Program-made: the position numbers and the translations under genes
Source of the DNA: Citreimonas salinaria
Lineage (GTDB): Bacteria; Pseudomonadota; Alphaproteobacteria; Rhodobacterales; Rhodobacteraceae
NCBI RefSeq assembly: GCF_900107235.1
Contig: NZ_FNPF01000003.1
Span: 186,001 to 250,000 of the forward strand
Direction of reading: 5' to 3'
Length of the DNA stretch: 64,000 nt
Part shown: one piece after another, positions 1 to 64,000 of the stretch
Layout of the letters: each line of letters opens with the position of its first letter
How positions within the stretch are numbered: position 1 is the first letter of the stretch
The notes under the pieces: generated by a model
Seen by the model: the letters and a program-made list of their open reading frames with translations, nothing else
Databases searched by the model: none
What the model was told of the DNA's origin: nothing

Positions 1-2029
1 TCTTGCCCAGCGTCGAGGCGTCGAGCAGCCCGAGGCTGCCGCGGGTCGCGTCGATCTCGCGCGCGACGGCGGCGTGCTTGTCCTCGCCCGCGCGAGGGTA
101 GCAGTAGGGCCGGCGCCATTGGCCCACCGGCTCCCACTTGGCGCCGTGGGTTTCGTGCCAGTCGTGCAGCGGCGTGCGGCGGATCGGCTGGAACAGCGGA
201 CCGCGCGCCTCGCCCGCGATGGCGCCCATCGACACCGGCGTGTAGGGCGGCCGGAAGGTGGTGGTGCCGACCTGCGGGATCGGTGCGTTCAACGCCCGAG
301 AAAGTACGGCCAGTCCATTGATGTTGCTCATCTTTCCCTGGTCGGTGGCCATACCCAGCGTGGTGTAGCGCTTGGTGTGCTCGACCGACTCGAAGCCCTC
401 CTGCGCGGCGAGATGCACGTCCGAGACCTTCACGTCGTTCTGGAAGTCGAGGAACGCTTTGGCGCGCAGCGCGTGGGGTGCCCCCTGCGGCATCATCCAG
501 ACCGGGGCGAGCGGCGCCTCGGCCGGTTGTTCCGCGTCGGGCGCGGACGCGTCGGACGGGGTGCCGCCGAGATCGCGCGCGGCGGTTTTTCCGGCCTTTT
601 CAGCATCTTTCAGGATGGAGCTCAGGTCCCCCTGCCCGTTCGCGGCGCCTGCGGCGATGACGTTGGATGCGCCATCCTGACCGATCGGCGCGCGGTCGGG
701 ATCGGGGCGGAAGGCTGCCGCGGCCTCGTCCCAGACCAGCTTGCCGCCGCAATGCGACCACAGGTGCACGACCGGCGACCATCCGCCCGACATGGCGACC
801 GCGTCGCAGGCGATGGTCTCGAGCGGCGTGCCCTCACCCGCCTGGGCGCAGATTTCGACGCCGGTGAGGGCGCGCGTGCCGTTGACCTGTGCGATGCCGC
901 GGCCGGTCAGCACGCGGATGCCGGCGGCCTGCGCCTCGGCCATCAGGGCGCCGCCACCCTCGGGTCGTGCGTCCAGCACCGCCGGGACCGTCAGCCCCGC
1001 GCGGTGATGCGCCAGCGCCGTGCGGTAGGCGTCGTCGTTGTTGGTCACCACCACCAGCCGGTCGCCGGCCGAGACGCCCCAGTTGACGATGTAGTCGCGC
1101 ACGGCCGAGGCCAGCATCACGCCGGGACGGTCGTTGCCCGCGAAGGGCAGCGGACGCTCGATCGCGCCGGTGGCGGTCACGATGCGCCCCGCGCGGATGC
1201 GCCACAGCCGGTGGCGCGGGCCGGGCGCGTCGGGCGCATGATCCGCCAGACGCTCGTAACCCAGGACGTAGCCGTGGTCGTACAGCCCCGCCCCCTGGAG
1301 GCGCAGGCGCAGCGTGACGTTCGGCATGTTGTCGAGCGCCTGCAGCGTGTCGCCGATCCAGTCCTCGGGCGTCTTGCCGTCGATCGTGCCGCCGTCGACC
1401 GGCGCGCGGCCGCCCCAATGGCCCGTCTGCTCGACCAGCAGCACGCGCAGCCCGGATTCGCCCGCCGTCTTCGCCGCCTGCAGGCCGGCCACGCCGCCTC
1501 CGACCACCAGTACGTCGGTGTGGTGGTGGAAATGCTCATAGCGGTCGGGATCGCGCGCCTCGACCGCAGGCGCGCGGCCAAGACCGGCCGAATGGCGGAT
1601 GAACGGTTCGTAGACGTGTTTCCAGAAGGCGCGGGGATGGATGAACATCTTGTAGTAGAAGCCAGCGGGCAGGAACCGCGACAGCGCCGCGTTCACCGCG
1701 CCCACGTCGTAGTCGAGGCTGGGCCAGCAATTCTGCGAGGCGGCCTGCAGCCCGTCGAACAGTTCTGTCGTGGTGGCGCGGGCGTTGGGCTCGAACCGGT
1801 CGCCCTGCCCCAGCCCGACCAGCGCGTTCGGCTCCTCGGCGCCCGAGGCGATCACCCCGCGCGGGCGGTGATACTTGAAGCTGCGCCCGACCAGTGTGCG
1901 GCCCGAGGCAAGCAGCGCCGAGGCGAGCGTGTCGCCCGGATGGCCGCGCAACGTGGTCCCGTCGAAGGTGAAGCTGACCTGGCGGCTGCGGTCGATCAGC
2001 CGGCCGCCTGTGGCGAGACGGGTGCTCAT
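1..2029 (-). CDS. soxA: Sarcosine oxidase alpha subunit, 3' end outside window
   Basis: The largest subunit of heterotetrameric sarcosine oxidase, which oxidatively demethylates sarcosine to glycine and passes the methyl group to tetrahydrofolate. About 676 codons are present; the family is roughly 1000 residues, so the C-terminal part, including most of the GcvT-like folate-binding half, lies beyond base 1. The N-terminus reads MSTRLATGGRLIDRS, followed by the SFTFDG region typical of the beta-grasp domain, and a dinucleotide-binding VVGGGVAGLQAA near residue 170. The start ATG overlaps the soxD stop as ATGA (2026-2029). The order soxB-soxD-soxA on the minus strand is the standard soxBDAG operon, and soxG is expected just off the left edge. 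Not to be confused with the sulfur-oxidation soxA at 12660. Confidence 0.93.
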   Translation of the reverse strand, partial: MSTRLATGGRLIDRSRQVSFTFDGTTLRGHPGDTLASALLASGRTLVGRSFKYHRPRGVIASGAEEPNALVGLGQGDRFEPNARATTTELFDGLQAASQNCWPSLDYDVGAVNAALSRFLPAGFYYKMFIHPRAFWKHVYEPFIRHSAGLGRAPAVEARDPDRYEHFHHHTDVLVVGGGVAGLQAAKTAGESGLRVLLVEQTGHWGGRAPVDGGTIDGKTPEDWIGDTLQALDNMPNVTLRLRLQGAGLYDHGYVLGYERLADHAPDAPGPRHRLWRIRAGRIVTATGAIERPLPFAGNDRPGVMLASAVRDYIVNWGVSAGDRLVVVTNNDDAYRTALAHHRAGLTVPAVLDARPEGGGALMAEAQAAGIRVLTGRGIAQVNGTRALTGVEICAQAGEGTPLETIACDAVAMSGGWSPVVHLWSHCGGKLVWDEAAAAFRPDPDRAPIGQDGASNVIAAGAANGQGDLSSILKDAEKAGKTAARDLGGTPSDASAPDAEQPAEAPLAPVWMMPQGAPHALRAKAFLDFQNDVKVSDVHLAAQEGFESVEHTKRYTTLGMATDQGKMSNINGLAVLSRALNAPIPQVGTTTFRPPYTPVSMGAIAGEARGPLFQPIRRTPLHDWHETHGAKWEPVGQWRRPYCYPRAGEDKHAAVAREIDATRGSLGLLDASTLGK

Positions 2030-2355
2030 GCGCGGGAATCTTTCGGCTGGTCGGTTCGGCGTTCGGCGATCCGGTCGCGGATCTCCTGCGGCGGCTCGGT
2101 CGTCTGCGCGGGATAGGTGCCGAAGACCTCGTTCGTGGCGGTGCAGCGCGCGGCGTGGAACCACTTGCCGCAGCCCATCGCATGGCGCCAGCGCTCGAAA
2201 TGCACGCCGCGCGGGTTGTCGCGCAGGAACAGGTATTCCTCGAACGCGGCGTCGGTGCTGTCGGGGCCACGCCGGGCGATGTGCGCTTGCCCGCCGGGGG
2301 CAAGCTCGATCTCGTCCGCGGCGACGCCGCAGCATGGGCAGGTCAGGATCAGCAT
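2026..2355 (-). CDS. soxD: Sarcosine oxidase delta subunit
   Basis: Small zinc-binding subunit of heterotetrameric sarcosine oxidase, about 109 residues, the normal length. It starts MLILTCPCCG and carries the early CPCCG cysteines, an HAMGCGKWF block and a NEVFGTYPA block, all recognisable for the family. An in-frame ATG 22 codons upstream (base 2421) also exists, but family proteins begin at MLI, so 2355 is preferred. The gene overlaps soxA by four bases, indicating translational coupling. It is separated from soxB by about 450 bp holding a small membrane protein gene, a slightly loose arrangement for this operon. Confidence 0.93.
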   Translation of the reverse strand: MLILTCPCCGVAADEIELAPGGQAHIARRGPDSTDAAFEEYLFLRDNPRGVHFERWRHAMGCGKWFHAARCTATNEVFGTYPAQTTEPPQEIRDRIAERRTDQPKDSRA

Positions 2356-2451
2356 GACGCACCCCGCTGTTGCGGGATGCGTTTGCAAGCAGAGGCGATG
2401 CGCGCCGTTACATGGCCGCACGCATCGCCCTGCCGGAATGCGTGTTCGACC

Positions 2452-2646
2452 TCAGTCGACTTCGAGCGGTTCCGGCTCGGTGGCCTCTTCGAGCGGCTCG
2501 GGCTCGACAACGGTGCCTTCCTCGATCTCGGCGCCGGGCGTGGTGGCTTCAAGCGCCTCGTCGCCGGCCTCGAAGACGCCCCAGGCGAACAGCACGACCA
2601 GCAGGATGATGATGGCGATGACGATGAGAATGATGTTACGCAGCAT
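2452..2646 (-). CDS. Small single-pass membrane protein, unknown function
   Basis: A 64-residue protein inside the sarcosine oxidase operon, between soxB and soxD. The sequence shows one strongly hydrophobic helix near the N-terminus (LIVIAIIILLVVLFAW, about residues 6-22) followed by an acidic, proline/glutamate-rich tail (VVEPEPLEE, EPEPLEV). The likely ribosome site is AAGGA, six bases before the ATG. The topology suggests a bitopic protein with a charged soluble tail. I recognise no family and infer no function. Placement on the same strand suggests co-transcription with soxBDA. Confidence 0.65.
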   Translation of the reverse strand: MLRNIILIVIAIIILLVVLFAWGVFEAGDEALEATTPGAEIEEGTVVEPEPLEEATEPEPLEVD

Positions 2647-2803
2647 GACGGGTCCTTTTCGCGTTGGTGGTCTGCGCGATCAACCTTTCGTGCGCGCCCC
2701 GAGTTCCCGACGCGTGCGGCACGCCGCCGATGCGATGCCCGCGTGCAACACCGCCGCGCGACGACCGGCCCCGCCACGTCCGCGCGCGTTTCCGCCGCGC
2801 GGG

Positions 2804-4048
2804 TCAATGTGCCACCCCGGCGGCGACGGATTCGTCGATGAAGCGCCCCTCGCGGAATCGGTCGAGCGAGAACGAGTCCGTCAGCGGCGCGTGCCCCTTG
2901 GCCATCAGCTCGGCGAAGCCCCAGCCCGAGCCGGGGATCGCCTTGAACCCGCCAGTGCCCCAGCCGCAATTGACGAAACAGTTCTGAAGCGGCGTCTTCG
3001 ACAGGATGGGCGAGCGGTCACCCGTCATGTCGACGATCCCGCCCCACCAGCGCAGCATCTTGAGCCGCGAGAGCATCGGGAAGGTCTCGATCAGCGCGCG
3101 CACGGTTTCCTCGACATGGTGGAAGCTTCCCCGCTGGGTGTAGTTGTTGTAGCCGTCCGCGCCGCCGCCGATGACCATCTCGCCCTTGTCGGACTGGCTC
3201 ATGTAGCCGTGCACGGTGTTGGCCATGACGACGCAGTCCATGATCGGCTTGATCGGCTCGGAGACCAGCGCCTGCAGCGCCACGGATTCGATCGGCAGCC
3301 GGAACCCGGCCATCTGCGCCAGCACGCCGGAATGGCCCGCGACCACCAGCCCCAGCTTGTCGCAGGCGATGGCGCCCTTGGTGGTGTCGACGCCGGTCAC
3401 GCGGTCGCCGTCGCGGCGGATGCCGGTGACCTCGCATTGCTGGATGATGTCCATGCCCATCGCCGAGCACGCCCGCGCGTAGCCCCAGGCCACTGCGTCG
3501 TGCCGCGCGGTGCCACCCCGCGCCTGCCACAGCGCGCCCAGCACCGGGTAGCGCGGCCCTTCGAGGCGGATGATCGGCACGATCTTCTTCACTTCGGCGG
3601 GGGTGATGAACCGCGTCTCGACCCCCTGAAGCGCGTTGGCATGCGCGGTGCGCCGGTAGCCGCGCACCTCGTGTTCGGTCTGGGCCAGCATCATGACGCC
3701 GCGCGGGCTGAACATGACGTTGTAGTTCAGGTCCTGGCTCAGCGTCTCGTAGAGGGCGCGCGACTTCTCGTAGATCGCGGCCGACGGGTCCTGGAGATAG
3801 TTCGACCGGATGATCGTCGTGTTGCGCCCGGTATTGCCGCCGCCCAGCCAGCCCTTTTCCAACACCGCCACGTTGGTGATGCCGAACCGCTTGCCGAGGT
3901 AGTAGGCGGTCGCAAGGCCGTGCCCGCCCGCGCCGACGATGATCACGTCGTAGCGCGCCTTGGGCTGCGCACGGCGCCAGGCCCGCTCCCAGCCGCGATG
4001 GCCGGTCAACGCCTCACGGGCGACGGCGAAGGCGGAATAACGTTTCAT
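2804..4048 (-). CDS. soxB: Sarcosine oxidase beta subunit
   Basis: FAD-containing catalytic subunit of heterotetrameric sarcosine oxidase, 414 residues, matching the usual length of about 415. It starts MKRYSAFAVAREALTG, a characteristic family N-terminus; an in-frame start 26 codons upstream is disfavoured for that reason. The Rossmann motif VDIIVGAGGHGLATAYYL-type region (VIIVGAGGHGLA near residue 36) and the C-terminal GWGTGGFKAIPGSG block are visible. It is the first gene of soxBDA(G) and diverges from ccmI with about 200 bp between them, where the operon promoter should lie. Confidence 0.95.
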   Translation of the reverse strand: MKRYSAFAVAREALTGHRGWERAWRRAQPKARYDVIIVGAGGHGLATAYYLGKRFGITNVAVLEKGWLGGGNTGRNTTIIRSNYLQDPSAAIYEKSRALYETLSQDLNYNVMFSPRGVMMLAQTEHEVRGYRRTAHANALQGVETRFITPAEVKKIVPIIRLEGPRYPVLGALWQARGGTARHDAVAWGYARACSAMGMDIIQQCEVTGIRRDGDRVTGVDTTKGAIACDKLGLVVAGHSGVLAQMAGFRLPIESVALQALVSEPIKPIMDCVVMANTVHGYMSQSDKGEMVIGGGADGYNNYTQRGSFHHVEETVRALIETFPMLSRLKMLRWWGGIVDMTGDRSPILSKTPLQNCFVNCGWGTGGFKAIPGSGWGFAELMAKGHAPLTDSFSLDRFREGRFIDESVAAGVAH

Positions 4049-4250
4049 GGCATCCGAATCCCGGGGCATCCTGCCCTTCCCAGTAGCAAGGCGTATCACC
4101 GCGTCCGCCGCCCGCAAGCGGCGCAATGCGACGCAGAAGCGACATGGGCGTTCCGCATATACGACGGGGGCGATCTGCCGCGCCCCGACAACCCTTTCGC
4201 CCGAGGCCGCGCGGGGTTACATCTGCGCGGCGCAACGAGGCGGAGACGAC

Positions 4251-5504
4251 ATGACGCTGTTCTGGGGAGTGACGGGCGCGATGGCGCTGGCCGTGGCCGC
4301 GCTGCTGGCGCTCGCGGTGCTGCGAGGGCGGCGCGACGACGCCCCGGCGCAGGCATCCGACCTGCGGGTCTACCGGGACCAGCTGGCCGAGATAGACCGC
4401 GATCTGGCGCGCGGCACCATCCCCGCGGACGAGGCCGAGCGGCTGCGCACCGAGGTGTCGCGCCGGATCCTGGCGGCCGACAGCGCCGCCCGCACCGACA
4501 CCGCCGGCCCCGAGCAGCCGCGCACGGCTTCCCGCGCAGTGGCGGCACTGACGGTGGCGCTGGTGGTGATCGGCGGCTTCGCGCTCTACACCCGGCTTGG
4601 TGCGCCGGGCTATCCCGACCTGCCGCGCCAGAGCCGCATCGCGGCGGCCGAGGACGCGCGCCAGACCCGCCCGACCCAGGCCGAGGCCGAGGCCGGCCTG
4701 CCGGCCACGCAGGCGCCCGACATCGATCCCGCTTACCTCGAACTGGTGCAGAAGCTGCGCGGCGCCGTTGCCGAGCGACCCGGCGACATCGAGGGCCTGA
4801 CCCTGCTCGCCCGGTCCGAAGCCGCCTTGGGCAATTTCGTCGCGGCCTACGAGGCGCAACAGGCGATCATCGAAGCCAAGGGCGACGCGGCGACCGCGCG
4901 TGACTACGCCGACCTGGCGGACATGATGATCCTCGCCGCAGGCGGCTATGTCAGCCCCCAGGCCGAGGCCGCGCTCGACGCCGCGCTGACGCGCGATCCG
5001 ACCAACGGCGTGGCGCGCTACTACGCGGGGCTGATGATGGCCCAGACCGGCCGGCCCGACATAGCCTTCAATGCTTGGGACCGCCTGCTGCGCGAAAGCC
5101 CGCCGGACGCGCCTTGGCTGCCGCCCCTGCGCGCCCAGATCAAGGACCTCGCCTGGCGCGCCGGCGTCTCGGACTATACTCTGCCAGAACCGCAAGATCC
5201 CGCTGCAACGCCGCCCGGCCCGGCCCCCGGCCCAACGGCCGAGGACATGGAAAGTGCCGCACAGATGACGCCCGAGCAGCGGATGGAAATGATCCGCGGC
5301 ATGGTCTCGGGCCTCTCCGACCGCCTGTCCACCCAAGGCGGCCCGCCCGAGGAATGGGCCCGGCTGATCACCGCGCTTGGCGTGCTGGGCGAGACCGACC
5401 GCGCCCGCGCCATCTGGACCGAGGCGCAGACCGCTTTCGCCGGTTCGCAAGAGGCGCTCGACACCCTGGCCGCGGCCGCGGCCAGGGTGGGGATCGACCA
5501 GTGA
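4251..5504 (+). CDS. ccmI: Cytochrome c biogenesis protein CcmI
   Basis: Membrane component of the system I cytochrome c maturation machinery, which presents apocytochrome c to the heme ligation complex. The 417-residue protein has an N-terminal helix (LFWGVTGAMALAVAALLALAV), a cytoplasmic segment with the diagnostic VYRDQLAEIDRDLARG, a second helix (AVAALTVALVVIGGFALY, near residues 97-115) and a long TPR-like periplasmic domain (TLLARSEAALGNF, ARYYAGLMMAQTGRPD). The longer in-frame start upstream (4047) would add a charged N-terminus with no family counterpart. Stop is followed by ruvX 112 bp downstream. Confidence 0.93.
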   Translation: MTLFWGVTGAMALAVAALLALAVLRGRRDDAPAQASDLRVYRDQLAEIDRDLARGTIPADEAERLRTEVSRRILAADSAARTDTAGPEQPRTASRAVAALTVALVVIGGFALYTRLGAPGYPDLPRQSRIAAAEDARQTRPTQAEAEAGLPATQAPDIDPAYLELVQKLRGAVAERPGDIEGLTLLARSEAALGNFVAAYEAQQAIIEAKGDAATARDYADLADMMILAAGGYVSPQAEAALDAALTRDPTNGVARYYAGLMMAQTGRPDIAFNAWDRLLRESPPDAPWLPPLRAQIKDLAWRAGVSDYTLPEPQDPAATPPGPAPGPTAEDMESAAQMTPEQRMEMIRGMVSGLSDRLSTQGGPPEEWARLITALGVLGETDRARAIWTEAQTAFAGSQEALDTLAAAAARVGIDQ

Positions 5505-5616
5505 CCGCACGGCGCCGCCTCACGGTTGTCCCGGCCGGCGTGTGTCGCGCTGGCGGCGCCCGGCACCCGCGACGGCAGCAGCGCGTCCAGCCCCGCCAGA
5601 CCCGGGGTCCCATGCC

Positions 5617-6102
5617 ATGATCCACGAGGACATTGCCGATTTCGCCGCCGCGCTGCGCCCGATGCAGGCGCTGGCCGGGCTCGACCTCGGCGACAAGACC
5701 ATCGGCGTGGCAGTGTCGGATTCGATGCGCTCGGTCGCCTCGCCGCTGCAGACGATCCGCCGCCGCAAGTTCACCCTCGACGCCGAAGCGCTGCTGTCGG
5801 TTCTGCAGCAACGCGTCATCGGGGGCCTCGTGCTAGGCCTGCCGCGCAACATGGACGGCAGCGAAGGCCCGCGCTGCCAGTCCACCCGCGCCTTCGCGCG
5901 CAACGTCTCGCGGCTCTGGGACGGGCCCATCGGCTTCTGGGACGAGCGCCTGTCCACGGTCGCCGCGGAACGCGCGTTGCTCGAGGCCGACACGTCGCGG
6001 CGCCGCCGGGCCGAGGTGATCGACCACGTGGCCGCCGCCTACATCCTGCAAGGCGCACTCGACCGGCTTGCGCACCTCTCGGCGTCGCAGGACCGCCCAT
6101 GA
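5617..6102 (+). CDS. ruvX: Putative pre-16S rRNA nuclease / Holliday junction resolvase-like RuvX
   Basis: YqgF-family RNase H-fold nuclease of 161 residues, needed for 16S rRNA 5' end maturation in bacteria where tested. Visible motifs are GLDLGDKTIGVAVSD with the first catalytic Asp, the GLPRNMDGSEG block, the WDERLST motif and a C-terminal DHVAAAYILQ segment with the last catalytic Asp. The start chosen follows the alignment of the first motif near residue 20. The stop overlaps the start of the DUF1289 gene as ATGA. Confidence 0.93.
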   Translation: MIHEDIADFAAALRPMQALAGLDLGDKTIGVAVSDSMRSVASPLQTIRRRKFTLDAEALLSVLQQRVIGGLVLGLPRNMDGSEGPRCQSTRAFARNVSRLWDGPIGFWDERLSTVAAERALLEADTSRRRRAEVIDHVAAAYILQGALDRLAHLSASQDRP

Positions 6103-6356
6103 CCGACCGCCCCTCGGACACCGACAAGCTCTGGCGGCGGGACGAGATCGAAAGCCCCTGCGTCAAGACATGCGTGATCCACCCCGAGACGCGCCTCTGC
6201 ACCGGCTGCCATCGCAGCATCGACGAGATCACGCGCTGGTCGAAGATGACGCCCGAGGAGCGCCGCGCCGTCATGGCCGAGCTGCCCGAGCGCGGCGGCG
6301 CATTGCGCGAGCGCCGGGGCGGCCGCGCCGCGCGGCTTGCGCGACGCGACGGCTAG
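6099..6356 (+). CDS. DUF1289 domain protein
   Basis: An 85-residue protein with the DUF1289 signature SPCVKTCVIHPETRLCTGCHR, followed by an EITRWSKMTPEERRAV helix. Four cysteines in C-x3-C-x-(8)-C-x2-C layout suggest a metal site. Function is unknown in the family. It is translationally coupled to ruvX through a four-base ATGA overlap and is convergent with the permease gene at 6387, with only 30 bp between the two stops. The C-terminal tail is arginine-rich. Confidence 0.85.
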   Translation: MTDRPSDTDKLWRRDEIESPCVKTCVIHPETRLCTGCHRSIDEITRWSKMTPEERRAVMAELPERGGALRERRGGRAARLARRDG

Positions 6357-6386
6357 TGCGCAGTCCGGTCGCGAACTTTCCCGGCC

Positions 6387-7208
6387 TTATCCCTCGAAGG
6401 CGGTGAACAGCATGTTGACCGCGACGATCAGGATGAACACCGCGAAGGAGCGCCGCAGCGTCAACGCGTCGAGCCGGTGGGCGATCTTCGCGCCGATCGG
6501 CGCCGTGAACAGCGTCATCGACACCGCCACCACGAAGGCCGGCAGGTTGACCGCGCCGAAGGTCAGCGGCGGCGGCGCCGCGACGTCGACCATCAGGAAG
6601 CCGATCACCGACGGCACCGCGATCAGCGCGCCGAAACCCGCGGCGGTCGCCACGGCGGCATGGATCGCCACGTTGAACAGCGTCATCAGCGGAACGCCGA
6701 AGGTGCCCCCACCGATACCCATCAACACCGAAAGAAGGCCGACCAGCGGCGACAGGATCGACCGCCCCAGAACCCCGGGCATCTGCTGGCCCAGCCGCCA
6801 GTCCTGCCGCCCGAAGGCCAGGTACAGGCCCACCAGCAGCGCCACGATGCCGAACAGCGCCTCGAGCGCCTCGGAGCGCACCTTTGCGGCAACGAACACG
6901 CCCGCGATCGCGCCGATGACGATGCCCGGCGCCCAGGTCTTCAGGATGTGCCAGTTGACCGCGCCGCGCTTGTTGTGCGCCGCCACCGACCTCAGCGAGG
7001 TGATCACGATCGCGGCCAACGACGTGGCGAGGCAGATCTGCATCAGCTGCGGCCCGCCGAAGCCCAGCGTGGAGAAGACGAAGAAGAACGCCGGCACGTG
7101 CACGATGCCGCCGCCGACGCCCAGCATGCCGGCCAAGAGACCCGCGAAGGCGCCGGACACGAGAAGAAGCCCCACCAGGGGCGCGAGCGTCGCGAAATCG
7201 GGGATCAT
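6387..7208 (-). CDS. TauE/SafE family sulfite exporter-type permease
   Basis: A 273-residue polytopic inner-membrane protein with about eight helices. The twin glycine-rich signatures of the TauE/SafE family are visible: AGMLGVGGGIVHVPAF near residue 25 and LMGIGGGTFGVPLM near residue 160. Family members move sulfite, sulfoacetate or related organosulfur anions; the substrate here cannot be told. Its start overlaps the dusA stop as ATGA, so it is probably co-translated from the dusA transcript. A longer reading frame upstream of this ATG overlaps dusA in another frame and is not credible as protein. Confidence 0.88.
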   Translation of the reverse strand: MIPDFATLAPLVGLLLVSGAFAGLLAGMLGVGGGIVHVPAFFFVFSTLGFGGPQLMQICLATSLAAIVITSLRSVAAHNKRGAVNWHILKTWAPGIVIGAIAGVFVAAKVRSEALEALFGIVALLVGLYLAFGRQDWRLGQQMPGVLGRSILSPLVGLLSVLMGIGGGTFGVPLMTLFNVAIHAAVATAAGFGALIAVPSVIGFLMVDVAAPPPLTFGAVNLPAFVVAVSMTLFTAPIGAKIAHRLDALTLRRSFAVFILIVAVNMLFTAFEG

Positions 7209-8227
7209 GCGGCGCGCGCCTCTTCCATGTGCGAAAGCGCCGTCTCGATAAGCCGCGCATCGGCACCGGGGCGCACCGCGTGCTCGGACAGCGTGCGGCG
7301 CCAGGCGCGTGCCCCGGGACGCCCGGCGAACAGGCCCAGCATGTGGCGCGTGACCTGCGACAGCTTGCCGCCCGCGTCGACATGCGCCTGCGCGTAGGGC
7401 ATCATCGCGTGCGCCACGTCTTCGGGTGCGCGCGCGCGGGGCACGTCGCCCCATATCGCCGCGTCGGCGTTCGACAGGATGTCCCAGGGCTGGTGGTAGG
7501 CGGCGCGGCCGATCATCACCCCGTCAAGCCCCTGGTCCAGCAACGAGACGGCCGCATCGAGGCCGTCGACTCCGCCGTTGATCGAGATGTGCAGGTTGGG
7601 GAACAGCTGCTTCATGCGCATGACGAGGTCGTAGTCGAGCGGCGGGACGTCGCGGTTCTCCTTCGGGCTGAGCCCCTGCAGCCAGGCCTTGCGCGCGTGG
7701 ATGGTCACGCGCTCGCAGCCGGCCGCGACAATGCGGGCGAGGAATTCGGGCAGGACCGTTTCGGGATCCTGGTCGTCGACGCCGATCCGGCATTTCACCG
7801 TGACGGGCACATCCGTGGCGTCGCGCATCGCCATGACGCAGCGCGCGACCAGCCCGGGGTCGCGCATGAGCACCGCTCCGAACGTGCCCGATTGCACCCT
7901 GTCCGACGGGCAGCCGCAATTGAGGTTGATCTCGGCATATCCCGCCCGCGCCCCCATCCGCGCCGCCTGCGCCAGCTCAAAGGGGTCCGAGCCGCCGAGT
8001 TGCAGCGCCACGGGCTGTTCCGCGGCGTCGAAGTCCAGCAGGTGCAGCGCCCCGCCCCGCACCAGCGCCGGCGCCGTCACCATCTCGGTGTACAGCAGTG
8101 CCCTCGCCGAAATCAGGCGGTGGAAGTACCTGCAGCTTCGGTCGGTCCAGTCCATCATCGGGGCCACGCTTAGCCGCGCGGCGCGCTCGATGTCCGAAGC
8201 GCTGTGTCTTGCTGGCTCTGCGTTCAT
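7205..8227 (-). CDS. dusA: tRNA-dihydrouridine(20/20a) synthase DusA
   Basis: FMN enzyme of 340 residues that reduces uridine 20/20a in the tRNA D-loop. Motifs: SVAPMMDWTDRSCR at the N-terminus, LQLGGSDP, the catalytic-cysteine region INLNCGCPSDRVQ, VTVKCRIGVDD, and INGGVDGLDAA with VMIGRAAY near the C-terminal phosphate-binding site. The DWTDR and NCGCPSD variants are typical of DusA rather than DusB or DusC. The start at MNAEPARHS is chosen over an in-frame ATG 22 codons upstream, which would add a lysine/arginine-rich leader absent from the family. Confidence 0.93.
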   Translation of the reverse strand: MNAEPARHSASDIERAARLSVAPMMDWTDRSCRYFHRLISARALLYTEMVTAPALVRGGALHLLDFDAAEQPVALQLGGSDPFELAQAARMGARAGYAEINLNCGCPSDRVQSGTFGAVLMRDPGLVARCVMAMRDATDVPVTVKCRIGVDDQDPETVLPEFLARIVAAGCERVTIHARKAWLQGLSPKENRDVPPLDYDLVMRMKQLFPNLHISINGGVDGLDAAVSLLDQGLDGVMIGRAAYHQPWDILSNADAAIWGDVPRARAPEDVAHAMMPYAQAHVDAGGKLSQVTRHMLGLFAGRPGARAWRRTLSEHAVRPGADARLIETALSHMEEARAA

Positions 8228-8493
8228 GGTCACCCGACCGCTGCTCCTCGATTTCCGGGCCTTTTGCCCCCGTTTCTTGTGGCAGTGCAACAAGTCGTTG
8301 CAGCGGGCCCGAGTTCTCGCACCTCTCTCGGGCGTGCCGGGGGTCCGGGACGACTTAAAGCTATACGCGATGAGCGCCGGTCCGACGGCCGATCAGGCCA
8401 TCGTCCGAGCGTCCGCCCGGCAACGTCTTCCGCCGAACAGGAGGAATGGCAGACCGAGAGCCTGCGGCGCGTCCGCCCGCGGGCACCCCGACG

Positions 8494-9282
8494 TCACGCC
8501 GGGTCGTCGGACGACGGTTTGGCGCCGCGCTTGTGGACGGCAGCGGGCAGGTCCTGCGGCACGAGCTCCGCGAGCATCGTGGCGAGCTTGCTGCCCCACC
8601 CCGGAACCACGCCCCGCTTGCCTTTCATCAGCGCCTTGTAGCCGGCACGCGCGACCTTCTCTGGATCGTCCTTGGAATCGCTGTCGGCAATCGGCGTGTC
8701 CTCGAGGTCGTTGCTCTCGCGGTGGAAGATCGGCGTTTCGGTGGGGCCGGGCATCAGGCAGGTCAGCGTCACCGGGCTGTCCCGCCACTCGTCCTGAAGC
8801 GCATAGACAAGACTGTCGAGGTAGGCCTTCGTCGCGTTGTAGACGGCGTCGTAGGGTCCGGGCACGAAGCCGCCGATGGACCCGGTAACAAGGATGCGGC
8901 CTGCGCCGCGGGCGTGCATCTTCCGGCCCATCCGGTGCAGAAGCATGGTCGTCTGAAGCACGTTGAGATCGATGCGGTGCCGCACCGCATCCCAGTCCTG
9001 GTCGTGGAAGGCGTGGCCAAGCGCGCGACCGGCATTGGCGAAGAACAGGTCGATCTCACGGTCGGCGATCGCCCGCCAGAACGTCTCGATGCCGTCGCGC
9101 GTGGCAAGATCGGCCACGTGGCTTTCGACGCTCACACCGATGCCCTTTAACTCGCGCGCCGCGGCGATCTCCGCCTCGTCGGCGCAGATGACCAGGTCGT
9201 GGCCGTCCTCGGCGGCAAGCCGTGCAAGGATGCGGCCAAGGCCGGTCGATGCGCCCGTGACGACTGCGAGCTTTTCAGCCAT
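8494..9282 (-). CDS. SDR-family oxidoreductase, copy 2 of a tandem pair
   Basis: A 262-residue short-chain dehydrogenase. It carries the cofactor glycine motif TGASTGLG (residues 9-16), an acidic CADEAEIA stretch after beta-2, the FANAG motif, the active-site serine in LVTGSIGG and the catalytic YNATK. The paralogue immediately upstream (9275-10066) shares TGASTG, YNATKAYLD and CLMPGPT, so the two are a tandem duplication with divergence. The genes overlap by eight bases. Substrate unknown; the neighbouring flavodoxin-like reductase suggests a small redox or stress module. Confidence 0.85.
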   Translation of the reverse strand: MAEKLAVVTGASTGLGRILARLAAEDGHDLVICADEAEIAAARELKGIGVSVESHVADLATRDGIETFWRAIADREIDLFFANAGRALGHAFHDQDWDAVRHRIDLNVLQTTMLLHRMGRKMHARGAGRILVTGSIGGFVPGPYDAVYNATKAYLDSLVYALQDEWRDSPVTLTCLMPGPTETPIFHRESNDLEDTPIADSDSKDDPEKVARAGYKALMKGKRGVVPGWGSKLATMLAELVPQDLPAAVHKRGAKPSSDDPA

Positions 9283-10066
9283 TGTCGTTCTCCTGCGGCT
9301 GGGCCATCTGGCGGTGCATGCGCGCCAGCACGCTGTCGGGCACGATCCCCGACAGGGCGGACTGCAGCTTGGTCATCGTGGCGGGCGCCACGCCGGACGC
9401 GCCTTTCAGCATCGCCGCGTAACCCTTTCGCGCGACCATGCCCGGGTCGGACTTGCTGTCGCTCTGGCCCACATTCGTATCTTCCATGTCGGCGCGGTGG
9501 AAGAACTCGGTGTCGGTCGGCCCGGGCATCAGGCAGGTCACCGTCACGTCGCTGTCCCCCAGTTCGTTCCGCACGCCCCAGGACAGGGTGTCGAGATACG
9601 CCTTCGTCGCGTTGTAGACGGCCTGGTAGCTGCCGGGTATCTCGCCCGCGAGCGAGCCGGTGATCAGGATGCGGCCCTCGCCGCGCCTGCGCATCGCCTG
9701 CAGCGCGCGGTGCAGCAGGTCGGTCGTCCCGCTCACGTTGAGGCGGATGACCTCTTCGATCCGGTCCCAGTCCTGTTCGAGGAAGGCATGGCCGAGCCCC
9801 CTGCCCGCGTTGGCCATGAGGTAGTCGACCGGCCGGTCCCGCATGGCCGACCACAGCAGGTCGACGCCCTCGGCGGTCGAAAGATCGGCCCGGACCGGTT
9901 CGACCGATGCGCCCGTGTCGCGTAGCCGGGAAGCGACCGTCTCGATCGCGGCCTCATCGGCCGTCACGACGAGATCGCAGCCGTCCTGCGCCGCACATCT
10001 GGCCAGTTCATAGCCAATGCCGGTCGAGGCTCCGGTGACGACGGCGAGCGGTCTTTCGGCAGGCAT
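9275..10066 (-). CDS. SDR-family oxidoreductase, copy 1 of a tandem pair
   Basis: A 263-residue short-chain dehydrogenase starting MPAERPLAVVTG, with TGASTGIG, MANAG, LITGSLAGE and YNATK forming the standard Ser-Tyr-Lys site. Ribosome site AGGAGG lies just upstream on the minus strand (GGAGGTCCC before the ATG). The frame is open far upstream, to 10873, but that extension runs through the neighbouring reductase gene in another frame and is a shadow. It is the first of two paralogues and overlaps its downstream sister by eight bases. Confidence 0.85.
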   Translation of the reverse strand: MPAERPLAVVTGASTGIGYELARCAAQDGCDLVVTADEAAIETVASRLRDTGASVEPVRADLSTAEGVDLLWSAMRDRPVDYLMANAGRGLGHAFLEQDWDRIEEVIRLNVSGTTDLLHRALQAMRRRGEGRILITGSLAGEIPGSYQAVYNATKAYLDTLSWGVRNELGDSDVTVTCLMPGPTDTEFFHRADMEDTNVGQSDSKSDPGMVARKGYAAMLKGASGVAPATMTKLQSALSGIVPDSVLARMHRQMAQPQENDNG

Positions 10067-10155
10067 GGGACCTCCTTCGGTCGGCAAGAGAGTTGCGGCA
10101 CTCGGCCCGAGGATGAGCCCGGCACCGTGCCCGGTTTCCGGTGGGCGTGTCGCAG

Positions 10156-10791
10156 TCAGCCCTGCGGCAGCCCCGGATAGTTCTGCCGCTTCAAAAGCCG
10201 CGCGAGATGCGCCGCGTTCGAGGCCGCGGTCGCCAGCGCCGACTGCACCGCGTCCGGCACGCCGTCGAGATCGACGTAGTCGGTGCCATGCATGGCCTCT
10301 CCGACCCAGTAGACGCCGGAATTGGCAGGGATGGTGAACCCCACGTCGTTCAGCCCCTGGAAACAGGACGCGTGGCTGGCATGGGCGCCGTCCTCGTTGC
10401 CCACGACGGCCACCAGCGCCACCTTCCCCGCGGCGGGCATCCGGCCGCGATCGTCGGTCTCGCCCAGGAAGGCGTCCATGCGTTCCAGAACCCGTCGTGC
10501 GACGCTGGACGGATGGCCAAGCCAGATCGGCGTGCCGAGGATGAAGATGTCCGCCGCCAGGACGCGCGCCCGCAGCGCCGGCCATTCGTCGCCTTCGCCC
10601 ATGTCCGACAAGACGCCGGGCTTCACGTTGTGGTCGACGACGCGCTCGGTCCCGCCGGTCACGCCGTGCGGCTTCATCGCCGCCAGAAGGTCCGAGATCA
10701 TCTTGTCGGTCGAACTGGGGCTGTCGGAGTCCGACTGGCGAAGCGAGCAGTTCAGCGCGAATGCTGTCAGTGGCTCGGCAGCATCGGGCAT
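10156..10791 (-). CDS. Flavodoxin-fold NAD(P)H-dependent oxidoreductase
   Basis: A 211-residue protein of the flavodoxin/NADPH-dependent FMN reductase group. The pattern is an N-terminal beta strand with a phosphate loop (ALNCSLRQSDSDSPSST), then DIFILGTPIWLGHPSS, the flavin-contact loop common in this fold, and VALVAVVGNEDGAH. The ATG at 10791 has AAGGAGG eight bases upstream, so it is preferred to the ATG at 10824. It lies just upstream of the two SDR genes on the same strand, 90 bp away, and may form an operon with them. Substrate not identifiable. Confidence 0.8.
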   Translation of the reverse strand: MPDAAEPLTAFALNCSLRQSDSDSPSSTDKMISDLLAAMKPHGVTGGTERVVDHNVKPGVLSDMGEGDEWPALRARVLAADIFILGTPIWLGHPSSVARRVLERMDAFLGETDDRGRMPAAGKVALVAVVGNEDGAHASHASCFQGLNDVGFTIPANSGVYWVGEAMHGTDYVDLDGVPDAVQSALATAASNAAHLARLLKRQNYPGLPQG

Positions 10792-10869
10792 GGCAGGGCC
10801 TCCTTCGAAGCGTGGACGATTCATGCGCCAACGACCGGTGACGCCCGAGTGTTCCGCGGAACGGGCCGG

Positions 10870-12344
10870 TCATTGATCGATCCCGGGTCCCTCCAGCAAG
10901 CGGATCTTCACGTCCCGCCAGGTCTTCCGCGCGAGCGCGGTGCGCTCGTGGTCGAGCATCTCCTCGATCCGCGCTCCCATCTCGCGAAGTCGCGCGTCGC
11001 CGAGCCGCCGGGCCTCGACGAACATCGAGCTCTCCTCGGAGCTTGCATGGTGATCCATCGCGGCGTGCAGGTTGCGCAGCTGCGTCTCGAAGTCCGGGCT
11101 CGACGGCGAAAGCCGCAGCACGACGGCGAGCATGTCCGCCAGTTGCTGGTGCTCGGCATGGGCGACGGGGACGTCCTCGCTTACCGGGCGCACCTCGGGA
11201 TAGAAGATCTCGTCCTCCACATGCTCGTGGATCTGCAACTCTCCGGCCAGCAGGCGCATCATGTCACGCCGCTCAGGGTCTTCCGGCGGCATCGCCTCGA
11301 TCTCCTCGAACAGCCTGCGCATCAACTGGTGATGCTCGAACAGCACCTCGTCGGCCCGGCGGGCGCCCGGCGGCGGCGCGGGCTGCGGCTGCTCCTGCTC
11401 GGCCGCGATCTCACCGGGCGTCAGCGCCTCGTCGCCGGGGTCGGGGACGTGCCGGATCTCGACCATGCCGTCCACGATGCGCGTCTCGTAGCGCGGTTGG
11501 GGCGCGGTCGCCGGTCCATCCAGAACGCGACCATCGGCGAGGCAGAAGCGAGAGCCGTGCCAAGGGCAGACGAGACCACCATCCTGAACCCAGCCTTCGT
11601 CAAGCGGCCCGCCCATGTGCCCGCACCGCGATCCCAGCGCACGGACGGCGCCGCGATGCCGCACGAGGACCACGCCGACGCCGACGCACGCCACGTCGTC
11701 CCAGGCCTCCACGCGGTGTGGCTTGTCTTCCTCGAGCACATCCAGTCGTGCGACGGGCCGGAAGCTGCGTGGCTCCGGCGAGCGGTCATCGCGCGCGACG
11801 CCGATCCGCCTGCGGTAACGAGATGACCGCCAAGGTAGGCGCCCGCCATCATGCTTGCCCATCCCGCGGCGCTGGCCGCGCGTCCGGCGCCGCGGTGGCC
11901 GCGCCTGCGCAGGGCAAGCGAGCCCGCGGACAACACTAGAGCAGTGGTGTTCAGCACCGCGTGGACCAGCCCGGTGCGCCGATCGCGCCCGTGCACCTTG
12001 CGGTAATCGGCAAGGCCGGCCGCAGCCGCCGCCACGGCCGCCGCGGTGCCCGCCCCGAGCGCGACGTCGGCGGTCCGGTCCGTCGATCCGGAACGGCCGA
12101 GGCGCAGCGTTTCGGAGGTGTCCAGCGCGAAGGCGAGCGTCCAGGCGCCGATAGGCAGGGTCGCCAGCGCCGGGTGCAGCGGGTGGCCGAGCCACGTGCC
12201 GTGAAGCGCATTCTGGATCGGCTTCGCCGCCGTGCCCGTCGGGTGCAGCGCCAGCGAGGTCGCGTGCGCGACGTCGTAGGACGGCCGGTCGAGCGCTTCG
12301 TTCGCCTCGATGGCTGCCGTCCATCGCTCCGTCGCCCTGGTCAT
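10870..12344 (-). pseudogene. Frameshifted DUF2231-Rieske-hemerythrin fusion
   Basis: Two overlapping frames together spell one plausible three-domain protein. Starting at 12344, about 175 codons encode a DUF2231 membrane domain (GTWLGHPLHPALATLPIG, then several hydrophobic helices, ending GAYLGGHLV). At about base 11817 the protein sequence continues sensibly only in the next frame: YRRRIGVARDD, then a Rieske domain with CGHMGGP and CPWHGSRF (2Fe-2S ligands Cys-His and Cys-His) and a C-terminal hemerythrin HHE domain (FEHHQLM, HEHVEDEIFYPE, AEHQQL, HHASSEES). The join is at GTTAC, where one base appears to be missing from CTC-GTN-TAC. In the unshifted frame, residues after GGHLV are low-complexity and unlike any domain. 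Alternatives are a sequencing error, a true recent mutation, or separate translation of the Rieske-hemerythrin part from an ATG at 11862, which has no good ribosome site. Confidence 0.75.
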
Positions 12345-12659
12345 GGCGCAACTCCATCATCGATGCGAAACCTGCCGGATGTGCCCGTCGGCGCAGGCAC
12401 GGTCCGATGGCCTGCCGGTATGATCAATCCGGAACAACGTGCCGCACCCCGCGCGGTTCCCCGAGCCGCCGCCGGTTTCGTGGACTCTAAGACAAATCGT
12501 GACCGAGGACGTGGAGAATGGTCAGATCGCTCCGCGTGGCGCATCCAGCGCATCGAACCCGAGGGCGATCGGCAAAAGCCCTCGCAGCGAATGGCCAGCC
12601 GATACGGCTTCGTCACGTGAGCTGGTTCCTCCGGCAGCCGCCATCTGCTGCGCTGGCCC
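12345..12659. other. Intergenic, nothing recognised
   Basis: About 315 bp between the DUF2231 gene and the 3' end of the Sox-like operon, both on the minus strand. The small frames here (for example 12341-12616 minus) lack a ribosome site, hydrophobic pattern or recognisable motif. The promoter of the DUF2231 gene should lie near 12345-12500, but I see no convincing -35/-10 pair. Confidence 0.5.
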
Positions 12660-13412
12660 TCAGGGTCGAATGGCCGGGGACTCGATGGTAAGGCCGGCTG
12701 CGCGCGACTTGAGGTACAGTTCTAGAGAGACGTAGTCTTCGGACCCGGCCTCGTAAGGCTCGGCGCGGACGCCGAAGATGCAGTTGTCGAACCGTCGCGC
12801 CAGAGAACCCATCGTCTCCCACTCGAGGCGGTACTGAGGGTAGCCCGTCGGGTGCGCCTGAGGGATCAGCGCCGAGCCGAGGTGACCGCCAGCCAGTCGG
12901 TCGTGGCACTGCGCGCAGGACAGGTTGAGCTGCCCGATCCGCCGCGCGAACAGGTCCTCGCCCCTCTCCCGCCACGGATCGGTCCGGGGATCGTCGTCGG
13001 GCGTGATCGGCATGCCTTTCGACTGGTGCGTGAGGTAGGCTGCAAGCGAGAGCAGCTCGTCGCTCACGCGCTCGAACGGCTCGGCGTCCTGGTGCCGCGT
13101 CCGGCAGAGATTGATGCGTCCGGCAAGGTCGACCGGGCGGCCGCTCTCCTCGTCCCAGGCCGGATAGCTGGCGGCGACCCCCGCCATGCTGTCCGAGGCA
13201 TCGCCGTGACACCCCTTGCAGCTGTCCGCGCCGGTTCCGGGGTCTTCGCTCCAGAGCGTCTCGCCGTCAGCGATCCAGAAGAGGCCGGGATTGGCGACAG
13301 GATCGTTCTGCATGGCCTGGAGGTCTTCCGACATCTGTTCGAAACCCGTCACCCGCTCCTCTGCGACAGCGGGCAAGGCAAGCGCCAGCGCGAGGAGTGC
13401 GGCCAGTCTCAT
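12660..13412 (-). CDS. soxA: Sulfur-oxidation diheme cytochrome c SoxA
   Basis: Periplasmic SoxA-type cytochrome of 250 residues, which with SoxX attaches a sulfur substrate to the carrier cysteine of SoxY. A signal peptide (MRLAALLALALALPAVA) precedes the mature protein. Two heme sites are visible, CKGCH and CAQCH, and the cysteine axial ligand of the active-site heme is present in the RRFDNC-x5-RAEPY region. The family blocks INLCRTRHQDAEP and LTHQSKGMPI are also present. The start overlaps the soxZ stop as ATGA. It is the last gene of the operon. Unlike the subunit of sarcosine oxidase that shares its symbol, this is a cytochrome. Confidence 0.88.
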   Translation of the reverse strand: MRLAALLALALALPAVAEERVTGFEQMSEDLQAMQNDPVANPGLFWIADGETLWSEDPGTGADSCKGCHGDASDSMAGVAASYPAWDEESGRPVDLAGRINLCRTRHQDAEPFERVSDELLSLAAYLTHQSKGMPITPDDDPRTDPWRERGEDLFARRIGQLNLSCAQCHDRLAGGHLGSALIPQAHPTGYPQYRLEWETMGSLARRFDNCIFGVRAEPYEAGSEDYVSLELYLKSRAAGLTIESPAIRP

Positions 13413-13726
13413 CCGACGGTGAGCGTCTGCGACTGGCGCTGCTCTTCCCCCGCGTCGTCGGCCCACAGGATCTCTACCTCGCCGGTGGTTTCGGCCACGA
13501 GGGTGAAGGCGAAGAACGGGTTCGCCGTGACGGCGGGAAAAAGCTCGGCGGCAAAGACTTCCTCGCTGAGGTAGAGGCAGCGCAACGAGTGAATGATGTT
13601 GCGCGGCACGAGCTTGCCGTCAGGGCCGGTGCGAAACCCGGTCTCCATCGGGTGCTGCAGCAGCACCTTGATGTCGACGATCTCTCCGGGCGCGGCGGTT
13701 TCCGGGATGTTCACGAGCGCGGACAT
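13409..13726 (-). CDS. soxZ: Sulfur-carrier complex subunit SoxZ
   Basis: A 105-residue protein matching SoxZ in length and pattern: VDIKVLLQHPMETGFR near residue 17, PRNIIHSL, then the beta-rich NPFFAFTLVAETTGEVEILWAD. SoxZ is the periplasmic partner that stabilises SoxY; it has no signal peptide and normally travels to the periplasm with SoxY. Here SoxY has a Tat-like signal, which fits that hitchhiking model. The gene starts directly next to the soxY stop and overlaps soxA by four bases. Confidence 0.9.
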   Translation of the reverse strand: MSALVNIPETAAPGEIVDIKVLLQHPMETGFRTGPDGKLVPRNIIHSLRCLYLSEEVFAAELFPAVTANPFFAFTLVAETTGEVEILWADDAGEEQRQSQTLTVG

Positions 13727-14173
13727 TCAGCTCTCCCGGCAGGCCGGTGCGGTGACAATGACGTTCACCTGCGCCGAGTGGAAGGTGCCGTCGCTCTTGC
13801 GCGCGATGGCCGTGACGTGCTGCGTCCCGTTCAGGCGGATGCGCGTCTGCGCGGTCGCGCGGCCGGATCGGGGCGTGAAGTGGAACCGCACGGTGTCGGG
13901 CAGCGGGTTGACCTCGTTGAAGATCGCGATCTCTTCCACGTGATCCTCGTCCGTCATCGGACTTTCGGCGGATACCGAAAGGGGAACCGAGTTGCCGTTC
14001 TCCACGAGCGCCGGGATCTTGAGTTCGACGCCGCCTTCCGTAACCGCGGCGCCGCCGGTGAACGCGTCGATCGCGGCCTGCATGGTCTCGGGCGTGGCCT
14101 GTGCGGGCCGCACCCGCAGGGCAAGCGGCATGGCGAGGCCCATCGCGATCGCCTGTCGGCGTGTGGCTTTCAT
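13727..14173 (-). CDS. soxY: SoxY-like sulfur carrier with non-canonical cysteine arm
   Basis: A 148-residue SoxY homologue. The leader MKATRRQAIAMGLAMPLAL has a twin-arginine look and ends at an AQA cleavage site. The body shows the Ig-like SoxY fold pattern (ELKIPALVENGNSVPLSV, HVEEIAIFNEVNPLP). Canonical SoxY ends in a swinging GGCGG arm whose cysteine carries the substrate; this protein instead ends TAPACRES, with the only plausible carrier cysteine at residue 145. From memory this resembles the SoxY-related group with an AACIE-type arm rather than true SoxY. It sits between soxX and soxZ in a cluster lacking soxB and soxCD, so the cycle cannot be the standard thiosulfate pathway unless those genes lie elsewhere. 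Confidence 0.82.
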   Translation of the reverse strand: MKATRRQAIAMGLAMPLALRVRPAQATPETMQAAIDAFTGGAAVTEGGVELKIPALVENGNSVPLSVSAESPMTDEDHVEEIAIFNEVNPLPDTVRFHFTPRSGRATAQTRIRLNGTQHVTAIARKSDGTFHSAQVNVIVTAPACRES

Positions 14174-14601
14174 CTCGGCTCCTCCGTCAGCGTGGCAAGG
14201 TAGGCGACTACGTCCTCGACCTCTTGCGCGGTCAGGATGGTAGTGCCCTGCCACCGCTCGCCCACCCGGGTCAGTCCGGACGTGGAGTGGTAGGGCGGCA
14301 TGATGGTGCCGGGGTTCAACACCCGGCTGTCGACGATCCGTTGCCTCAGTTCGGGCTCGGACAACCGCGCGCCCACCCCCGTCAGATCGGGGGCGAGATC
14401 GCCAGTGAAGGCCACGTCGGGGAACGGCCCGCCGTGGCAAAGGATGCAAAGCCCGCGTTCGCGGGTCGTGACGATGGCGCGACCCTCCTCCGGATTCCCG
14501 GGCCGGTCCGTCAGCGCCTCGGGCAGGCCCTGCGCCTGCGCCATTTGCGCAGACAGGGCCAGCAAAAGGCTAAGCAAAAGCTTCGGTCGTGATCGTCGCA
14601 T
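14170..14601 (-). CDS. soxX: Sulfur-oxidation monoheme cytochrome c SoxX
   Basis: A 143-residue periplasmic cytochrome. The signal peptide (KLLLSLLLALSAQMAQAQ) is followed by one heme site, CILCH, the RIVDSRVLNPGTIMPPYH block carrying the methionine ligand, and VEDVVAYLATL at the C-terminus, all typical of SoxX. It pairs with SoxA to form the SoxAX enzyme. The start codon lies 32 bases inside the 3' end of the upstream flavoprotein gene, and its stop overlaps soxY by four bases. A later start would remove the signal peptide, so the overlapping ATG is retained. Confidence 0.9.
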   Translation of the reverse strand: MRRSRPKLLLSLLLALSAQMAQAQGLPEALTDRPGNPEEGRAIVTTRERGLCILCHGGPFPDVAFTGDLAPDLTGVGARLSEPELRQRIVDSRVLNPGTIMPPYHSTSGLTRVGERWQGTTILTAQEVEDVVAYLATLTEEPR

Positions 14602-15823
14602 ACCAGGACCGGGCATAATCCGCTTCCGCCGAGCGGACGCTTTCGGGCGCATCCAGTGGGCTGACACCGCCTGCCCCCTCGATCTCGAAGAGCTTTCCAT
14701 CAGCCTCGCCATAGGCCCCGGCAACGGTGAAGCCGTAACCGGGCGCGGCGAGGCTGTAGCAGGTGTTGAGCAGCTTCGGCGACGTCGCGCTCTCGCCCCG
14801 TAAAAGCGCGTCGATCGCCACCGCGGCGACCTTGGCCTGCGCGTTCGCAGAGAAAGCCGATTTCGGCATCGCACCCGCCATGCACGCGTCACCGATGACG
14901 TGGATGCCGGGAACAAGGTCGCTTTCGAAGGTCAGGCCCGAAACGGGGCACCATCCGGTCTGGTCGGCGACGCCGGCCACTTGCGCGATGGAAGCGGCCC
15001 GTTGCGGCGGTATGATGTTCGCGACAGCCGCGTCGTAGCGGCCGAAATCCGTCACCACCGTCATCGTGGACGGGTCCACCTCGGCGACGCGTCCACCCCC
15101 CGAGGGCGGAATCCATTCGATCATGCCCGGATACAGCGTCGCCCATGCCTCCTCGAAGAGCGCCTGCTTGGAGAACGCCTCCTTCGCGTCGAGGATCAGG
15201 ATCTTCGACGCCGGTTTCGCGGCCGAGAGGTAATGCGCGATCAGGGATGCCCGCTCGTAAGGGCCGGGGGGGCAGCGATATGGGTTGGCGGGGGGCGCGA
15301 TGACGACGAGGCCGCCGTCCTCCATATTGGTCAGCTGCGACCGCAGGAGCTCCGTTTGTGGCCCGCCCTTCCAGGCGTGGGGCATCTTCTGCGCCGCGTC
15401 CTCGGAATACCCGGGCAACGCGTCGTAGCGCAGTTCCACCCCCGGCGACAGCAGCAGCCGATCGAAAGGCAACGCATCGCCGGAGGCGAGCGTGACCGTC
15501 CCGTCCGCGACACCGACCGCCTCTCCCTGCACGACCTGCACGCCTTCCGCCGCCAGACCATCGTAGCCGAAGGTGATGTCGCTCATCCGGGCGAAGCCCC
15601 CGAGGACGGTGTTGCTGAAGGGACAGGTGACATAGGACGCGTCCCGCTCGACCAGCGTCACATCGTGTCCGGCACGGGCGAGGAAGCGCGCCGCGGTCGC
15701 GCCACCGAAGCCGCCGCCGACCACGACGACCCGTCCCCGATCCTGCGCCGAGGCGGGACGCGCGAAGGTCAGCGCGGCCGTGGCGCCGATGCCCCTCAGA
15801 ACCGTTCGTCTGTCAGTGGTCAT
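14570..15823 (-). CDS. fccB: Flavocytochrome c sulfide dehydrogenase flavoprotein subunit (FccB/SoxF type)
   Basis: A 417-residue FAD protein exported by Tat (DRRTVLRGIGATAA near the N-terminus). It has the dinucleotide motif VVVVGGGFGGATAARF, the redox-active cysteine context YVTCPFSNTVLGG and its partner GWCPVSG, GDACMAGAMPKSAFSA at the second FAD-binding region and a C-terminal FCSD flavin-binding segment (SWYATIT). The enzyme oxidises sulfide or protein-bound sulfur and passes electrons to a cytochrome c subunit, encoded directly upstream with an ATGA overlap. Start MTTDRR is chosen over an in-frame ATG nine codons upstream. Confidence 0.9.
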   Translation of the reverse strand: MTTDRRTVLRGIGATAALTFARPASAQDRGRVVVVGGGFGGATAARFLARAGHDVTLVERDASYVTCPFSNTVLGGFARMSDITFGYDGLAAEGVQVVQGEAVGVADGTVTLASGDALPFDRLLLSPGVELRYDALPGYSEDAAQKMPHAWKGGPQTELLRSQLTNMEDGGLVVIAPPANPYRCPPGPYERASLIAHYLSAAKPASKILILDAKEAFSKQALFEEAWATLYPGMIEWIPPSGGGRVAEVDPSTMTVVTDFGRYDAAVANIIPPQRAASIAQVAGVADQTGWCPVSGLTFESDLVPGIHVIGDACMAGAMPKSAFSANAQAKVAAVAIDALLRGESATSPKLLNTCYSLAAPGYGFTVAGAYGEADGKLFEIEGAGGVSPLDAPESVRSAEADYARSWYATITTEAFA

Positions 15824-16113
15824 TCCGTGCCTCCGTCTTCCGCGATCCATGCTGCGATCAGCGCGATTTCGGCACTGTCGAAGCCTGCCGCGAGGCGCCC
15901 CATCAGGGTCCCCTCCCGCGTGCCGTCCTTGAAGGCGTGCATCGCGCTTTCGATTTCCGCCGCCGAAAGACCGCTCAACGTCATGTCGGACCCGGCCCCA
16001 TGACAGCCGGAACAGGACAGCGCCCCGGGCGGTGCGGTCCGGAAGTCGGGCGCCTCCTGTGCGGAAAGGCTACCCGCGATGCAGAGAACGGCGACGGCAA
16101 GGGTGGCGCGCAT
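15820..16113 (-). CDS. Small periplasmic cytochrome c, flavocytochrome partner (FccA/SoxE type)
   Basis: A 97-residue class I cytochrome c. It has a signal peptide (TLAVAVLCIAGSLSAQ), a single heme site CSGCH and a methionine-containing LMGRLAAGFDSAEIALIAAWIA tail typical of the small cytochromes paired with FCSD flavoproteins. It is immediately upstream of the flavoprotein and overlaps it by four bases, so it is very likely its electron acceptor. Two-heme FccA proteins are about twice this length; this is the one-heme type. Confidence 0.82.
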   Translation of the reverse strand: MRATLAVAVLCIAGSLSAQEAPDFRTAPPGALSCSGCHGAGSDMTLSGLSAAEIESAMHAFKDGTREGTLMGRLAAGFDSAEIALIAAWIAEDGGTE

Positions 16114-16169
16114 GGAGTTCTCCAACTGGTGAGATGGCCCGGGGCGGCAACGCGCCGCCCCGCGAAGTG

Positions 16170-18347
16170 TCAGGACAGCCTCAGCCCGCTGCGATAGAGC
16201 GGCAGTTCCCGCACGCGCTTTCCCGTAAGCCGCGCGACGGCGTTCAGGACCGCGGGCGTCGCCACGAAGATCGTCGGTTCCCCGACGCCCCCCCAGAATC
16301 CGCCCGAGGGGATGATGTGCTTCTCGACATCCGGCATCTCCCACATGGAGACGATGGGATAGGTATCGAAGTTCTCCTCCTGCACCCGCCCGTCTTGCAT
16401 CGTGATCTCGCTCATCATCGAGGCCGAAAGGCCCATCGCGAACGAACCCTCGATCTGCGCCTCGACCTGCTGGGGATTGACCACGTGGCCCGGATCGGTC
16501 GCCGCGACGATGCGATGGATCTTCACCGCGTCGTTTTCGACCGACACCTCGGCCGCGGCCGCAACGTAGGACCCGTAGCCCATGTGCTGGCAAAGCCCGA
16601 AGGCGCGGCCCTCGGGGGCGCCGTTCTCCCAACCGATCCCCTCGGCCACCTTGTTCAGCACGGCGAGGTGCTTGGGATGGTCCTGCATCAACGCGCGCCG
16701 GAACTCGAGCGGATCGCGATCCGCGGCGAGGGCAAGCTCGTCGATGAAGCTTTCGAGGTAGAACGAGTTCTGGTTGTTGTTCACGCCGCGCCAGAAGCCG
16801 GGCCGCAAGGGCGGATTGCGCATCGCGTGGTCGATCAGCAGGTTGGGAATCGTGTAGCCAAGCTGCCCTTCCTGACCGTCGGCCTGAAGGCCCTGGAACA
16901 CCAGCGGGTCCTTGCCGTCCTCCAGCGCGAAGGGCATCAGCCCGGCAAAGATCGACTGCCCCGAGATCCGCATGTGCATCCCGGTCAGGTTCCCGTCGGC
17001 GTCCAGTCCGCCGCGGAAGCGGGCCTTGGTCGCGGGGTGGTAGGCGCCGTGGGTCATGTCCTCTTCACGGGACCAGATGACCTTTACCGCCGTGCCCTTC
17101 ATCTGCATCGCGATCTTCACCCCGATGGTCGTGTAGTCGGTGGAGGACGCGCCCCGCCGTCCAAAGCCGCCGCCGAGGTTCATCCGGTGGATGTCGCATT
17201 GCGGAATCTCCAGCCCGGACGCTTCCGAGGCCGCGGCAAGATCGGATTCCGCGTTCTGGGTCGACGTCCAGACCGTGCAGCTGTCGTCGGTGACAAGCGC
17301 CGTGGCGTTCATCGGCTCCATCGTGACGTGGTGCTGCCAAGGATAGGAATAGGTGGCCTCGACCACCTGTGCCGCTTTCCCGAGAGCTTCGGCGACGTCG
17401 CCCGCCTCGTTGCCGATGAACGCCTCCTCCGCCGTGAGGCCTTCGGTCAGCATCGCCTCGAGGTCCTCGGTCCCGAACGATGCGTTCTCCTCGGGGAAGT
17501 CCCACTCGATCTCCAGCGCGTCGAGCGCCTTCTTCGCCCGCCACCACGTGTCGGCGACCACGGCAACGGTCGAGTCGTCCACCTGCAGCACACGCTGGAC
17601 GCCGGGCATGCCCTCGACCGAAGACGCGTCAAAGCCTGCCACCGTGCCGCCCTGGACCGGGGTCTGGCGGATCGCGGCGTTGACCATCCCGTCGACCTTG
17701 AAGTCGATGGAAAAGACGCGGCTGCCATCGGTCTTGTCGGCCGTGTCGAGCCGAAGCAGCGATTTGCCGGCGATCGTCCACTCGGACGGGTCCTTCAGCG
17801 TCACGCTCTCGGGAACGTCGAGTCGGGCGGCATCCTCGGCCACGTCGCCATAGGTCAGCGTCTCGCCGCCGGGGCCCGTGATCACGCCCCGCTCGACGGA
17901 AAACTCGCCCGGATCGACGTTCCAGCGGTTCGCGGCGGCCTGAAGCAGCATCGCCCGCGCCGCTGCGCCGCCCTGCCGGACCATTTCCTGGCTGGTGCGG
18001 ATGCCCTGGCTGCCGAAGGTGCCGAAGGATCCCCAGACCCGTTCGCGCGCGACGTTCTCGCCCGGCGTCGGGTAGGACCAGCTGACGGTGTCCCAATCGG
18101 CGTCCATCTCTTCGGCCACGAGCTGCACGAGGCCGGTCAGCGTCCCCTGCCCCATCTCGATCTTCGCCACGCGGACGATGACGGTGTTGTCCGGCTGGAC
18201 GACGACCCAGGCGTTGATCTCGGGCTGGGCCAGCTTGTCGAGCTGCTCGGCGCCCGCGCCGAGCGGAAAACCGAGGGCCAGCCCCCCGGTGGTCGCGGCC
18301 GCAGAGGCGAGGAAGCCCCGGCGCGACAATGTGAAGTGTTCGGTCAT
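16170..18347 (-). CDS. Tat-exported molybdenum hydroxylase large subunit (isoquinoline 1-oxidoreductase-like)
   Basis: A 725-residue molybdopterin-binding protein of the xanthine oxidase family, IorB-like subgroup. A Tat leader (SRRGFLASAAATTGG) directs it to the periplasm, as in other members. Visible: EMGQGTLTGLVQLVAEEM, the cofactor contact region GSFGTFGSQGIRTS, LGGGFGRRG, and the active-site glutamate in GGVGEPTIFV near the C-terminus. Such enzymes hydroxylate aldehydes or N-heterocycles and give electrons to a 2Fe-2S partner and then cytochromes. Its partner is encoded just upstream. The unusual point is its place at the head of a Sox-like operon with cytochromes and a flavocytochrome, which suggests electron delivery to the same periplasmic pool; the substrate is unknown. 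Confidence 0.87.
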   Translation of the reverse strand: MTEHFTLSRRGFLASAAATTGGLALGFPLGAGAEQLDKLAQPEINAWVVVQPDNTVIVRVAKIEMGQGTLTGLVQLVAEEMDADWDTVSWSYPTPGENVARERVWGSFGTFGSQGIRTSQEMVRQGGAAARAMLLQAAANRWNVDPGEFSVERGVITGPGGETLTYGDVAEDAARLDVPESVTLKDPSEWTIAGKSLLRLDTADKTDGSRVFSIDFKVDGMVNAAIRQTPVQGGTVAGFDASSVEGMPGVQRVLQVDDSTVAVVADTWWRAKKALDALEIEWDFPEENASFGTEDLEAMLTEGLTAEEAFIGNEAGDVAEALGKAAQVVEATYSYPWQHHVTMEPMNATALVTDDSCTVWTSTQNAESDLAAASEASGLEIPQCDIHRMNLGGGFGRRGASSTDYTTIGVKIAMQMKGTAVKVIWSREEDMTHGAYHPATKARFRGGLDADGNLTGMHMRISGQSIFAGLMPFALEDGKDPLVFQGLQADGQEGQLGYTIPNLLIDHAMRNPPLRPGFWRGVNNNQNSFYLESFIDELALAADRDPLEFRRALMQDHPKHLAVLNKVAEGIGWENGAPEGRAFGLCQHMGYGSYVAAAAEVSVENDAVKIHRIVAATDPGHVVNPQQVEAQIEGSFAMGLSASMMSEITMQDGRVQEENFDTYPIVSMWEMPDVEKHIIPSGGFWGGVGEPTIFVATPAVLNAVARLTGKRVRELPLYRSGLRLS

Positions 18348-18361
18348 ACTCGCTCTCCCTT

Positions 18362-18814
18362 TCACGACAGCTCGGAGGCGCGCTTGATGCCCGCGCGGAT
18401 CCGGTTGTAGGTGCCGCAGCGGCAGAGGTTCGACATGCTGGCGCGAATGTCCTCGTCCGTCGGTTCGGGCACGTCCCGCAGAAGCGCGGCCGCCGCCATG
18501 ATCTGGCCGGACTGGCAATAGCCGCATTGGGGCACGTCGAGCTCGATCCAGGCCTGCTGGATCGGGTGCGACCGGTCGGGCGACAGGCCCTCGATCGTGG
18601 TGATCTCTTCGCCCTCGCGGATGTCCTGAAGCTGGATCTGGCAGGATCGCATGGGCTGTCCGTCGATCTGGACGGTGCAGGCGCCACAGGCCGCGATGCC
18701 GCAGCCGTATTTCGTGCCGGTCAGCCCGAGTTGCTCGCGCAGGACCCAGAGAAGCGGCGTATCCGGCTCTGCGTCCACCTCGTGGCGGGTTCCGTTGACG
18801 GTAAGTGCTGGCAT
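18362..18814 (-). CDS. 2Fe-2S subunit of the molybdenum hydroxylase (IorA-like)
   Basis: A 150-residue protein with two iron-sulfur domains. The plant-ferredoxin type cluster is bound by [12 protein letters not shown] plus a later cysteine, and the helical domain carries CGYCQSGQI and CRCGTYNRI, the two-cluster signature of the xanthine oxidase family small subunit. It ends 14 bases before the large subunit start. It has no signal peptide, as expected if it is carried out by the Tat-tagged large subunit. It is the first gene of the eight-gene operon ending at soxA (12660). Confidence 0.93.
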
Positions 18815-19112
18815 TGCGTTTCTCCCTCGGTTCGGTACCCACGATGGAGCGTCCGCGGGCGGATTATCCTATCCACGCTACGCCCGAGGGTCGGCTCAAG
18901 GCAACTGCTACTTCCGTCAGGGTTGTAAGTTCCCGCTGGCTTCCAGGCGGCGGCTTCGACCCGGACCCGCCGTTTCGGCGACAGTGTGGCCTGACACACC
19001 AACGCCTCGAATGACTCAGGGAGGCTGGTCGGCTCCGCAGTTGAAGCGACGCCCGGCGCGGGCGAAGTGTCCCCTTTCAGGGAGGGACGCCCAGGAAGCG
19101 TGCGGACGGCGC
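18815..19112. other. Intergenic, leader of the molybdenum/Sox operon
   Basis: About 300 bp between the phospholipase-D-like gene and the first gene of the operon, both on the minus strand. The operon promoter should lie here. The stretch 18850-18930 is less GC-rich than its surroundings, but I cannot define a -35/-10 pair or a clear operator. The short open frames here have no ribosome sites. Confidence 0.4.
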
Positions 19113-20780
19113 TCAGCCGCGCGGCTTGCGCGGCGCCGATGGGCGGAAGGTCCGGTGCGTGATGATGGCGGGCGTCGCCAACGGCTTCCGACGCGAGCGC
19201 CGCCAGATCCGGTGTCCGGCCCAGATCCCGAGGGCCGCCACGCCCGTCGCCAGAAGGATCGTGCCAAGGCCGGCCGCCTCCAGTTGATAGGGTTCGGCGG
19301 CGCGTTTGGCGGCATGCTTGACGCGGTCCTTCCGGCGGACGCGGTTGCGCGGCCAGTACCGCGGATCGAAAATGCGGGAATCCGCCAGCACGCGCTCCAG
19401 CGGATCGAGCGGTTGCGACTCGATCGGATGCAGGCCTCGGCCCTCGGGTCTGCGCAGCATGTCAATCGCGGCGACGAGCGAGCCTCGCTCCTGCCAGGCC
19501 GCACGCACCGCGTCCGGACTGCAGCCCAGGTGTTCGGCCAGCAGCGAGAGCGTGAAGTTCCGGATCAGGGCGCGTTCCGCCTCCAACGTGGCCTCGATGG
19601 CGATGTCGGCTTCGGTGTCGAAACCCATCGAGCGGTTGTCGATGTTGCTCGACCCGATCTTCAGAAGGCGATCGTCGACGACGAAGATCTTGGCGTGGAC
19701 GTAGATCGGCGTCCCCTCGCCGTTCACCGGGTGGAAGATCGAAAAGCGCCCGCCGCCACCGCGCTCGTCGGCCTCCCGCAGACGCTCCATCATGCGCGAG
19801 CGGACGGAATGCATCGCCTCGTCCTCCAGGAAGCTCTGCGCCGATTGCGGATTGATGATCACGATCTCCGGCCCGCCCGGTTCCGCAAGCCGCGCCTCCA
19901 TCGCTTCGCACAGCGAGCCGGCGGCGAGATACTGGCTTTCGACGTAGATCGTGCGGCGGGCGGCCCGGATGGCGGCGAGGTAGAGTTGCTCGATCTCGTC
20001 CACCAGCTCCTCGCGGTGGTAGCGCGGCTCGGTGCGGGCGATGCCGATGTCGACGTCGCGGATGTCCGGCGCCAGATCATCCGGCCACAGCGGACGTCCG
20101 ACCCCTTGCGGAACGGGCAGTTCGTCGCCGGTGGCCGAAAGCCAGCGCTTCCGCGCCAGATCGCCCAAGGCTTCGGCGATCGGTCCCTCGAGCGCGGTGG
20201 TGACATCGTGCCAGGGCTGGTGCAACGAGCCGTCCGGGTCGGTCCGGCGGTCGTCGTCCGGCGAGTGGTTGCGCGTATCCCAGCGCCCCGTCGTCACGTC
20301 GATCCCGCCGCAGAAGGCCAAACGATCGTCGATCACCACGATCTTCTGGTGATGGCAGGCGCCCGCGGGATGGTGGCTGTCGAGCGCGAAGTGGATGCGT
20401 TCGGAGGCCATCTTGAGTCTCAGCGTTTCCCAAGCCTGCGTCGCGATCTCGGCAATCATCGCGGCGTCCCACTTGAGGATATGCAGGCGCAACTCGGGGC
20501 GGCGCTCGACCAGTGCCTCGAGGAACTTCCCGAGCCGGTTGGGCCAGCCGTCGGGCGCGTTGCCGTCCTCGTCGCTGCGGCCCGGCACCATCTCGATGCG
20601 CAGGTCGAAATCCCACCCGATCAGGTAGGCCGTCTCCTCGGCGCTGGTCAGGGCCGAACGGAGGTGCACGAAGTAATCGGCCGCGTCGACGATCAGCGCG
20701 GCCCGTCTGGCATGCGCGATCCGCCAGCAGGTCTCGCCCGGTCGAAGCAGGGTGTCGGTCTCGTCAGTCGTCGTCGGCAT
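19113..20780 (-). CDS. Phospholipase D / cardiolipin synthase-like protein with C-terminal membrane helix
   Basis: A 555-residue protein with both HxKx4D catalytic motifs: HHQKIVVIDDRLAFCGGID near residue 145 and HAKIFVVDDRLLKIGSSN near residue 365, each followed by the usual glycine/serine. A hydrophobic segment (LGTILLATGVAALGIWAG) near residue 515 precedes a basic tail, so the enzyme is probably membrane-attached. It is paralogous to the protein at 59287, which shares the LLRPGETCWRI-type N-terminus and the GRWDTR block but lacks the membrane tail. The upstream extension of the frame to 21044 runs antisense to the nitroreductase and is rejected. Likely acts on phospholipid headgroups; exact substrate unknown. 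Confidence 0.85.
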   Translation of the reverse strand: MPTTTDETDTLLRPGETCWRIAHARRAALIVDAADYFVHLRSALTSAEETAYLIGWDFDLRIEMVPGRSDEDGNAPDGWPNRLGKFLEALVERRPELRLHILKWDAAMIAEIATQAWETLRLKMASERIHFALDSHHPAGACHHQKIVVIDDRLAFCGGIDVTTGRWDTRNHSPDDDRRTDPDGSLHQPWHDVTTALEGPIAEALGDLARKRWLSATGDELPVPQGVGRPLWPDDLAPDIRDVDIGIARTEPRYHREELVDEIEQLYLAAIRAARRTIYVESQYLAAGSLCEAMEARLAEPGGPEIVIINPQSAQSFLEDEAMHSVRSRMMERLREADERGGGGRFSIFHPVNGEGTPIYVHAKIFVVDDRLLKIGSSNIDNRSMGFDTEADIAIEATLEAERALIRNFTLSLLAEHLGCSPDAVRAAWQERGSLVAAIDMLRRPEGRGLHPIESQPLDPLERVLADSRIFDPRYWPRNRVRRKDRVKHAAKRAAEPYQLEAAGLGTILLATGVAALGIWAGHRIWRRSRRKPLATPAIITHRTFRPSAPRKPRG

Positions 20781-21033
20781 GGCTGTCCCCCGGCGTCTAC
20801 CAGACCGGCTGTTCCGATCGCCGGTCCTGAAACCAACGGCGGCGGCGCGAATTCGATCCCGGAAGCGAGGATGACCGGCCGCGCCGGAGAGCCTGGAGCC
20901 TTGGCCGCGCTGCCGACCCCTTCGGCTGGTCCGACCATCACCCGGACCTTGCGAGCCAGGGAGGAGGATGCTTTGTTGCCGCCTGCAGATCCGCCGGCGC
21001 GGCGACGGCGGGCGCGGCTCGAAAGGACAACGG

Positions 21034-21744
21034 ATGTATCGCAAGGGTGAAGCCAGCTACGAACCGCTGCCCCTCCCGGACAAGGTCCAGCTGGCGGAGG
21101 CCGACGCCCTCGCGGCCGCCGAAGCGTTTCGCGACTACATGCGCAAGCGCCACTCGGTCCGGCATTACGACACGCGCCCCGTTCCCGAGGCGGTCATCAC
21201 CGCCTGCATCGAGGCAGCAGCCACCGCGCCTTCGGGGGCGAACCACCAGCCCTGGCACTTCGTCGCGATTTCCGATCCGGATATGAAGGCACGCATCCGT
21301 GCCTCCGCCGAGGAGGAGGAAAAGGACTTCTACGCCGGTGGCGGCGGTGACGAATGGCTGTCCGCCCTGGAGCCGATCGGGACCGGGGCCAGCAAGCCGC
21401 ACCTGACCGACGCCCCCTGGCTGATCGTCGTGTTCGCCCAGCGCTATGGCGTCACGCAGGACGGCTCCCGTTACAAGAACTATTACGTCCCCGAAAGCGT
21501 CGGCATCGCCACCGGGTTCCTGATCGCGGCGCTGCATCATGCGGGGCTCGTCTGCCTGGAGCACACGCCGAATCCGATGAAGTTCCTGCCCGAACTCTGC
21601 GGCAGACCGGCGCACGAGAAGGCGGTGATGATCCTTCCGGTGGGATACCCTGCCCCTGACGCAACCGTTCCGGCCGTCGCAAAGCGAAAGAAGCCCCGGC
21701 ACGACGTCCTGACGGTGATCCGCGCAACCGAAAAACCTGCTTGA
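21034..21744 (+). CDS. Nitroreductase-family flavoprotein
   Basis: A 236-residue nitroreductase. It has the FMN-binding [15 protein letters not shown] block, [33 protein letters not shown] and the C-terminal [11 protein letters not shown]. The ribosome site AAAGGA precedes the ATG at 21034 by seven bases; an earlier ATG at 20968 would add 22 arginine/cysteine residues unlike the family. The conserved HTPNPMKFL region suggests the subgroup similar to iodotyrosine deiodinase/BluB-like nitroreductases, but the substrate cannot be assigned. It diverges from the phospholipase-D gene with about 250 bp between. Confidence 0.88.
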
Positions 21745-21791
21745 GGGGCCGAACGGGCGCGCTTTGCCTCTGCCGTTCTGGAGGCGCGACC

Positions 21792-22169
21792 ATGGTGGTC
21801 CGAGCCGGCAACCGTGCGAACAACTTCCAAGCTCGCCGGACGGCGCGTTCGCTGGCGCTCGGCCGGCTGGCGTTCTCGAACAGCGTGGGCGGCATCGCGG
21901 CGCAGACGCTGTTCCTGGCCGTCGCCGATATGTTCTACCGCAAGAACGATCTCGAACACGCCGCGGCCTACCGCGGCGGGTCGCTTTACCATGCGGTGGG
22001 CGATGCCGGTTTCTAATGGATCGCGACCGCGCTCGTGATGACGCGCTTCCTGATCGGCGGCCTGATCATGCGGCAAAGGCAGGGGCCCGGGAAGATCGGC
22101 GCGGAGAGCATGCTTCTGCCGGGGATCTACGCGACAGCGGTCGCCATTCAGTTTCTTTTGGGATCGTGA
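21792..22169 (+). pseudogene. Remnant of a sodium/calcium antiporter gene with in-frame stop
   Basis: The frame starting at 21792 (GGAGG eight bases upstream) reads [38 protein letters not shown], which I recognise from sodium:calcium antiporter-like membrane proteins of several hundred residues. A TAA at 22014-22016 interrupts it after 74 codons. The same frame then continues as WIATALVMTRFLIGG and GPGKIGAESMLLPGIY up to a TGA at 22167-22169, again like the family. Most of the N-terminal half and the middle of the protein are missing. I therefore read it as a decayed, internally deleted gene rather than a functional 74-residue protein, although the intact ribosome site leaves expression of the short piece possible. 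Confidence 0.6.
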
Positions 22170-22311
22170 AGCGCCTCCATCGGCGCTCTTCGATGGCCGG
22201 CGGCACGATGCGGAGTGCGCGCTGCAGAATGCCGCGGAGGGAACGAGGTGGCGCCGGACCATCGCGGACCTCCGTTCCGTTGCCTCCTGCGCGCCCTCGC
22301 ACGACGCCGTG

Positions 22312-24198
22312 TCAGGCCGCGGGCATGCCCTTGGGCCGCATCAGCCGTTTCTGCGCGGCGATACGGAAGGGCGCGTTGGGCGCACCGTAACCCGCATAGC
22401 CGCCGCGCCGCTCGACGATCTCCAGGAACAGCCCGGCGTGGAAGGGGCGCGAATACAATTGGAAGAAGGCGCCGGCGGCGTCCTCGTCATAGAGGATGTT
22501 TGCGCCGCGCAGGCTGTCCAGCAGGTCGGGGGCCAAGTCGAAGCGCGCGGCGAGGTCGTCGTAGTAGTTCGCCGGGATTGGCAGCGGGTCGAAGCCCAGC
22601 CCGCGCAACGCCTTGGCTGTCGCGAAGATGTCGTCGGTGGCGAAGGCGATGTGCTGGACCGCGGCGCCGAGGTTTTCGACGAGGAAACCGCCAGCCAGGG
22701 TGCGGTGGCTCTCGGCGCCGTTGAGGGTCAGGCGCAGCGCGCCATCGGAGGCGGCCAGCGCCTGGCTGCGCACCAGCCCGTCCGGGTCGATCACGTCGAC
22801 CATCGGCGCCTTGTCCATCGCCAGCAGGGTGGTCCAGAACAGCGACCACGACAGCATCTCGTCGTAGTTCATGGTCTGGGCAATGTGGTCGATGGCGTTT
22901 AGACCGGCATCCACGGTCGCGGCGGCTTCGGTCTCGAATTCGACCTGCCAGACGTCGTCCAGCCCCGAGGCGGTGTCGAGGAAATGCAGCACCGAGCCGC
23001 GCAGGCCGCGGATCGCGGGAATGTCGAGTTCTCCCGGGCCCAGCGGCTGGTGGAAGGGTTCGGCGCCCAGCGCAGTCGCGCGGGCCAAGGCGCCGGAAGC
23101 GTCGCCGACCGAGATGCCCAGATCGCAGACCGACGTGCCGCGCGCGTTGAAGGCGGCGCCGGCATGGCCCGTGGTTTCGGCATTCAGGACGATGCGGATG
23201 TCGCCCTGCTGCCACAGCGTCAGCCGCTTGGCGATGTGGCGTCCGCGGCGGGTGAAACCGAGGGAAGACAGCAGCGCCTCCAGCTGGGCCTGCTCCTCGC
23301 CGCGGGTGGCGAATTCGACGAAGGACACGCCGCGCACCTCGGCGCGGGCGGGGAAGTCGGGCAGGTCGACGCTGGTCTCGGGCTCGGCCCGGCGGACATC
23401 GTCGGCCAGCGCGATCAGCGAGCGGTAGCCATCGCGCGCCACGGTCAACGGGCTGCCGCCGCGGAACTGGTCGTTGAAGATCTCGAGGCTTGCCGGCCCC
23501 GCATAACCCGTCGCCGCGACCGCGCGCATGAAGCCCGTGACGTCCAGATCACCCTCGCCCGGCATATTGCGGAAGTGGCGCGACCAATAGAGCAGGTCCA
23601 TCTCGATCAGCGGCGCGTCGGCCAGCTGCACGAAGAAGATCCGGTCGCCGGGGATCGAGCGGATCGTGTCGCTGTCGATCTTGCGCGCCAGCGAGTGGAA
23701 GCTGTCGAGGATCAGGCCCACCGATCGATGATCGGCGCGGCGCACCACCTCCCAGGCGTCGCGGTGGTCATGGATGTGGCGCCCCCACGCCAGCGCCTCG
23801 AAGCCCACGCGCAGGCCGCGCGCGCCGGCACGCTCGCCCAGCTCGGCGAAATCGTCGGCGGCGCGGTCGATTCCGCCCAACGAGGCGGGATGTACCGAAG
23901 AGCAGACCAGCACCAGGTCGGTGCCCAGTTCCTGCATCAGGTCGAACTTGCGCTCGGCCCGGTCGAAGGCCTTGCGGCGCAGGTCGCCGGGCAGCCCCTC
24001 GAAGTCGCGGAAAGGCTGGAACAGCGTGATCTCCAGCCCACGCTCGCGGATCATGGCTCCGACTTCGCGCGGCGGGCCGTCATGGGCGATGAAATCCTGC
24101 TCGAAGATCTCGATCCCGTCGAATCCCGCCTTCGCGATGGCATCGAGTTTTTCGGGCAGGCTGCCCGAGATCGAGACGGTGGCGATCGAGGTTTTCAT
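22312..24198 (-). CDS. quiC: 3-dehydroshikimate dehydratase (sugar-isomerase/HPPD-like fusion)
   Basis: A 628-residue two-domain protein. Residues 1-280 are a TIM-barrel of the xylose-isomerase-like type (FDGIEIFEQDFIAHD, GFEALAWGRHIHDH, LILDSFHSLA, VQLADAPLIEMD, GPASLEIFND with metal-binding Glu/Asp/His residues). The C-terminal half resembles 4-hydroxyphenylpyruvate dioxygenase (VDVIDPDGLVRSQ, AAVQHIAFATDDIFA, LQLYSRPF-type end). Such fusions are catabolic 3-dehydroshikimate dehydratases that give protocatechuate. The flanking TRAP transporter and shikimate dehydrogenase support use of shikimate or quinate as carbon source. No protocatechuate cleavage genes are in this window. Confidence 0.88.
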   Translation of the reverse strand: MKTSIATVSISGSLPEKLDAIAKAGFDGIEIFEQDFIAHDGPPREVGAMIRERGLEITLFQPFRDFEGLPGDLRRKAFDRAERKFDLMQELGTDLVLVCSSVHPASLGGIDRAADDFAELGERAGARGLRVGFEALAWGRHIHDHRDAWEVVRRADHRSVGLILDSFHSLARKIDSDTIRSIPGDRIFFVQLADAPLIEMDLLYWSRHFRNMPGEGDLDVTGFMRAVAATGYAGPASLEIFNDQFRGGSPLTVARDGYRSLIALADDVRRAEPETSVDLPDFPARAEVRGVSFVEFATRGEEQAQLEALLSSLGFTRRGRHIAKRLTLWQQGDIRIVLNAETTGHAGAAFNARGTSVCDLGISVGDASGALARATALGAEPFHQPLGPGELDIPAIRGLRGSVLHFLDTASGLDDVWQVEFETEAAATVDAGLNAIDHIAQTMNYDEMLSWSLFWTTLLAMDKAPMVDVIDPDGLVRSQALAASDGALRLTLNGAESHRTLAGGFLVENLGAAVQHIAFATDDIFATAKALRGLGFDPLPIPANYYDDLAARFDLAPDLLDSLRGANILYDEDAAGAFFQLYSRPFHAGLFLEIVERRGGYAGYGAPNAPFRIAAQKRLMRPKGMPAA

Positions 24199-24225
24199 GG
24201 CGACATCCGTTTCGAAGAAGGTGCG

Positions 24226-25500
24226 TCAGTAGCCCAGCGCGCTCGGCAGGAAGGTGACGAGATCGGGCACGAAGGTGAGGATCAGCAGGACCGCCACCTC
24301 GACCGCGAAGAAGGGCAGGATCGCGCGCACAAGCCGCGCCATGCCGACCTTGGCGATGTCCTCGGCCACGAAAAGGCACAGGCCCAGCGGCGGCGTGATC
24401 AGCCCGATCATCAGGTTGAAGATGACGATGATGCCGAAATGCACCGGATCGACGCCCAGCGACACGGCGATCGGATGGACGATCGGCACCAGCACCAGCA
24501 TCGCGGCGATGCCTTCGAGGAACAGGCCGACGAACAGGAACAGCACGATCACCGCCAGAAGGAAGGCCACCTGGCTGTCGACGTTACCCAGCACCCAATC
24601 GGTCAGCATGTTGGGCACGCGGTTGTAGGTCAGCAACCAGTTCGCGGCGGCGACGGCGGCGATGATCACGAGGATGACAGCGCTGTCACGCATCGCGCCC
24701 GAGAACAGGCCCGGCAGCGCGCGCCATGTCAGGTTGCGATACACGAGCAATCCCAGCACCAGCGCGTAGGCAACGGCGAAGCTGGCCGCCTCGGTCGGGG
24801 TCACGACCCCCAGCAGGATCGAGCCGACCACGAAGACCGGCATCAGCAGCGGCAGGATGCCGCCCAGCAGCGCGGCGCGGCGCGGGCGGGTCGTCAGGTC
24901 CGGATCCGGGGTGATGTCCGCCTCCTTCACCGTGAGCGCGACGTAGACCGACAGGAACACCGCCAGCAGCAGCCCCGGCACGATGCCGGCCAGGAACAGC
25001 GCCGGTACCGACACGCCCGACACAATCAGCGCATAGATGATCACCGGGATCGACGGCGGGATGATCGGGCCGATGACCGAGGACGCGGCCGTCAGCGCGG
25101 CAGCGAAGGCGCGATCATAGCCATGCTTTTCCATCTCCGGGATGAAGACGCGGCCCAGCGCAGACGTGTCCGCCACGGCCGAGCCCGAAAGCCCGGCGAA
25201 GATCACGCTGGCCCAGATGTTCACCTGCGCAAGCCCGGCGCGGAAGCCGCCGACCAGTGCGTTGGCGAAAGCGATGATGCGCTGCGTGATGCCGCTGGCG
25301 TTCATCACCTCTCCGGCCAGGATGAACAGCGGGATCGCCAGCAACGGGAACGAGTTCAGGCCCTTGAACATCTCGGTCGCGACGATGCGGATGTGGTAGG
25401 GCGCATCGCCCGTGGCCATGAACAGCGACAGCGCCGCGAGGATCGCGAAGGCGATGGGAAGCCCGGCCAGCAGCCCGACGAGAAGGACGATCCATGCCAT
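24226..25500 (-). CDS. dctM: TRAP transporter large permease (DctM)
   Basis: A 424-residue, about twelve-helix permease of the DctM family starting MAWIVLLVGLLAGLPIAFA. Motifs include LFILAGEVMNASGITQR, ANIFAGLSGSAVADT-type text (IFAGLSGSAVADTSALG), GPIIPPSIPVIIYA, and PPLGLCLFVAEDIAKV near the C-terminus. It is one base from the dctQ stop and 27 bp before quiC, so all are one transcript. Inferred substrate is shikimate or quinate, from its neighbours only. Confidence 0.92.
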   Translation of the reverse strand: MAWIVLLVGLLAGLPIAFAILAALSLFMATGDAPYHIRIVATEMFKGLNSFPLLAIPLFILAGEVMNASGITQRIIAFANALVGGFRAGLAQVNIWASVIFAGLSGSAVADTSALGRVFIPEMEKHGYDRAFAAALTAASSVIGPIIPPSIPVIIYALIVSGVSVPALFLAGIVPGLLLAVFLSVYVALTVKEADITPDPDLTTRPRRAALLGGILPLLMPVFVVGSILLGVVTPTEAASFAVAYALVLGLLVYRNLTWRALPGLFSGAMRDSAVILVIIAAVAAANWLLTYNRVPNMLTDWVLGNVDSQVAFLLAVIVLFLFVGLFLEGIAAMLVLVPIVHPIAVSLGVDPVHFGIIVIFNLMIGLITPPLGLCLFVAEDIAKVGMARLVRAILPFFAVEVAVLLILTFVPDLVTFLPSALGY

Positions 25501-25501
25501 C

Positions 25502-26020
25502 TCAGATCTCCTTCGCGCGGGTGGACAGGCGCAGCGCGGCGGCCAGCGCGAGCGCGACGCCGCCATAGACGATGGCGAACTGCCATGTGCCCATGCGGCC
25601 CAGCCAGACCAGCGCCTCGATGCCGGTTGCCGCGGCGAGATCCTGCGCCGAGCCGATCAGCCCCGAAGCCTCGACCTGCGGGCGGCGCGACACGAAGACC
25701 AGGCCGGACCACGCCAGCGCGACGCCGACGATGCAGGTCACAGCGTCCATCGCCAGCAGCAAGCGGCCGCGCGCATGGTCGGAGAGCGCGTCAAGCAGCA
25801 CGGCGAAGCGGATGTGCCGGTCCTGCAGGCAGGCCAGCGCCACGCCCGACATGACGCCGTAGATCGTCACGTAGACCGGCAGCTCGTCCCCCCAGGGCAG
25901 CGACTGCCCGCTGACGTAGCGGCGCAGCGAGTTGACGAAGATCACGCCGAAGACCAGCGCCATGCAGGCCCCCGCCACAATGGCCAGGACGTGTGCGTAA
26001 AGCCGGGAGAGACGGGTCAC
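25502..26020 (-). CDS. dctQ: TRAP transporter small permease (DctQ)
   Basis: A 172-residue four-helix protein with the DctQ pattern: first helix AHVLAIVAGACMALVFGVIFVNSLRRY, then WGDELPVYVTIYGVMSGVALA, the DRHIRF loop and a C-terminal helix. It bridges DctM and the binding protein DctP. Its gene follows a GC-rich inverted repeat downstream of dctP, a layout that would allow lower expression of the permease than of the binding protein. Confidence 0.88.
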   Translation of the reverse strand: MTRLSRLYAHVLAIVAGACMALVFGVIFVNSLRRYVSGQSLPWGDELPVYVTIYGVMSGVALACLQDRHIRFAVLLDALSDHARGRLLLAMDAVTCIVGVALAWSGLVFVSRRPQVEASGLIGSAQDLAAATGIEALVWLGRMGTWQFAIVYGGVALALAAALRLSTRAKEI

Positions 26021-26077
26021 GGAAGGATCCTCGTGATGGGCGCGAGCAGAGCGCGTGGGGTGGCACGCGCCGCCATA

Positions 26078-26104
26078 GCCGGCCGGCCGAAAGACCGGCC
26101 GGCC
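26078..26104 (-). terminator. GC-rich inverted repeat between dctP and dctQ
   Basis: The arms GCCGGCCGG and CCGGCCGGC (26078-26086 and 26095-26103) form a nine-pair stem with an eight-base loop. No T-run follows on either strand, so it may act as an RNA-stabilising or partial-termination hairpin after dctP rather than a full terminator. Confidence 0.55.
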
Positions 26105-26120
26105 GTATGGTCAGGTCAGG

Positions 26121-27128
26121 TCACTCGGACGCTGCGCCGATTGCCGAGTCGAGGCGGTCGATCCACTGGGCGTCGTCGCCGAGCTCGCCGGCAAGCCATT
26201 CCTTGACCGCCGGCTGGGCCGCGTCGCGGAACTGCGCGATTTCCTCGTCGGTGGGGGAATAGACCTGCATCCCCTCGTCCTGCACCGCATTGATGCCAAC
26301 GGCGGTCGAGTATTGCTGGATCGACCGACCCATGTTGCCCGCGACCTTGGCCGCCTTCTCGACCACTGCCTGCTCGGCCGGGTCGAGCGACTGGAAGAAC
26401 TCGTCCGAGATCAGCAGGAAATCGGCCGCGTAGACGTGGCCATCGAGCGTCATGTATTTCTGCAGCTTGTGCAGGCCGTTGTTGTAGATCACGCCGACCG
26501 GGTTCTCCTGCCCGTCGACGACGCCGGTGGACAGCGCGTTGGGCAGTTCCGTCCAGGCGATGGGGGTCGGCTCTCCGCCCAGCCCCTTGACCATCTCGAC
26601 GTAAAGCGGGATCGGCTGGACGCGGAACTTCAGCCCCTCCATGTCGGCGGGGGTGCGGATCTCGCGGACGTTGTTGGTGAAGTTGCGAAAGCCCGTCTCG
26701 CCATAGGCCAGCGTGCGCAGGCCGGTCTCGTCCAGGCAGTGCTGCGCCAGCGCGTCGCCGAACTCGCCGTCCAGCACCTTCCAGGCCAGCGGAGCGGACG
26801 AGAACGTGTAGGGGATGTCCAGCACGCCCGCGGCCGGGCAGATCTTGGACATCGCGCCCGAGACCATGACGACCTGCGTCAGCCCGTCCTGCGCCTGGCC
26901 GACCAGTTCGTCCTCGTTTCCGAGGCTGCCCGCGGGGAACAACTCGACCGTCAGGTCGGTCTCGCCCTCGACGATCTGCTTGAAGATCTCGCCCGCGGCG
27001 CCCTTCTTCGAGGTCTGCCAGTCGGCCGGGTCGACATGCGCGAAGCGCAGGGTCTGCGCCTGCGCGGCGGCCGCGCCCAGCGCCAGGATGGCGGCGGTGG
27101 CGGCAGCGGTGAAGGTGGTAAGGCGCAT
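26121..27128 (-). CDS. dctP: TRAP transporter substrate-binding protein (DctP)
   Basis: A 335-residue periplasmic binding protein. A signal peptide (AAATAAILALGAAAAQA) precedes TLRFAHVDPADWQTSKKGAAGEIF. Family landmarks are GLTQVVMVSGAMSKI, FRNFTNNVREIRTPADMEGLKFRVQP, WTELPNALSTGVVDGQENP and YMTLDGHVY. The conserved arginine that contacts substrate carboxylate is in KFRVQP. Start at 27128 is set by the signal peptide; the frame extends upstream through aroE as a shadow. In this cluster the ligand is probably shikimate, quinate or a related carboxylate. Confidence 0.92.
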   Translation of the reverse strand: MRLTTFTAAATAAILALGAAAAQAQTLRFAHVDPADWQTSKKGAAGEIFKQIVEGETDLTVELFPAGSLGNEDELVGQAQDGLTQVVMVSGAMSKICPAAGVLDIPYTFSSAPLAWKVLDGEFGDALAQHCLDETGLRTLAYGETGFRNFTNNVREIRTPADMEGLKFRVQPIPLYVEMVKGLGGEPTPIAWTELPNALSTGVVDGQENPVGVIYNNGLHKLQKYMTLDGHVYAADFLLISDEFFQSLDPAEQAVVEKAAKVAGNMGRSIQQYSTAVGINAVQDEGMQVYSPTDEEIAQFRDAAQPAVKEWLAGELGDDAQWIDRLDSAIGAASE

Positions 27129-27171
27129 TGTGGTTCCTCCCTTTATGCGTTTGTCGGCGGCGCCCGGCCCC

Positions 27172-28041
27172 TCAGTTCCCGAGCGCGTCGAAGGTGGCGC
27201 GCATCCGATCGGGATCGGGAACGCGGCCGGTGAAAAGCTCGTAGGCGCGGGCGGCTTGGAAGACCGCCATGCCCGCACCGGGCAGAACCCGGCAGCCCGC
27301 GGCGCGCGCGGCGGCCAGAAGCTCGGTCTCGAGCGGGAAATAGACGATGTCGGCGACCCAGAGGCCGGGATGCAGCAGGTCCGTGGGGAACGGGCAGCCG
27401 GGCAGCTTCGCCATGCCCACCGGCGTGGCGTTGATGATTCCGGCCAGGTCCTGCGCGACTGCCTCGGGCGACGGCGCGACGGCCGCGCGCCCCTGCCCGA
27501 ACCTGTCGTTCAGCGCGCCCGCCACCGACATGGCGCGGGTTTCGTCGGTGTCGTGGATCCACAGCCTCGCGGTGCCAAGCTGCAGCACCGCATGCGCCAC
27601 GGCGGCGCCCGCCCCGCCCGCGCCGACCAGCAGCACCTGATCCAGCGGCACGCCGTCCATGCCGCGCCGAAAGCTTTCGGCGAACCCCCACAGGTCGGTG
27701 TTGTGGCCCCGACGGCGGCCGTCGCGGAACACCACCGTGTTCACCGCCCCAAGCGCGCGGGCGTTGTCCGAGAGTTCGTGCAGGTGATCCAGCACGGCGA
27801 CCTTGTAGGGATAGGTGACGTTCAGCCCGGCCAGGCCCTCGGAATCGGCCCGGCCGAGGACCTCGGCCAGATCGCGCCCCGCGGGCGCCTCGTCCATGTC
27901 GATGATGTGGTAGTCGTAGTCGAGGCCCTGCGCGCGGCCTTCTGCCATGTGCATCGCGGGTGTGCGCGACGCGCCGATTCCCCGCCCGACCAGCCCGGCG
28001 CGCAGCGTGAGCGTGTTCGTCTGGCCCGTCTCGACCGGCAT
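27172..28041 (-). CDS. aroE: Shikimate/quinate dehydrogenase, probably catabolic
   Basis: A 289-residue AroE-family dehydrogenase. The ATG at 28041 has GGGAGG six bases upstream; an alternative at 28125 lacks this. Visible are TPAMHMAEGRAQGLDY, NVTYPYK with the catalytic lysine, GAVNTVVFRDG, the Asp of NTDLWGF, and the cofactor motif GAGGAGAAVAHA. The NVTYPYK and AEGRAQGLDY forms resemble the quinate/shikimate dehydrogenases of catabolic clusters rather than the biosynthetic NVTIPHK type. It is the first gene of the aroE-dctPQM-quiC operon and diverges from the TetR regulator. Confidence 0.88.
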   Translation of the reverse strand: MPVETGQTNTLTLRAGLVGRGIGASRTPAMHMAEGRAQGLDYDYHIIDMDEAPAGRDLAEVLGRADSEGLAGLNVTYPYKVAVLDHLHELSDNARALGAVNTVVFRDGRRRGHNTDLWGFAESFRRGMDGVPLDQVLLVGAGGAGAAVAHAVLQLGTARLWIHDTDETRAMSVAGALNDRFGQGRAAVAPSPEAVAQDLAGIINATPVGMAKLPGCPFPTDLLHPGLWVADIVYFPLETELLAAARAAGCRVLPGAGMAVFQAARAYELFTGRVPDPDRMRATFDALGN

Positions 28042-28108
28042 CGGCGTCCTCCCATTCCAGACCGCGGGCCACGCCGCGAATCCGCTCCTGCTGCCCACAA
28101 TGTTCTTG

Positions 28109-28149
28109 GCGGTTAAATATGTCAATCAAATTGAACCGCCCGGTTAAAT
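28109..28149. promoter_or_regulatory. Candidate TetR operator with three CGGTT half-sites
   Basis: Three related half-sites lie between aroE and the TetR gene: CGGTTAAAT at 28110-28118 and 28141-28149, and the inverted AATTGAACCG at 28129-28138. GGCGGTT (28109-28115) and AACCGCC (28134-28140) form a perfect seven-base inverted repeat. The spot is suited to control both divergent genes. Confidence 0.6.
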
Positions 28150-28179
28150 CGGTATGGTTTCACCAAGAGGGAGACGCCG

Positions 28180-28884
28180 ATGAGCGACGAGACGACGCAG
28201 CAGAAACGGTCCGGCTGGAAGCAGAACCCCGAGGCGGTGCAGGCCAACATCCTGCGCGTGGCGCACGCGGTCTTCGCGGCACAGGGCCTGTCAGGCGCGC
28301 GCGTCGCCGAGATCGCCGAGCGGACCGAGACGTCGAAGCGGATGATCTACTACTATTTCGGCGACAAGGAGGGGCTGTACCTGCGCACCCTCGAAGAGGC
28401 CTACCGCGAGGTCCGCGAACGCGAGCGCGCGCTGGACCTGGGCGGGCTCGCGCCGCTCGAAGCGCTGCGCCGGCTGATCGGCTTCACCTTCGATCACCAC
28501 CGGAGCAACCCGGATTTCATTCGCCTGGTGATGATCGAGAACGTTCACGGCGCGCGCTACCTCGAACGCTCCGAAGCCATCGGCAAGGTCAACGAGGACG
28601 CGATCCGGACGTTGGCCGACATCGTCGCGCGCGGTCGCGCCGACGGCACGTTCCGGCCCGACACCGACCCGCTGGTGCTGCACTGGCAGATCAGCGCGCA
28701 AAGCTTCTTCAACGTCTCGAACCGGCACACCTTCACGCGCAGCTTCGGCGATGCCCTGGTGACCGATGCCGGCCAGGACCGGGTACGGCGCGCGGTGGTG
28801 CGCAGCATCCTGGCCGGCGTGGTCAGTGATCCACAGGCGCTGGACCAGGCCGAGGCGGCGCAGGCGGCCTGCCGCTCGACATGA
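28180..28884 (+). CDS. TetR/AcrR-family transcriptional regulator
   Basis: A 234-residue TetR-family repressor. The helix-turn-helix is at residues 20-65: NILRVAHAVFAAQGLSGARVAEIAERT then SKRMIYYYFGDKEGLY, a clear family signature. The C-terminal ligand domain includes a FDHHRSNPDFIRLVMIENVHGARYL region like that of regulators of aromatic or shikimate catabolism. Divergent orientation from aroE and the operator candidate between them suggest local control of the shikimate/quinate operon, perhaps relieved by an intermediate. That role is inference. Confidence 0.88.
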   Translation: MSDETTQQKRSGWKQNPEAVQANILRVAHAVFAAQGLSGARVAEIAERTETSKRMIYYYFGDKEGLYLRTLEEAYREVRERERALDLGGLAPLEALRRLIGFTFDHHRSNPDFIRLVMIENVHGARYLERSEAIGKVNEDAIRTLADIVARGRADGTFRPDTDPLVLHWQISAQSFFNVSNRHTFTRSFGDALVTDAGQDRVRRAVVRSILAGVVSDPQALDQAEAAQAACRST

Positions 28885-28969
28885 CGTGAGGCCGGCGCCC
28901 TCACAGGGTCTTTCCGGATGCCCCGCGCGGCGCTATGCAGACGCAACGTCACCAGACCGGAGCGCCCCC

Positions 28970-30394
28970 ATGACCCTGAGCCGCCGCAGCTTCCTTGCCG
29001 CCTCGGGGGCGGGGCTATGTGCGCTGGGCGTGCCCTCGCTGGCGCGGGCGCGGGCGATGCCGGTGCTTCAGGCCGGGCCGTCGAGTGCGCAGATCGCGCC
29101 ACTGCCCTACCCCGTCACCCCGGTCTGGGCCTACGGCGCCGAAGGCGTGCGCGGCACCATCCCCGGCCCCGAGATCCGCGTGCGCGCCGGCGACCGGGTG
29201 CGGCGGCGCCTGTCGAACGGCCTCAGCCAGCCGACGGCGGTGCACTGGCACGGCATCCGGATCGACAACGCGATGGACGGCGCGGCCGGGCTCACCCAGG
29301 ACGCGGTCGAGCCGGGCGGCGTGTTCGACTACGATTTCGTCGCGCCCGATGCGGGCACCTACTGGTACCATTCGCACAACCGCGGCTGGGAGCAGGTGGC
29401 GCGCGGCCTCGCCGGTCCGCTGATCGTCGAAGAGGCCGAGCCTTGGACCGGTCTCGAAGGCGCCACCACGCGCGAGATCACCTGCATGCTGGACGACTGG
29501 CGCATGGTCGAGACCGGCGCGATCCACGAGGACAGCTTCGGCGCGCTGCACGACGCGGCGCATGGCGGCCGGCTGGGCAACACGGTGACGCTGAACGGCA
29601 CCTCGGACACCGCGCTGCCGGTGCGCGCGGGCGAGCGACTTCGGCTGCGGCTGATCAACGCCGCGACCGCCCGGGTCATGCCGCTGCGCATCAAGGGCCA
29701 TGCGATGACGATCATCGCGCGCGACGGGTTCGCCACCGTGCCCGAGGCGGCCGAGCAGGTCGTGCTGGCGCCCGCGCAGCGCGCCGACATCGTGATCGAC
29801 TGCACCGGCGCGCCGGGCTCGCGCGCCGACATCCTGCTGGACGCGGGGCGCGGCGACTGGGTGCGGATCGCCACGTTGGCCTATTCCGGCGAGGCGTCGC
29901 TGCCGCCGGTCGAGGCTCCGGTGCGCCCCCTGCCAGAGCCCGCCTGGCGCGCGCCCGATCTCGACGGAGCACAGCGCGAGGAGCTGCTGATGGAAGGTGG
30001 CGCCATGGGCGGCATGGCGGGCGCGATGCTGGACGGCGCGCGGCTGGACGCGCGCGCGCTGGCGGAGAAAGGCAAGGTCTGGGCGTTCAACGGCATCGCG
30101 GGCGGCATGGACACGCGCCTGTTCCGCATCGACCGCCACCGGACGATGCACCTGACCCTGCGCAACGACACCGCTTGGCCGCACGGCATCCACCTGCACG
30201 GACACCACTTCCAGGTCGTCGCCCGCGACGGCGTGGCGCAACCGGGCCGGGTGCTGCACGACACGGTGCTGGCCGCCCCGCGCGAGGTGGTCGAGATCGC
30301 CTTCGTGGCGGACAATCCCGGCAAATGGATGATCCACTGCCACATGCTCGAGCACCAGGCGAGCGGCATGATGGGGTGGTTCGAGGTCGCCTGA
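28970..30394 (+). CDS. Periplasmic multicopper oxidase
   Basis: A 474-residue three-cupredoxin-domain oxidase with a Tat leader (LSRRSFLAASGAGLCALG). All four copper-binding segments are present: HWHG, YWYHSHNRG, HGIHLHGHHF and HCHMLEHQASGM; the last has the Cys, His and Met ligands of type 1 copper. A methionine/glycine-rich stretch (GGAMGGMAGAM) sits near residue 345, as in copper-responsive CueO-like proteins. It probably oxidises metal ions or phenolics in the periplasm. It stands alone, with 159 bp before pqiA. Confidence 0.9.
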   Translation: MTLSRRSFLAASGAGLCALGVPSLARARAMPVLQAGPSSAQIAPLPYPVTPVWAYGAEGVRGTIPGPEIRVRAGDRVRRRLSNGLSQPTAVHWHGIRIDNAMDGAAGLTQDAVEPGGVFDYDFVAPDAGTYWYHSHNRGWEQVARGLAGPLIVEEAEPWTGLEGATTREITCMLDDWRMVETGAIHEDSFGALHDAAHGGRLGNTVTLNGTSDTALPVRAGERLRLRLINAATARVMPLRIKGHAMTIIARDGFATVPEAAEQVVLAPAQRADIVIDCTGAPGSRADILLDAGRGDWVRIATLAYSGEASLPPVEAPVRPLPEPAWRAPDLDGAQREELLMEGGAMGGMAGAMLDGARLDARALAEKGKVWAFNGIAGGMDTRLFRIDRHRTMHLTLRNDTAWPHGIHLHGHHFQVVARDGVAQPGRVLHDTVLAAPREVVEIAFVADNPGKWMIHCHMLEHQASGMMGWFEVA

Positions 30395-30552
30395 CGCGCC
30401 GACGGCCGCATCTTGTGCAACGGATGCGCCTCGCGGTCCGGTGCGGCCGAGGATCAGGCTTGCACCCGTCGCGGCACTGGGCGACGATGGCGCCCCGCCC
30501 CACGGACCGCGAGGGGCATCGTTCGCCGCCACGCCGGCCCGCCGCGAGAGCC

Positions 30553-31263
30553 ATGCCGATGCAGCCGCCCTCTGCCCCCGCCTCGAACGACCGTGGCGCC
30601 GCGACGCCCACGGCCGGCGGCGTGCTGCCCGTGGACCCGCCGGAGGGACTGCCGCCCCCCGAGGACCTGATCGCCTGCCCGGGCTGCGACGCGCTATACG
30701 TGGCCCAGATGCCCGAACCGACCGGCCGCGCCGTGTGCGAACGTTGCCACCGCGTGCTGATCGCGCCGCGGCTGGACGCCGGCCTGCGCATCATCGCGCT
30801 GACGCTGGCGATCACGATCCTGGTGACGGCGGCGGTGTTCTTTCCCTTCCTGCAGATCGAGGCGGCGGGCATGGGCAACAGGGCATCGATCATGGACGTG
30901 GCGACGTCGTTCCGGTCGGGCGTCCTGGTGCTGGTGTCGGTCGCGACCATCGCCGTGATCGTGCTGGTGCCGCTGATGCGCACGTTGCTGCTGCTCTACG
31001 TGCTGGTGCCGCTGACGGCCGGGCGCAGGCCCGCCCGCCACGCCCGCGGCGCCTTCCGCCTTGCGCAGGAGATGAAGCCCTGGGCGATGACCGAGATCTT
31101 CGCCATCGGCTGCGCGGTGGCGCTGGTCAAGGTGGCCTCGCTCGCGCATCTGGAATTCGGCGCGGCCTTCTGGATGTTCGCGGTGCTGGTGATCATCGTG
31201 ATCGCCAACGACATCTACATGTGCTCCTGGTCGATCTGGAAATCCATCGAGGACGCCGAATGA
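30553..31263 (+). CDS. pqiA: PqiA-like membrane protein, first half
   Basis: A 236-residue protein matching one half of PqiA. After a proline-rich N-terminus, a zinc-ribbon-like CPGCDALY...CERC pair precedes four transmembrane helices. PqiA-type proteins form the inner-membrane part of MCE transport systems that move lipids across the periplasm. The E. coli protein carries both halves in one chain; here the halves are separate genes with a four-base ATGA overlap. Two ATGs six bases apart open the frame (30553, 30559); the first is used. Confidence 0.85.
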   Translation: MPMQPPSAPASNDRGAATPTAGGVLPVDPPEGLPPPEDLIACPGCDALYVAQMPEPTGRAVCERCHRVLIAPRLDAGLRIIALTLAITILVTAAVFFPFLQIEAAGMGNRASIMDVATSFRSGVLVLVSVATIAVIVLVPLMRTLLLLYVLVPLTAGRRPARHARGAFRLAQEMKPWAMTEIFAIGCAVALVKVASLAHLEFGAAFWMFAVLVIIVIANDIYMCSWSIWKSIEDAE

Positions 31264-31877
31264 TCACCGCGCGCGAGGCCGGGCTGATCGCCTGCCGGCG
31301 CTGCGCCCGCGCCTGGCCGATGGGCACGAAGGTCTGCGGTCGCTGCGGGTCGCGGCTGATGTCGCGCGACACGACCTCGCTGAGCCGGGTCTGGGCGTGG
31401 TGGGTGGCGGGCGTGATCTGCTACATCCCGGCCAACCTGTCGCCCATGCTGGTCACCACGACGCTGCTGCAACGGCAGGAAAACACCATCGTCGGCGGTG
31501 CTGTCGAGATCGCGGAAAGCGGCGATTGGGGTGTCGCGGCGATCGTGCTGATCGCGTCCGTCGTCATACCCATCGGCAAATTCATCGCCATCGCCTACCT
31601 CGCGATCTCGGTTGCCCGACGCAGCGCACGCAGCCCGCTGGCGCGATACCGGCTGTACGAGGTGGTCGAATTCATCGGCCGCTGGTCGATGATCGACGTC
31701 TTCGTGGTGGCCATTCTGTCGGCGTTGGTGCAGCTTTCGGTCGTGGCCACGATCCGGCCCGGCCCGGCCGCGCTGACCTTCGCGCTGTCGGTGATCTTCA
31801 CGATGCTGTCCGCGCAGTCCTTCGACACGCGCATGATATGGGACCCGCCCCGGCGGCGGGACAGAGACGACGCATGA
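31260..31877 (+). CDS. pqiA: PqiA-like membrane protein, second half
   Basis: A 205-residue protein corresponding to the second PqiA half. It has CRRCARAW...CGRCGSRL in an N-terminal zinc ribbon, then WVAGVICYIPANLSPMLV, GDWGVAAIVLIASVVIPIGKF, and EFIGRWSMIDVFVVAILSALVQL, which are characteristic of PqiA. It overlaps its partner upstream and pqiB downstream by four bases each, so the four-gene pqi operon is tightly coupled. Confidence 0.88.
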   Translation: MITAREAGLIACRRCARAWPMGTKVCGRCGSRLMSRDTTSLSRVWAWWVAGVICYIPANLSPMLVTTTLLQRQENTIVGGAVEIAESGDWGVAAIVLIASVVIPIGKFIAIAYLAISVARRSARSPLARYRLYEVVEFIGRWSMIDVFVVAILSALVQLSVVATIRPGPAALTFALSVIFTMLSAQSFDTRMIWDPPRRRDRDDA

Positions 31878-34800
31878 CGAAAACCCCCGATCCCGTGCCC
31901 ATCCGCTCCGAGGGACGCGGCTACGCCTTCTCGTTCGTCTGGCTGGTGCCGATCGCGGCGCTGGCCGTGGCGCTGGGGGCCGCGTGGCGGAACTACTCCC
32001 AGAGGGGGCCGATAATCACTGTCACTTTCGGCAATGCCGCGGGCGTCACACCGGACGAGACCGCGCTGCGGTTCCGCGACATCACCGTAGGCTTGGTCGA
32101 AGAGGTCGGATTCTCCGAGGATCTCGACCGGGTCGAGGTGATGATCCGCCTCGACCAGGAGATCGCACCCTACGTGGACGAGGAGGCGCGGTTCTGGGTG
32201 GTGCGCCCCGAGGTGACGGCGCAGGGGGTCACCGGTCTCGATACCGTGCTGTCGGGCGTCTACATCCAGGGCGCCTGGGACGGCACGATCGGGCCTCCCG
32301 CGGAGACGTTCGAGGGTTTCGATACCGCACCGCTTCTGCGCGCCGGCGAAGAGGGAGTGCCCTTCCTGCTGCGCTCGGACGAGGGCCTGCCGGCAGCAGA
32401 GACGCCGATCCTGTTCAAGGGCGTGCCCGTCGGCCGCATCGCAGGTGCCGAGATCATGCCCGACGGGCTGACCGCGCAATCGGACGCGGTGATCTTCGCC
32501 CCCTACGATACGCTTGTCACGTCGTCGTCGCGGTTCTGGGACATTTCGGGCTTCGAACTGTCGCTCGGAGCCGAGGGCGCCGCGCTGGACTTCACCTCGC
32601 TGTCGTCGCTGATCAGCGGCGGCGTCACCTTCGAGACGCTTGGCTCGGGCGGGCGACCGCTTTCCGAGGGGATGGTCTTCGAGCTGCACCCAGATGCCGA
32701 GGCCGCGCGCGAGGATTTCTTCCTCGAGGGCGAGGGCAGCGCCGTCGAGATGATGATGGTGTTCGACGACAACATGGCAGGCCTTCGCGCCGGCGCGCCG
32801 GTCGAACTTGGCGGCCTGCGCATCGGCGAGGTGGTCACGATCTCGGGGCTGGTCGATCCGGAACGCTTCGGTGACAGCGATGCGCGGCTGCTGGCGACGA
32901 TGCGTATCAATCCCGCGCGGATTGGCCTGCAGGACGATGCCGACCAGGAGGCGCTGATTGACTTCCTGAACACCCGCGCCGCCGACGGGCTGCGCGGCCG
33001 GCTGACCAATGCCTCGCTGCTGACCGGCGGGCTGAAGGTCGAACTGGTCGAGATTCCCGGTGCCCCGCCGGCGCAGGTCGACGTGACGGCCGAGCCCTAC
33101 CCCGCGATCCCCACCGCGCCCGCCGCCGTAACCAACGTGGCGGCCAGCGCACAGGGCCTGCTGTCGCGGGTCGACGCACTGCCTGTCGAGGAGCTGATGG
33201 AGAACGCCATCGGCCTGATGACCGACGCGCGCGCGGTCATCGGTTCGGACGAGGTGCGCGCCCTGCCCGCCGAGGTGTCGGACATCCTCGAGCAGCTGCA
33301 ATCGGCCTCGGCCCGCGTGGACGGACTGCTGGAGACGCTGGAACAGGAGCAGGCCGCGCAGGCGCTGGTGGGCGCGATCGAGACGCTGTCGGGAACCGCC
33401 GATGCCTTGCCGCCGCTGGTCGACGAAGCGCGTAGCGTGCTGGAAACGGTTCGGACCCTGCCGCTGGAGGATCTGGTGACGCAGGTCAACGACGTGCTGA
33501 CGGCGGCCGAAACGCTGCTGTCCTCGGACGACACACGCGCCATTCCCGAAGCGGTCACCGCCGCGCTGGACGAGTTGCAGGGCACGCTGTCGGCCATCCG
33601 TGCCATCGCCGACGCCGCCGAGACGCAGGCCCTGCCGGGCGAGGCGCAGGCGTTGCTGGCCGAGTTGCAAAGCGCCAGCGGGCGTATCGACACGCTGCTG
33701 GCGCAGGTCGAGGAGCAGGATACCGTAGGCGCAGTGACCGCCGCGGTGCGCGACGTGGCCGACGCCGCGTCAGGGCTGCCTGCGCTGACCGAGGAGGCCC
33801 GCGCGCTGCTGGCCGACGCCCGCGCGCTGCCGCTCGAGGATATCGTGACGCGCGCCGACGGGCTGCTGAACGCCGCCGAGGCGCTGCTGGCCTCGGACGC
33901 CACGCGCGCCATCCCGGCCGAGGTCAACGCCGCGCTGACCGAGGTGCAGGCGACGCTGGCGGCGGTCCGCCGCATCGCGCAATCCGAAGAGACGCAGTCC
34001 CTGCCGGGCGAGGCGCAGGCGCTTCTGGACCGGTTGCAGAGCGCAAGCGGCCGCATCGACGGCCTGCTGGCGCAGATCGAGGAACAGGACACCGTCGGCA
34101 CAGTCACCGCCGCCGTGCGCGACCTGGGCGACGCGGCCTCTGGCCTGCCCGCGCTGTCGGAGCAGGCCCGTGCCCTGCTGGAGGAGGCCCGCGCTCTGCC
34201 GCTGCAGGACCTGGTGCGCCGCGCCGAGGCGGTGCTGGCCTCGGCCGATACGTTGATCTCGGCCGAAAGCACGCGGGCCGTGCCCGCCGAGGTCAACGCC
34301 GCGTTGGCCGAGTTGCGGCAGACGCTGGCCTCGGTCCGCGCGATCACCTCGGATCCGCAGACGCAGGCGCTGCCGGGGCAGGTCTCGGCGCTGACCACCG
34401 ACCTGCAGGACGCCGCCGCCCGGCTGGACGCGCTGCTGGCCGACGCGCAGGAGCGCGACGTGGTGGGCAGCGTGATCGCCGCAGTCGAGGACGTGGAACA
34501 GGCGGCCGCCGGCCTGCCGGAACTCACCACGCAGGCCAACGCCCTGCTGCGCAGCGCGCGCGCGCTGCCGCTGGACGCGCTGACGCAACGCGCCTCGACG
34601 CTGATCGCCTCGGCGAATTCGATCCTGGGGCAGGACTCGGCGCGCGATATCCCGGCCGAGCTGAACGGCGCACTGGCGTCGCTGCGCGAAACCCTGGAGA
34701 CGCTGCAGGAGGGCGGGCTGGTCGAGAACGCCAACGCCACGCTGATCTCGGCGCGCGAGGCGGCCGAGGCGCTGGCCGAGGCGAGCGCCACGCTGCCCGA

Positions 34801-34987
34801 TCTTGCGGCGCGGCTGGGCGCCGTTGCAGACCAGGCCGGCACCACGCTCGAAGGCTACAACCGCAACAGCCAGTTCTCACGCGACCTGCAGGGTGCGATC
34901 CGCCAGGTCGAAAGCGCTGCCGAGGCGATCGACCGGCTGGCCCGGCAGATCAGCCGCAACCCCTCCTCGCTGATACAGGGCCGGTGA
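31874..34987 (+). CDS. pqiB: PqiB-like MCE protein with a long internal-repeat tail
   Basis: A 1037-residue protein anchored by one N-terminal helix (FVWLVPIAALAVALGAAW). Residues 40-400 contain three MCE-type segments (ITVTFGNAAGVTPDETALRF, FLLRSDEGLPAAETPILFKG, MVFDDNMAGLRAGAPVELGG). MCE proteins form hexameric tunnels that carry lipids through the periplasm. From residue 464 to about 955 the chain is made of four 123-residue, alpha-helical repeats, each containing SASGRIDxLLAQ-, VGxVTAAVRD- and ARALPLEDxVxRA-like blocks. Known PqiB is about half this length, so this protein could reach further or form a longer needle. It is coupled to pqiA by ATGA and followed by pqiC. Confidence 0.88.
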   Translation: MTKTPDPVPIRSEGRGYAFSFVWLVPIAALAVALGAAWRNYSQRGPIITVTFGNAAGVTPDETALRFRDITVGLVEEVGFSEDLDRVEVMIRLDQEIAPYVDEEARFWVVRPEVTAQGVTGLDTVLSGVYIQGAWDGTIGPPAETFEGFDTAPLLRAGEEGVPFLLRSDEGLPAAETPILFKGVPVGRIAGAEIMPDGLTAQSDAVIFAPYDTLVTSSSRFWDISGFELSLGAEGAALDFTSLSSLISGGVTFETLGSGGRPLSEGMVFELHPDAEAAREDFFLEGEGSAVEMMMVFDDNMAGLRAGAPVELGGLRIGEVVTISGLVDPERFGDSDARLLATMRINPARIGLQDDADQEALIDFLNTRAADGLRGRLTNASLLTGGLKVELVEIPGAPPAQVDVTAEPYPAIPTAPAAVTNVAASAQGLLSRVDALPVEELMENAIGLMTDARAVIGSDEVRALPAEVSDILEQLQSASARVDGLLETLEQEQAAQALVGAIETLSGTADALPPLVDEARSVLETVRTLPLEDLVTQVNDVLTAAETLLSSDDTRAIPEAVTAALDELQGTLSAIRAIADAAETQALPGEAQALLAELQSASGRIDTLLAQVEEQDTVGAVTAAVRDVADAASGLPALTEEARALLADARALPLEDIVTRADGLLNAAEALLASDATRAIPAEVNAALTEVQATLAAVRRIAQSEETQSLPGEAQALLDRLQSASGRIDGLLAQIEEQDTVGTVTAAVRDLGDAASGLPALSEQARALLEEARALPLQDLVRRAEAVLASADTLISAESTRAVPAEVNAALAELRQTLASVRAITSDPQTQALPGQVSALTTDLQDAAARLDALLADAQERDVVGSVIAAVEDVEQAAAGLPELTTQANALLRSARALPLDALTQRASTLIASANSILGQDSARDIPAELNGALASLRETLETLQEGGLVENANATLISAREAAEALAEASATLPDLAARLGAVADQAGTTLEGYNRNSQFSRDLQGAIRQVESAAEAIDRLARQISRNPSSLIQGR
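33263..34738 (+). repeat. Four tandem 369-bp coding repeats in pqiB
   Basis: The CTGCC at the head of the LPxEx unit recurs at 33263, 33632, 34001 and 34370, exactly 369 bp (123 codons) apart. The second and third units are the most alike, and the pattern decays after the fourth. The period is in frame, so copy number changes would keep the protein open. Confidence 0.85.
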
Positions 34988-35030
34988 CACCGGGACGGAA
35001 TTCAGGGACGACAACACAGGGACGATGACC

Positions 35031-35594
35031 ATGAAACTGCGCACGATCACCGCGTTGCTGGGCGTGACTCTCGCCACCGCCTGTGGCGGGCCCGACATCC
35101 GCTTTGCCGCGCCCGCGACCGAGCCGACGGAGCGGATCGCCACGTCCTTCGACCGGATCGAGGTGATGCAGGTCGGGCTGCCGATCTACGCCACCACCGA
35201 AGAGATCGCGTTCCAGGACGCAAGCGGCGCGATCGAGCCCACCGGCGCGCTGTGGGCGGACGAACCGGGACGGGCCGTCACACTGCAACTGTCGCGCGAC
35301 CTTGCCGCCCTGACCGGCGCGCTGGTGGCACCGGAGCCCTGGCCCTTCCGCGACTTTCCCGACGCGCAGGTCGATGTCCGGGTCGAGGACTTCGTCGCCA
35401 CCTCCGCCGGAACCTTCGTGCTGACGGGGCAGTACTTCGTCGCTCCCGAGGACGAGGAAGGCCGCGACCGCGCGGTGCGCTTCTCGCTGGCCGCGCCGAT
35501 CGTGGGCGAAGCCGGACCGCGCGCCATCGCCGCCGCGCGCAACGCCGCCGTCACGCAGCTGGCACAGCAGATCGCGGCGAACGGGCTGCGCTAG
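35031..35594 (+). CDS. pqiC: PqiC-like outer-membrane lipoprotein
   Basis: A 187-residue protein of the ABC-type transport auxiliary lipoprotein family. A lipoprotein signal ends at LATAC (Cys about residue 18). The body has VMQVGLPIYATTEEI, WADEPGRAVTLQLSRDLAAL and ARNAAVTQLAQQIAAN, as in PqiC. It would receive lipid from the PqiB tunnel at the outer membrane. An alternative ATG six bases upstream leaves too little room from the CAGGGAC ribosome site, so 35031 is preferred. Confidence 0.85.
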   Translation: MKLRTITALLGVTLATACGGPDIRFAAPATEPTERIATSFDRIEVMQVGLPIYATTEEIAFQDASGAIEPTGALWADEPGRAVTLQLSRDLAALTGALVAPEPWPFRDFPDAQVDVRVEDFVATSAGTFVLTGQYFVAPEDEEGRDRAVRFSLAAPIVGEAGPRAIAAARNAAVTQLAQQIAANGLR

Positions 35595-35671
35595 GCGCGT
35601 AACACCGCCGGCGCCCGAGCGCGAGCATCGGGAGAATCATGCGCGCGCGCCGGCTGGCGTTCGGCAGGTCG

Positions 35672-36598
35672 TCAGAGGTTTGCGGTCCGGCGGCGGGCCA
35701 GCAACGGCCAGAGGCCGGGCATCACGGCCGCTAGGAACACGAGCCCGAAGGCCACCGACGCCGCCAGCCCCGCCGCCCCCGACGTGCCCGCCAGCGGCAG
35801 CAGCGTCGCGGCGGCGCCCTCGCGCAGGCCCCAGCCGGCGACGGTGACCGGGATCAGCATTGCGAACAGGATCAGCGGCACCAGGACCGCGATTGCCCCC
35901 GCAGGCAACGCGATGCCGATGGCCTTCGCGCAGGCGGCGAAGGCCAGCAGGTTGCATGCAGCGGTCGCCAGGCTGCTCGCGACCTGCCACCACAGCACGC
36001 CGGGCGCCGTCAGCGCGCGCCGCGCATCCGTCACGAAGCCCCCCATGGCGCGGCCGACCGCGCCGGGCAGCTTGCCGCCCATGTAGGCCACCACCGCCAC
36101 GCCCGCGACCCCGGCGCAGATGGCCGCGACCGTGCCTGCCAGCCAGGCCGGCGGCTGCAATCCGCCATCGACCACCACCGCGGCGACCAGGCCCGCGCCC
36201 ATCACGAACGCCATCGCCACCTGCCCGGCCAGCCGTTCGAGCGCAACGCCGAGGCTCGCCAGCCGCAGCCCGGCCTGCCCACGGGCGCGCATGGCGCGGC
36301 CGGCATCGCCCAGCATGCCTCCGGGCAGCGACTGGTTGATGACCTGGCTGAGATAGTATTCGCGGACCGCCCGGACGAAGCCGATGCGCTGGTTCAGCTG
36401 CCGCGCGGTCAGACGCCAGCGCAAGGCCGACAGCACGGTCTGAAGGCTCAGGAGCGCAAAGGCCGCAAGGAGCCAGCGCGGGTCGGCCGAGCGCAGCATG
36501 CGCCACGCCTCGCGCGCGTCGACCGCCGAGAGGATGACCACGATAAGCCCGATCGCCAGGCCGATCTTGCCTGTGGTCAGCAAGCGGCTGCGGGTCAT
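35672..36598 (-). CDS. Flippase-like membrane protein (UPF0104/LPG synthase TM family)
   Basis: A 308-residue protein with about eight transmembrane helices. The signature NQSLPGGMLGDAGRAMRA near residue 90, with LERLAGQVAMAFVM after it, is typical of the UPF0104 family related to the lysylphosphatidylglycerol synthase membrane region. PVTVAGWGLREGAAATLLPLAG is another conserved block. Members are thought to flip lipids or polyprenyl-linked intermediates. It lacks the C-terminal aminoacyl-transfer domain. The start at 36598 has GAGG ten bases upstream; another ATG at 36613 is possible. Confidence 0.82.
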   Translation of the reverse strand: MTRSRLLTTGKIGLAIGLIVVILSAVDAREAWRMLRSADPRWLLAAFALLSLQTVLSALRWRLTARQLNQRIGFVRAVREYYLSQVINQSLPGGMLGDAGRAMRARGQAGLRLASLGVALERLAGQVAMAFVMGAGLVAAVVVDGGLQPPAWLAGTVAAICAGVAGVAVVAYMGGKLPGAVGRAMGGFVTDARRALTAPGVLWWQVASSLATAACNLLAFAACAKAIGIALPAGAIAVLVPLILFAMLIPVTVAGWGLREGAAATLLPLAGTSGAAGLAASVAFGLVFLAAVMPGLWPLLARRRTANL

Positions 36599-36915
36599 CG
36601 GGTCCAGCCTCATCGGCCCGACCGGTCCCCGGGCGCGGAATCCGGCGCAGGCCGGGTCCGGTGTCGCTCTGTATCCATTCCGTTCACGGGCGCATCCATA
36701 GGCGGAAGCCGCCGGTCTTGCCAGCCCCAGTCATCGAACCGCGACCAGGTAGCGTCGGCACCGTTTGCAGGAACGTCGGCGGGATCATTCCCATCCGGCA
36801 AGAGCCGCGATCTCGCGTCCCGTCATCGGAAGTGTATCTGAAAAGCTGTTGACCTGTTCGCGCGCTCTGGTATCTGACAAAACCAGTCAACAATGAACCT
36901 GACGGGAGATCTTCA
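36599..36915. other. Intergenic region upstream of fbpA
   Basis: About 317 bp between the divergent flippase-like gene and fbpA. The right end holds the fbpA promoter candidate. A minus-strand frame of 63 codons (36610-36801) begins with TTG, has no ribosome site and resembles nothing I know, so it is not called. Confidence 0.5.
36847..36892 (+). promoter_or_regulatory. fbpA promoter candidate flanked by inverted repeat
   Basis: TTGACC (36849-36854) and TATCTG (36871-36876) are separated by 16 bp and match -35/-10 elements for fbpA. TGTTGAC (36847-36853) and GTCAACA (36886-36892) form a perfect seven-base inverted repeat enclosing the promoter, a possible site for iron-dependent control. I cannot assign a regulator. 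Confidence 0.5.
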
Positions 36916-37932
36916 ATGCGATTCCACACCGTTTCGATCCTGGCACTGGCCGTGGCCGCCACCGCCGCGCCCGCCCTCGCCCAGGGCGAACTGAACCTCT
37001 ACTCCTCGCGCCACTACGACACCGACGAGCGGCTGTATTCCGATTTCGAGGATCAGACCGGCATCACCATCAACCGCATCGAGGGCAACGCCGACGAGCT
37101 GATCGCGCGCATGGAGGCCGAGGGTGCGAACTCGCCCGCGGACGTGCTGCTGACCGTCGACACCTCGCGCCTGCAGCGCGCGAAGGATGCCGGCGTCCTG
37201 CAGGCGGTCGAGTCGGACGTTCTGGAAGAGCGCATCCCCGGCCAATACCAGGACACCGACAACCAGTGGTTCGGCTTCTCGCTGCGCGGGCGGATCATCT
37301 TCTACGCCAAGGACCGCGTCGAGAACCCGCCGCAGACCTACATGGACCTCGCGAACGAGGCCTATGACGACAGCATCTGCATCCGGTCCTCGACCAACAC
37401 CTACAACCAGACCCTGCTGGCCTCGATCATCGAGAACCAGGGCGAGGAAGCCGCCCGCGAATGGGCCAACGGCATCGTCGAGAACATGGCGCGCGACCCG
37501 CAGGGCGGCGACACCGACCAGCTGCGCGGCCTCGTGTCGGGCGAATGCGACATCGCCGTGTCGAACACCTACTACTTTGCCCGCGCGCTTGCCGACCAGG
37601 TGGACGGCGTGACCGAGGGGATCGACAACATCGGCTGGGTCTTCCCGAACCAGGACACCACCGGCGCGCACGTGAACCTGTCGGGCGGCGGCGTCGCGGC
37701 GCACGCGCCCAACCGCGACAACGCGGTGGCCTTCCTGGAATACCTCGCCAGCGACTCGGCGCAGCAGTACTTTGCCGCCGGCAACAATGAGTATCCGGCC
37801 GTCGAGGGTGTCGAGACCACCGAGGCGGTCGACCAGCTGGGCGAGTTCAAGGCCGACGACGTCGACCTGTCGGCCGTGGCCGAGCACCTGGGCCAGGCGC
37901 AGGAAATCTTCAACGAAGCCGGCTGGGAATAA
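36916..37932 (+). CDS. fbpA: Periplasmic ferric-iron-binding protein
   Basis: A 338-residue extracellular solute-binding protein of the Fe(III) ABC transporter type. A signal peptide (ILALAVAATAAPALA) precedes GELNLYSSRHYDTDERLY. Iron-ligand tyrosines are expected in the NTYYFARAL and related segments, and the blocks ADVLLTVDTSRLQRAKDAG and SGGGVAAHAPNRDNAVAFLEYL match FutA/FbpA proteins. It faces the permease gene fbpB across a shared terminator region, and no ATPase gene is in the window. ACGGGAG precedes the ATG at a good distance. Confidence 0.92.
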   Translation: MRFHTVSILALAVAATAAPALAQGELNLYSSRHYDTDERLYSDFEDQTGITINRIEGNADELIARMEAEGANSPADVLLTVDTSRLQRAKDAGVLQAVESDVLEERIPGQYQDTDNQWFGFSLRGRIIFYAKDRVENPPQTYMDLANEAYDDSICIRSSTNTYNQTLLASIIENQGEEAAREWANGIVENMARDPQGGDTDQLRGLVSGECDIAVSNTYYFARALADQVDGVTEGIDNIGWVFPNQDTTGAHVNLSGGGVAAHAPNRDNAVAFLEYLASDSAQQYFAAGNNEYPAVEGVETTEAVDQLGEFKADDVDLSAVAEHLGQAQEIFNEAGWE

Positions 37933-37954
37933 GCTTCCCTTCGGGCGATTTCGC

Positions 37955-37985
37955 GGCGCGGTCCCTTCGGGGGCCGCGCCTTTTT
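37955..37985 (+). terminator. Rho-independent terminator of fbpA
   Basis: GGCGCGGTCCC (37955-37965), loop TTCG, GGGGCCGCGCC (37970-37980), then TTTTT. The stem has eleven pairs including one G-T, and the UUCG-type loop is stabilising. Confidence 0.9.
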
Positions 37986-38001
37986 CGTGGCCGAAATCAA
38001 G

Positions 38002-38074
38002 TGTCCCACGGTGGGACATGCGGGCGGACACGGAATATCAATGGGTTACAGAGGCGGATTCAGGAAGGCTTAAC
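38002..38074 (+). promoter_or_regulatory. Palindrome-promoter element, copy A
   Basis: TGTCCCACGGTGGGACA at 38002-38018 is a perfect 17-base palindrome (eight-base arms, one central base). Nineteen bases later comes TCAAT (38038-38042), then TTACAG (38046-38051), a 17-base spacer and CTTAAC (38069-38074). The same arrangement is repeated base for base in spacing at 42180-42252. It lies in the convergent gap between fbpA and fbpB, so it would start a transcript antisense to the fbpB 3' end or a small RNA. No credible protein frame follows. Confidence 0.65.
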
Positions 38075-38205
38075 CTTCGGACGCTCGCGTGGCGCATGAA
38101 GCGGCGCGCGTCGGAGCCTTGATCTGGACGTTCCGGGAAGCCACCTGGCCGTCGCGATTGCGCGTGAAACCGGAGGCATCGCGGTTCGGTTCGACCCTTC
38201 CAACC

Positions 38206-38252
38206 GTCGCGGTTCCGCGCGACCCGTGTCAGCTGTCGCGGTTCCGCGCGAC
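38206..38252. repeat. Duplicated 18-bp hairpin at the fbpB 3' end
   Basis: GTCGCGGTTCCGCGCGAC occurs at 38206-38223 and 38235-38252, 29 bp apart. Each copy has GTCGCG/CGCGAC arms. The second copy encodes the last residues of FbpB (VARNRD) and the first repeats them just past its stop, a small 3' end duplication. Confidence 0.8.
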
Positions 38253-39863
38253 CTGGCGGCACAGCAACGCCACCGGGACCAGCCCGATCAGCGCGATCAC
38301 CAAGCTGGGCACCGCCGCGCCGTCCAGCCGCTCGTCCGAGGCCAGCCGGTAGGCCTGCACCGCCAGCGTGTCGAAGTTGAACGGCCGCATGATCAGCGTC
38401 GCGGGCAGCTCCTTCATCACGTCGACGAAGACGATCAGCGCGGCGGTCAGCAGCGACGGCGTCAGGATCGGCACGTGCACCCGGCGCACCACGCCGAAGG
38501 CGTTCTGCCCCAGCACCCGCGCCGCGGCGTCGATGTTGTCGCTGACCGCGGCGATGCCGCCCTCGTAGGCGCCGATCGCGGCGGCGAGGAAGCGGATCAT
38601 GTAGGCCGCCACCAGAAGCCAGATCGACCCGGTGAACAGCAGGCCGGTCGAGACGTCGAAGGTCTGCCGCATCCAGGCGTCCAGCGCGTTGTCGAACCCG
38701 GCGAAGGGCACCAGAAGCCCCACGGCGATCACGCCGCCCGGCACCGCGTAGCCCAGCCGCGCGATGTAGATCGCGCCGGCCGACAGCCGCCCCTGGCGCA
38801 ACCGGTGATACGAGCCCAGCAGGTTCGCCGCGCCCACCGTCACCAGCGCCGCCGCGGCCGCCAGCACCAGCGAGTTGCGCACGAAGCCGATATAGCGCTC
38901 GGACAGCAGGTCCTGCCCCGACCCGGCCGCCATGAAGGCCAGCGCCAGGACCGGGACGACGAGGCCGAACAGGACGGGGATCGCGCAGGCCGCGGTGGCG
39001 GCCCAGGCGCGCGCGCCGGTCAGGGACATCCGCGCCATGACTTCCTGCCGCCGCCCGGCATCGTAGCGCGCGCGGCCGCGGCTGGTCCGCTCCATCGCGG
39101 CGAGGATCAGCGCGAAGGTCAGCAGGCCCAGCGACAGCTGCGCCGCCGCCGCGCGGTCGGCCATCGAGAACCAGCTCTGGTAGATGCCCGTGGCGAAGGT
39201 CTGCACGCCGAAATAGCTGACGGTGCCGAAATCGGCGATCGTCTCCATCGCCGCCAGCAGCACGCCCGCCGCGATCGCCGGGCGCGCCATCGGCAGCGAC
39301 ACCGACAGGAACGCCCGCGTCGGGGACCGCCCCAGCGCGCGCGCGGCGTAGAACGTGGTGGCCGACTGGCCGACGAAGGCCGCGCGCGCCAGCAGGTAGA
39401 CGTATGGATAGAGCACCAGCGTCAGCATCGTGGCCGCACCGCCCAGGGATCGGATCTCGGGGAACCAGTAGTCGCGCGGGCCCCAGCCGGTCAGGTCGCG
39501 CAGCGCGGTCTGCACCAGCCCCGGATGATCCAGCAGGTCGGTGTAGGCGTAGGCCAGCACGTAGGCGGGAAAGGCGAGCGGGATCACCAGCGCGATCTCG
39601 AGCCAGCGGCGGCCGGGAAAGTCCGTCATCACCACCAGCCAGGCAGCGCCGGTGCCGATCACGAAGGTGCCCGCGCCCACCAGCACGACCAGCGCGACCG
39701 TCGTCCCCGCGTAACGCGGCAGGACCGTGTCGAGCAGGTGGGGCAGCGTGTCGCCCTGCCCCGACAGCGCCGCCGCCAGCACGCCCAGATGCGGCAGGGC
39801 GCAGATCAGCGCGACGAACGCCGCCACCGCCGCGAGCGCGTGCTCGGCGTGAAATCGCTTCAT
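38229..39863 (-). CDS. fbpB: Iron(III) ABC transporter permease
   Basis: A 544-residue protein with two fused MetI-type permease domains, about twelve helices in total. Each domain carries the cytoplasmic loop that docks the ATPase: an AARALGRSPTRAF segment near residue 195 and AAARVLGQNAFGVVRRVHVP near residue 455. The pattern MKELPATLIMRPFNFDTLAVQAYRLASDERL near the C-terminus is characteristic of FbpB/FutB. It is convergent with fbpA. The ATPase (fbpC) is not adjacent, so it must be supplied from another locus or shared. Confidence 0.92.
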   Translation of the reverse strand: MKRFHAEHALAAVAAFVALICALPHLGVLAAALSGQGDTLPHLLDTVLPRYAGTTVALVVLVGAGTFVIGTGAAWLVVMTDFPGRRWLEIALVIPLAFPAYVLAYAYTDLLDHPGLVQTALRDLTGWGPRDYWFPEIRSLGGAATMLTLVLYPYVYLLARAAFVGQSATTFYAARALGRSPTRAFLSVSLPMARPAIAAGVLLAAMETIADFGTVSYFGVQTFATGIYQSWFSMADRAAAAQLSLGLLTFALILAAMERTSRGRARYDAGRRQEVMARMSLTGARAWAATAACAIPVLFGLVVPVLALAFMAAGSGQDLLSERYIGFVRNSLVLAAAAALVTVGAANLLGSYHRLRQGRLSAGAIYIARLGYAVPGGVIAVGLLVPFAGFDNALDAWMRQTFDVSTGLLFTGSIWLLVAAYMIRFLAAAIGAYEGGIAAVSDNIDAAARVLGQNAFGVVRRVHVPILTPSLLTAALIVFVDVMKELPATLIMRPFNFDTLAVQAYRLASDERLDGAAVPSLVIALIGLVPVALLCRQVARNRDS

Positions 39864-40042
39864 GGATTGCCAGTCCCCGCTGTCTCGGCGGTCTGACTAC
39901 CTGCTTGCGCCCCCCCGTTGCAAGCGGCGAGGCCCAGCCCGGCACGGACAAGCCGACCGCGGGCTTTGCGGTGCGCCGGAGGCAGTCCGCCAGGAGGGAT
40001 GGGCGCCGGGAGGGATGGGCGCGGGGGTGAAGCCGGCCGCCC

Positions 40043-40420
40043 TCAGGCGGCGGGCGCCGTCGAACCGCAGGAATCGCGGGCAATGCAGCACGCCACGTCG
40101 CGCGCGGTGAAAGGGAACGGCATGATCGAGACCCGAGGTGCCGCGCTGAGCGCTTCGGGCATCGTCTCGGCCCCGTGCAGGATGACGTTGGTGCCCGCGC
40201 GGCCCAGCCGGTGCGCCACCCGCACCGCCACGTCCAGCGCGGCCCGCCGCGGCATGCGCAGGAACGCATGGCTGTGGCGGCCGCCGACAAGCGCTGCCTC
40301 GGCCTCGGCCAGGGTTTCGGAGCGCACCGTCACCTGCGCCGTCGCATCCCGGCTGAGGACCGAGTCGCTGAGATCCATGGCGATGACCGGGTCACTTTCG
40401 ACGATGAGTACATTCAGCAT
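40043..40420 (-). CDS. Degenerate receiver-domain protein
   Basis: A 125-residue protein with the shape of a response-regulator receiver domain: MLNVLIVESDPVIAMDL with the acidic pair at the N-terminus and a C-terminal IMPFPFTARDV where KPF-type sequence is expected. The phospho-acceptor aspartate position reads HAFLRMP, with no Asp, and the conserved lysine is replaced by Pro. It therefore probably cannot be phosphorylated in the usual way. It has no output domain. It diverges from the Crp/Fnr gene with 88 bp between, so the two may share control. Confidence 0.75.
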   Translation of the reverse strand: MLNVLIVESDPVIAMDLSDSVLSRDATAQVTVRSETLAEAEAALVGGRHSHAFLRMPRRAALDVAVRVAHRLGRAGTNVILHGAETMPEALSAAPRVSIMPFPFTARDVACCIARDSCGSTAPAA

Positions 40421-40508
40421 AGACTAGATTGACCTTCCTGATTCGCTACCAGCGTAGACCCGGCGCGATCTCTGGACATTAACCTGTGACATAGGGCGCC
40501 ATTTCCAC

Positions 40509-41237
40509 ATGCAGATACCGTGCCGAACCTGCCCGCTGCGCGCCCTGCCCACGTTCCAGTCGCTGTCCCCCGAGGAACTCGCCGTCACCGAGAAGCTCAA
40601 GCGGGGCGAATTGCGGGTCGAGGCGGGCATGCCGATCCTGTCGGAGGGGTCGAACTCGCCGCAATTGTTCACCGTGCTCGAGGGCCAGGCGCTGCGGTTC
40701 AAGTCGCTGGAGAACGGCGAGCGGCAGGTTCTGGGCTTTGTCTTCCCCGGAGATTTCATAGGCTTGCAAGCCGCGGTGATGGCAGAGATGGAACATTCCG
40801 TCACCGCCGTCACGCCGATGCTGCTGTGCGTGTTCGACCGCGGCGACCTGGTGCGGCTGTACCAGGACAGCCCGACGCGCGCGTTCGACCTGACATGGAT
40901 CGCCGCCGAGGAGGAATCGATGCTGGCCGAGGCGCTGGCGACGGTCGGCCAGCAAGGTGCGCGGGCGCGCGTCGCCTGGGGGCTGCTGCGGCTGATGGAC
41001 CGCGCCGAGACGGCGGGGCTGGTGCGCGACGGCGTGGCGCCAATGCCGTTCCGCCAGCACGACCTGGCCGATGCGCTGGGGCTGTCGGTGGTGCACACGA
41101 ACAAGACGCTCGCGTCGCTGCGCGCGGACGGCCTGGCGACGCTGCGCGACCGCACGCTGACGATCCACGACCGCCCGCGGCTGGAACGGCTGGTGGGCAC
41201 GACGATGCGGCGCGCCCGCACGCGGCCGCTGATCTGA
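40509..41237 (+). CDS. Crp/Fnr-family regulator
   Basis: A 242-residue Crp/Fnr-family regulator. A short cysteine motif (CRTCPLR) at the N-terminus resembles the cluster-binding part of Fnr proteins, but only two of the expected cysteines are evident, so oxygen sensing is uncertain. The cyclic-nucleotide-like domain shows EGQALRFKSLENGERQVLGFVFPGDFIGL, and the winged helix MPFRQHDLADALGLSVVHTNKTLASLRADGL near residue 180 is the DNA-binding part. Similar roseobacter regulators occur in microaerobic and nitrogen-oxide control. It diverges from the degenerate receiver protein. Confidence 0.87.
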   Translation: MQIPCRTCPLRALPTFQSLSPEELAVTEKLKRGELRVEAGMPILSEGSNSPQLFTVLEGQALRFKSLENGERQVLGFVFPGDFIGLQAAVMAEMEHSVTAVTPMLLCVFDRGDLVRLYQDSPTRAFDLTWIAAEEESMLAEALATVGQQGARARVAWGLLRLMDRAETAGLVRDGVAPMPFRQHDLADALGLSVVHTNKTLASLRADGLATLRDRTLTIHDRPRLERLVGTTMRRARTRPLI

Positions 41238-41338
41238 GGCGTGCGGCCGGGCAAGCGGCGCGCATGTCTTGCCGCGCCGCCGCCGCGACCCATCTCGTTC
41301 CCCGGCCGCCCCGGCCGGATCCACGTCACGGAGAAGCC

Positions 41339-42166
41339 ATGCCCCGTCTCGCAGCCCTCGCCCCGACCCTCGGCCTTGCCCTGGCCGCCTGCCTTGTCGC
41401 CCTGCCGCTGCGGGCGCACGAGTTCTGGATCGAGCCCGAGGCCTGGCAGGTCGCGCCGGACGAGGTGATCGCCGCGCGGCTGATCAATGGGCAGGAGTTC
41501 GATGGGATCGAACTGTCGGCCGCCACGGCCACGCCGGTGCGGGCCGAGGCGATCCGAGACGACAGCGCCGTCGCGCTGGACCCGCGGGGGACGGACAAGC
41601 CCGCCATCGCCTTCCGCCCCGCCGGTCCGGGACTGACGACGCTGCTGTACCAGACCGACCACATGGTCGTGATCTACGACACGCTGGCCGATTTCGCGTC
41701 CTTCGCCGAGAGCAAGGGCGCGGACTGGGCGGTCGGGCGGCACCGCGAGGCGGGCCTGCGCGAGGAGACGATCTTCGAGGCTTATGCCCGGTTCGCCAAG
41801 GCGCTGGTCGCAGTGGGCGACGGCGCGGGGGCGGACGCGCTGCGCGGCATGGAGATCGAGCTGGTGGCCGAGACCAACCCCTACACCGACCCGACGGACG
41901 GCGGCGTGGACGTGCGGCTGTTCTACCGGGGCGCGCCGCTGGCGGACACGCTGGTCACGGTGTTCGACCGCGCACCGGACGGCACGGTCGAGACCCGCGA
42001 GACGCTGACCGACGCCAAGGGGCGCGCCAGCGTGGCGGTCACGCCGGGGCACGATTACCTGGTCGACGCGGTGGTGATCCGAGAGCCGGCGGAGGCAATC
42101 GCGCAGGCGCACCGCGCGGTGTGGGAATCGGTCTGGGCGTCGCTGACGTTCTCGGTGCCGGAATAG
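41339..42166 (+). CDS. DUF4198 periplasmic protein
   Basis: A 275-residue secreted protein with a signal peptide (GLALAACLVALPLRAHEFWI). The HEFWIEPEAWQV opening and the C-terminal GVDVRLFYRGAPLADTLVTVFDR and TDAKGRASVAVTPGHDYLVDAVV blocks mark the DUF4198 family, often linked to metal (nickel/cobalt) uptake loci. No such transporter is next to it here. It is on the same strand as the Crp/Fnr gene, 100 bp downstream. Function is unknown. Confidence 0.82.
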   Translation: MPRLAALAPTLGLALAACLVALPLRAHEFWIEPEAWQVAPDEVIAARLINGQEFDGIELSAATATPVRAEAIRDDSAVALDPRGTDKPAIAFRPAGPGLTTLLYQTDHMVVIYDTLADFASFAESKGADWAVGRHREAGLREETIFEAYARFAKALVAVGDGAGADALRGMEIELVAETNPYTDPTDGGVDVRLFYRGAPLADTLVTVFDRAPDGTVETRETLTDAKGRASVAVTPGHDYLVDAVVIREPAEAIAQAHRAVWESVWASLTFSVPE

Positions 42167-42179
42167 GGCCCGGACGGGG

Positions 42180-42252
42180 TGTCCCACGGTGGGACATCCC
42201 TCGACGCAAGTGATTTCAATATCTTGCAGAGACGCCTTCACGTTTCGCTAAC
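42180..42252 (+). promoter_or_regulatory. Palindrome-promoter element, copy B
   Basis: The 17-base palindrome TGTCCCACGGTGGGACA at 42180-42196 is identical to copy A at 38002. TCAAT follows 19 bases on (42216-42220), then TTGCAG (42224-42229), a 17-base spacer and GCTAAC (42247-42252). The reading direction leads to the D-lyxose isomerase gene, whose ATG is 186 bp past the -10. The leader is long and GC-rich. Confidence 0.65.
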
Positions 42253-42437
42253 ACGTCAGGCGTGGGGGGACCGGCCTGGCGGGGCCTGGACGGGCCCGTC
42301 CCGGCGCCTGCGCGTCCGGGCCCGGGCCGCGTCTCCAGCCTCCCTGTCCGGCGCTCGTCTCCCCCCTGTGCAGCGCCGCCGTTTTGCGGCATGAGAGGCG
42401 CTAACATGCTCGCAGAAGCCACCGCAGGGAGCCCGCC

Positions 42438-43103
42438 ATGAAACGGTCCGAAGTCAACACCATCATCGCCGAAGGCGACGCCTTCATCCGCCGCTTCGGG
42501 CACATCCTGCCGCCCTTCGCCTATTGGACGCCCAAGCAGATGCGCGCCCCCGAGACGGCGACGATCCGCGAGCGGGGCCTGGGCTGGGACATCACCGATT
42601 ACGGCGCGGGGCGGTTCGACGAGATGGGGCTGTTCCTGTTCACCACGCGCAACGGCGCGCTTCAGGATCTAAAGCGCGGGCGCGGGATGCTCTACGCGGA
42701 AAAGATCATGATCACCCGCCGCGACCAGCTGTCGCCCATGCACCGGCACGACCTGAAGGCCGAGGACATCATCAACCGCGGCGGCGGCAAATTGGTGATC
42801 GAGCTGTTCGCGCCGGATGCCGACGGCAGTATCGACGAGTCCGCGCGCGTCACCGTGCCCTGCGACGGGGTCGAACGCACGGTGGATGCGGGCGGGCGCA
42901 TCGCGCTGGCGCCGGGCGAGAGCGTGACGCTGATGCCGGGCGTCTGGCACGCCTTCTGGGCCGAGGGCGACGATTGCCTGATCGGCGAGGTATCCACCGT
43001 CAACGACGACAAGACCGACAACATCTTCCGCGATTCGATCGGGCGGTTCTCGAAAATCGACGAGGACGTGGCGCCGAGCCACCTTCTGGTGGCGGATTAC
43101 TGA
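42438..43103 (+). CDS. D-lyxose ketol-isomerase family cupin protein
   Basis: A 221-residue cupin of the D-lyxose isomerase family. MKRSEVNTIIAEGDAFIRRFG at the start and LPPFAYWTP are family-typical. Metal ligands are visible in MHRHDLKAEDI (two His and a Glu) and the later VWHAFW. The enzyme converts D-lyxose and D-xylulose, and some relatives act on mannose/fructose. No sugar kinase or transporter is next to it, so its pathway is unclear. Ribosome site GCAGGGAG precedes the ATG. Confidence 0.83.
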   Translation: MKRSEVNTIIAEGDAFIRRFGHILPPFAYWTPKQMRAPETATIRERGLGWDITDYGAGRFDEMGLFLFTTRNGALQDLKRGRGMLYAEKIMITRRDQLSPMHRHDLKAEDIINRGGGKLVIELFAPDADGSIDESARVTVPCDGVERTVDAGGRIALAPGESVTLMPGVWHAFWAEGDDCLIGEVSTVNDDKTDNIFRDSIGRFSKIDEDVAPSHLLVADY

Positions 43104-43148
43104 GCCACCTTCCGGCGACGGACTTCCGGGCCACCTGCAGGCAGCGAA

Positions 43149-43985
43149 TCACCGAGGCGCGCGGTCGATGGTGAAGGGACGGTCGTTGGACAGGGACGGG
43201 ATCTGCTCGCGCGCCTTGTCGGCCTCGGCGAGGTCGATCTCGACCAGTTCGAGACCGGCCGCGTCGCCCATGTCGCAGACCACCCTGCCCCAGGGCGACA
43301 CCACCAGCGAGTGGCCCCAGGTCTCGCGCCCGTCCTCGTGCGTGCCGGCCTGGGCGGCGGCCACGATCCAGGCGCCGTTCTCGATGGCACGGGCGCGCAG
43401 CAGGACCTCCCAATGGGCGCGGCCGGTGGGCACGGTGAAGGCCGAGGGCACGAGGATCAGGCGCGCGCCGGCCTGCGCCTCGGCGCGGAAAAGCTGCGGG
43501 AAGCGCAGGTCGTAGCAGATCGTCATGCCCATCGCGCCCCAGGGCGTGTCGACGACCACGCCGCGCTCGCCGGGGGCGAAACGCCTGGATTCGCCGATGG
43601 GCTTCTCGCCCTCGATGGCGACGTCGAACAGGTGGATCTTGTCGTATTCCGCCACCAGCGCGCCGTCCGGTCCGATCATCGTGGCGTGGTTCAGGAAGCG
43701 CCCGTCTGGGCCCAGCACGGGGGTCGAGCCGGGCTGCAGCCACAGCGCATGCTCGGCCGCCGCCTCGCGGCAGGCAGCGATGAACGGGTCGCGCGCGGCC
43801 TCGACCACCTGCGCGCGGGCCTTTTCGCCGTCGCGCTGCATCAGGCCCGCGACCTCGGGCAGGCAGAGCATGTCGGCGCCGGCCGCTTTCGCCCGCGCGG
43901 CGAGATCGCGCATCGCGGCGACGTTGGCGTCATGGGTGCCGGCAGAGGTCATCTGGCCGAGAGCGATTCGAAGCGGCGTGGTCAT
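43149..43985 (-). CDS. Carbon-nitrogen hydrolase (nitrilase/Nit family amidase)
   Basis: A 278-residue carbon-nitrogen hydrolase with the Glu-Lys-Cys triad: LPEVAG (Glu near residue 44), YDKIHLFD (Lys) and TICYDLRFP (Cys). The family repair enzyme Nit1 and omega-amidases have the same organisation. Other family text includes SFAPGERGVVVDTPWG-like and RARAIENGAWIVAAAQ. Probably hydrolyses small deaminated or amide metabolites. It diverges from the acidic protein gene at 44228, with about 240 bp between. Confidence 0.9.
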   Translation of the reverse strand: MTTPLRIALGQMTSAGTHDANVAAMRDLAARAKAAGADMLCLPEVAGLMQRDGEKARAQVVEAARDPFIAACREAAAEHALWLQPGSTPVLGPDGRFLNHATMIGPDGALVAEYDKIHLFDVAIEGEKPIGESRRFAPGERGVVVDTPWGAMGMTICYDLRFPQLFRAEAQAGARLILVPSAFTVPTGRAHWEVLLRARAIENGAWIVAAAQAGTHEDGRETWGHSLVVSPWGRVVCDMGDAAGLELVEIDLAEADKAREQIPSLSNDRPFTIDRAPR

Positions 43986-44068
43986 CTGGGTCCTCCGGTC
44001 CGGACGGGGCTGCGTTTCCGAGCAGGATACGATCCTGCCCCGGGCACGGTAACTGGCGCGGCATCGCA

Positions 44069-44089
44069 TCGGAAACGGAGTGTTTCCGA
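44069..44089. promoter_or_regulatory. Inverted repeat in the divergent nit/44228 region
   Basis: TCGGAAAC (44069-44076) and GTTTCCGA (44082-44089) form a perfect eight-base inverted repeat around a five-base spacer. It is placed for divergent control or an RNA hairpin. No regulator can be named. Confidence 0.5.
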
Positions 44090-44227
44090 CACCGAACGGC
44101 ACGGGTCGGGCGCGCAGGATTTAACTAAACTTCGACGTAGTCGCGAAGCAATGCCCGAGGGGCGATTCGCGCCCGACCCATCGGCCGACCCGCCCCGGGC
44201 CGGCCGCGACAGCCAGCGAGGTTTCCC

Positions 44228-45133
44228 ATGCCCAGCAAGATCTTCACCTATGTCGAGGATGGTCTCAGTTACACCGTCACGGTCACGGAGAGCGTCGACG
44301 ATCAAGGCAATCCCACTTTCCACGCCGACATCACCGTGGACGAAGGCGCCATGGACCTGAACGCCATCTATTTCGGCGACGACACGTTCGCGGGTGACAG
44401 CGCGGGCCTGAAGGGACCGCTGAACATGAACGGCGCCGGCGCGCAGCTGGACGGCGAAAGCGTCCAGTGGGACGACGCCGTGAAGCTCAGCGACCCCGGC
44501 CTGAGATCCGACGGCACCGACAAGGACACCTACCTGACGGCAGGCGAAACCTTCCGGGTCGAGAACCTCGACATCACCAGCCTGGACGACATCGACATCT
44601 TCGGCGTCCGTGCCACGTCGACCACGACCGAGTCGGGGTCGATCAAGGGCGTTTCCGGGGAGGAACCCGAAGATCCGGTGGATCCCGACGAGCCGACCTA
44701 CGACAAGGTGTTCTTCGGCAGCTTCGACGACACCAACGACATGCCCGAGAGCGGCACGTTCCTGTTCGCCGAGGGCCCCGAGATCGACGAGCGCGTGCTG
44801 CCCGAGGGAACCGAGCCGACCTTCGCGAACTACCTGTCCTACTACGAGACCGAACTGGGCGGGAACGTCAAGACGATCGAGGGCGTGGCGTTCTACCAGT
44901 TCGACGCCGAGAACACCCCGCAGGAGGTGTTCCGCATCGAGGCGGGCGAGGATGGCTTCGCCGATTCCGAAGAGCTTCTGGCCGCCTACGACGCGGCGCT
45001 GGACGCGATGGAGGCCGAGGGTACGTCCTTGGACGGCATGGACCTGATGGCGGCGCTGAGCCTGCCGGAAGAGGACGACGACGGCGACGCGGACGAGGTC
45101 GAGGAAGACGCCGAGGACGCGGAACTGGTGTGA
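44228..45133 (+). CDS. Acidic protein of unknown function
   Basis: A 301-residue, strongly acidic protein (a final run of Asp/Glu, EEDDDGDADEVEEDAEDAE). It has no signal peptide or membrane helix. The first 150 residues look beta-rich with scattered glycine-aspartate turns (FHADITVDEGAMDLNAIYFG, YLTAGETFRVENLDI), then a proline/acid linker (EEPEDPVDPDEP) leads to a second region (VFFGSFDDTND, ELGGNVKTIEGVAFYQF). Acid-rich, beta-rich and leaderless proteins of this kind are sometimes type I secreted, but the usual GGxGxDxxx repeats are absent. I do not recognise a family. GAGG precedes the ATG. Confidence 0.7.
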   Translation: MPSKIFTYVEDGLSYTVTVTESVDDQGNPTFHADITVDEGAMDLNAIYFGDDTFAGDSAGLKGPLNMNGAGAQLDGESVQWDDAVKLSDPGLRSDGTDKDTYLTAGETFRVENLDITSLDDIDIFGVRATSTTTESGSIKGVSGEEPEDPVDPDEPTYDKVFFGSFDDTNDMPESGTFLFAEGPEIDERVLPEGTEPTFANYLSYYETELGGNVKTIEGVAFYQFDAENTPQEVFRIEAGEDGFADSEELLAAYDAALDAMEAEGTSLDGMDLMAALSLPEEDDDGDADEVEEDAEDAELV

Positions 45134-45140
45134 TCGCCCG

Positions 45141-45165
45141 CCCCTCGCCGGCTGCCGGCGGGGGG
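45141..45165 (+). terminator. Hairpin after the acidic protein gene
   Basis: CCCCTCGCCGG (45141-45151), loop CTG, CCGGCGGGGGG (45155-45165). The stem has eleven pairs including one T-G. No T-run follows, so efficiency is uncertain. Confidence 0.55.
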
Positions 45166-45255
45166 TCCGTGTCGCGGGCGGCGATCGGGCGGCGAATGGA
45201 ACCTTGTTTTTTCGGTCGTGTTGGACTCCTAGCTTCACCTGAAAGGAGATGCACG

Positions 45256-45603
45256 ATGACACCGAAGACTTTCCTCACGACTTCCGCGATCGGCCTTCTG
45301 ATGGCGACCTCCGCGGCTGCCCAGACCGACGTCGAAGTGCTGACCGAAGACGAGATCGCCGAAGCCAACGAGGCCGCGGACCAGATGTACCTGCAAGTCT
45401 ATGGCGAGAACGCTCCGGCCTACGTGACCGTGAACGAGGCCATCGAGCGCATGGAAGCCATGGGCTACACCAACATTCATGATCTCGACGTCGAATGGGG
45501 CGTCTACGAGGTCGAGGCCTACGCACCCGACGGCAACGAGGTCGAGATCGAGTTCGATCCCGTCACCGGCGCGATCCTCGAGGTCACGGACAACTGGTTC
45601 TGA
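45256..45603 (+). CDS. Secreted PepSY-domain protein
   Basis: A 115-residue protein with a signal peptide (FLTTSAIGLLMATSAAAQ) and one PepSY-like domain: AIERMEAMGYTNIHDLDVEWGVYEVEAYAPDGNEVEIEFDPVTGAIL. The strong AAAGGAG ribosome site lies eight bases before the ATG. PepSY domains bind or inhibit periplasmic proteases or ions; no specific role is evident. A long, leaderless frame starting at 44467 in the same phase runs through the acidic protein gene and is a shadow. Confidence 0.85.
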   Translation: MTPKTFLTTSAIGLLMATSAAAQTDVEVLTEDEIAEANEAADQMYLQVYGENAPAYVTVNEAIERMEAMGYTNIHDLDVEWGVYEVEAYAPDGNEVEIEFDPVTGAILEVTDNWF

Positions 45604-45665
45604 GTGTCGTTGGACGGCTGCCGATCGCGGCAGTGTCCGTTTCGTGCGCTTGACGAGCATGTGAG

Positions 45666-45693
45666 AAAGGGCCGGCATGACTGCCGGCCCTTT
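45666..45693. terminator. Bidirectional terminator-like hairpin
   Basis: AAAGGGCCGGC (45666-45676) and GCCGGCCCTTT (45683-45693) form a perfect eleven-pair stem with a six-base loop. It lies between the converging PepSY gene and the 47-residue minus-strand gene and can serve both. The plus side ends in TTT then CGCGTTTT. Confidence 0.85.
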
Positions 45694-45725
45694 CGCGTTT
45701 TCTGCTCGTTGTTTCCCGCTTGGTA

Positions 45726-45761
45726 TCAGCTGCAGCCCGAAGTGCCGCCGCAGGTGTTGCG
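45726..45761 (-). repeat. In-frame copy of the NrdJ C-terminal tail
   Basis: On the minus strand this reads [11 protein letters not shown]-stop. The true nrdJ gene (stop at 46115) ends [11 protein letters not shown]. The nucleotide sequence differs at only a few positions, including TGC to CGC. It directly follows the TAG of the 47-residue gene in the same frame, so it is untranslated unless the stop is read through. It may be the relic of a duplication of the nrdJ 3' end. Confidence 0.8.
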
Positions 45762-45905
45762 CTATTTCTTTCGGTCCGGGCGCTGGGTTAGCGCCGATGC
45801 GGCCGCCGATTTAGCCGCCTTCGAGGACTTCGGGTTCGCGAGCACTTTTGCCGCAGCGGATGCAGCTTTTGCGCCCGTAACTTCGGAGTTCTTGCGTCGA
45901 GACAT
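45762..45905 (-). CDS. Small basic Ala/Lys-rich protein
   Basis: A 47-residue protein, MSRRKNSEVTGAKAASAAAKV continuing to a SAAASALTQR-type end and a lysine tail. It is short enough to be missed by default gene callers. AAGGAG seven bases before the ATG supports translation. The Ala/Ser/Lys pattern, with ASAAAKVL and KSAAASALTQ blocks, is one I recall from a widespread family of tiny hypothetical proteins of unknown role. High charge suggests nucleic-acid binding, but that is inference. It lies 3' of nrdJ on the same strand, and a near-match DnaA box is 32 bases upstream. Confidence 0.75.
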   Translation of the reverse strand: MSRRKNSEVTGAKAASAAAKVLANPKSSKAAKSAAASALTQRPDRKK

Positions 45906-45936
45906 TACGTGTCTCCTTCACTGTTCCACAGGACCG

Positions 45937-45945
45937 AGTGGATAA
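45937..45945 (-). promoter_or_regulatory. Near-consensus DnaA box upstream of the 47-residue gene
   Basis: TTATCCACT on the minus strand differs from the consensus TTATNCACA at one base. It may be chance, but a perfect box occurs upstream of nrdJ at 50171. Confidence 0.35.
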
Positions 45946-46072
45946 CCCCTGTATTTCCTGTGGGCTGACAGCACGTCATTGCAAACCCGGCCGAATCTCT
46001 TCAACTTCGTACACATCGGCAAAACCGATTGGCTTGGCACCTCGCCCGCACTGGTAAAGCGGGGTGCAGGCC

Positions 46073-46101
46073 GGGGCGCGGAACTGGTACTTCCGCGCCC
46101 C
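46073..46101 (-). terminator. Hairpin after nrdJ
   Basis: GGGGCGCGGAA (46073-46083) and TTCCGCGCCCC (46091-46101) form an eleven-pair perfect stem with a seven-base loop, 14 bp past the nrdJ stop. No T-run follows, so it may mainly protect the transcript end. Confidence 0.7.
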
Positions 46102-46114
46102 AACTCTCAATTTC

Positions 46115-49100
46115 TCAGCTACACCCCGAGGTGCCGCCGCAGGTGTTGCACTTCATGCAGGTGCCGTTGCGCACCAGCGTGTAGTTACCGCATTCACCGC
46201 AGGGGTCGCCCTCGTAACCCTGCATCTTCGCCTTCGAGCGCTGGTCCAGCGGCGTGACCGAGGCCGCGGTGGTGCGCGTCGTGCTGCGCGCGGTCAGGCT
46301 TTGCGTCGTCTCGGCCACGACGGTGTCGACCGCGCTGTCGGCGCCGGGGACGAAGGCGGCCATGCCCTGCCCGCCCTGCAGCACCACCAGTTCCTGAGGC
46401 AGGCGCTTGCGCAGGTAGCCGGTCGAGCTGATCTGCTTGAGCACCTCCAGGCTGCGCGAGGCGGCCGTGGGCGACAGTTCCTTGAGGTTGGACACGCCCT
46501 CTTCCTCGCCGCGGCCGAGATCGTCGAACGATGCGCCCTCGGGCTGGACGTGTGCGAGGTCCGTGCGGTCGAGGTAGCTGACCGCCAGCTCGCGGAAGAT
46601 GTAGTCGAGGATCGAGGTGGCGTTCTTGATCGTCTCGTTGCCCTGCACCATGCCCGCGGGCTCGAACTTGGTGAACGTGAAGGCGTCGACGAACTCCTCG
46701 AGCGGGACGCCGTATTGAAGCCCCACGGACACGGCGATGGCGAAGTTGTTCATCATCGCACGGAAGCCGGCGCCTTCCTTGTGCATGTCGATGAAGATCT
46801 CGCCCAGCTGGCCATCGGCGTATTCACCGGTGCGCAGGTAGACCTTGTGCCCGCCGACGACGGCCTTCTGGGTGTAACCCTTGCGACGCTCGGGCATCTT
46901 CGTGCGGCCACGGGCGCGCTCGATCTCCTTGATGACGATCTTCTCGACCACCTTCTCGGCCAGGACGGCGGCCTTTTCCTGCGTGCTGCCGGATTCGAGT
47001 ACCTCGGCGGCCTCGTCGTCATCCTCGACCAGCGCGGATGCCAGCGGCTGGCTCAGCTTGGACCCGTCGCGGTAGAGCGCGTTGGCCTTCACGCCGAGGG
47101 ACCACGAGAGTTCGTAGGCCTTCTGGCAATCCTCTATGGTGGCATCGTTGGGCATGTTGATCGTCTTGGAGATCGCGCCCGAGATGAACGATTGCGCCGC
47201 GGCCATCATGTGGATGTGGCTGTTGACCGACAGGTAACGCTTGCCCTTCTTGCCGCAGGGGTTGGCGCAGTCGAAGATGTGGTAGTGATCCTCGCTGAGA
47301 TGCGGGGCACCCTCCAGCGTCATGGTCCCGCAGACGTGGTCGTTGGCGGCGTCGATGTCGGCCTTGGTGAAGCCGAGGTGACGCAGCAGGTCGAAGGTGG
47401 GATCGCTGAGCTTGTCGGCCGGGATGCCGAGCGCCTCGCGGCAGAATTCCTCGCCCAGGGTCCACTGGTTGAACACGAAGCGGATGTCGAAGGCGGAGGC
47501 GAGCGCGCGCTCGACCTTCTCGATCTGCGCGGGGCCGAAGCCGTGGCCGATCAGCGCCGTGTGGTTGATACCGGGTGCGTTGCCAAGCGAGCCGTGGCCG
47601 ACCGCGTAGGAGACGATCTCCTCGATCTGGGCCGAGGAGTAGCCGAGGTTGTCCAGCGCCGCGGGGACCGAGCGGTTGATGATCTTGAAGTAACCGCCGC
47701 CGGCAAGCTTCTTGAACTTCACCAGGGCGAAGTCGGGCTCGATGCCCGTCGTGTCGCAGTCCATCACGAGGCCGATCGTGCCGGTGGGCGCGATGACGGT
47801 AGTCTGGGCGTTGCGGAAGCCGTGGGCCTCGCCGAGGCGCAGCGCCTCGTCCCAAGACGCCATGGCCAGCTCGACCAGCGTGGCGTCGGGGCAGCCGGCG
47901 TGATCCAGCGGCACCGGCCGCACGGCCAGATCCTCGTAGCCGTCGACGTTGCCGCGGGCCGCGTTGCGGTGGTTGCGCATGACGCGCAGCATGTGGTCGC
48001 GGTTGCGCTCGTACCCCGAGAAGGCGCCGAGCTCGCCGGCGATCTCGGCCGAGGTGGCGTAGGCGGTGCCGGTCATGATCGCGGTCAGCGCGCCGCAGAG
48101 TGCGCGGCCCTCGACCGAGTCGTACCCAAAGCCCATGTTCATCAGCAACCCGCCGATGTTGGCGTAACCCAGGCCCAGCGTGCGGAAGTCATAGGACAGC
48201 TGCGCGATTTCCTTGGACGGGAACTGCGCCATCGTGACCGAGATTTCCAGCGTCAGCGTCCACAGACGCGTGGCGTGCATGTAGGCCTCGGCGTCGAACA
48301 CCCCGTCCTTGAGGAACGTCAGCAGGTTCATCGAGGCGAGGTTGCAGGCGGTATCGTCGAGGAACATGTATTCCGAGCACGGGTTGCTGCCGCGGATCTC
48401 GCCGTCTTCGGGGCAGGTGTGCCAGGCGTTGACGGTGTCGTGGAACTGGATGCCGGGATCGGCGCAGGCCCATGCGGCGTGGCCGACCTTTTCCCACAGG
48501 TCGCGCGCCTTTATGGTCTTGGCGACCTTGCCGTCGGTGCGGCGCAGAAGCTCCCAGTCCTTGTCCTCGCGCACCGCCTGGAGGAAGGCGTCGGTCACGC
48601 GGATCGAGTTGTTCGAGTTCTGGCCCGAGACGGAGGCGTAGGCCTCGGAATCCCAGTCGGTGTCGTAGGTCGGGAACTCGATGCTGGTGTAACCTTGGCG
48701 GGCGTAGTCCAGCACGCGCTTGACGTAGGTTTCCGGGATCATCGCGCGCTTGGCGGTGCGGATCGCGTCCTTGAGGCCGCCGTTGACCTTGGGGTCATAG
48801 GCGTCTTCCTCGCGGCCGTCCCATGCCTTGATCGCGGCGAAGATGGCGTTGAGGCCCTTCTCGTGCGCCTTCGAGCCGGCGACTATGGAAGCGACCTTCT
48901 GTTCCTCGAGAACCTTCCAGTCGACGAATTCCTCGATGTCGGGGTGGTCGACGTCGCAGATCACCATCTTGGCGGCGCGGCGCGTGGTGCCGCCCGACTT
49001 GATGGCACCGGCTGCGCGGTCACCGATCTTGAGGAAGCCCATGAGGCCCGACGACTTGCCGCCGCCCGACAGCGGCTCGTTCGCGGCGCGCAGGCTGGAG

Positions 49101-49783
49101 AAGTTGGTGCCGGTGCCGGAGCCGTACTTGAACAGCCGCGCCTCGCGCACCCACAGGTCCATGATGCCGCCGTCCGACACGAGGTCGTCCTTCACGGACT
49201 GGATGAAGCAGGCATGCGGCTGGGGATGCTCGTAGGCGGATTTCGAGCGCGTCAGCTTGCCGGTCTCGTGGTCGACGTAGTAGTGGCCCTGGCCGGGGCC
49301 GTCGATGCCGTAGGCCCAGTGCAGGCCGGTGTTGAACCACTGGGGCGAGTTCGGCGCGGCGGTCTGCGTGGCCAGCATGTGGCGCATCTCGTCGTAATAG
49401 GCGCGGGCGTCCTCCTCGGTCGAGAAGTAGCCGCCCTTCCAGCCCCAGTAGGCCCAGGCGCCGGCGAGGCGATCGAAGACCTGGCGCGCGCTGGTCTCGC
49501 CGGTGCGGGGGGTGTCGTCGGAGGCGGGGACCGAGCGCCACAGGAATTCCGGAACGCCCTTCTCGCGGACGCGTCGCAGTTCGGTGGGGACGCCGGCCTT
49601 GCGGAAGTATTTCTGGGCGATGACGTCGCTGGCGACCTGGCTCCACCGCGCGGGCACGTCCATGTCCTTCAGCTGGAAGACGACGGTGCCATCGGGGTTG
49701 CGGATCTCGGACGTGGTGGTTGCGAACGGGATGCCATCATACGCGTCCCTGCCTGCCTCGGTGTAGTGCCGTTCGATCTTCAT
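46115..49783 (-). CDS. nrdJ: Adenosylcobalamin-dependent class II ribonucleotide reductase
   Basis: A 1222-residue B12-dependent ribonucleotide reductase, which makes deoxyribonucleotides without oxygen-dependent radical generation. Landmarks are [25 protein letters not shown], the active-site [11 protein letters not shown] and MNLL segment with the substrate cysteine region, [19 protein letters not shown], and a C-terminal zinc/shuttle cysteine set ([19 protein letters not shown]). The frame continues to 50026 upstream, but the extension is low-complexity; [11 protein letters not shown] is the family start. This is the only reductase in the window, which fits roseobacters whose DNA synthesis depends on vitamin B12. 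The upstream region carries a promoter and regulatory boxes. Confidence 0.95.
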
Positions 49784-49962
49784 GCCCAGTCGCCCCTTCG
49801 GTCGCTCGTTGCGTTCCAGCCCGGGCAGGTCGCCGCCCCAGCATGCCTGGGGCCTTCGCCGCCCGGACATGCCCCACCCGGTGACCCGGGCGTGCGCCCG
49901 GGCCCGATCCGGCGCCGCGCGCCGTTCGGTCCGTCCGGTTGGAGCTGTGTCCAGTGCCGGGG

Positions 49963-49976
49963 CACCACATGTTGTG
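49963..49976 (-). promoter_or_regulatory. NrdR-like box 1
   Basis: CACCACATGTTGTG (plus strand). Read on the minus strand it contains CAACATGTGG, close to the remembered NrdR core CwAtATaTwG. It is about 20 bases downstream of the -10 candidate, suited to repression. It matches box 2 at 12 of 14 positions. Confidence 0.55.
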
Positions 49977-49997
49977 TTACTGCCGCCGACCTGCACA

Positions 49998-50026
49998 AAT
50001 TGAACGAAAGCGGGCCGGACCGTCAA
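49998..50026 (-). promoter_or_regulatory. Candidate nrdJ promoter
   Basis: On the minus strand, TTGACG (50021-50026) and TCAATT (49998-50003) are spaced by 17 bp. Transcription would start near 49991, leaving a leader of about 200 nt. Confidence 0.55.
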
Positions 50027-50170
50027 ACGCTTTTTTGGCCGTCGGATGGCATATTCGGTGTTGACCCATCCGGGCGCCGAAACCGGCGGTGCGGCGGGGG
50101 CGATTCACTCCCAGCCCGTCGCGCGCGCACGGCCTTGTGCGGCAGGAAAAACCGGCAAGCATCCATAGGT

Positions 50171-50179
50171 TTATCCACA
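50171..50179 (+). promoter_or_regulatory. Consensus DnaA box upstream of nrdJ
   Basis: TTATCCACA is a perfect match to TTATNCACA. Known nrd promoters in other bacteria are controlled by DnaA, so a regulatory role is plausible; a single box can also be chance. Confidence 0.5.
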
Positions 50180-50232
50180 GGCTTAAGGAAGGTTAACGCT
50201 GCCGAAGAAAAATGCGGCACTCTGGGTCTGGC

Positions 50233-50246
50233 CACCACATATTGCG
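50233..50246 (-). promoter_or_regulatory. NrdR-like box 2
   Basis: CACCACATATTGCG (plus strand), containing CAATATGTGG on the minus strand. Its distance of 270 bp from box 1 is larger than the usual 15-35 bp pairing, so loop-type or independent action would be needed. Confidence 0.5.
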
Positions 50247-50449
50247 GTTGGGCAACAGGCAAGCCCCGATAGGATCGCGTTTCGGGACGGATGCGGTCGC
50301 CGGCGCACGCCGAGCCGAGTCGATTTGGTTAACGAAAGATTAATGTTTTCCGCAGGCTGGCGGAGCTTCGGCAACAGGCCCGACGGACGTGACTCGTCCC
50401 CAGGGGCAGGCAAGGCGCGGAGCGGCGGTTTTACCGTGGATGAGGGAAA

Positions 50450-50526
50450 TGGTCGGGGCGGCGAGATTCGAACTCACGACCTTCTGTACCCAAAACAGAC
50501 GCGCTACCAGGCTGCGCTACGCCCCG
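50450..50526 (-). tRNA. tRNA-Pro (anticodon TGG)
   Basis: A 77-nt cloverleaf with encoded CCA. The acceptor arms CGGGGCG and CGCCCCG pair perfectly, GGTTCGAATCC-type T-arm text (GAGTTCGAATCTC) is present, and the anticodon loop is TTTGGGT between TCTGT and ACAGA. TGG reads proline codons with broad wobble. No neighbouring tRNA or rRNA genes. A plus-strand frame over it is spurious. Confidence 0.96.
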
Positions 50527-50572
50527 AACACGGCCCGTTTAACGCCGGGCTGGTGCGGTGGAAAGGGGAATT

Positions 50573-51150
<578 letters not shown>

Positions 51151-51175
<25 letters not shown>

Positions 51176-51714
51176 GCGCTCACCTCGATTGCCATCTTGC
51201 CCCGCGAGCCTTCGACCACCCGGAGCACCAGCGCCTCGCCCGGCTGGAGATCGGCCAGGCCCGACCGGCGCAGCACCTCGATATGGACGAACACGTCCTC
51301 GGGTTTGCCGTAGACGTTGGCGAAGCCGAAGCCCTTGCCCTTGTCGAACCACTTGACGCGCGCGGGTTCAGGCAGCGCGGCCGCGACGATCGCGGGGTCG
51401 ATCGTCTCGAAATCGGCCAGCGGAGCGCCGTCGCCATTATCGGGCGGCTCGATCCGCAACACCTCGGTCGCCTGCGCGCCGCGGGCGGTGAACTGCACGT
51501 TGATCTCGATCAGCGCACCGTCGGCGACCGAGCCCTGGCCGAAATTGCGCAACACGTTGGCGTGCAACAGGATATCGGGGCCACCGGCGTCGGAGACGAC
51601 GAAGCCGAACCCCTTGTTCGGGTCGAACCACTTCACCTTGCCCGCGACGCGTTCCGTTTCCCGCTCTTCTTCGCCCAAGTCTTTACCGTCCGATTCCGCA
51701 ACGCAATTTCGCAA
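51151..51714 (-). CDS. Two-domain cold-shock protein
   Basis: A 187-residue protein with two cold-shock domains. The first has the RNP motif KVKWFDPNKGFGFVVSD (residues 26-42) and a second LLHANVL block. The second has RVKWFDKGKGFGFANV and DVFVHIEVLRRSG. Single-domain CspA proteins are about 70 residues, so this is the fused type common in Rhodobacteraceae. Likely binds single-stranded RNA or DNA. It overlaps DUF192 downstream, the same pairing seen in relatives. There is an 82-bp gap to pdxH. Confidence 0.92.
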
Positions 51715-51796
51715 GTTGTTTTAACATTGTATTGCACAATTCAAGACGACCGGCCGCGCAAATTTGTGTCAACGCCGCCCCGGATGCGCGACACCG

Positions 51797-52402
51797 TCAC
51801 GGGTTGAGTCGCTGCACGGACCAGTCCGCACCGGCCCCGTCGCGGGTCCAGCGAAAGCGGTCGTGCAGGCGGAAATCGCCGTCGGCCCAGAACTCGATCT
51901 CGACCGGAGCGATGCGGTATCCGCCCCAGAACGGCGGGCGGTCCGGGTCCATGCCCTTGGCGGCGGTGATGCGCGCCACCTCGGCCATAAGGGCCGCGCG
52001 CGACGGCAGCGGCCGGCTTTGCGCCGAGGCCCAGGCGCCCAGCCGGCTCTTGAGCGAGCGCGAGCGGTAGTACGCGTCGGCCTTCGGCCCCGGCTCGCGC
52101 GTGACGGTGCCGCGCACGCGGATCTGCCGGCGCAGCGACTTCCAGTGCATCACGAAGGCGGCCTTGCCGGCCTGCTCGATCTCGGTCGCCTTGGCGCTTT
52201 CGTAGTTGGTGTAGAAGACGAAGGCGTCGTCCTCGATCGCCTTCAGCAGGACCATGCGCGCGTTGGGCAGCCCGTCCGCATCCACCGTCGACAGCGCGAT
52301 GGCGTTGGGGTCGTTGATCTCGGACGCCTCGGCCTCGGCCAGCCAGGCGCGCGCCAGCGCGAAGGGGTCGTCGCCGGCGAAGATGCCCTTGCGGTCGCTC
52401 AT
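51797..52402 (-). CDS. pdxH: Pyridoxamine 5'-phosphate oxidase
   Basis: A 201-residue FMN enzyme that makes pyridoxal 5'-phosphate from pyridoxine or pyridoxamine phosphate. Visible: [35 protein letters not shown], the FMN/PLP contact region [18 protein letters not shown] and the ending SVQRLNP. The start [14 protein letters not shown] is chosen because the upstream extension is not family-like. It diverges from fabI with about 170 bp between. Confidence 0.95.
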
Positions 52403-52574
52403 GGTGGTTCTCCTTCTTCCTCGGCCGGCCGTTGCCCCCTCGGCCGGCCGCTGCCCCTGTGTCTTTCGCGTCCGCCCGCGCGATGCAAGCGCGGTGCGCG
52501 TGACAGGCGCGTCTTGATGGAGCACCGCCGATGCCCTAAGGGACGCTTCACGGGAAATGGGCGGAACGGAAGCG

Positions 52575-53381
52575 ATGTCAAATCAGCTAATGGCGGGAAA
52601 ACGCGGCCTCATCATGGGGCTTGCCAACGACAAGTCGATCGCCTGGGGCATCGCGAAGGCCTGCGCCGATGCGGGCGCGGAACTGGCGTTCAGCTACCAG
52701 GGCGAACCGGTGAAGAAGCGCGTCGTGCCGCTGGCCGCGAGCCTGGGCAGCGACATCGTGCTGCCCTGCGACGTCAGCGACGGCGCCAGCGTCGACGCGC
52801 TGTTCGACGGGCTGCGCGAGCACTGGGACAATCTGGACTTCATCGTCCACGCGATCGGCTTCTCCGACAAGTCCGAGCTGCGCGGCCGCTACGTCGACAC
52901 CAGCCGCGACAACTTCATGATGACGATGGACATCTCGGTCTACAGCTTCACGGCCGTGATGCAGCGCGCCGAGAAGATGATGAAGCCGGGGTCCGCGGCG
53001 CTGACCATGACCTACTACGGCGCCGAGCGGATCATGCCGCATTACAACGTGATGGGCGTGGCCAAGGCGGCGCTGGAAAGCTCGGTTCGCTACCTGGCCG
53101 AGGACCTGGGCAAGGACGGCATCCGCGTCAACGCGATCAGCGCCGGTCCGATCAAGACGCTGGCGGCCAGCGGCATCGGCGATTTCCGCTACATCATGAA
53201 GTGGAACGAATACAACTCGCCCCTGCGGCGCAACGTGACCACCGAGGACGTGGGCAAGTCGGCGCTGTACCTGCTGTCGGACCTCGGGTCCGGCGTGACG
53301 GGCGAGACGCATCACGTCGACGCGGGCTATCACGTGGTGGGCATGAAGGCCGTGGACGCCCCCGACATCACCAAGGCCTGA
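52575..53381 (+). CDS. fabI: Enoyl-ACP reductase FabI
   Basis: A 268-residue NADH-dependent enoyl-acyl-carrier-protein reductase for fatty acid elongation. It has [20 protein letters not shown] at the cofactor site, [15 protein letters not shown], and the [11 protein letters not shown] tyrosine-lysine site (Tyr-x6-Lys) typical of Fab[19 protein letters not shown] is the substrate loop, a region contacted by triclosan-type inhibitors in other FabI proteins. GGAACGGAAGCG precedes the start. Next gene LysE begins four bases after the stop. Confidence 0.95.
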
Positions 53382-53385
53382 GCCC

Positions 53386-53988
53386 GTGGACTGGCCGCAC
53401 CTGGTCGCCTTCAACCTGACGCTGCTGGCGGCGATGGCCGCCCCCGGCCCGGCGCTGCTGTTCGCGCTGCGCCAGTCGATCGCGGGCGGCTTCCGCGCGG
53501 GGCTTGCCACCGGCGCGGGGCTGGGGCTGGTGGCGGCGGCCTGGACGGGTGCGGCGCTGCTGGGGCTGGAGGTGGTCTTCACGCTGTTCCCCTTCGCCTT
53601 CACCGCGCTGAAGCTGCTGGGCGCGGGGTACCTGTTGTGGGTGGCCTGGGGGCTGTGGCGCGATGCGAGGGCGCCCGTCGCGGGGCCCGCGGATCCGGGA
53701 CGGCGGGCGTTCCTGGGCGGCGTGCTGGTCAACCTCGGCAACCCGAAATCCGTGCTGTTCGCGGCCTCGGTGCTGGTGGTGATCTTTCCGCCGGGGCTGG
53801 GCCTGGCGGCAAAGGCGCTGATCGTGCTGAACCACCTGGTGGGCGAGATCGCGGTCTACGCCGCTTTCGCCGCGTTGCTGTCGACAGCGCCCGCCCGGGC
53901 GGGCTATCTGCGGCTGAAACCGGTGGTGGACCGGGTCGCGGCGCTGGTGCTCGGCGCGCTTGGCCTGCGGCTGCTGCTCGACCGATAG
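53386..53988 (+). CDS. LysE-family amino-acid exporter
   Basis: A 200-residue translocator with the LysE/RhtB pattern: [40 protein letters not shown] in the first two helices and the conserved [15 protein letters not shown]-like block near residue 125. About six helices. GTG is the start codon; no ATG is available in a sensible place. It is only four bases after fabI and 10 bp before gpt, so all three may be one transcript. Its substrate is unknown. Confidence 0.9.
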
Positions 53989-53998
53989 GAGAGATGCG

Positions 53999-54502
53999 AT
54001 GAACGACCGACTGCCCCACGAGAAGGGCTTTCACGTCAGCTGGGACCAGCTGCACCGCGACGCGCGCGCGCTGGCCTGGCGGCTGCAGGGCCACGGTCCC
54101 GACGACGGCGCCTGGCGCGCGGTGGTGGCGATTACCCGCGGCGGCATGGCGCCCGCGATGATCGTCGCGCGCGAGCTGGACATCCGCACGGTGGATACGA
54201 TCAGCGTGAAAAGCTACAACCATCAGGAACAGGCCGAGCCGCGGATCATCAAGACCCCGGACATGGAGATCGTGGGCGACGGCACCGGCGTGCTGATCGT
54301 GGACGACCTGGTCGATACCGGCCGCACGCTGGAAGTGGTGCGCCGGACGATGCCCAAGGCGCATGTGGCCACGGTCTACGCCAAGCCGCAGGGCCGCCCG
54401 CAGGTCGAGACCTTCGTGACCGAGGTGAGCCAGGACACTTGGATCTTCTTCCCGTGGGACATGGCGCTGCAATACGTCAAGCCGTATCGCGGCGACGACT
54501 GA
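53999..54502 (+). CDS. gpt: Xanthine phosphoribosyltransferase
   Basis: A 167-residue purine salvage enzyme that transfers ribose-phosphate to xanthine and guanine. The PRPP-binding motif [17 protein letters not shown] is at about residue 100, [19 protein letters not shown] near the N-terminus, and the nucleotide-binding [13 protein letters not shown] at the C-terminus. AGGAGA precedes the ATG six bases upstream. Length and motifs are normal for Gpt. Confidence 0.93.
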
Positions 54503-54603
54503 GCGGGTGATCGGGGCGCCGCCTCGCCCCATGCGGATCCTCGCCGGTAGCCGCGCCGACCAGAGAAGCCCGCCCCCTGCCCGGCCGAAACGTGGAGACT
54601 GGC

Positions 54604-55797
54604 GTGAGCCGCACCGCAGCCACCTTTCACCCGCCGATCCCGGAAGCGCGCCGCTGGCTCGACGGCGTGACGTTTCCGCCGGACCGCCCGCTGATCAACC
54701 TCAGCCAGGCGGCGCCGGTCGAGCCGCCCCCGCGGGCGCTGCGCGAGGCGATGGCGGGGTTCCTGGGCGATCCGTCGACCCATCTTTACGGGTCCGTGCT
54801 GGGCAACGACGAGCTGCGCGCGGGCCTCGCGCGTAACTGGGCGGCGCATTATGGCGCGCCCGTGGGGGCCGAGCGGGTGGCGATCACCTCGGGGTGCAAC
54901 CAGGCCTTCGCGGCGGCGGTCGCGGCGCTGTGCGATCAGGGCGACGAGATCATCCTGCCGACGCCGTGGTACTTCAACCACAAGATGTGGCTGGACATGA
55001 ACGGCATGCGCGCGGTGCCGTTGCCGGTGGGCGCGGACATGCTGCCCGACGCGGAGGCCGCGCGCGCGCTGATCGGGCCGCGCACGCGGGCCATCGCCAT
55101 CGTCACGCCGAACAACCCGGCCGGGGTCGAGTATCCTCCGGCCACCGTGGCCGCGTTGTTCGAGGTGGCGCGCGAGGCGGGCATCCGGCTGATCATCGAC
55201 GAGACGTACCGCGATTTCGACGCGCGCACCGGCGCGCCGCACGACCTGCTGACGCGCCCCGGCCGGGACGAGACGCTGGTGCAGCTCTACAGCTTTTCCA
55301 AGGCGTACCGCCTGACCGGCCACCGGGTGGGCGCGCTGATCGGCAGCCCCGCGCTGCTGGACGAGGCCGAGAAGTTCCTCGACACCGTGACCATCTGCCC
55401 CGCGCAGCTGGGCCAGCGCGCGGCGCTGTGGGGGCTGGAGAACCTCGACGACTGGCTGGCCGGCGAGCGCGCCGAGATCCTGACCCGCCGCGCGGCGATC
55501 GTGGACGGCATGGCGCGGATCGAACCCGCGGGTTGGCGGCTGAAGGGGCTGGGCGCGTATTTCGCCTACCTCGAGCATCCCTTCGCCATGTCCTCGGCCG
55601 AGGCGGCGCCGCGCATGGTGCGTGACGCCGGCATCCTGATGCTGCCCGGAACGATGTTCGTGCCCGAAGGCGACGCCGGCGGCGCGCGGCATTTCCGCAT
55701 GGCCTTCGCCAACGCGGACGCGGCCGGGCTGGCCGGGACGTTCGACCGGCTGGCCGCGCTGGACTGGCCCCTTGCAGGGCCGCAAGCCGGGCGATAG
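54604..55797 (+). CDS. PLP-dependent class I aminotransferase
   Basis: A 397-residue class I/II aminotransferase. The catalytic lysine is in LYSFSKAYRLTGHRVGAL (near residue 240), the cofactor contacts are in ITSGCNQAFAAAVAAL and TPNNPAGVEYPP, and IDETYRDFDA holds the Asp/Tyr pair. Subgroup text resembles aspartate or aromatic aminotransferases, but the donor and acceptor are not clear. GTG at 54604 is preceded by GGAG at a proper distance; an alternative GTG at 54592 is possible. Confidence 0.88.
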   Translation: MSRTAATFHPPIPEARRWLDGVTFPPDRPLINLSQAAPVEPPPRALREAMAGFLGDPSTHLYGSVLGNDELRAGLARNWAAHYGAPVGAERVAITSGCNQAFAAAVAALCDQGDEIILPTPWYFNHKMWLDMNGMRAVPLPVGADMLPDAEAARALIGPRTRAIAIVTPNNPAGVEYPPATVAALFEVAREAGIRLIIDETYRDFDARTGAPHDLLTRPGRDETLVQLYSFSKAYRLTGHRVGALIGSPALLDEAEKFLDTVTICPAQLGQRAALWGLENLDDWLAGERAEILTRRAAIVDGMARIEPAGWRLKGLGAYFAYLEHPFAMSSAEAAPRMVRDAGILMLPGTMFVPEGDAGGARHFRMAFANADAAGLAGTFDRLAALDWPLAGPQAGR

Positions 55798-55827
55798 TCA
55801 AGGCGGGCATTGCCCGGGGGGACCTTC

Positions 55828-57672
55828 ATGGCCAAGGCCAAACGCTCGATCTCGCAGACCTTGGTCTGGATTCTTCTCGCCCTGCTGATCCTCGGCCTTG
55901 CCGGGTTCGGCGCGACCAACTTCTCGGGCACGGTGGGCAGCGTCGGCCGCGTCGGCGATACCGAGATCACCACGACCGCCTACGCCCGCGCGCTGCAGAA
56001 CGAGATGCAGGCGATGCAGGCCCAGACCGGCCAGCCCATGTCGATCCAGCAGGCGCAGGAACAGGGACTGACGCAGGCGGTGCTGTCGCGGCTGGTGGTG
56101 CGCGCGGCACTCGAGGACGAGGCGGACCGCATCGGGATCTCGGTCGGCGACGAGCGGCTGGCCGCCGACCTGGCGGCGATCCAGGCCTTCCAGGGTCCCG
56201 ACGGGCAGTTCGACCGCGAGGCCTATCGCTTTGCCTTGCGCAATGCCGGCCTGTCCGAGGCCGAGTTCGAGGCCGACCTGCGCGCCGAAAGCGCCGCGAC
56301 GCTGCTGCAGGCGGCGGTGCTGGCGGGCGTCGTCCAGCCGGACACCTATGTGGACACGCTGGTGTCCTACGCCGCCGAGCAGCGCGATTTCACTTGGGCG
56401 CGGCTGGGCCCGCGCGCGCTGGACACGCTGCTGCCGGCGCCCACCGAGGAGCGGCTGCGCGCCTTCTACGACGAGAACATCGATGCCTATACCAGCCCGC
56501 GCGCCAAGCTGATCAGCTATGCCTGGATCACGCCGGACATGATCCTCGACACCGTCGAGGTGCCCGAGGACGCGCTGCACGCCGCCTATGACGAGCAGTC
56601 CGACCGCTTCAACATGCCCGAGCGGCGGCTGGTCGAGCGGCTGGTCATGCCCGATGCCGAGGCCGCCGAGGATGCCGCCGCGCGCATCGCGTCGGGCGAG
56701 ACCACCTTCGAGAACGTGGTCGAGGTCCGCGGGCTGACTCTGGCCGACACCGACATGGGCGACGTCGCCCGCGGCGACCTGGGCGATGCCGCCGAGGCCG
56801 TCTTCGGCGCCGAGGTGGGCGAGACGATTGTCGCGCCCTCGCCCGTGGGTCCGGCGCTCTACCGCGTGAACGGCGTGCTGGCGGCGCAGGAAACCCCGTT
56901 CGACGAGGCCGTGCCGATGCTGCGCGACACGCTGGCGCTGGACCGCGCGCGGCGCGCGATCGAGGCGATGGCGCAGGAGATCGACGACGAACTGGCCGCC
57001 GGCGCCACACTGGAGGAGATCGCGCAGACCACCGATCTGGAGCTGGGCGAGATTGCCTGGACCCCGGCGGAAAGCGGTGGCATCGCCGGCTACGAGGCGT
57101 TCGAGGACGCCGCGCGCGCCGTCGAGGAAGGCGATTTCCCGCAGGTCGAGGGGCTGGGCGACGGCGGGCTGTTCGCGCTGCGGCTGGACGGCATCCGCGA
57201 GTCCGCGCCGCGCCCCTTCGACGAGGTGCGCGATCAGGTGGAAGACGACTGGACCGCGCGGCAGCGGCGCGACGCGCTGGTCGCGCGCGCCGAGGCGCTG
57301 GCCGAGCGCATCGCCGCGGGCGAAAGCTTCGCCGATCTCGGGCTGGAGCCGCAGGAGCGCACCGGCCTGAGCCGCGGGGCGCAGGTGCAGGGCCTGCCCG
57401 TCGGCGTGGTCGAGACGGTCTTCGAGATGGAGGACGGGGCGGTGCGCGCGCTGCCCGGGGGCGACGGGGCGGTGATCGTGCGGCTCGACGCGGTGCAGCC
57501 GCCGGCCCCCGACAGCGAGATCGCCACCACCTTCGCCCGCCAGGTCGAGGATCAGGCCGCGAACGCGGTGTCGGAGGACCTGTTCCGCGCGCTGGCGCAG
57601 GACATCCAGAACCGCGCCGGCGTGGAGATCGACCAGCAGGCGCTGAACGCCGTGCACGCGAACCTGCCGTGA
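55828..57672 (+). CDS. ppiD: Periplasmic folding factor PpiD/SurA-like
   Basis: A 614-residue membrane-anchored peptidyl-prolyl isomerase-like protein. An N-terminal helix (TLVWILLALLILGLAGFGATNF) is followed by the SurA N-terminal-like chaperone domain (ALQNEMQAMQAQTGQPMSIQQ) and parvulin-type sections (ERRLVERLVMPD, FDEVRDQVEDDW). It is thought to assist outer-membrane or secreted protein folding. The start MAKAKRS has GGGGGGAC upstream; an ATG six codons earlier is less likely. The stop overlaps trpE as TGATG. Confidence 0.9.
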   Translation: MAKAKRSISQTLVWILLALLILGLAGFGATNFSGTVGSVGRVGDTEITTTAYARALQNEMQAMQAQTGQPMSIQQAQEQGLTQAVLSRLVVRAALEDEADRIGISVGDERLAADLAAIQAFQGPDGQFDREAYRFALRNAGLSEAEFEADLRAESAATLLQAAVLAGVVQPDTYVDTLVSYAAEQRDFTWARLGPRALDTLLPAPTEERLRAFYDENIDAYTSPRAKLISYAWITPDMILDTVEVPEDALHAAYDEQSDRFNMPERRLVERLVMPDAEAAEDAAARIASGETTFENVVEVRGLTLADTDMGDVARGDLGDAAEAVFGAEVGETIVAPSPVGPALYRVNGVLAAQETPFDEAVPMLRDTLALDRARRAIEAMAQEIDDELAAGATLEEIAQTTDLELGEIAWTPAESGGIAGYEAFEDAARAVEEGDFPQVEGLGDGGLFALRLDGIRESAPRPFDEVRDQVEDDWTARQRRDALVARAEALAERIAAGESFADLGLEPQERTGLSRGAQVQGLPVGVVETVFEMEDGAVRALPGGDGAVIVRLDAVQPPAPDSEIATTFARQVEDQAANAVSEDLFRALAQDIQNRAGVEIDQQALNAVHANLP

Positions 57673-59186
57673 TGACCACGCTGACCCCGGGCTTCGACGA
57701 CTTCGCCGCGCGCTACGAGGCGGGCGAGAACCAGGTCGTGCACGCGCGGCTGGCGGCGGATCTCGATACGCCGGTGTCGCTGATGCTGAAGCTGACCGGG
57801 GCGGCACGCGACGCCTTCATGCTGGAATCGGTCACCGGCGGCGAGGTGCGCGGGCGCTATTCCATCATCGGGATGAAGCCCGACATCGTCTGGCAGTGCC
57901 ACGGGATGCGCGCCCGCATCAACCGGCAGGCGCGGTTCGACCCGGACACGTTCCACGACCAGGACGACGATCCGCTGACCGCCCTGCGCGCACTGATCGC
58001 GGAATCGCGCATCGACCTGCCCGAGGACCTGCCGCAGGCGGCGGCCGGGCTGTTCGGCTACCTGGGCTACGACACGATCCGGCTGGTCGAGCACCTGCCC
58101 GACGTGAACCCCGACCCGCTGGGCCTTCCGGACGCGATGATGATGCGTCCCTCGGTCGTGGCGGTGCTGGACGGGGTGAAAGGCGAGGTCACGGTGGTCT
58201 CGCCCGCCTGGGTGACCGATGGGCTTTCCGCGCGCGCGGCCTATGCGCAGGCGGCCGAGCGGGTGATGGACGCGGTGCGCGACCTGGAGCGCGCGCTGCC
58301 GCAGGCCAGCCGCTCCTTGGGCGACGCGGCCGAGCTGGGCGAGCCGGTGTCGAATTTTTCGCACGACGCCTACCTGTCGGCCGTGTCGAAGGCCAAAGAA
58401 TACATCAAGGCCGGCGACATCTTCCAGGTGGTGCCGTCGCAGCGCTGGACACAGGACTTCCCGCTGCCGCCCTTCGCGCTCTATCGCTCGCTTCGGCGCA
58501 CGAACCCGTCGCCCTTCATGTTCTACTTCAACTTCGGCGGCTTCCAGGTGATCGGCGCCAGCCCCGAGATCCTGGTGCGCGTCTTCGGCCGCGAGGTCAC
58601 GATCCGCCCCATCGCCGGCACCCGGCCGCGCGGTGCCACGCCCGAGGCGGATCGCGCGCTCGAGGCAGACCTGCTGGCCGACGGCAAGGAGCTGGCCGAG
58701 CACCTGATGCTGCTGGATCTGGGGCGCAACGACGTGGGCCGTGTGTCGAAGATCGGCACCGTGCGCCCGACCGAGGAATTCGTGATCGAGCGCTACAGCC
58801 ACGTCATGCATATCGTCAGCAACGTGGTGGGAGAGTTGAGCGAGGAGCACGACGCCCTGTCGGCGCTGCTGGCCGGCCTGCCCGCGGGCACCGTGTCGGG
58901 CGCGCCCAAGGTGCGCGCGATGCAGATCATCGACGAGTTGGAGCCGGAGAAGCGCGGCATCTACGGCGGCGGCGTGGGATATTTCAGCGCGGGCGGGGAC
59001 ATGGACATGTGCATCGCCCTGCGCACCGCGATCGTGAAGGACGAAAAGCTGTACATCCAGGCCGGCGGCGGCGTGGTCTACGACAGCGATCCCGAGGCCG
59101 AGTACCAGGAGACGGTGCACAAGTCGAACGCCATCCGGCGCGCGGCGGCGGATGCGGCGCGGTTTACCGGCGGCGGCAACGGCTAG
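57672..59186 (+). CDS. trpE: Anthranilate synthase component I
   Basis: A 504-residue chorismate-using enzyme of tryptophan synthesis. The feedback-sensing region has MLESVTGG near residue 50. The C-terminal catalytic section contains GDIFQVVPSQRW, IAGTRPRG, LLDLGRNDVGRVS and the SGAPKVRAMQIIDELEP block. It shares a TGATG stop-start overlap with ppiD. The amidotransferase subunit trpG is not in the window. No tryptophan attenuator leader is seen upstream because of the overlap. Plain TrpE length. Confidence 0.95.
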   Translation: MTTLTPGFDDFAARYEAGENQVVHARLAADLDTPVSLMLKLTGAARDAFMLESVTGGEVRGRYSIIGMKPDIVWQCHGMRARINRQARFDPDTFHDQDDDPLTALRALIAESRIDLPEDLPQAAAGLFGYLGYDTIRLVEHLPDVNPDPLGLPDAMMMRPSVVAVLDGVKGEVTVVSPAWVTDGLSARAAYAQAAERVMDAVRDLERALPQASRSLGDAAELGEPVSNFSHDAYLSAVSKAKEYIKAGDIFQVVPSQRWTQDFPLPPFALYRSLRRTNPSPFMFYFNFGGFQVIGASPEILVRVFGREVTIRPIAGTRPRGATPEADRALEADLLADGKELAEHLMLLDLGRNDVGRVSKIGTVRPTEEFVIERYSHVMHIVSNVVGELSEEHDALSALLAGLPAGTVSGAPKVRAMQIIDELEPEKRGIYGGGVGYFSAGGDMDMCIALRTAIVKDEKLYIQAGGGVVYDSDPEAEYQETVHKSNAIRRAAADAARFTGGGNG

Positions 59187-59286
59187 AGAGTCGCGCCGGC
59201 AGCGATGCTGAACCCGGCGGCGGGTCCGGCACTTCGCCCGGAAGGAAGACGGCACCCCGCACGGGGCGCCCGCGAGGAGACACGCC

Positions 59287-60771
59287 ATGGACGAAACGCA
59301 CCCTCTGCTGCGCCCGAGCGATACCTGTTGGCGCATCGAGACCGCCGACAGGCTGTCGGTGATCATCGACGCGGCGGATTACTTCGCCCTGCTGCGCGAA
59401 GTGATGCAGAAGGCGCGGCACAGCGTCATCATGATCGGCTGGGAGTTCGACACGCGGATCTCGCTCGACCCGCGCGACGGCAACGAAGATGTGCCCGAGA
59501 GGCTGGGCCGCTTCCTCAGCTGGCTCGTCTGCAAGAACCCCGACCTGGACATCCGGCTGCTGCAATGGGACGTGGGCCTGCTGCAGACGCTTGGCCGGGG
59601 TTCGACGCCGCTGCAGATCGCGGACTGGCTGCTGGGGCGCAAGATCCGGCTGAAGCTGGACCACGCGCATCCGACCGGCGCGGCCCATCACCAGAAGATC
59701 ATCGTGATCGACGACGTGCTGGCCTTCTGCGGCGGCATCGACGCGACCGCCGACCGCTGGGACACGCGCGACCATCGCGAAGACGATCCCTATCGGGTCA
59801 GGCCCACGACGAAGCGCCCCTACGGCCCCTGGCACGACGCCACGGTGGCGGTGGACGGCGACGCGGCGCGCGCGCTGGGCGAGCTTGCGCGGGCCCGTTG
59901 GAACGACGCCACCGGCGAGACGATGGAGCCGCCCCCCGCCGCGCCGCCGATCTGGCCCGAGGGACTGGTGCCCATGCTCCGCGACGTGGATGTCGCGATC
60001 TCGCGGACGATGCCGGCCCATGCCGGGCGCGACGCGGTCGCGGAAATCGAGACGCTCTACCTCGAGGTCATCGCGGCCGCGGAGCATACGCTCTACATCG
60101 AAAGCCAGTATTTCGCGTCGCGCCTTCTGGCCGAGGCGATCATCGCGCGGCTGGCGGAGCCCGACGGTCCCGAGATCGTCGTGGTCAATCCCGAGTCTGC
60201 ACAGGGCTGGCTGGAGGAAGGGGCCATGGGCTCGGCCCGCGCGCGGCTGCTGGAGATGATCCGCAAGGCCGATCCGCACGACCGCTTCCGCATCTATGCG
60301 CCCGTCAACGAAGCCGGAACGCCGATCTACGTCCACGCGAAGATCGTTATCATGGATGACCGGCTGATGCGGGTGGGCTCGTCCAACCTCAACAACCGGT
60401 CGCTCGGCTTCGACACCGAGTGCGACCTGTCGGTCGAGGCACGGCCGGGCATGCCGGGAGAGGCCGGGATCCGGGCGCAGATCGACGGCCTTCGGACCTC
60501 GCTTCTGACCGAGCATCTGCGCGTCGATCGCCAGGCGGTGGAGCGCGCGCTCGAGGCGAAGGACGGTTCGCTGATCGGGGCGATCGAATCGCTGCGCCGT
60601 GACGACGGGTCGCTGGTTCCCTTCGTGCCGCCCGATTTCGACGGCGTCGAGGATGCGCTTCTGCGCGAGAACGAACTCTTCGACCCCGAGCCGCCGGCCC
60701 CCCGCTGGCGTCGCGGCCGGCTGTCCCGCCTGCGGCGGCGCATCCCGGGCGGCGCGTCCGCCGGCGCATGA
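59287..60771 (+). CDS. Phospholipase D / cardiolipin synthase-like protein, second copy
   Basis: A 494-residue phospholipase-D superfamily protein with two HxKx4D sites: HHQKIIVIDDVLAFCGGID (near residue 138) and HAKIVIMDDRLMRVGSSN (near residue 350). It is paralogous to the protein at 19113, sharing LLRPSDTCWRI at the start, DRWDTRDH and NPESAQGWLEE-like text, but has no C-terminal membrane helix and ends in an arginine-rich tail. The neighbouring DUF2254 membrane protein, 41 bp downstream, may partner it. Reaction on phospholipids likely, exact substrate not known. Confidence 0.87.
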   Translation: MDETHPLLRPSDTCWRIETADRLSVIIDAADYFALLREVMQKARHSVIMIGWEFDTRISLDPRDGNEDVPERLGRFLSWLVCKNPDLDIRLLQWDVGLLQTLGRGSTPLQIADWLLGRKIRLKLDHAHPTGAAHHQKIIVIDDVLAFCGGIDATADRWDTRDHREDDPYRVRPTTKRPYGPWHDATVAVDGDAARALGELARARWNDATGETMEPPPAAPPIWPEGLVPMLRDVDVAISRTMPAHAGRDAVAEIETLYLEVIAAAEHTLYIESQYFASRLLAEAIIARLAEPDGPEIVVVNPESAQGWLEEGAMGSARARLLEMIRKADPHDRFRIYAPVNEAGTPIYVHAKIVIMDDRLMRVGSSNLNNRSLGFDTECDLSVEARPGMPGEAGIRAQIDGLRTSLLTEHLRVDRQAVERALEAKDGSLIGAIESLRRDDGSLVPFVPPDFDGVEDALLRENELFDPEPPAPRWRRGRLSRLRRRIPGGASAGA

Positions 60772-60812
60772 GGCGCTTGACAGCCGTCCCGCCATTCGGC
60801 TCCGGTTGACGC

Positions 60813-62156
60813 ATGCACGACATCCTGTTTCGCGCGCTCGTGGGATTTCGGCAGAACTACTGGTTCTGGCCCACCACCATGACGCTTGCCGCGGTTATCC
60901 TGGGCTTCCTGCTGCCGTGGCTTGACGACCGGATCGGCACGGACTGGATCCGGTCCGTGCCGTTCCTGCGCGCCACGCAGGTCGACGGCGCGCGGGCGAT
61001 CCTGACGACGCTGGCGGGCGCGACGCTGGGGGTGGCCGGTGTCGCCTTCTCGGTCACCATCGTGGCGGTCTCGTTCGCAAGCTCGAACTACGGGCCACGC
61101 CTGATCGGGAACTTCATGGGCGACAAGACGAACCAGGTGGTCCTGGGCGTTTTCGTGGCGACCTTCGTCTACTGCATGACCGTGCTGAGCACGGTTCACG
61201 CGCGGCTGGAGCTTGCGCAATCGACGCAAGAGGCCTTCGTGCCGCAGATCTCGGTCCTCTTCGCCTTCGCGCTGACGCTCGCGGCGGTGGGCGCGCTGAT
61301 CGGCTACATCCACCACATCCCGGAATCGATCAACATCATGAACGTGACGGCGCATCTGGGCGACAAGCTGCGCCGCTCGGTCGCGTCGATGCTGGACGAC
61401 GAGGACCGGCGGCAGCGCGAAGAGGAAGGCCCCGCCGATGTCGAGCCCTGGACCGCCGCACCGCCGGGCCGGGACGCGACGATCCTGCGGGCCGAAACCG
61501 CGGGCTTCCTGCAGCAGGTCGATCTTGACCGCCTGGCGAGCCTGGCACGCGAGCGCGGGGTCCAGATCACGATCCACCATGCGCCCGGCGCGTTCGTCGT
61601 CCAGGGCGAGATCGTCCTGAGCGCGCAGCCGCCGCGCGACGGCGACGACGCGCTTCTGCGGCGGCTGCGCGATTGCGCCACGCTGGGGTCGAACCGGACG
61701 GACGTGCAGGATCTTCTGTTCCTGTCCGATCAGCTTGTCGAGGTGCTGGGGCGCGCCCTTTCGCCGGGAATCAACGACCCGAATACGGCGATGCTTTGCC
61801 TGAACTGGCTCGCCGCCGGCCTCACCGCCTTCGCCCGCCGCGAGCCCGCGCGGCCCGCGCGGCGGGACGATCCCGTCCTCTATCGCCGCGTGACCTTCGA
61901 GGAGATGCTGGACCGCTCGTTCGACCAGATGCGGCAGTACGTCGCTTCGGACCGGACGGTGACGCTGCATGCGCTGGACGTCCTGCGCGGGCTCGCCGCG
62001 TCGGCCTGCCGTCCCGCGATGGCCGAGGCCTGCATCCGTCAGATGCGCCGGCTTGCGGCCTCGGCGGCCGAGCGCCTGGACGAGACGGTCGCGAAGGACG
62101 AGATCGCCGAGGCGCTTGCAGCCGCGCTAAGGGATGCCGCCGACCGGGCGCGGTGA
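60813..62156 (+). CDS. DUF2254 membrane protein
   Basis: A 447-residue predicted membrane protein of the DUF2254 family. Four transmembrane helices lie in the first 180 residues (TMTLAAVILGFLLPWL, ATLGVAGVAFSVTIVAVSF, VVLGVFVATFVYCMTVLS, LFAFALTLAAVGALIGYI) with conserved SSNYGPRLIGNFM. A long soluble half with LVEVLGRALSPGINDPNTAM follows. Role unknown. It follows the second phospholipase-D gene closely and is probably in its operon. Confidence 0.87.
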   Translation: MHDILFRALVGFRQNYWFWPTTMTLAAVILGFLLPWLDDRIGTDWIRSVPFLRATQVDGARAILTTLAGATLGVAGVAFSVTIVAVSFASSNYGPRLIGNFMGDKTNQVVLGVFVATFVYCMTVLSTVHARLELAQSTQEAFVPQISVLFAFALTLAAVGALIGYIHHIPESINIMNVTAHLGDKLRRSVASMLDDEDRRQREEEGPADVEPWTAAPPGRDATILRAETAGFLQQVDLDRLASLARERGVQITIHHAPGAFVVQGEIVLSAQPPRDGDDALLRRLRDCATLGSNRTDVQDLLFLSDQLVEVLGRALSPGINDPNTAMLCLNWLAAGLTAFARREPARPARRDDPVLYRRVTFEEMLDRSFDQMRQYVASDRTVTLHALDVLRGLAASACRPAMAEACIRQMRRLAASAAERLDETVAKDEIAEALAAALRDAADRAR

Positions 62157-62311
62157 TCTCGCAGCCTTGGCGGACCTCGCGAACCCGGGTCGTCGGGCCT
62201 GCGGCCAATTCACCCGCGCGCGTTCGGGACGAAAGAAGCCCTGGCCCGCGGGTTTCCTTCCATGCGCTGCGCGTTAAGGTGCGCCGCACCACAGGCACGG
62301 AGATCTGGCAC

Positions 62312-64000
62312 ATGGCGGACAAGGACCCTCTGGTCGTCTTCACGCCCTCGGGCAAGCGCGGGCGCTTTCCCGTCGGGACCCCGGTTCTGAGCGCCGCGCG
62401 GCAGCTTGGCGTGGATCTCGACAGCGTGTGCGGCGGGCGGGGCATCTGCTCGAAATGCCAGATCGTGCCGGCCTACGGCGATTTCTCGAAGCACGGCGTG
62501 ACGGTCGCGAAGGACGCGCTGTCGGAATGGAACGCGGTCGAGCAGCGCTACGACGAGAAGCGCGGGCTGAAGCCGGGGCGCCGGCTGGGCTGCCAGGCGA
62601 CCGTGCAGCGCGACGTGGTGATCGACGTGCCACCAGAAAGCCAGGTGCACCGGCAGGTGGTGCGCAAGGCGGCCTCGGCCCGGGTGATCGAGATGGACCC
62701 GGCGACGCGGCTGTTCTACGTTGAGGTCGACGAGCCCGACATGCACGAGCCCACGGGCGATCTGGAACGCGTCGCGCGGGCGCTGCGGCAGCAATGGGAC
62801 ATCTCCGGCATCGAGGCCGCGTTTCCCGTGCTGGCCGGCCTGCAGAAGACCCTGCGCAAGGGCGCGTGGAAGATCACCGTCGCGCTGCACAAGCCGCACG
62901 AGGACGCGGTGCCGCGGCTGGTCGCGGCGTGGCCGGGCCTGCACGAATCCGGGCTGTTCGGGCTGGCGATCGACCTGGGCTCGACCACGATCGCGGCGCA
63001 TCTGACGGATCTGGATACCGGGCAGGTCGTTGCCTCGGCCGGGGTGATGAACCCGCAGATCCGCTTCGGCGAGGACCTGATGAGCCGGGTCAGCTATGCC
63101 ATGATGAACCCCGGCGGCGACGCCGAGATGACGCGCGTCGTGCGCGAGGCGCTGGACACGCTGACCGTCGAGATCGCGGCCGAGGCGGGGGTGGACCCGG
63201 CGCTGATCCTCGAGGCGGTGTTCGTGTGCAACCCGGTCATGCATCACCTGCTGCTGGGCATCGACCCGGTCGAGCTGGGCCAGGCGCCCTTCGCCTTGGC
63301 CACCTCCGGAGCGCTGTCGCTGTCGGCGGTCGAGATGGGTCTGGGCGCCCTGTCCGGCTCTGCGCGGATCTACGTGCTGCCCTGCATCGCGGGGCACGTG
63401 GGCGCCGATGCGGCCGCCGTGGCGCTTTCGGAACAGCCGGGGAAGTCGGACGACCTGGTGCTGGTGGTCGACGTGGGCACCAACGCCGAGATCCTGCTGG
63501 GCGACCGCAGCCGCGTGCTGGCCTGCTCGTCCCCCACCGGGCCGGCCTTCGAGGGCGCGCAGATCAGCTCGGGGCAGCGTGCCGCGCCCGGCGCGATCGA
63601 GGCGATCCGCATCGACCCCGAGACGAAGGAGCCGCGGTTCCGCGTCATCGGCTGCGACTTGTGGTCCGACGAGGACGGCTTTGCCGAAGCGACCGCCCAG
63701 ACCGGGATCACCGGCATCTGCGGCTCGGGGATCATCGAGGCGGTGGCCGAGATGCGCATCGCGGGGCTGATGGACCCGTCGGGTCTGATCGGATCGGCCG
63801 AGCAGACCGGCACCGACCGCTGCGTGGCCGAAGGGCGAACCCATGCCTACCTGGTCCATGACGGCACGGACGAGGGCGGCCCGCGCATCACCGTGACCCA
63901 GGGCGACATCCGCGCGATCCAGCTGGCGAAGTCGGCGCTTTACGCGGGCGCGCGGCTGCTGATGGACGAACGCGGGGTCGAGAAGGTCGACCGGGTGGTG
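62312..64000 (+). CDS. 2Fe-2S/ASKHA corrinoid-activation family protein (DUF4445), partial
   Basis: The first 563 codons are present; the 3' end is outside the window. An N-terminal ferredoxin-like domain carries CGGRGICSKC (2Fe-2S ligands) and a later CQATV. The C-terminal ASKHA-type domain shows LAIDLGSTTIAAHLTD, VMNPQIRFGEDLMSRV, VFVCNPVMHHLLL, VVDVGTNAEILLGDR and GICGSGIIEAVAEM. Relatives such as RamA and RACo reactivate oxidised corrinoid proteins of methyltransferases, using ATP. A corrinoid protein or methyltransferase gene is expected just past the window. GGAGA precedes the ATG. Confidence 0.9.
   Translation, partial: MADKDPLVVFTPSGKRGRFPVGTPVLSAARQLGVDLDSVCGGRGICSKCQIVPAYGDFSKHGVTVAKDALSEWNAVEQRYDEKRGLKPGRRLGCQATVQRDVVIDVPPESQVHRQVVRKAASARVIEMDPATRLFYVEVDEPDMHEPTGDLERVARALRQQWDISGIEAAFPVLAGLQKTLRKGAWKITVALHKPHEDAVPRLVAAWPGLHESGLFGLAIDLGSTTIAAHLTDLDTGQVVASAGVMNPQIRFGEDLMSRVSYAMMNPGGDAEMTRVVREALDTLTVEIAAEAGVDPALILEAVFVCNPVMHHLLLGIDPVELGQAPFALATSGALSLSAVEMGLGALSGSARIYVLPCIAGHVGADAAAVALSEQPGKSDDLVLVVDVGTNAEILLGDRSRVLACSSPTGPAFEGAQISSGQRAAPGAIEAIRIDPETKEPRFRVIGCDLWSDEDGFAEATAQTGITGICGSGIIEAVAEMRIAGLMDPSGLIGSAEQTGTDRCVAEGRTHAYLVHDGTDEGGPRITVTQGDIRAIQLAKSALYAGARLLMDERGVEKVDRVV

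Follow-up and report, generated by a model that had tools for sequence, protein, structure and literature searches.

A dispersed palindromic element with a predicted IHF site, mostly beside gene ends, in Citreimonas salinaria and other Rhodobacteraceae

Boccard and Prentki (1993, as cited in PMC12306157) are said to have described a repeated palindrome with an IHF site at transcription-unit 3' ends in E. coli. The RIB/BIME-1 elements of this species number about 70 copies. To our knowledge, the role of IHF-bearing gene-end repeats in E. coli is still unsettled. RIP elements of E. coli are presented as repeated extragenic palindromes with an IHF site (PMC2892488), and BIME-1 as two REP palindromes around an IHF site (PMC2817692). 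The latter source also gives E. coli REPs a GTAG head and ties them to RAYT transposases; REPs are described as palindromic, intergenic, lineage-specific and thought to change together with their partner (PMC2817692).

The element characterized here resembles the repeated IHF elements of E. coli without being identical to them. Judged from sequence, it shares with RIB/RIP (BIME-1) a repeated extragenic palindrome with a predicted IHF site at gene 3' ends. Unlike BIME-1, it usually carries one clean palindrome in C. salinaria instead of two REPs around the IHF site, has no fixed head and a genus-specific centre, occurs in a different class of Proteobacteria and is found without a Y1 transposase. 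It is palindromic, intergenic and lineage-specific as REP/RAYT systems are, but differs from these in lacking a GTAG/GTGG head, in being a fixed 80-bp composite and in the absence of PF01797 from 13 genomes with matches. The exact 17-mers and related strings were absent from the literature searched, which is weak evidence since subscription papers were mostly not included. Likewise, no description of the element was found under dispersed, IHF or palindromic repeats in Rhodobacter, Roseobacter or alphaproteobacteria in the literature searched (few subscription papers).

Architecture of the element in C. salinaria

The window, a stretch of 64,000 nucleotides (C31:186001-250000), belongs to the 4.26-Mb genome of C. 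salinaria (G000; other G numbers denote genomes of other genera). It contains two copies, A and B, of the element (Table 1). Both carry an exact 17-mer (0/100 shuffles gave as many matches) that forms an odd palindrome with one unpaired central base, called P1 hereafter except in the name P1 parS. The layout given in an earlier note on this DNA was confirmed: P1, 19 bases, TCAAT, four bases, TTACAG (A) or TTGCAG (B), 17 bases, and CTTAAC (A) or GCTAAC (B). Genome-wide, TGTCCCACGRTGGGACA occurs in 68 exact copies, and its reversed control in none. It is always the left end of one oriented element of ~80 bp, the downstream block being present at all 68 copies with the same spacing (one shifted by one base). 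A profile search yielded 73 strong matches; the counts for C. salinaria refer to 73 copies, i.e. the 68 exact ones and five near ones located via the IHF core. Copies A and B are members of a dispersed family of about 70 elements, the majority of which lie next to an end of an ordinary gene.

Pairwise identity is 0.968 in P1 versus 0.486 in the adjoining spacer, so P1 looks selected. The earlier note had regarded the two copies as functional architecture with fixed spacing and not as a recent copy. This view is borne out by the family, in which the filler has diverged and P1 is nearly invariant, and further copies with fixed spacing, which the note had proposed to seek, exist both in this genome and in relatives. 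Co-variation that would lengthen the stem is seen beside P1 in C. salinaria (P<0.001) and G262 (P 0.016); it is not significant in G281 (P 0.40) and G198 (P 0.065), and kinship among copies can mimic it. G-rich positions precede P1, with no fixed or GTAG-type head among the C. salinaria copies. TGTCCC at +75 is found in 1/73, which corresponds to one palindrome per element.

The block previously taken for TCAAT and a -35 box matches the IHF consensus WATCAANNNNTTR, as printed in PMC10380432. The column majority of 68 copies agrees with all nine specified positions; 50 of the 73 copies match in full and 71 in the core, five of the latter having been located by it. The centres of P1 and the predicted IHF site are 32.5 bp apart in 70/71 copies of C. 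salinaria, 26/27 of G281 and 27/30 of G198, and 33 or 32 bp apart in 29/29 of G262. Copies from other genera are best-scoring subsets (G262, 29 of 77 matches; G281, 27 of 81; G198, 30 of 64), kept only with a CAA....TT[AG] core, so that counts of the IHF core are partly circular there. An A/T-rich tail, TTNA..TTA, is the third module.

Table 1 Features at copies A and B (window coordinates)
Feature	Position	Strand	Remarks
Copy A element	38000..38081	+	R1 profile match G000:C31:224000-224081, 68.6 bits
Copy A palindrome P1	38002..38018	.	Odd palindrome, one unpaired central base
Copy A predicted IHF site TATCAATGGGTTA	38036..38048	+	Full match to WATCAANNNNTTR
Copy A tail block, TTNA then TTA	38059..38074	+	End is the supposed -10 of the earlier note
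Copy B element	42175..42254	+	R1 profile match G000:C31:228175-228254, 63.4 bits
Copy B palindrome P1	42180..42196	.	Exact match
Copy B IHF-like site TTTCAATATCTTG	42214..42226	+	Core TCAANNNNTTR kept, one departure from WATCAANNNNTTR
GC hairpin with T-run, ordinary terminator by eye	37953..37985	+	Separates upstream gene stop from copy A
ABC transporter substrate-binding protein gene, 3' end before copy A	36916..37932	+	NCBIfam matches below cut-off
ABC transporter permease gene, convergent, beyond copy A	38229..39863	-	NCBIfam matches below cut-off
Gene without NCBIfam match	41339..42166	+	Called ORF; stop 13 nt ahead of copy B
D-lyxose/D-mannose isomerase family gene, 3' of copy B	42438..43103	+	Below curated cut-off

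Genomic context and transcription

According to the called ORFs, the element tends to lie at gene 3' ends, as RIB/BIME-1 does. In 39 of the 73 copies, a stop codon on the same strand precedes P1 by 0-31 nt; distances are approximate because a home-made gene caller was used. The called upstream ORF enters the element by 35 nt at L031 and by 72 nt at L047, which was set aside as inside a gene. Gaps with the element are convergent, tandem or divergent in 29, 36 and 7 cases, as compared with 6, 48 and 28 among other gaps of at least 100 bp and 23, 142 and 35 among all other gaps of any length. The convergent excess is pronounced against the two backgrounds (P 1.6e-6 and 8e-7). The depletion of divergent gaps is clear against gaps of at least 100 bp (P 4e-4) and not significant against all gaps (P 0.13).

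The earlier note had proposed an activator-dependent promoter, here taken as one of the sigma-70 type, with P1 as a class I activator site, TTRCAG as the -35 and [CG][TC]TAAC as the -10 box. Fixed spacing is in line with such a promoter, as is the frequency of TTRCAG in C. salinaria (58/73), G262 (29/29) and G281 (23/27). However, TTRCAG is found in 0/30 copies of G198 and 0/3 each of G308, G091 and G407, while the IHF block stays (these copies were selected for its core). The full pattern TTRCAG-17-[CG][TC]TAAC proved not to be general, as it occurs in 10 of the 73 C. salinaria copies and the putative -10 is rare. Moreover, the next gene turns its 3' end to the element in 45/71 cases and is co-directional in just 26/71, so that the promoter interpretation fails. 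Activator dependence finds no support in an IHF-consensus block placed at 3' ends, with TTRCAG missing from the copies read in four genera. The 25 flanking proteins inspected at other loci include many housekeeping enzymes and reveal no regulon theme; the lyxose isomerase gene, at which copy B was said to point and which does lie 3' of this copy, is therefore probably an incidental neighbor. The flanks of L143 and L146, two low-copy elements, contained no obvious regulator on reading. Gene context, the counting of motifs in several genera and the functions of some neighbors led to the rejection of a promoter/regulon role. The elements are probably not promoters, and the specific sigma-70 layout is extremely improbable.

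Alternatively, the palindrome could be nothing more than a shared RNA hairpin with a role in transcript ending or protection, and the IHF block could be incidental or secondary. The position shortly after stop codons, the co-varying stem in C. salinaria and G262, and runs of at least four T after P1 in 13/30 copies of G198 are compatible with this. Runs of this kind are also seen in 8/29 copies of G262 and 5/27 of G281. In C. salinaria, though, they follow P1 in only 2/73 copies, which makes intrinsic termination doubtful in this genome, the hairpin-with-T-run pattern of an intrinsic terminator being mostly missing there. A hairpin also leaves unexplained the near-invariance of 17 letters, the fixed 32.5-bp register and the extra half-site of G281 (see below). 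At least two copies far from a stop codon, copy A and L066, already have, by eye, a separate terminator-like hairpin of their own that comes first. We consider the hairpin alone quite unlikely. Searches of five C. salinaria loci against Rfam gave 0 matches at gathering score.

Distribution among Rhodobacteraceae

Of the 394 Rhodobacteraceae genera sampled, 28 gave profile matches, which were inspected in part; copy numbers range from 1 to ~80, with three or more in 19 genera. Besides the samples given above, small best-scoring ones were taken from G263 (4 of 25 matches), G308 (3 of 79), G091 (3 of 51) and G407 (3 of 17). Loci L128, L177, L166, L153 and L145 were dropped for missing the core regex, and L167, L185 (G281) and L149 (G091) because contig ends cut them. 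Two of the 127 rows of alignment A2 (L154 and L162, genus G064) were in the wrong orientation and fed model R2.

The centre of P1 varies by genus (ACGRT, ACGCGT, GSGCC, ACGCT). A second TGTCCC half-site lies past the tail, at +75/76, in 22/27 copies of G281, and L183 has a second full palindrome by eye. Lambda attP and P1 parS have an IHF bend with a second protein binding on both sides of it. An analogous arrangement may exist in the G281 copies, where P1 and the downstream half-site surround the IHF site; unlike attP and parS, the element has many dispersed copies, and no crossover core was identified. Most element positions are not common to genera in the samples compared. Same-side orthologous positions number four in the G281 sample, two in G262 and one in G198. 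The orthologous copy was the best match of all compared in two pairs and not the best in 8 of the 10 pairs listed.

A selfish mobile repeat of the REP/BIME or MITE type, multiplying per lineage so that the genus-specific palindrome records the last amplification, would be dispersed, mostly intergenic, patchy and variable in copy number, as the element is. The mostly non-shared positions and the roughly random spacing, seen in G198 (63 of 64 matches used) and G262 (71 of 77, omitting plasmid contigs and the three weakest matches), also agree with it. Nevertheless, some copies occupy orthologous places, P1 is intact though the neighboring sequence has diverged, and no near-identical copies were detected in the four genomes sampled, the top identity outside P1 being 0.867 in C. 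salinaria. The Y1 transposase PF01797 was searched in 24 genomes; the sole match came from G007, itself without an R1 match, and all 13 genomes with element matches lacked it. Consequently, membership in the RAYT/REP group was rejected. A MITE also fits poorly, the C. salinaria palindrome being at one end only and identity outside P1 at most 0.867. A mobile repeat is thus unlikely, if less so than the alternatives above. As for phage or plasmid origin, both rejected, a pattern scan of viral contigs returned 0 matches, and among the plasmid searches only pLA6_002 of strain La 6 matched.

Several genera have ~60-80 copies per genome with one prevailing palindrome, and pairs <10 kb apart are slightly lacking (4 vs 8.8 and 4 vs 8.4 expected), as might be the case for sites that a segregation or nucleoid-occlusion protein (Noc/SlmA/ParB-like) uses throughout the chromosome. 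Yet, neither strand bias nor a clear positional pattern was observed for the 63 sites of the single-contig G198 genome or the 71 sites on the 5.56-Mb G262 contig, in a test made without mapped origin and terminus. Placement at 3' ends and an IHF module are not known as features of such sites. This function appears very unlikely.

A possible nucleoprotein boundary at gene ends

On balance, and with moderate confidence, the element is best explained as a RIB/BIME-1-like gene-end element in which palindrome and IHF bend form a fixed nucleoprotein or hairpin boundary. We infer IHF binding, a partner of P1 and the boundary function from the architecture. The three modules would act in fixed register, namely P1, the IHF-consensus site ~32.5 bp further on (centre-to-centre) and the A/T-rich tail. 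IHF would sharply bend the DNA and bring P1 and tail together in a fixed nucleoprotein complex, with P1 gripped by a hypothetical partner that recognizes its sequence, or forming a hairpin by extrusion or on transcription, or both. Such a complex may mark gene ends, aid in ending or insulating transcription and shape the local DNA. With no GTAG head and no Y1 transposase found, the system looks like one of independent origin.

A bolder and more tentative proposal, which we regard as possible rather than probable, is that P1 is read by a novel DNA-binding protein of the Rhodobacteraceae which, together with IHF, builds a uniform knot at ~70 transcription-unit ends. This would amount to a system of boundaries across the genome. 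In each genus, the letters of its sites would have changed together, at some loci without a change of location, whereas the GTCCC arms and the register of the IHF site would have been retained. The family offers a simpler test bed than E. coli, as its copies are few, clean and rigidly spaced and its palindrome differs from genus to genus. The palindrome can serve as bait for the partner, and the natural specificity variants allow swap experiments.

Annotators should note that TTR within an IHF site can be mistaken for a -35 box. At copy A, the TTA of the IHF-consensus site TATCAATGGGTTA is the start of the supposed -35 box.

Copies of the element in Citreimonas salinaria

Both palindromes lie exactly at the positions claimed in the earlier note. 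The C. salinaria genome (4.26 Mb in 62 contigs) contains 68 exact copies of the palindrome, TGTCCCACGRTGGGACA, split 30 to 38 between the two strands, and lacks its reversed sequence, which was used as a control. All 68 copies are followed on the 3' side by one block in constant orientation and register, with a single copy shifted by one base. A profile built from the sequences of these copies alone (R1) recovers 73 strong copies scoring at least 49 bits; below these, scores fall to 28 bits and from there to about 20 or lower. In the five extra copies, the palindrome differs at one or two positions. Copies A and B of the window are ordinary members of this set. The exact palindrome is restricted to C. 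salinaria among the 61 genomes of the relatives search. Locus L104 carries a palindrome-like TGTCCCACGGTGGGACG that lacks the conserved block; its neighbours, identified by eye, are the start of a parE-like gene on one side and a small BrnA-like ORF on the other.

Coordinates of the features (window or extracted locus)
Feature	Sequence	Position
Palindrome of copy A	window	38002-38018
Palindrome of copy B	window	42180-42196
Crp/Fnr-type regulator gene	window	40509-41237
Palindrome-like TGTCCCACGGTGGGACG	L104 (C. salinaria, C43:37606-37636)	near 1001-1017
Block and tail after TGCCCGAGCTCGGGCA	L240 (G230)	near 1501-1560
Region of a weak profile match and an ORF start	L105 (G016)	1677-2063

Among the C. 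salinaria copies, the palindrome has a pairwise identity of 0.968, compared to 0.796 for the positions around the IHF core and 0.486 for the intervening spacer; the palindrome is thus held while its neighbours drift, in a set of which 68 of 73 copies were first located by the exact palindrome and only five more were contributed by the profile search. The highest identity of any pair over positions 17-76 is 0.867 in C. salinaria and 0.867, 0.867 and 0.783 in samples from three other genera (G262, G281 and G198, respectively), so there are no recent duplicates among the copies compared. The bases flanking the palindrome form 152 Watson-Crick pairs in C. salinaria versus 121.6 expected by shuffling (P <0.001) and 51 versus 40.2 in G262 (P 0.016); G281 (P 0.40) and G198 (P 0.065) show no clear excess. 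This pairing beyond the shuffled expectation suggests that, in some genomes at least, the RNA or the DNA can adopt a hairpin state.

The conserved block and the promoter reading

The best-conserved positions 3' of the palindrome are W-A-T-C-A-A-N4-T-T-R (W 64, A 54, T 63, C 67, A 68, A 67, T 68, T 67 and R 64 of the 68 exact copies). Judged by its sequence, this block is the IHF consensus WATCAANNNNTTR, as given in a passage of PMC10380432. In one table of the review PMC6907758, this string is listed for H-NS and a different motif for IHF; in our view, these two rows of the table are swapped. The full consensus is present in 50 and its core in 71 of the 73 C. salinaria copies. The centres of palindrome and IHF block are 32.5 bp apart in 70/71 copies and, in best-scoring samples, in 26/27 from G281 and 27/30 from G198; in G262, which has a longer palindrome, the distance is 33 or 32 bp in 29/29. 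Copies from other genera are partial, best-scoring samples, retained only with a CAA....TT[AG] core, so that the presence of the core there is partly due to selection. An extra TGTCCC half-site is found at +75/76 in 22/27 G281 copies. Since TGTCCC/GGGACA half-sites also cluster upstream of the palindrome in this genome (13 versus 1.0 expected within 80 bp, e.g. L148, L172 and L183), some of its copies resemble small arrays.

The earlier note had read the element as an activator-dependent promoter, with TTRCAG as the -35 box and, for copy B, the lyxose isomerase gene as its target. TTRCAG is the TTR of the IHF site plus three letters, and these letters (CAG) are lost in copies read from G198, G308, G091 and G407 that keep the IHF block, a loss that is not an effect of the core-based selection. 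Moreover, the downstream gene is co-directional in only 26/71 C. salinaria copies (12/27, 7/26 and 7/29 in the G262, G281 and G198 samples), which speaks against a promoter aimed at the next gene. Among 30 proteins scanned (25 picked from about 145 calls flanking elements at other C. salinaria loci and five from the window), no regulatory theme was found, and many are housekeeping proteins. Named flanking genes include hslU, fabA, a UvrD/PcrA-type helicase, clpB, gatB, pheT, tyrS, murC, leuB, smc, pyruvate carboxylase, sucD and hemF; several matches, among them those of clpB, pheT, smc and the helicase, are under the curated cut-off, in some cases because the locus end truncates the gene. The Crp/Fnr-type regulator in the window is related to FnrL/FixK models but scores far under their cut-offs (84.4 versus 300 bits).

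Placement at gene ends and proposed role

According to our own gene calls, which were checked on the window, no called gene contains any of the 73 copies in its body, and 71 start clear of the upstream ORF. At L031 and L047 (C. salinaria), the called upstream ORF overlaps the element by 35 and 72 nt, respectively, and it looks as if the stop codon came from the element. Of the element gaps, 29 are convergent, 36 are tandem and 7 are divergent, compared to 6, 48 and 28 for other gaps of at least 100 bp and 23, 142 and 35 for all other gaps. The convergent excess is found against both sets (P 1.6e-6 and 8e-7, respectively), the divergent deficit only against gaps of at least 100 bp (P 4e-4; P 0.13 against all). 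The palindrome starts 0-31 nt past a same-strand stop codon in 39/73 copies, and a stop lies within 31 nt in 16/29, 15/27 and 18/30 sampled copies from G262, G281 and G198. The weaker divergent-gap and stop-distance results leave the odds of the competing readings unchanged, as the promoter reading is weighed chiefly by the loss of the motif and the direction of the genes.

We interpret the element as an IHF-bent gene-end element; its anatomy is read from the sequence, from which we infer IHF occupancy, a partner and an effect. IHF would fold the DNA and bring the palindrome (in G281, also the half-site beyond) into one complex, which may be stabilised by a putative palindrome-binding protein and/or a hairpin. 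The likely effect would be a boundary between neighbouring, often convergent, genes that helps to end or insulate transcription.

Distribution and relation to known systems

A looser palindrome pattern is found in 13 of 394 Rhodobacteraceae genomes (one per genus). R2, a profile built from many genera (E up to 1e-4; 11 the most scored per genome), matches 28 of the 394, 19 of them three or more times. Palindrome and IHF-like block were read in 18 of these 28; the palindrome is broken in G297 and G158, and in seven of the 28 the best matches failed a simple filter. In G230, one of the 18, the same IHF-like block and tail follow a different palindrome, TGCCCGAGCTCGGGCA, and variation may thus be wider than in the sampled genera. 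The weak match in G016 lies just upstream of and overlaps the start of an ORF that follows fabH and was identified by eye as IHF alpha. Instead of belonging to the family, this match may be a site of IHF autoregulation, and the same may apply to some other single-match genomes. The element is also found in CP031587.1 (Paracoccaceae bacterium La 6), and a strict pattern matched six stretches in four of the named genomes scanned, EhC02 included.

R1 copies in relatives (E up to 0.001; 0.01 for G198) and genus-specific palindrome centres in the copies read
Genome	R1 copies	Centre	Copies with centre
C. salinaria (G000)		ACGGT/ACGAT	69/73
G262	77	ACGCGT	29/29
G281	81	GGGCC/GCGCC	23/27
G308	79
G198	64	ACGRT, mostly C before GTCCC	28/30
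G091	51
G263	25	ACGCT	4/4
G407	17
G285	12
G064	9
G302	1
G315	1
G007	0

Same-side orthologous places shared with C. salinaria number four in the G281 sample, with about 0.2 expected under independent placement (our own estimate, 48 x 19 / about 4000 genes), two in the G262 sample and one in the G198 sample. For a clpB pair (L066/L123) and an aminotransferase-gene pair (L108/L173), the orthologous copy is the best match among the copies compared (ranks 1 of 73 and 1 of 29), and the palindrome centre differs within each pair. The other eight orthologous pairs listed give no best-match signal (ranks 10 to 70 of 73).

An article by Boccard and Prentki (1993) reportedly bears, by its title, on the E. 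coli RIB/RIP class. This class or BIME-1 is the closest known kind (RIP is treated in parts of PMC2892488, BIME-1 and RAYT in parts of PMC2817692), and the element shares with it the location and the combination of a palindrome with IHF. In contrast, it has no GTAG-headed REP, and the REP-associated Y1 (RAYT) transposase, PF01797, was found in 0/13 genomes with element matches (control positive in 5/14 known genomes); for these two reasons, the element is a variant and not a member of the class. The sole Y1 transposase among the 24 genomes searched is located at L250 (G007, C30).
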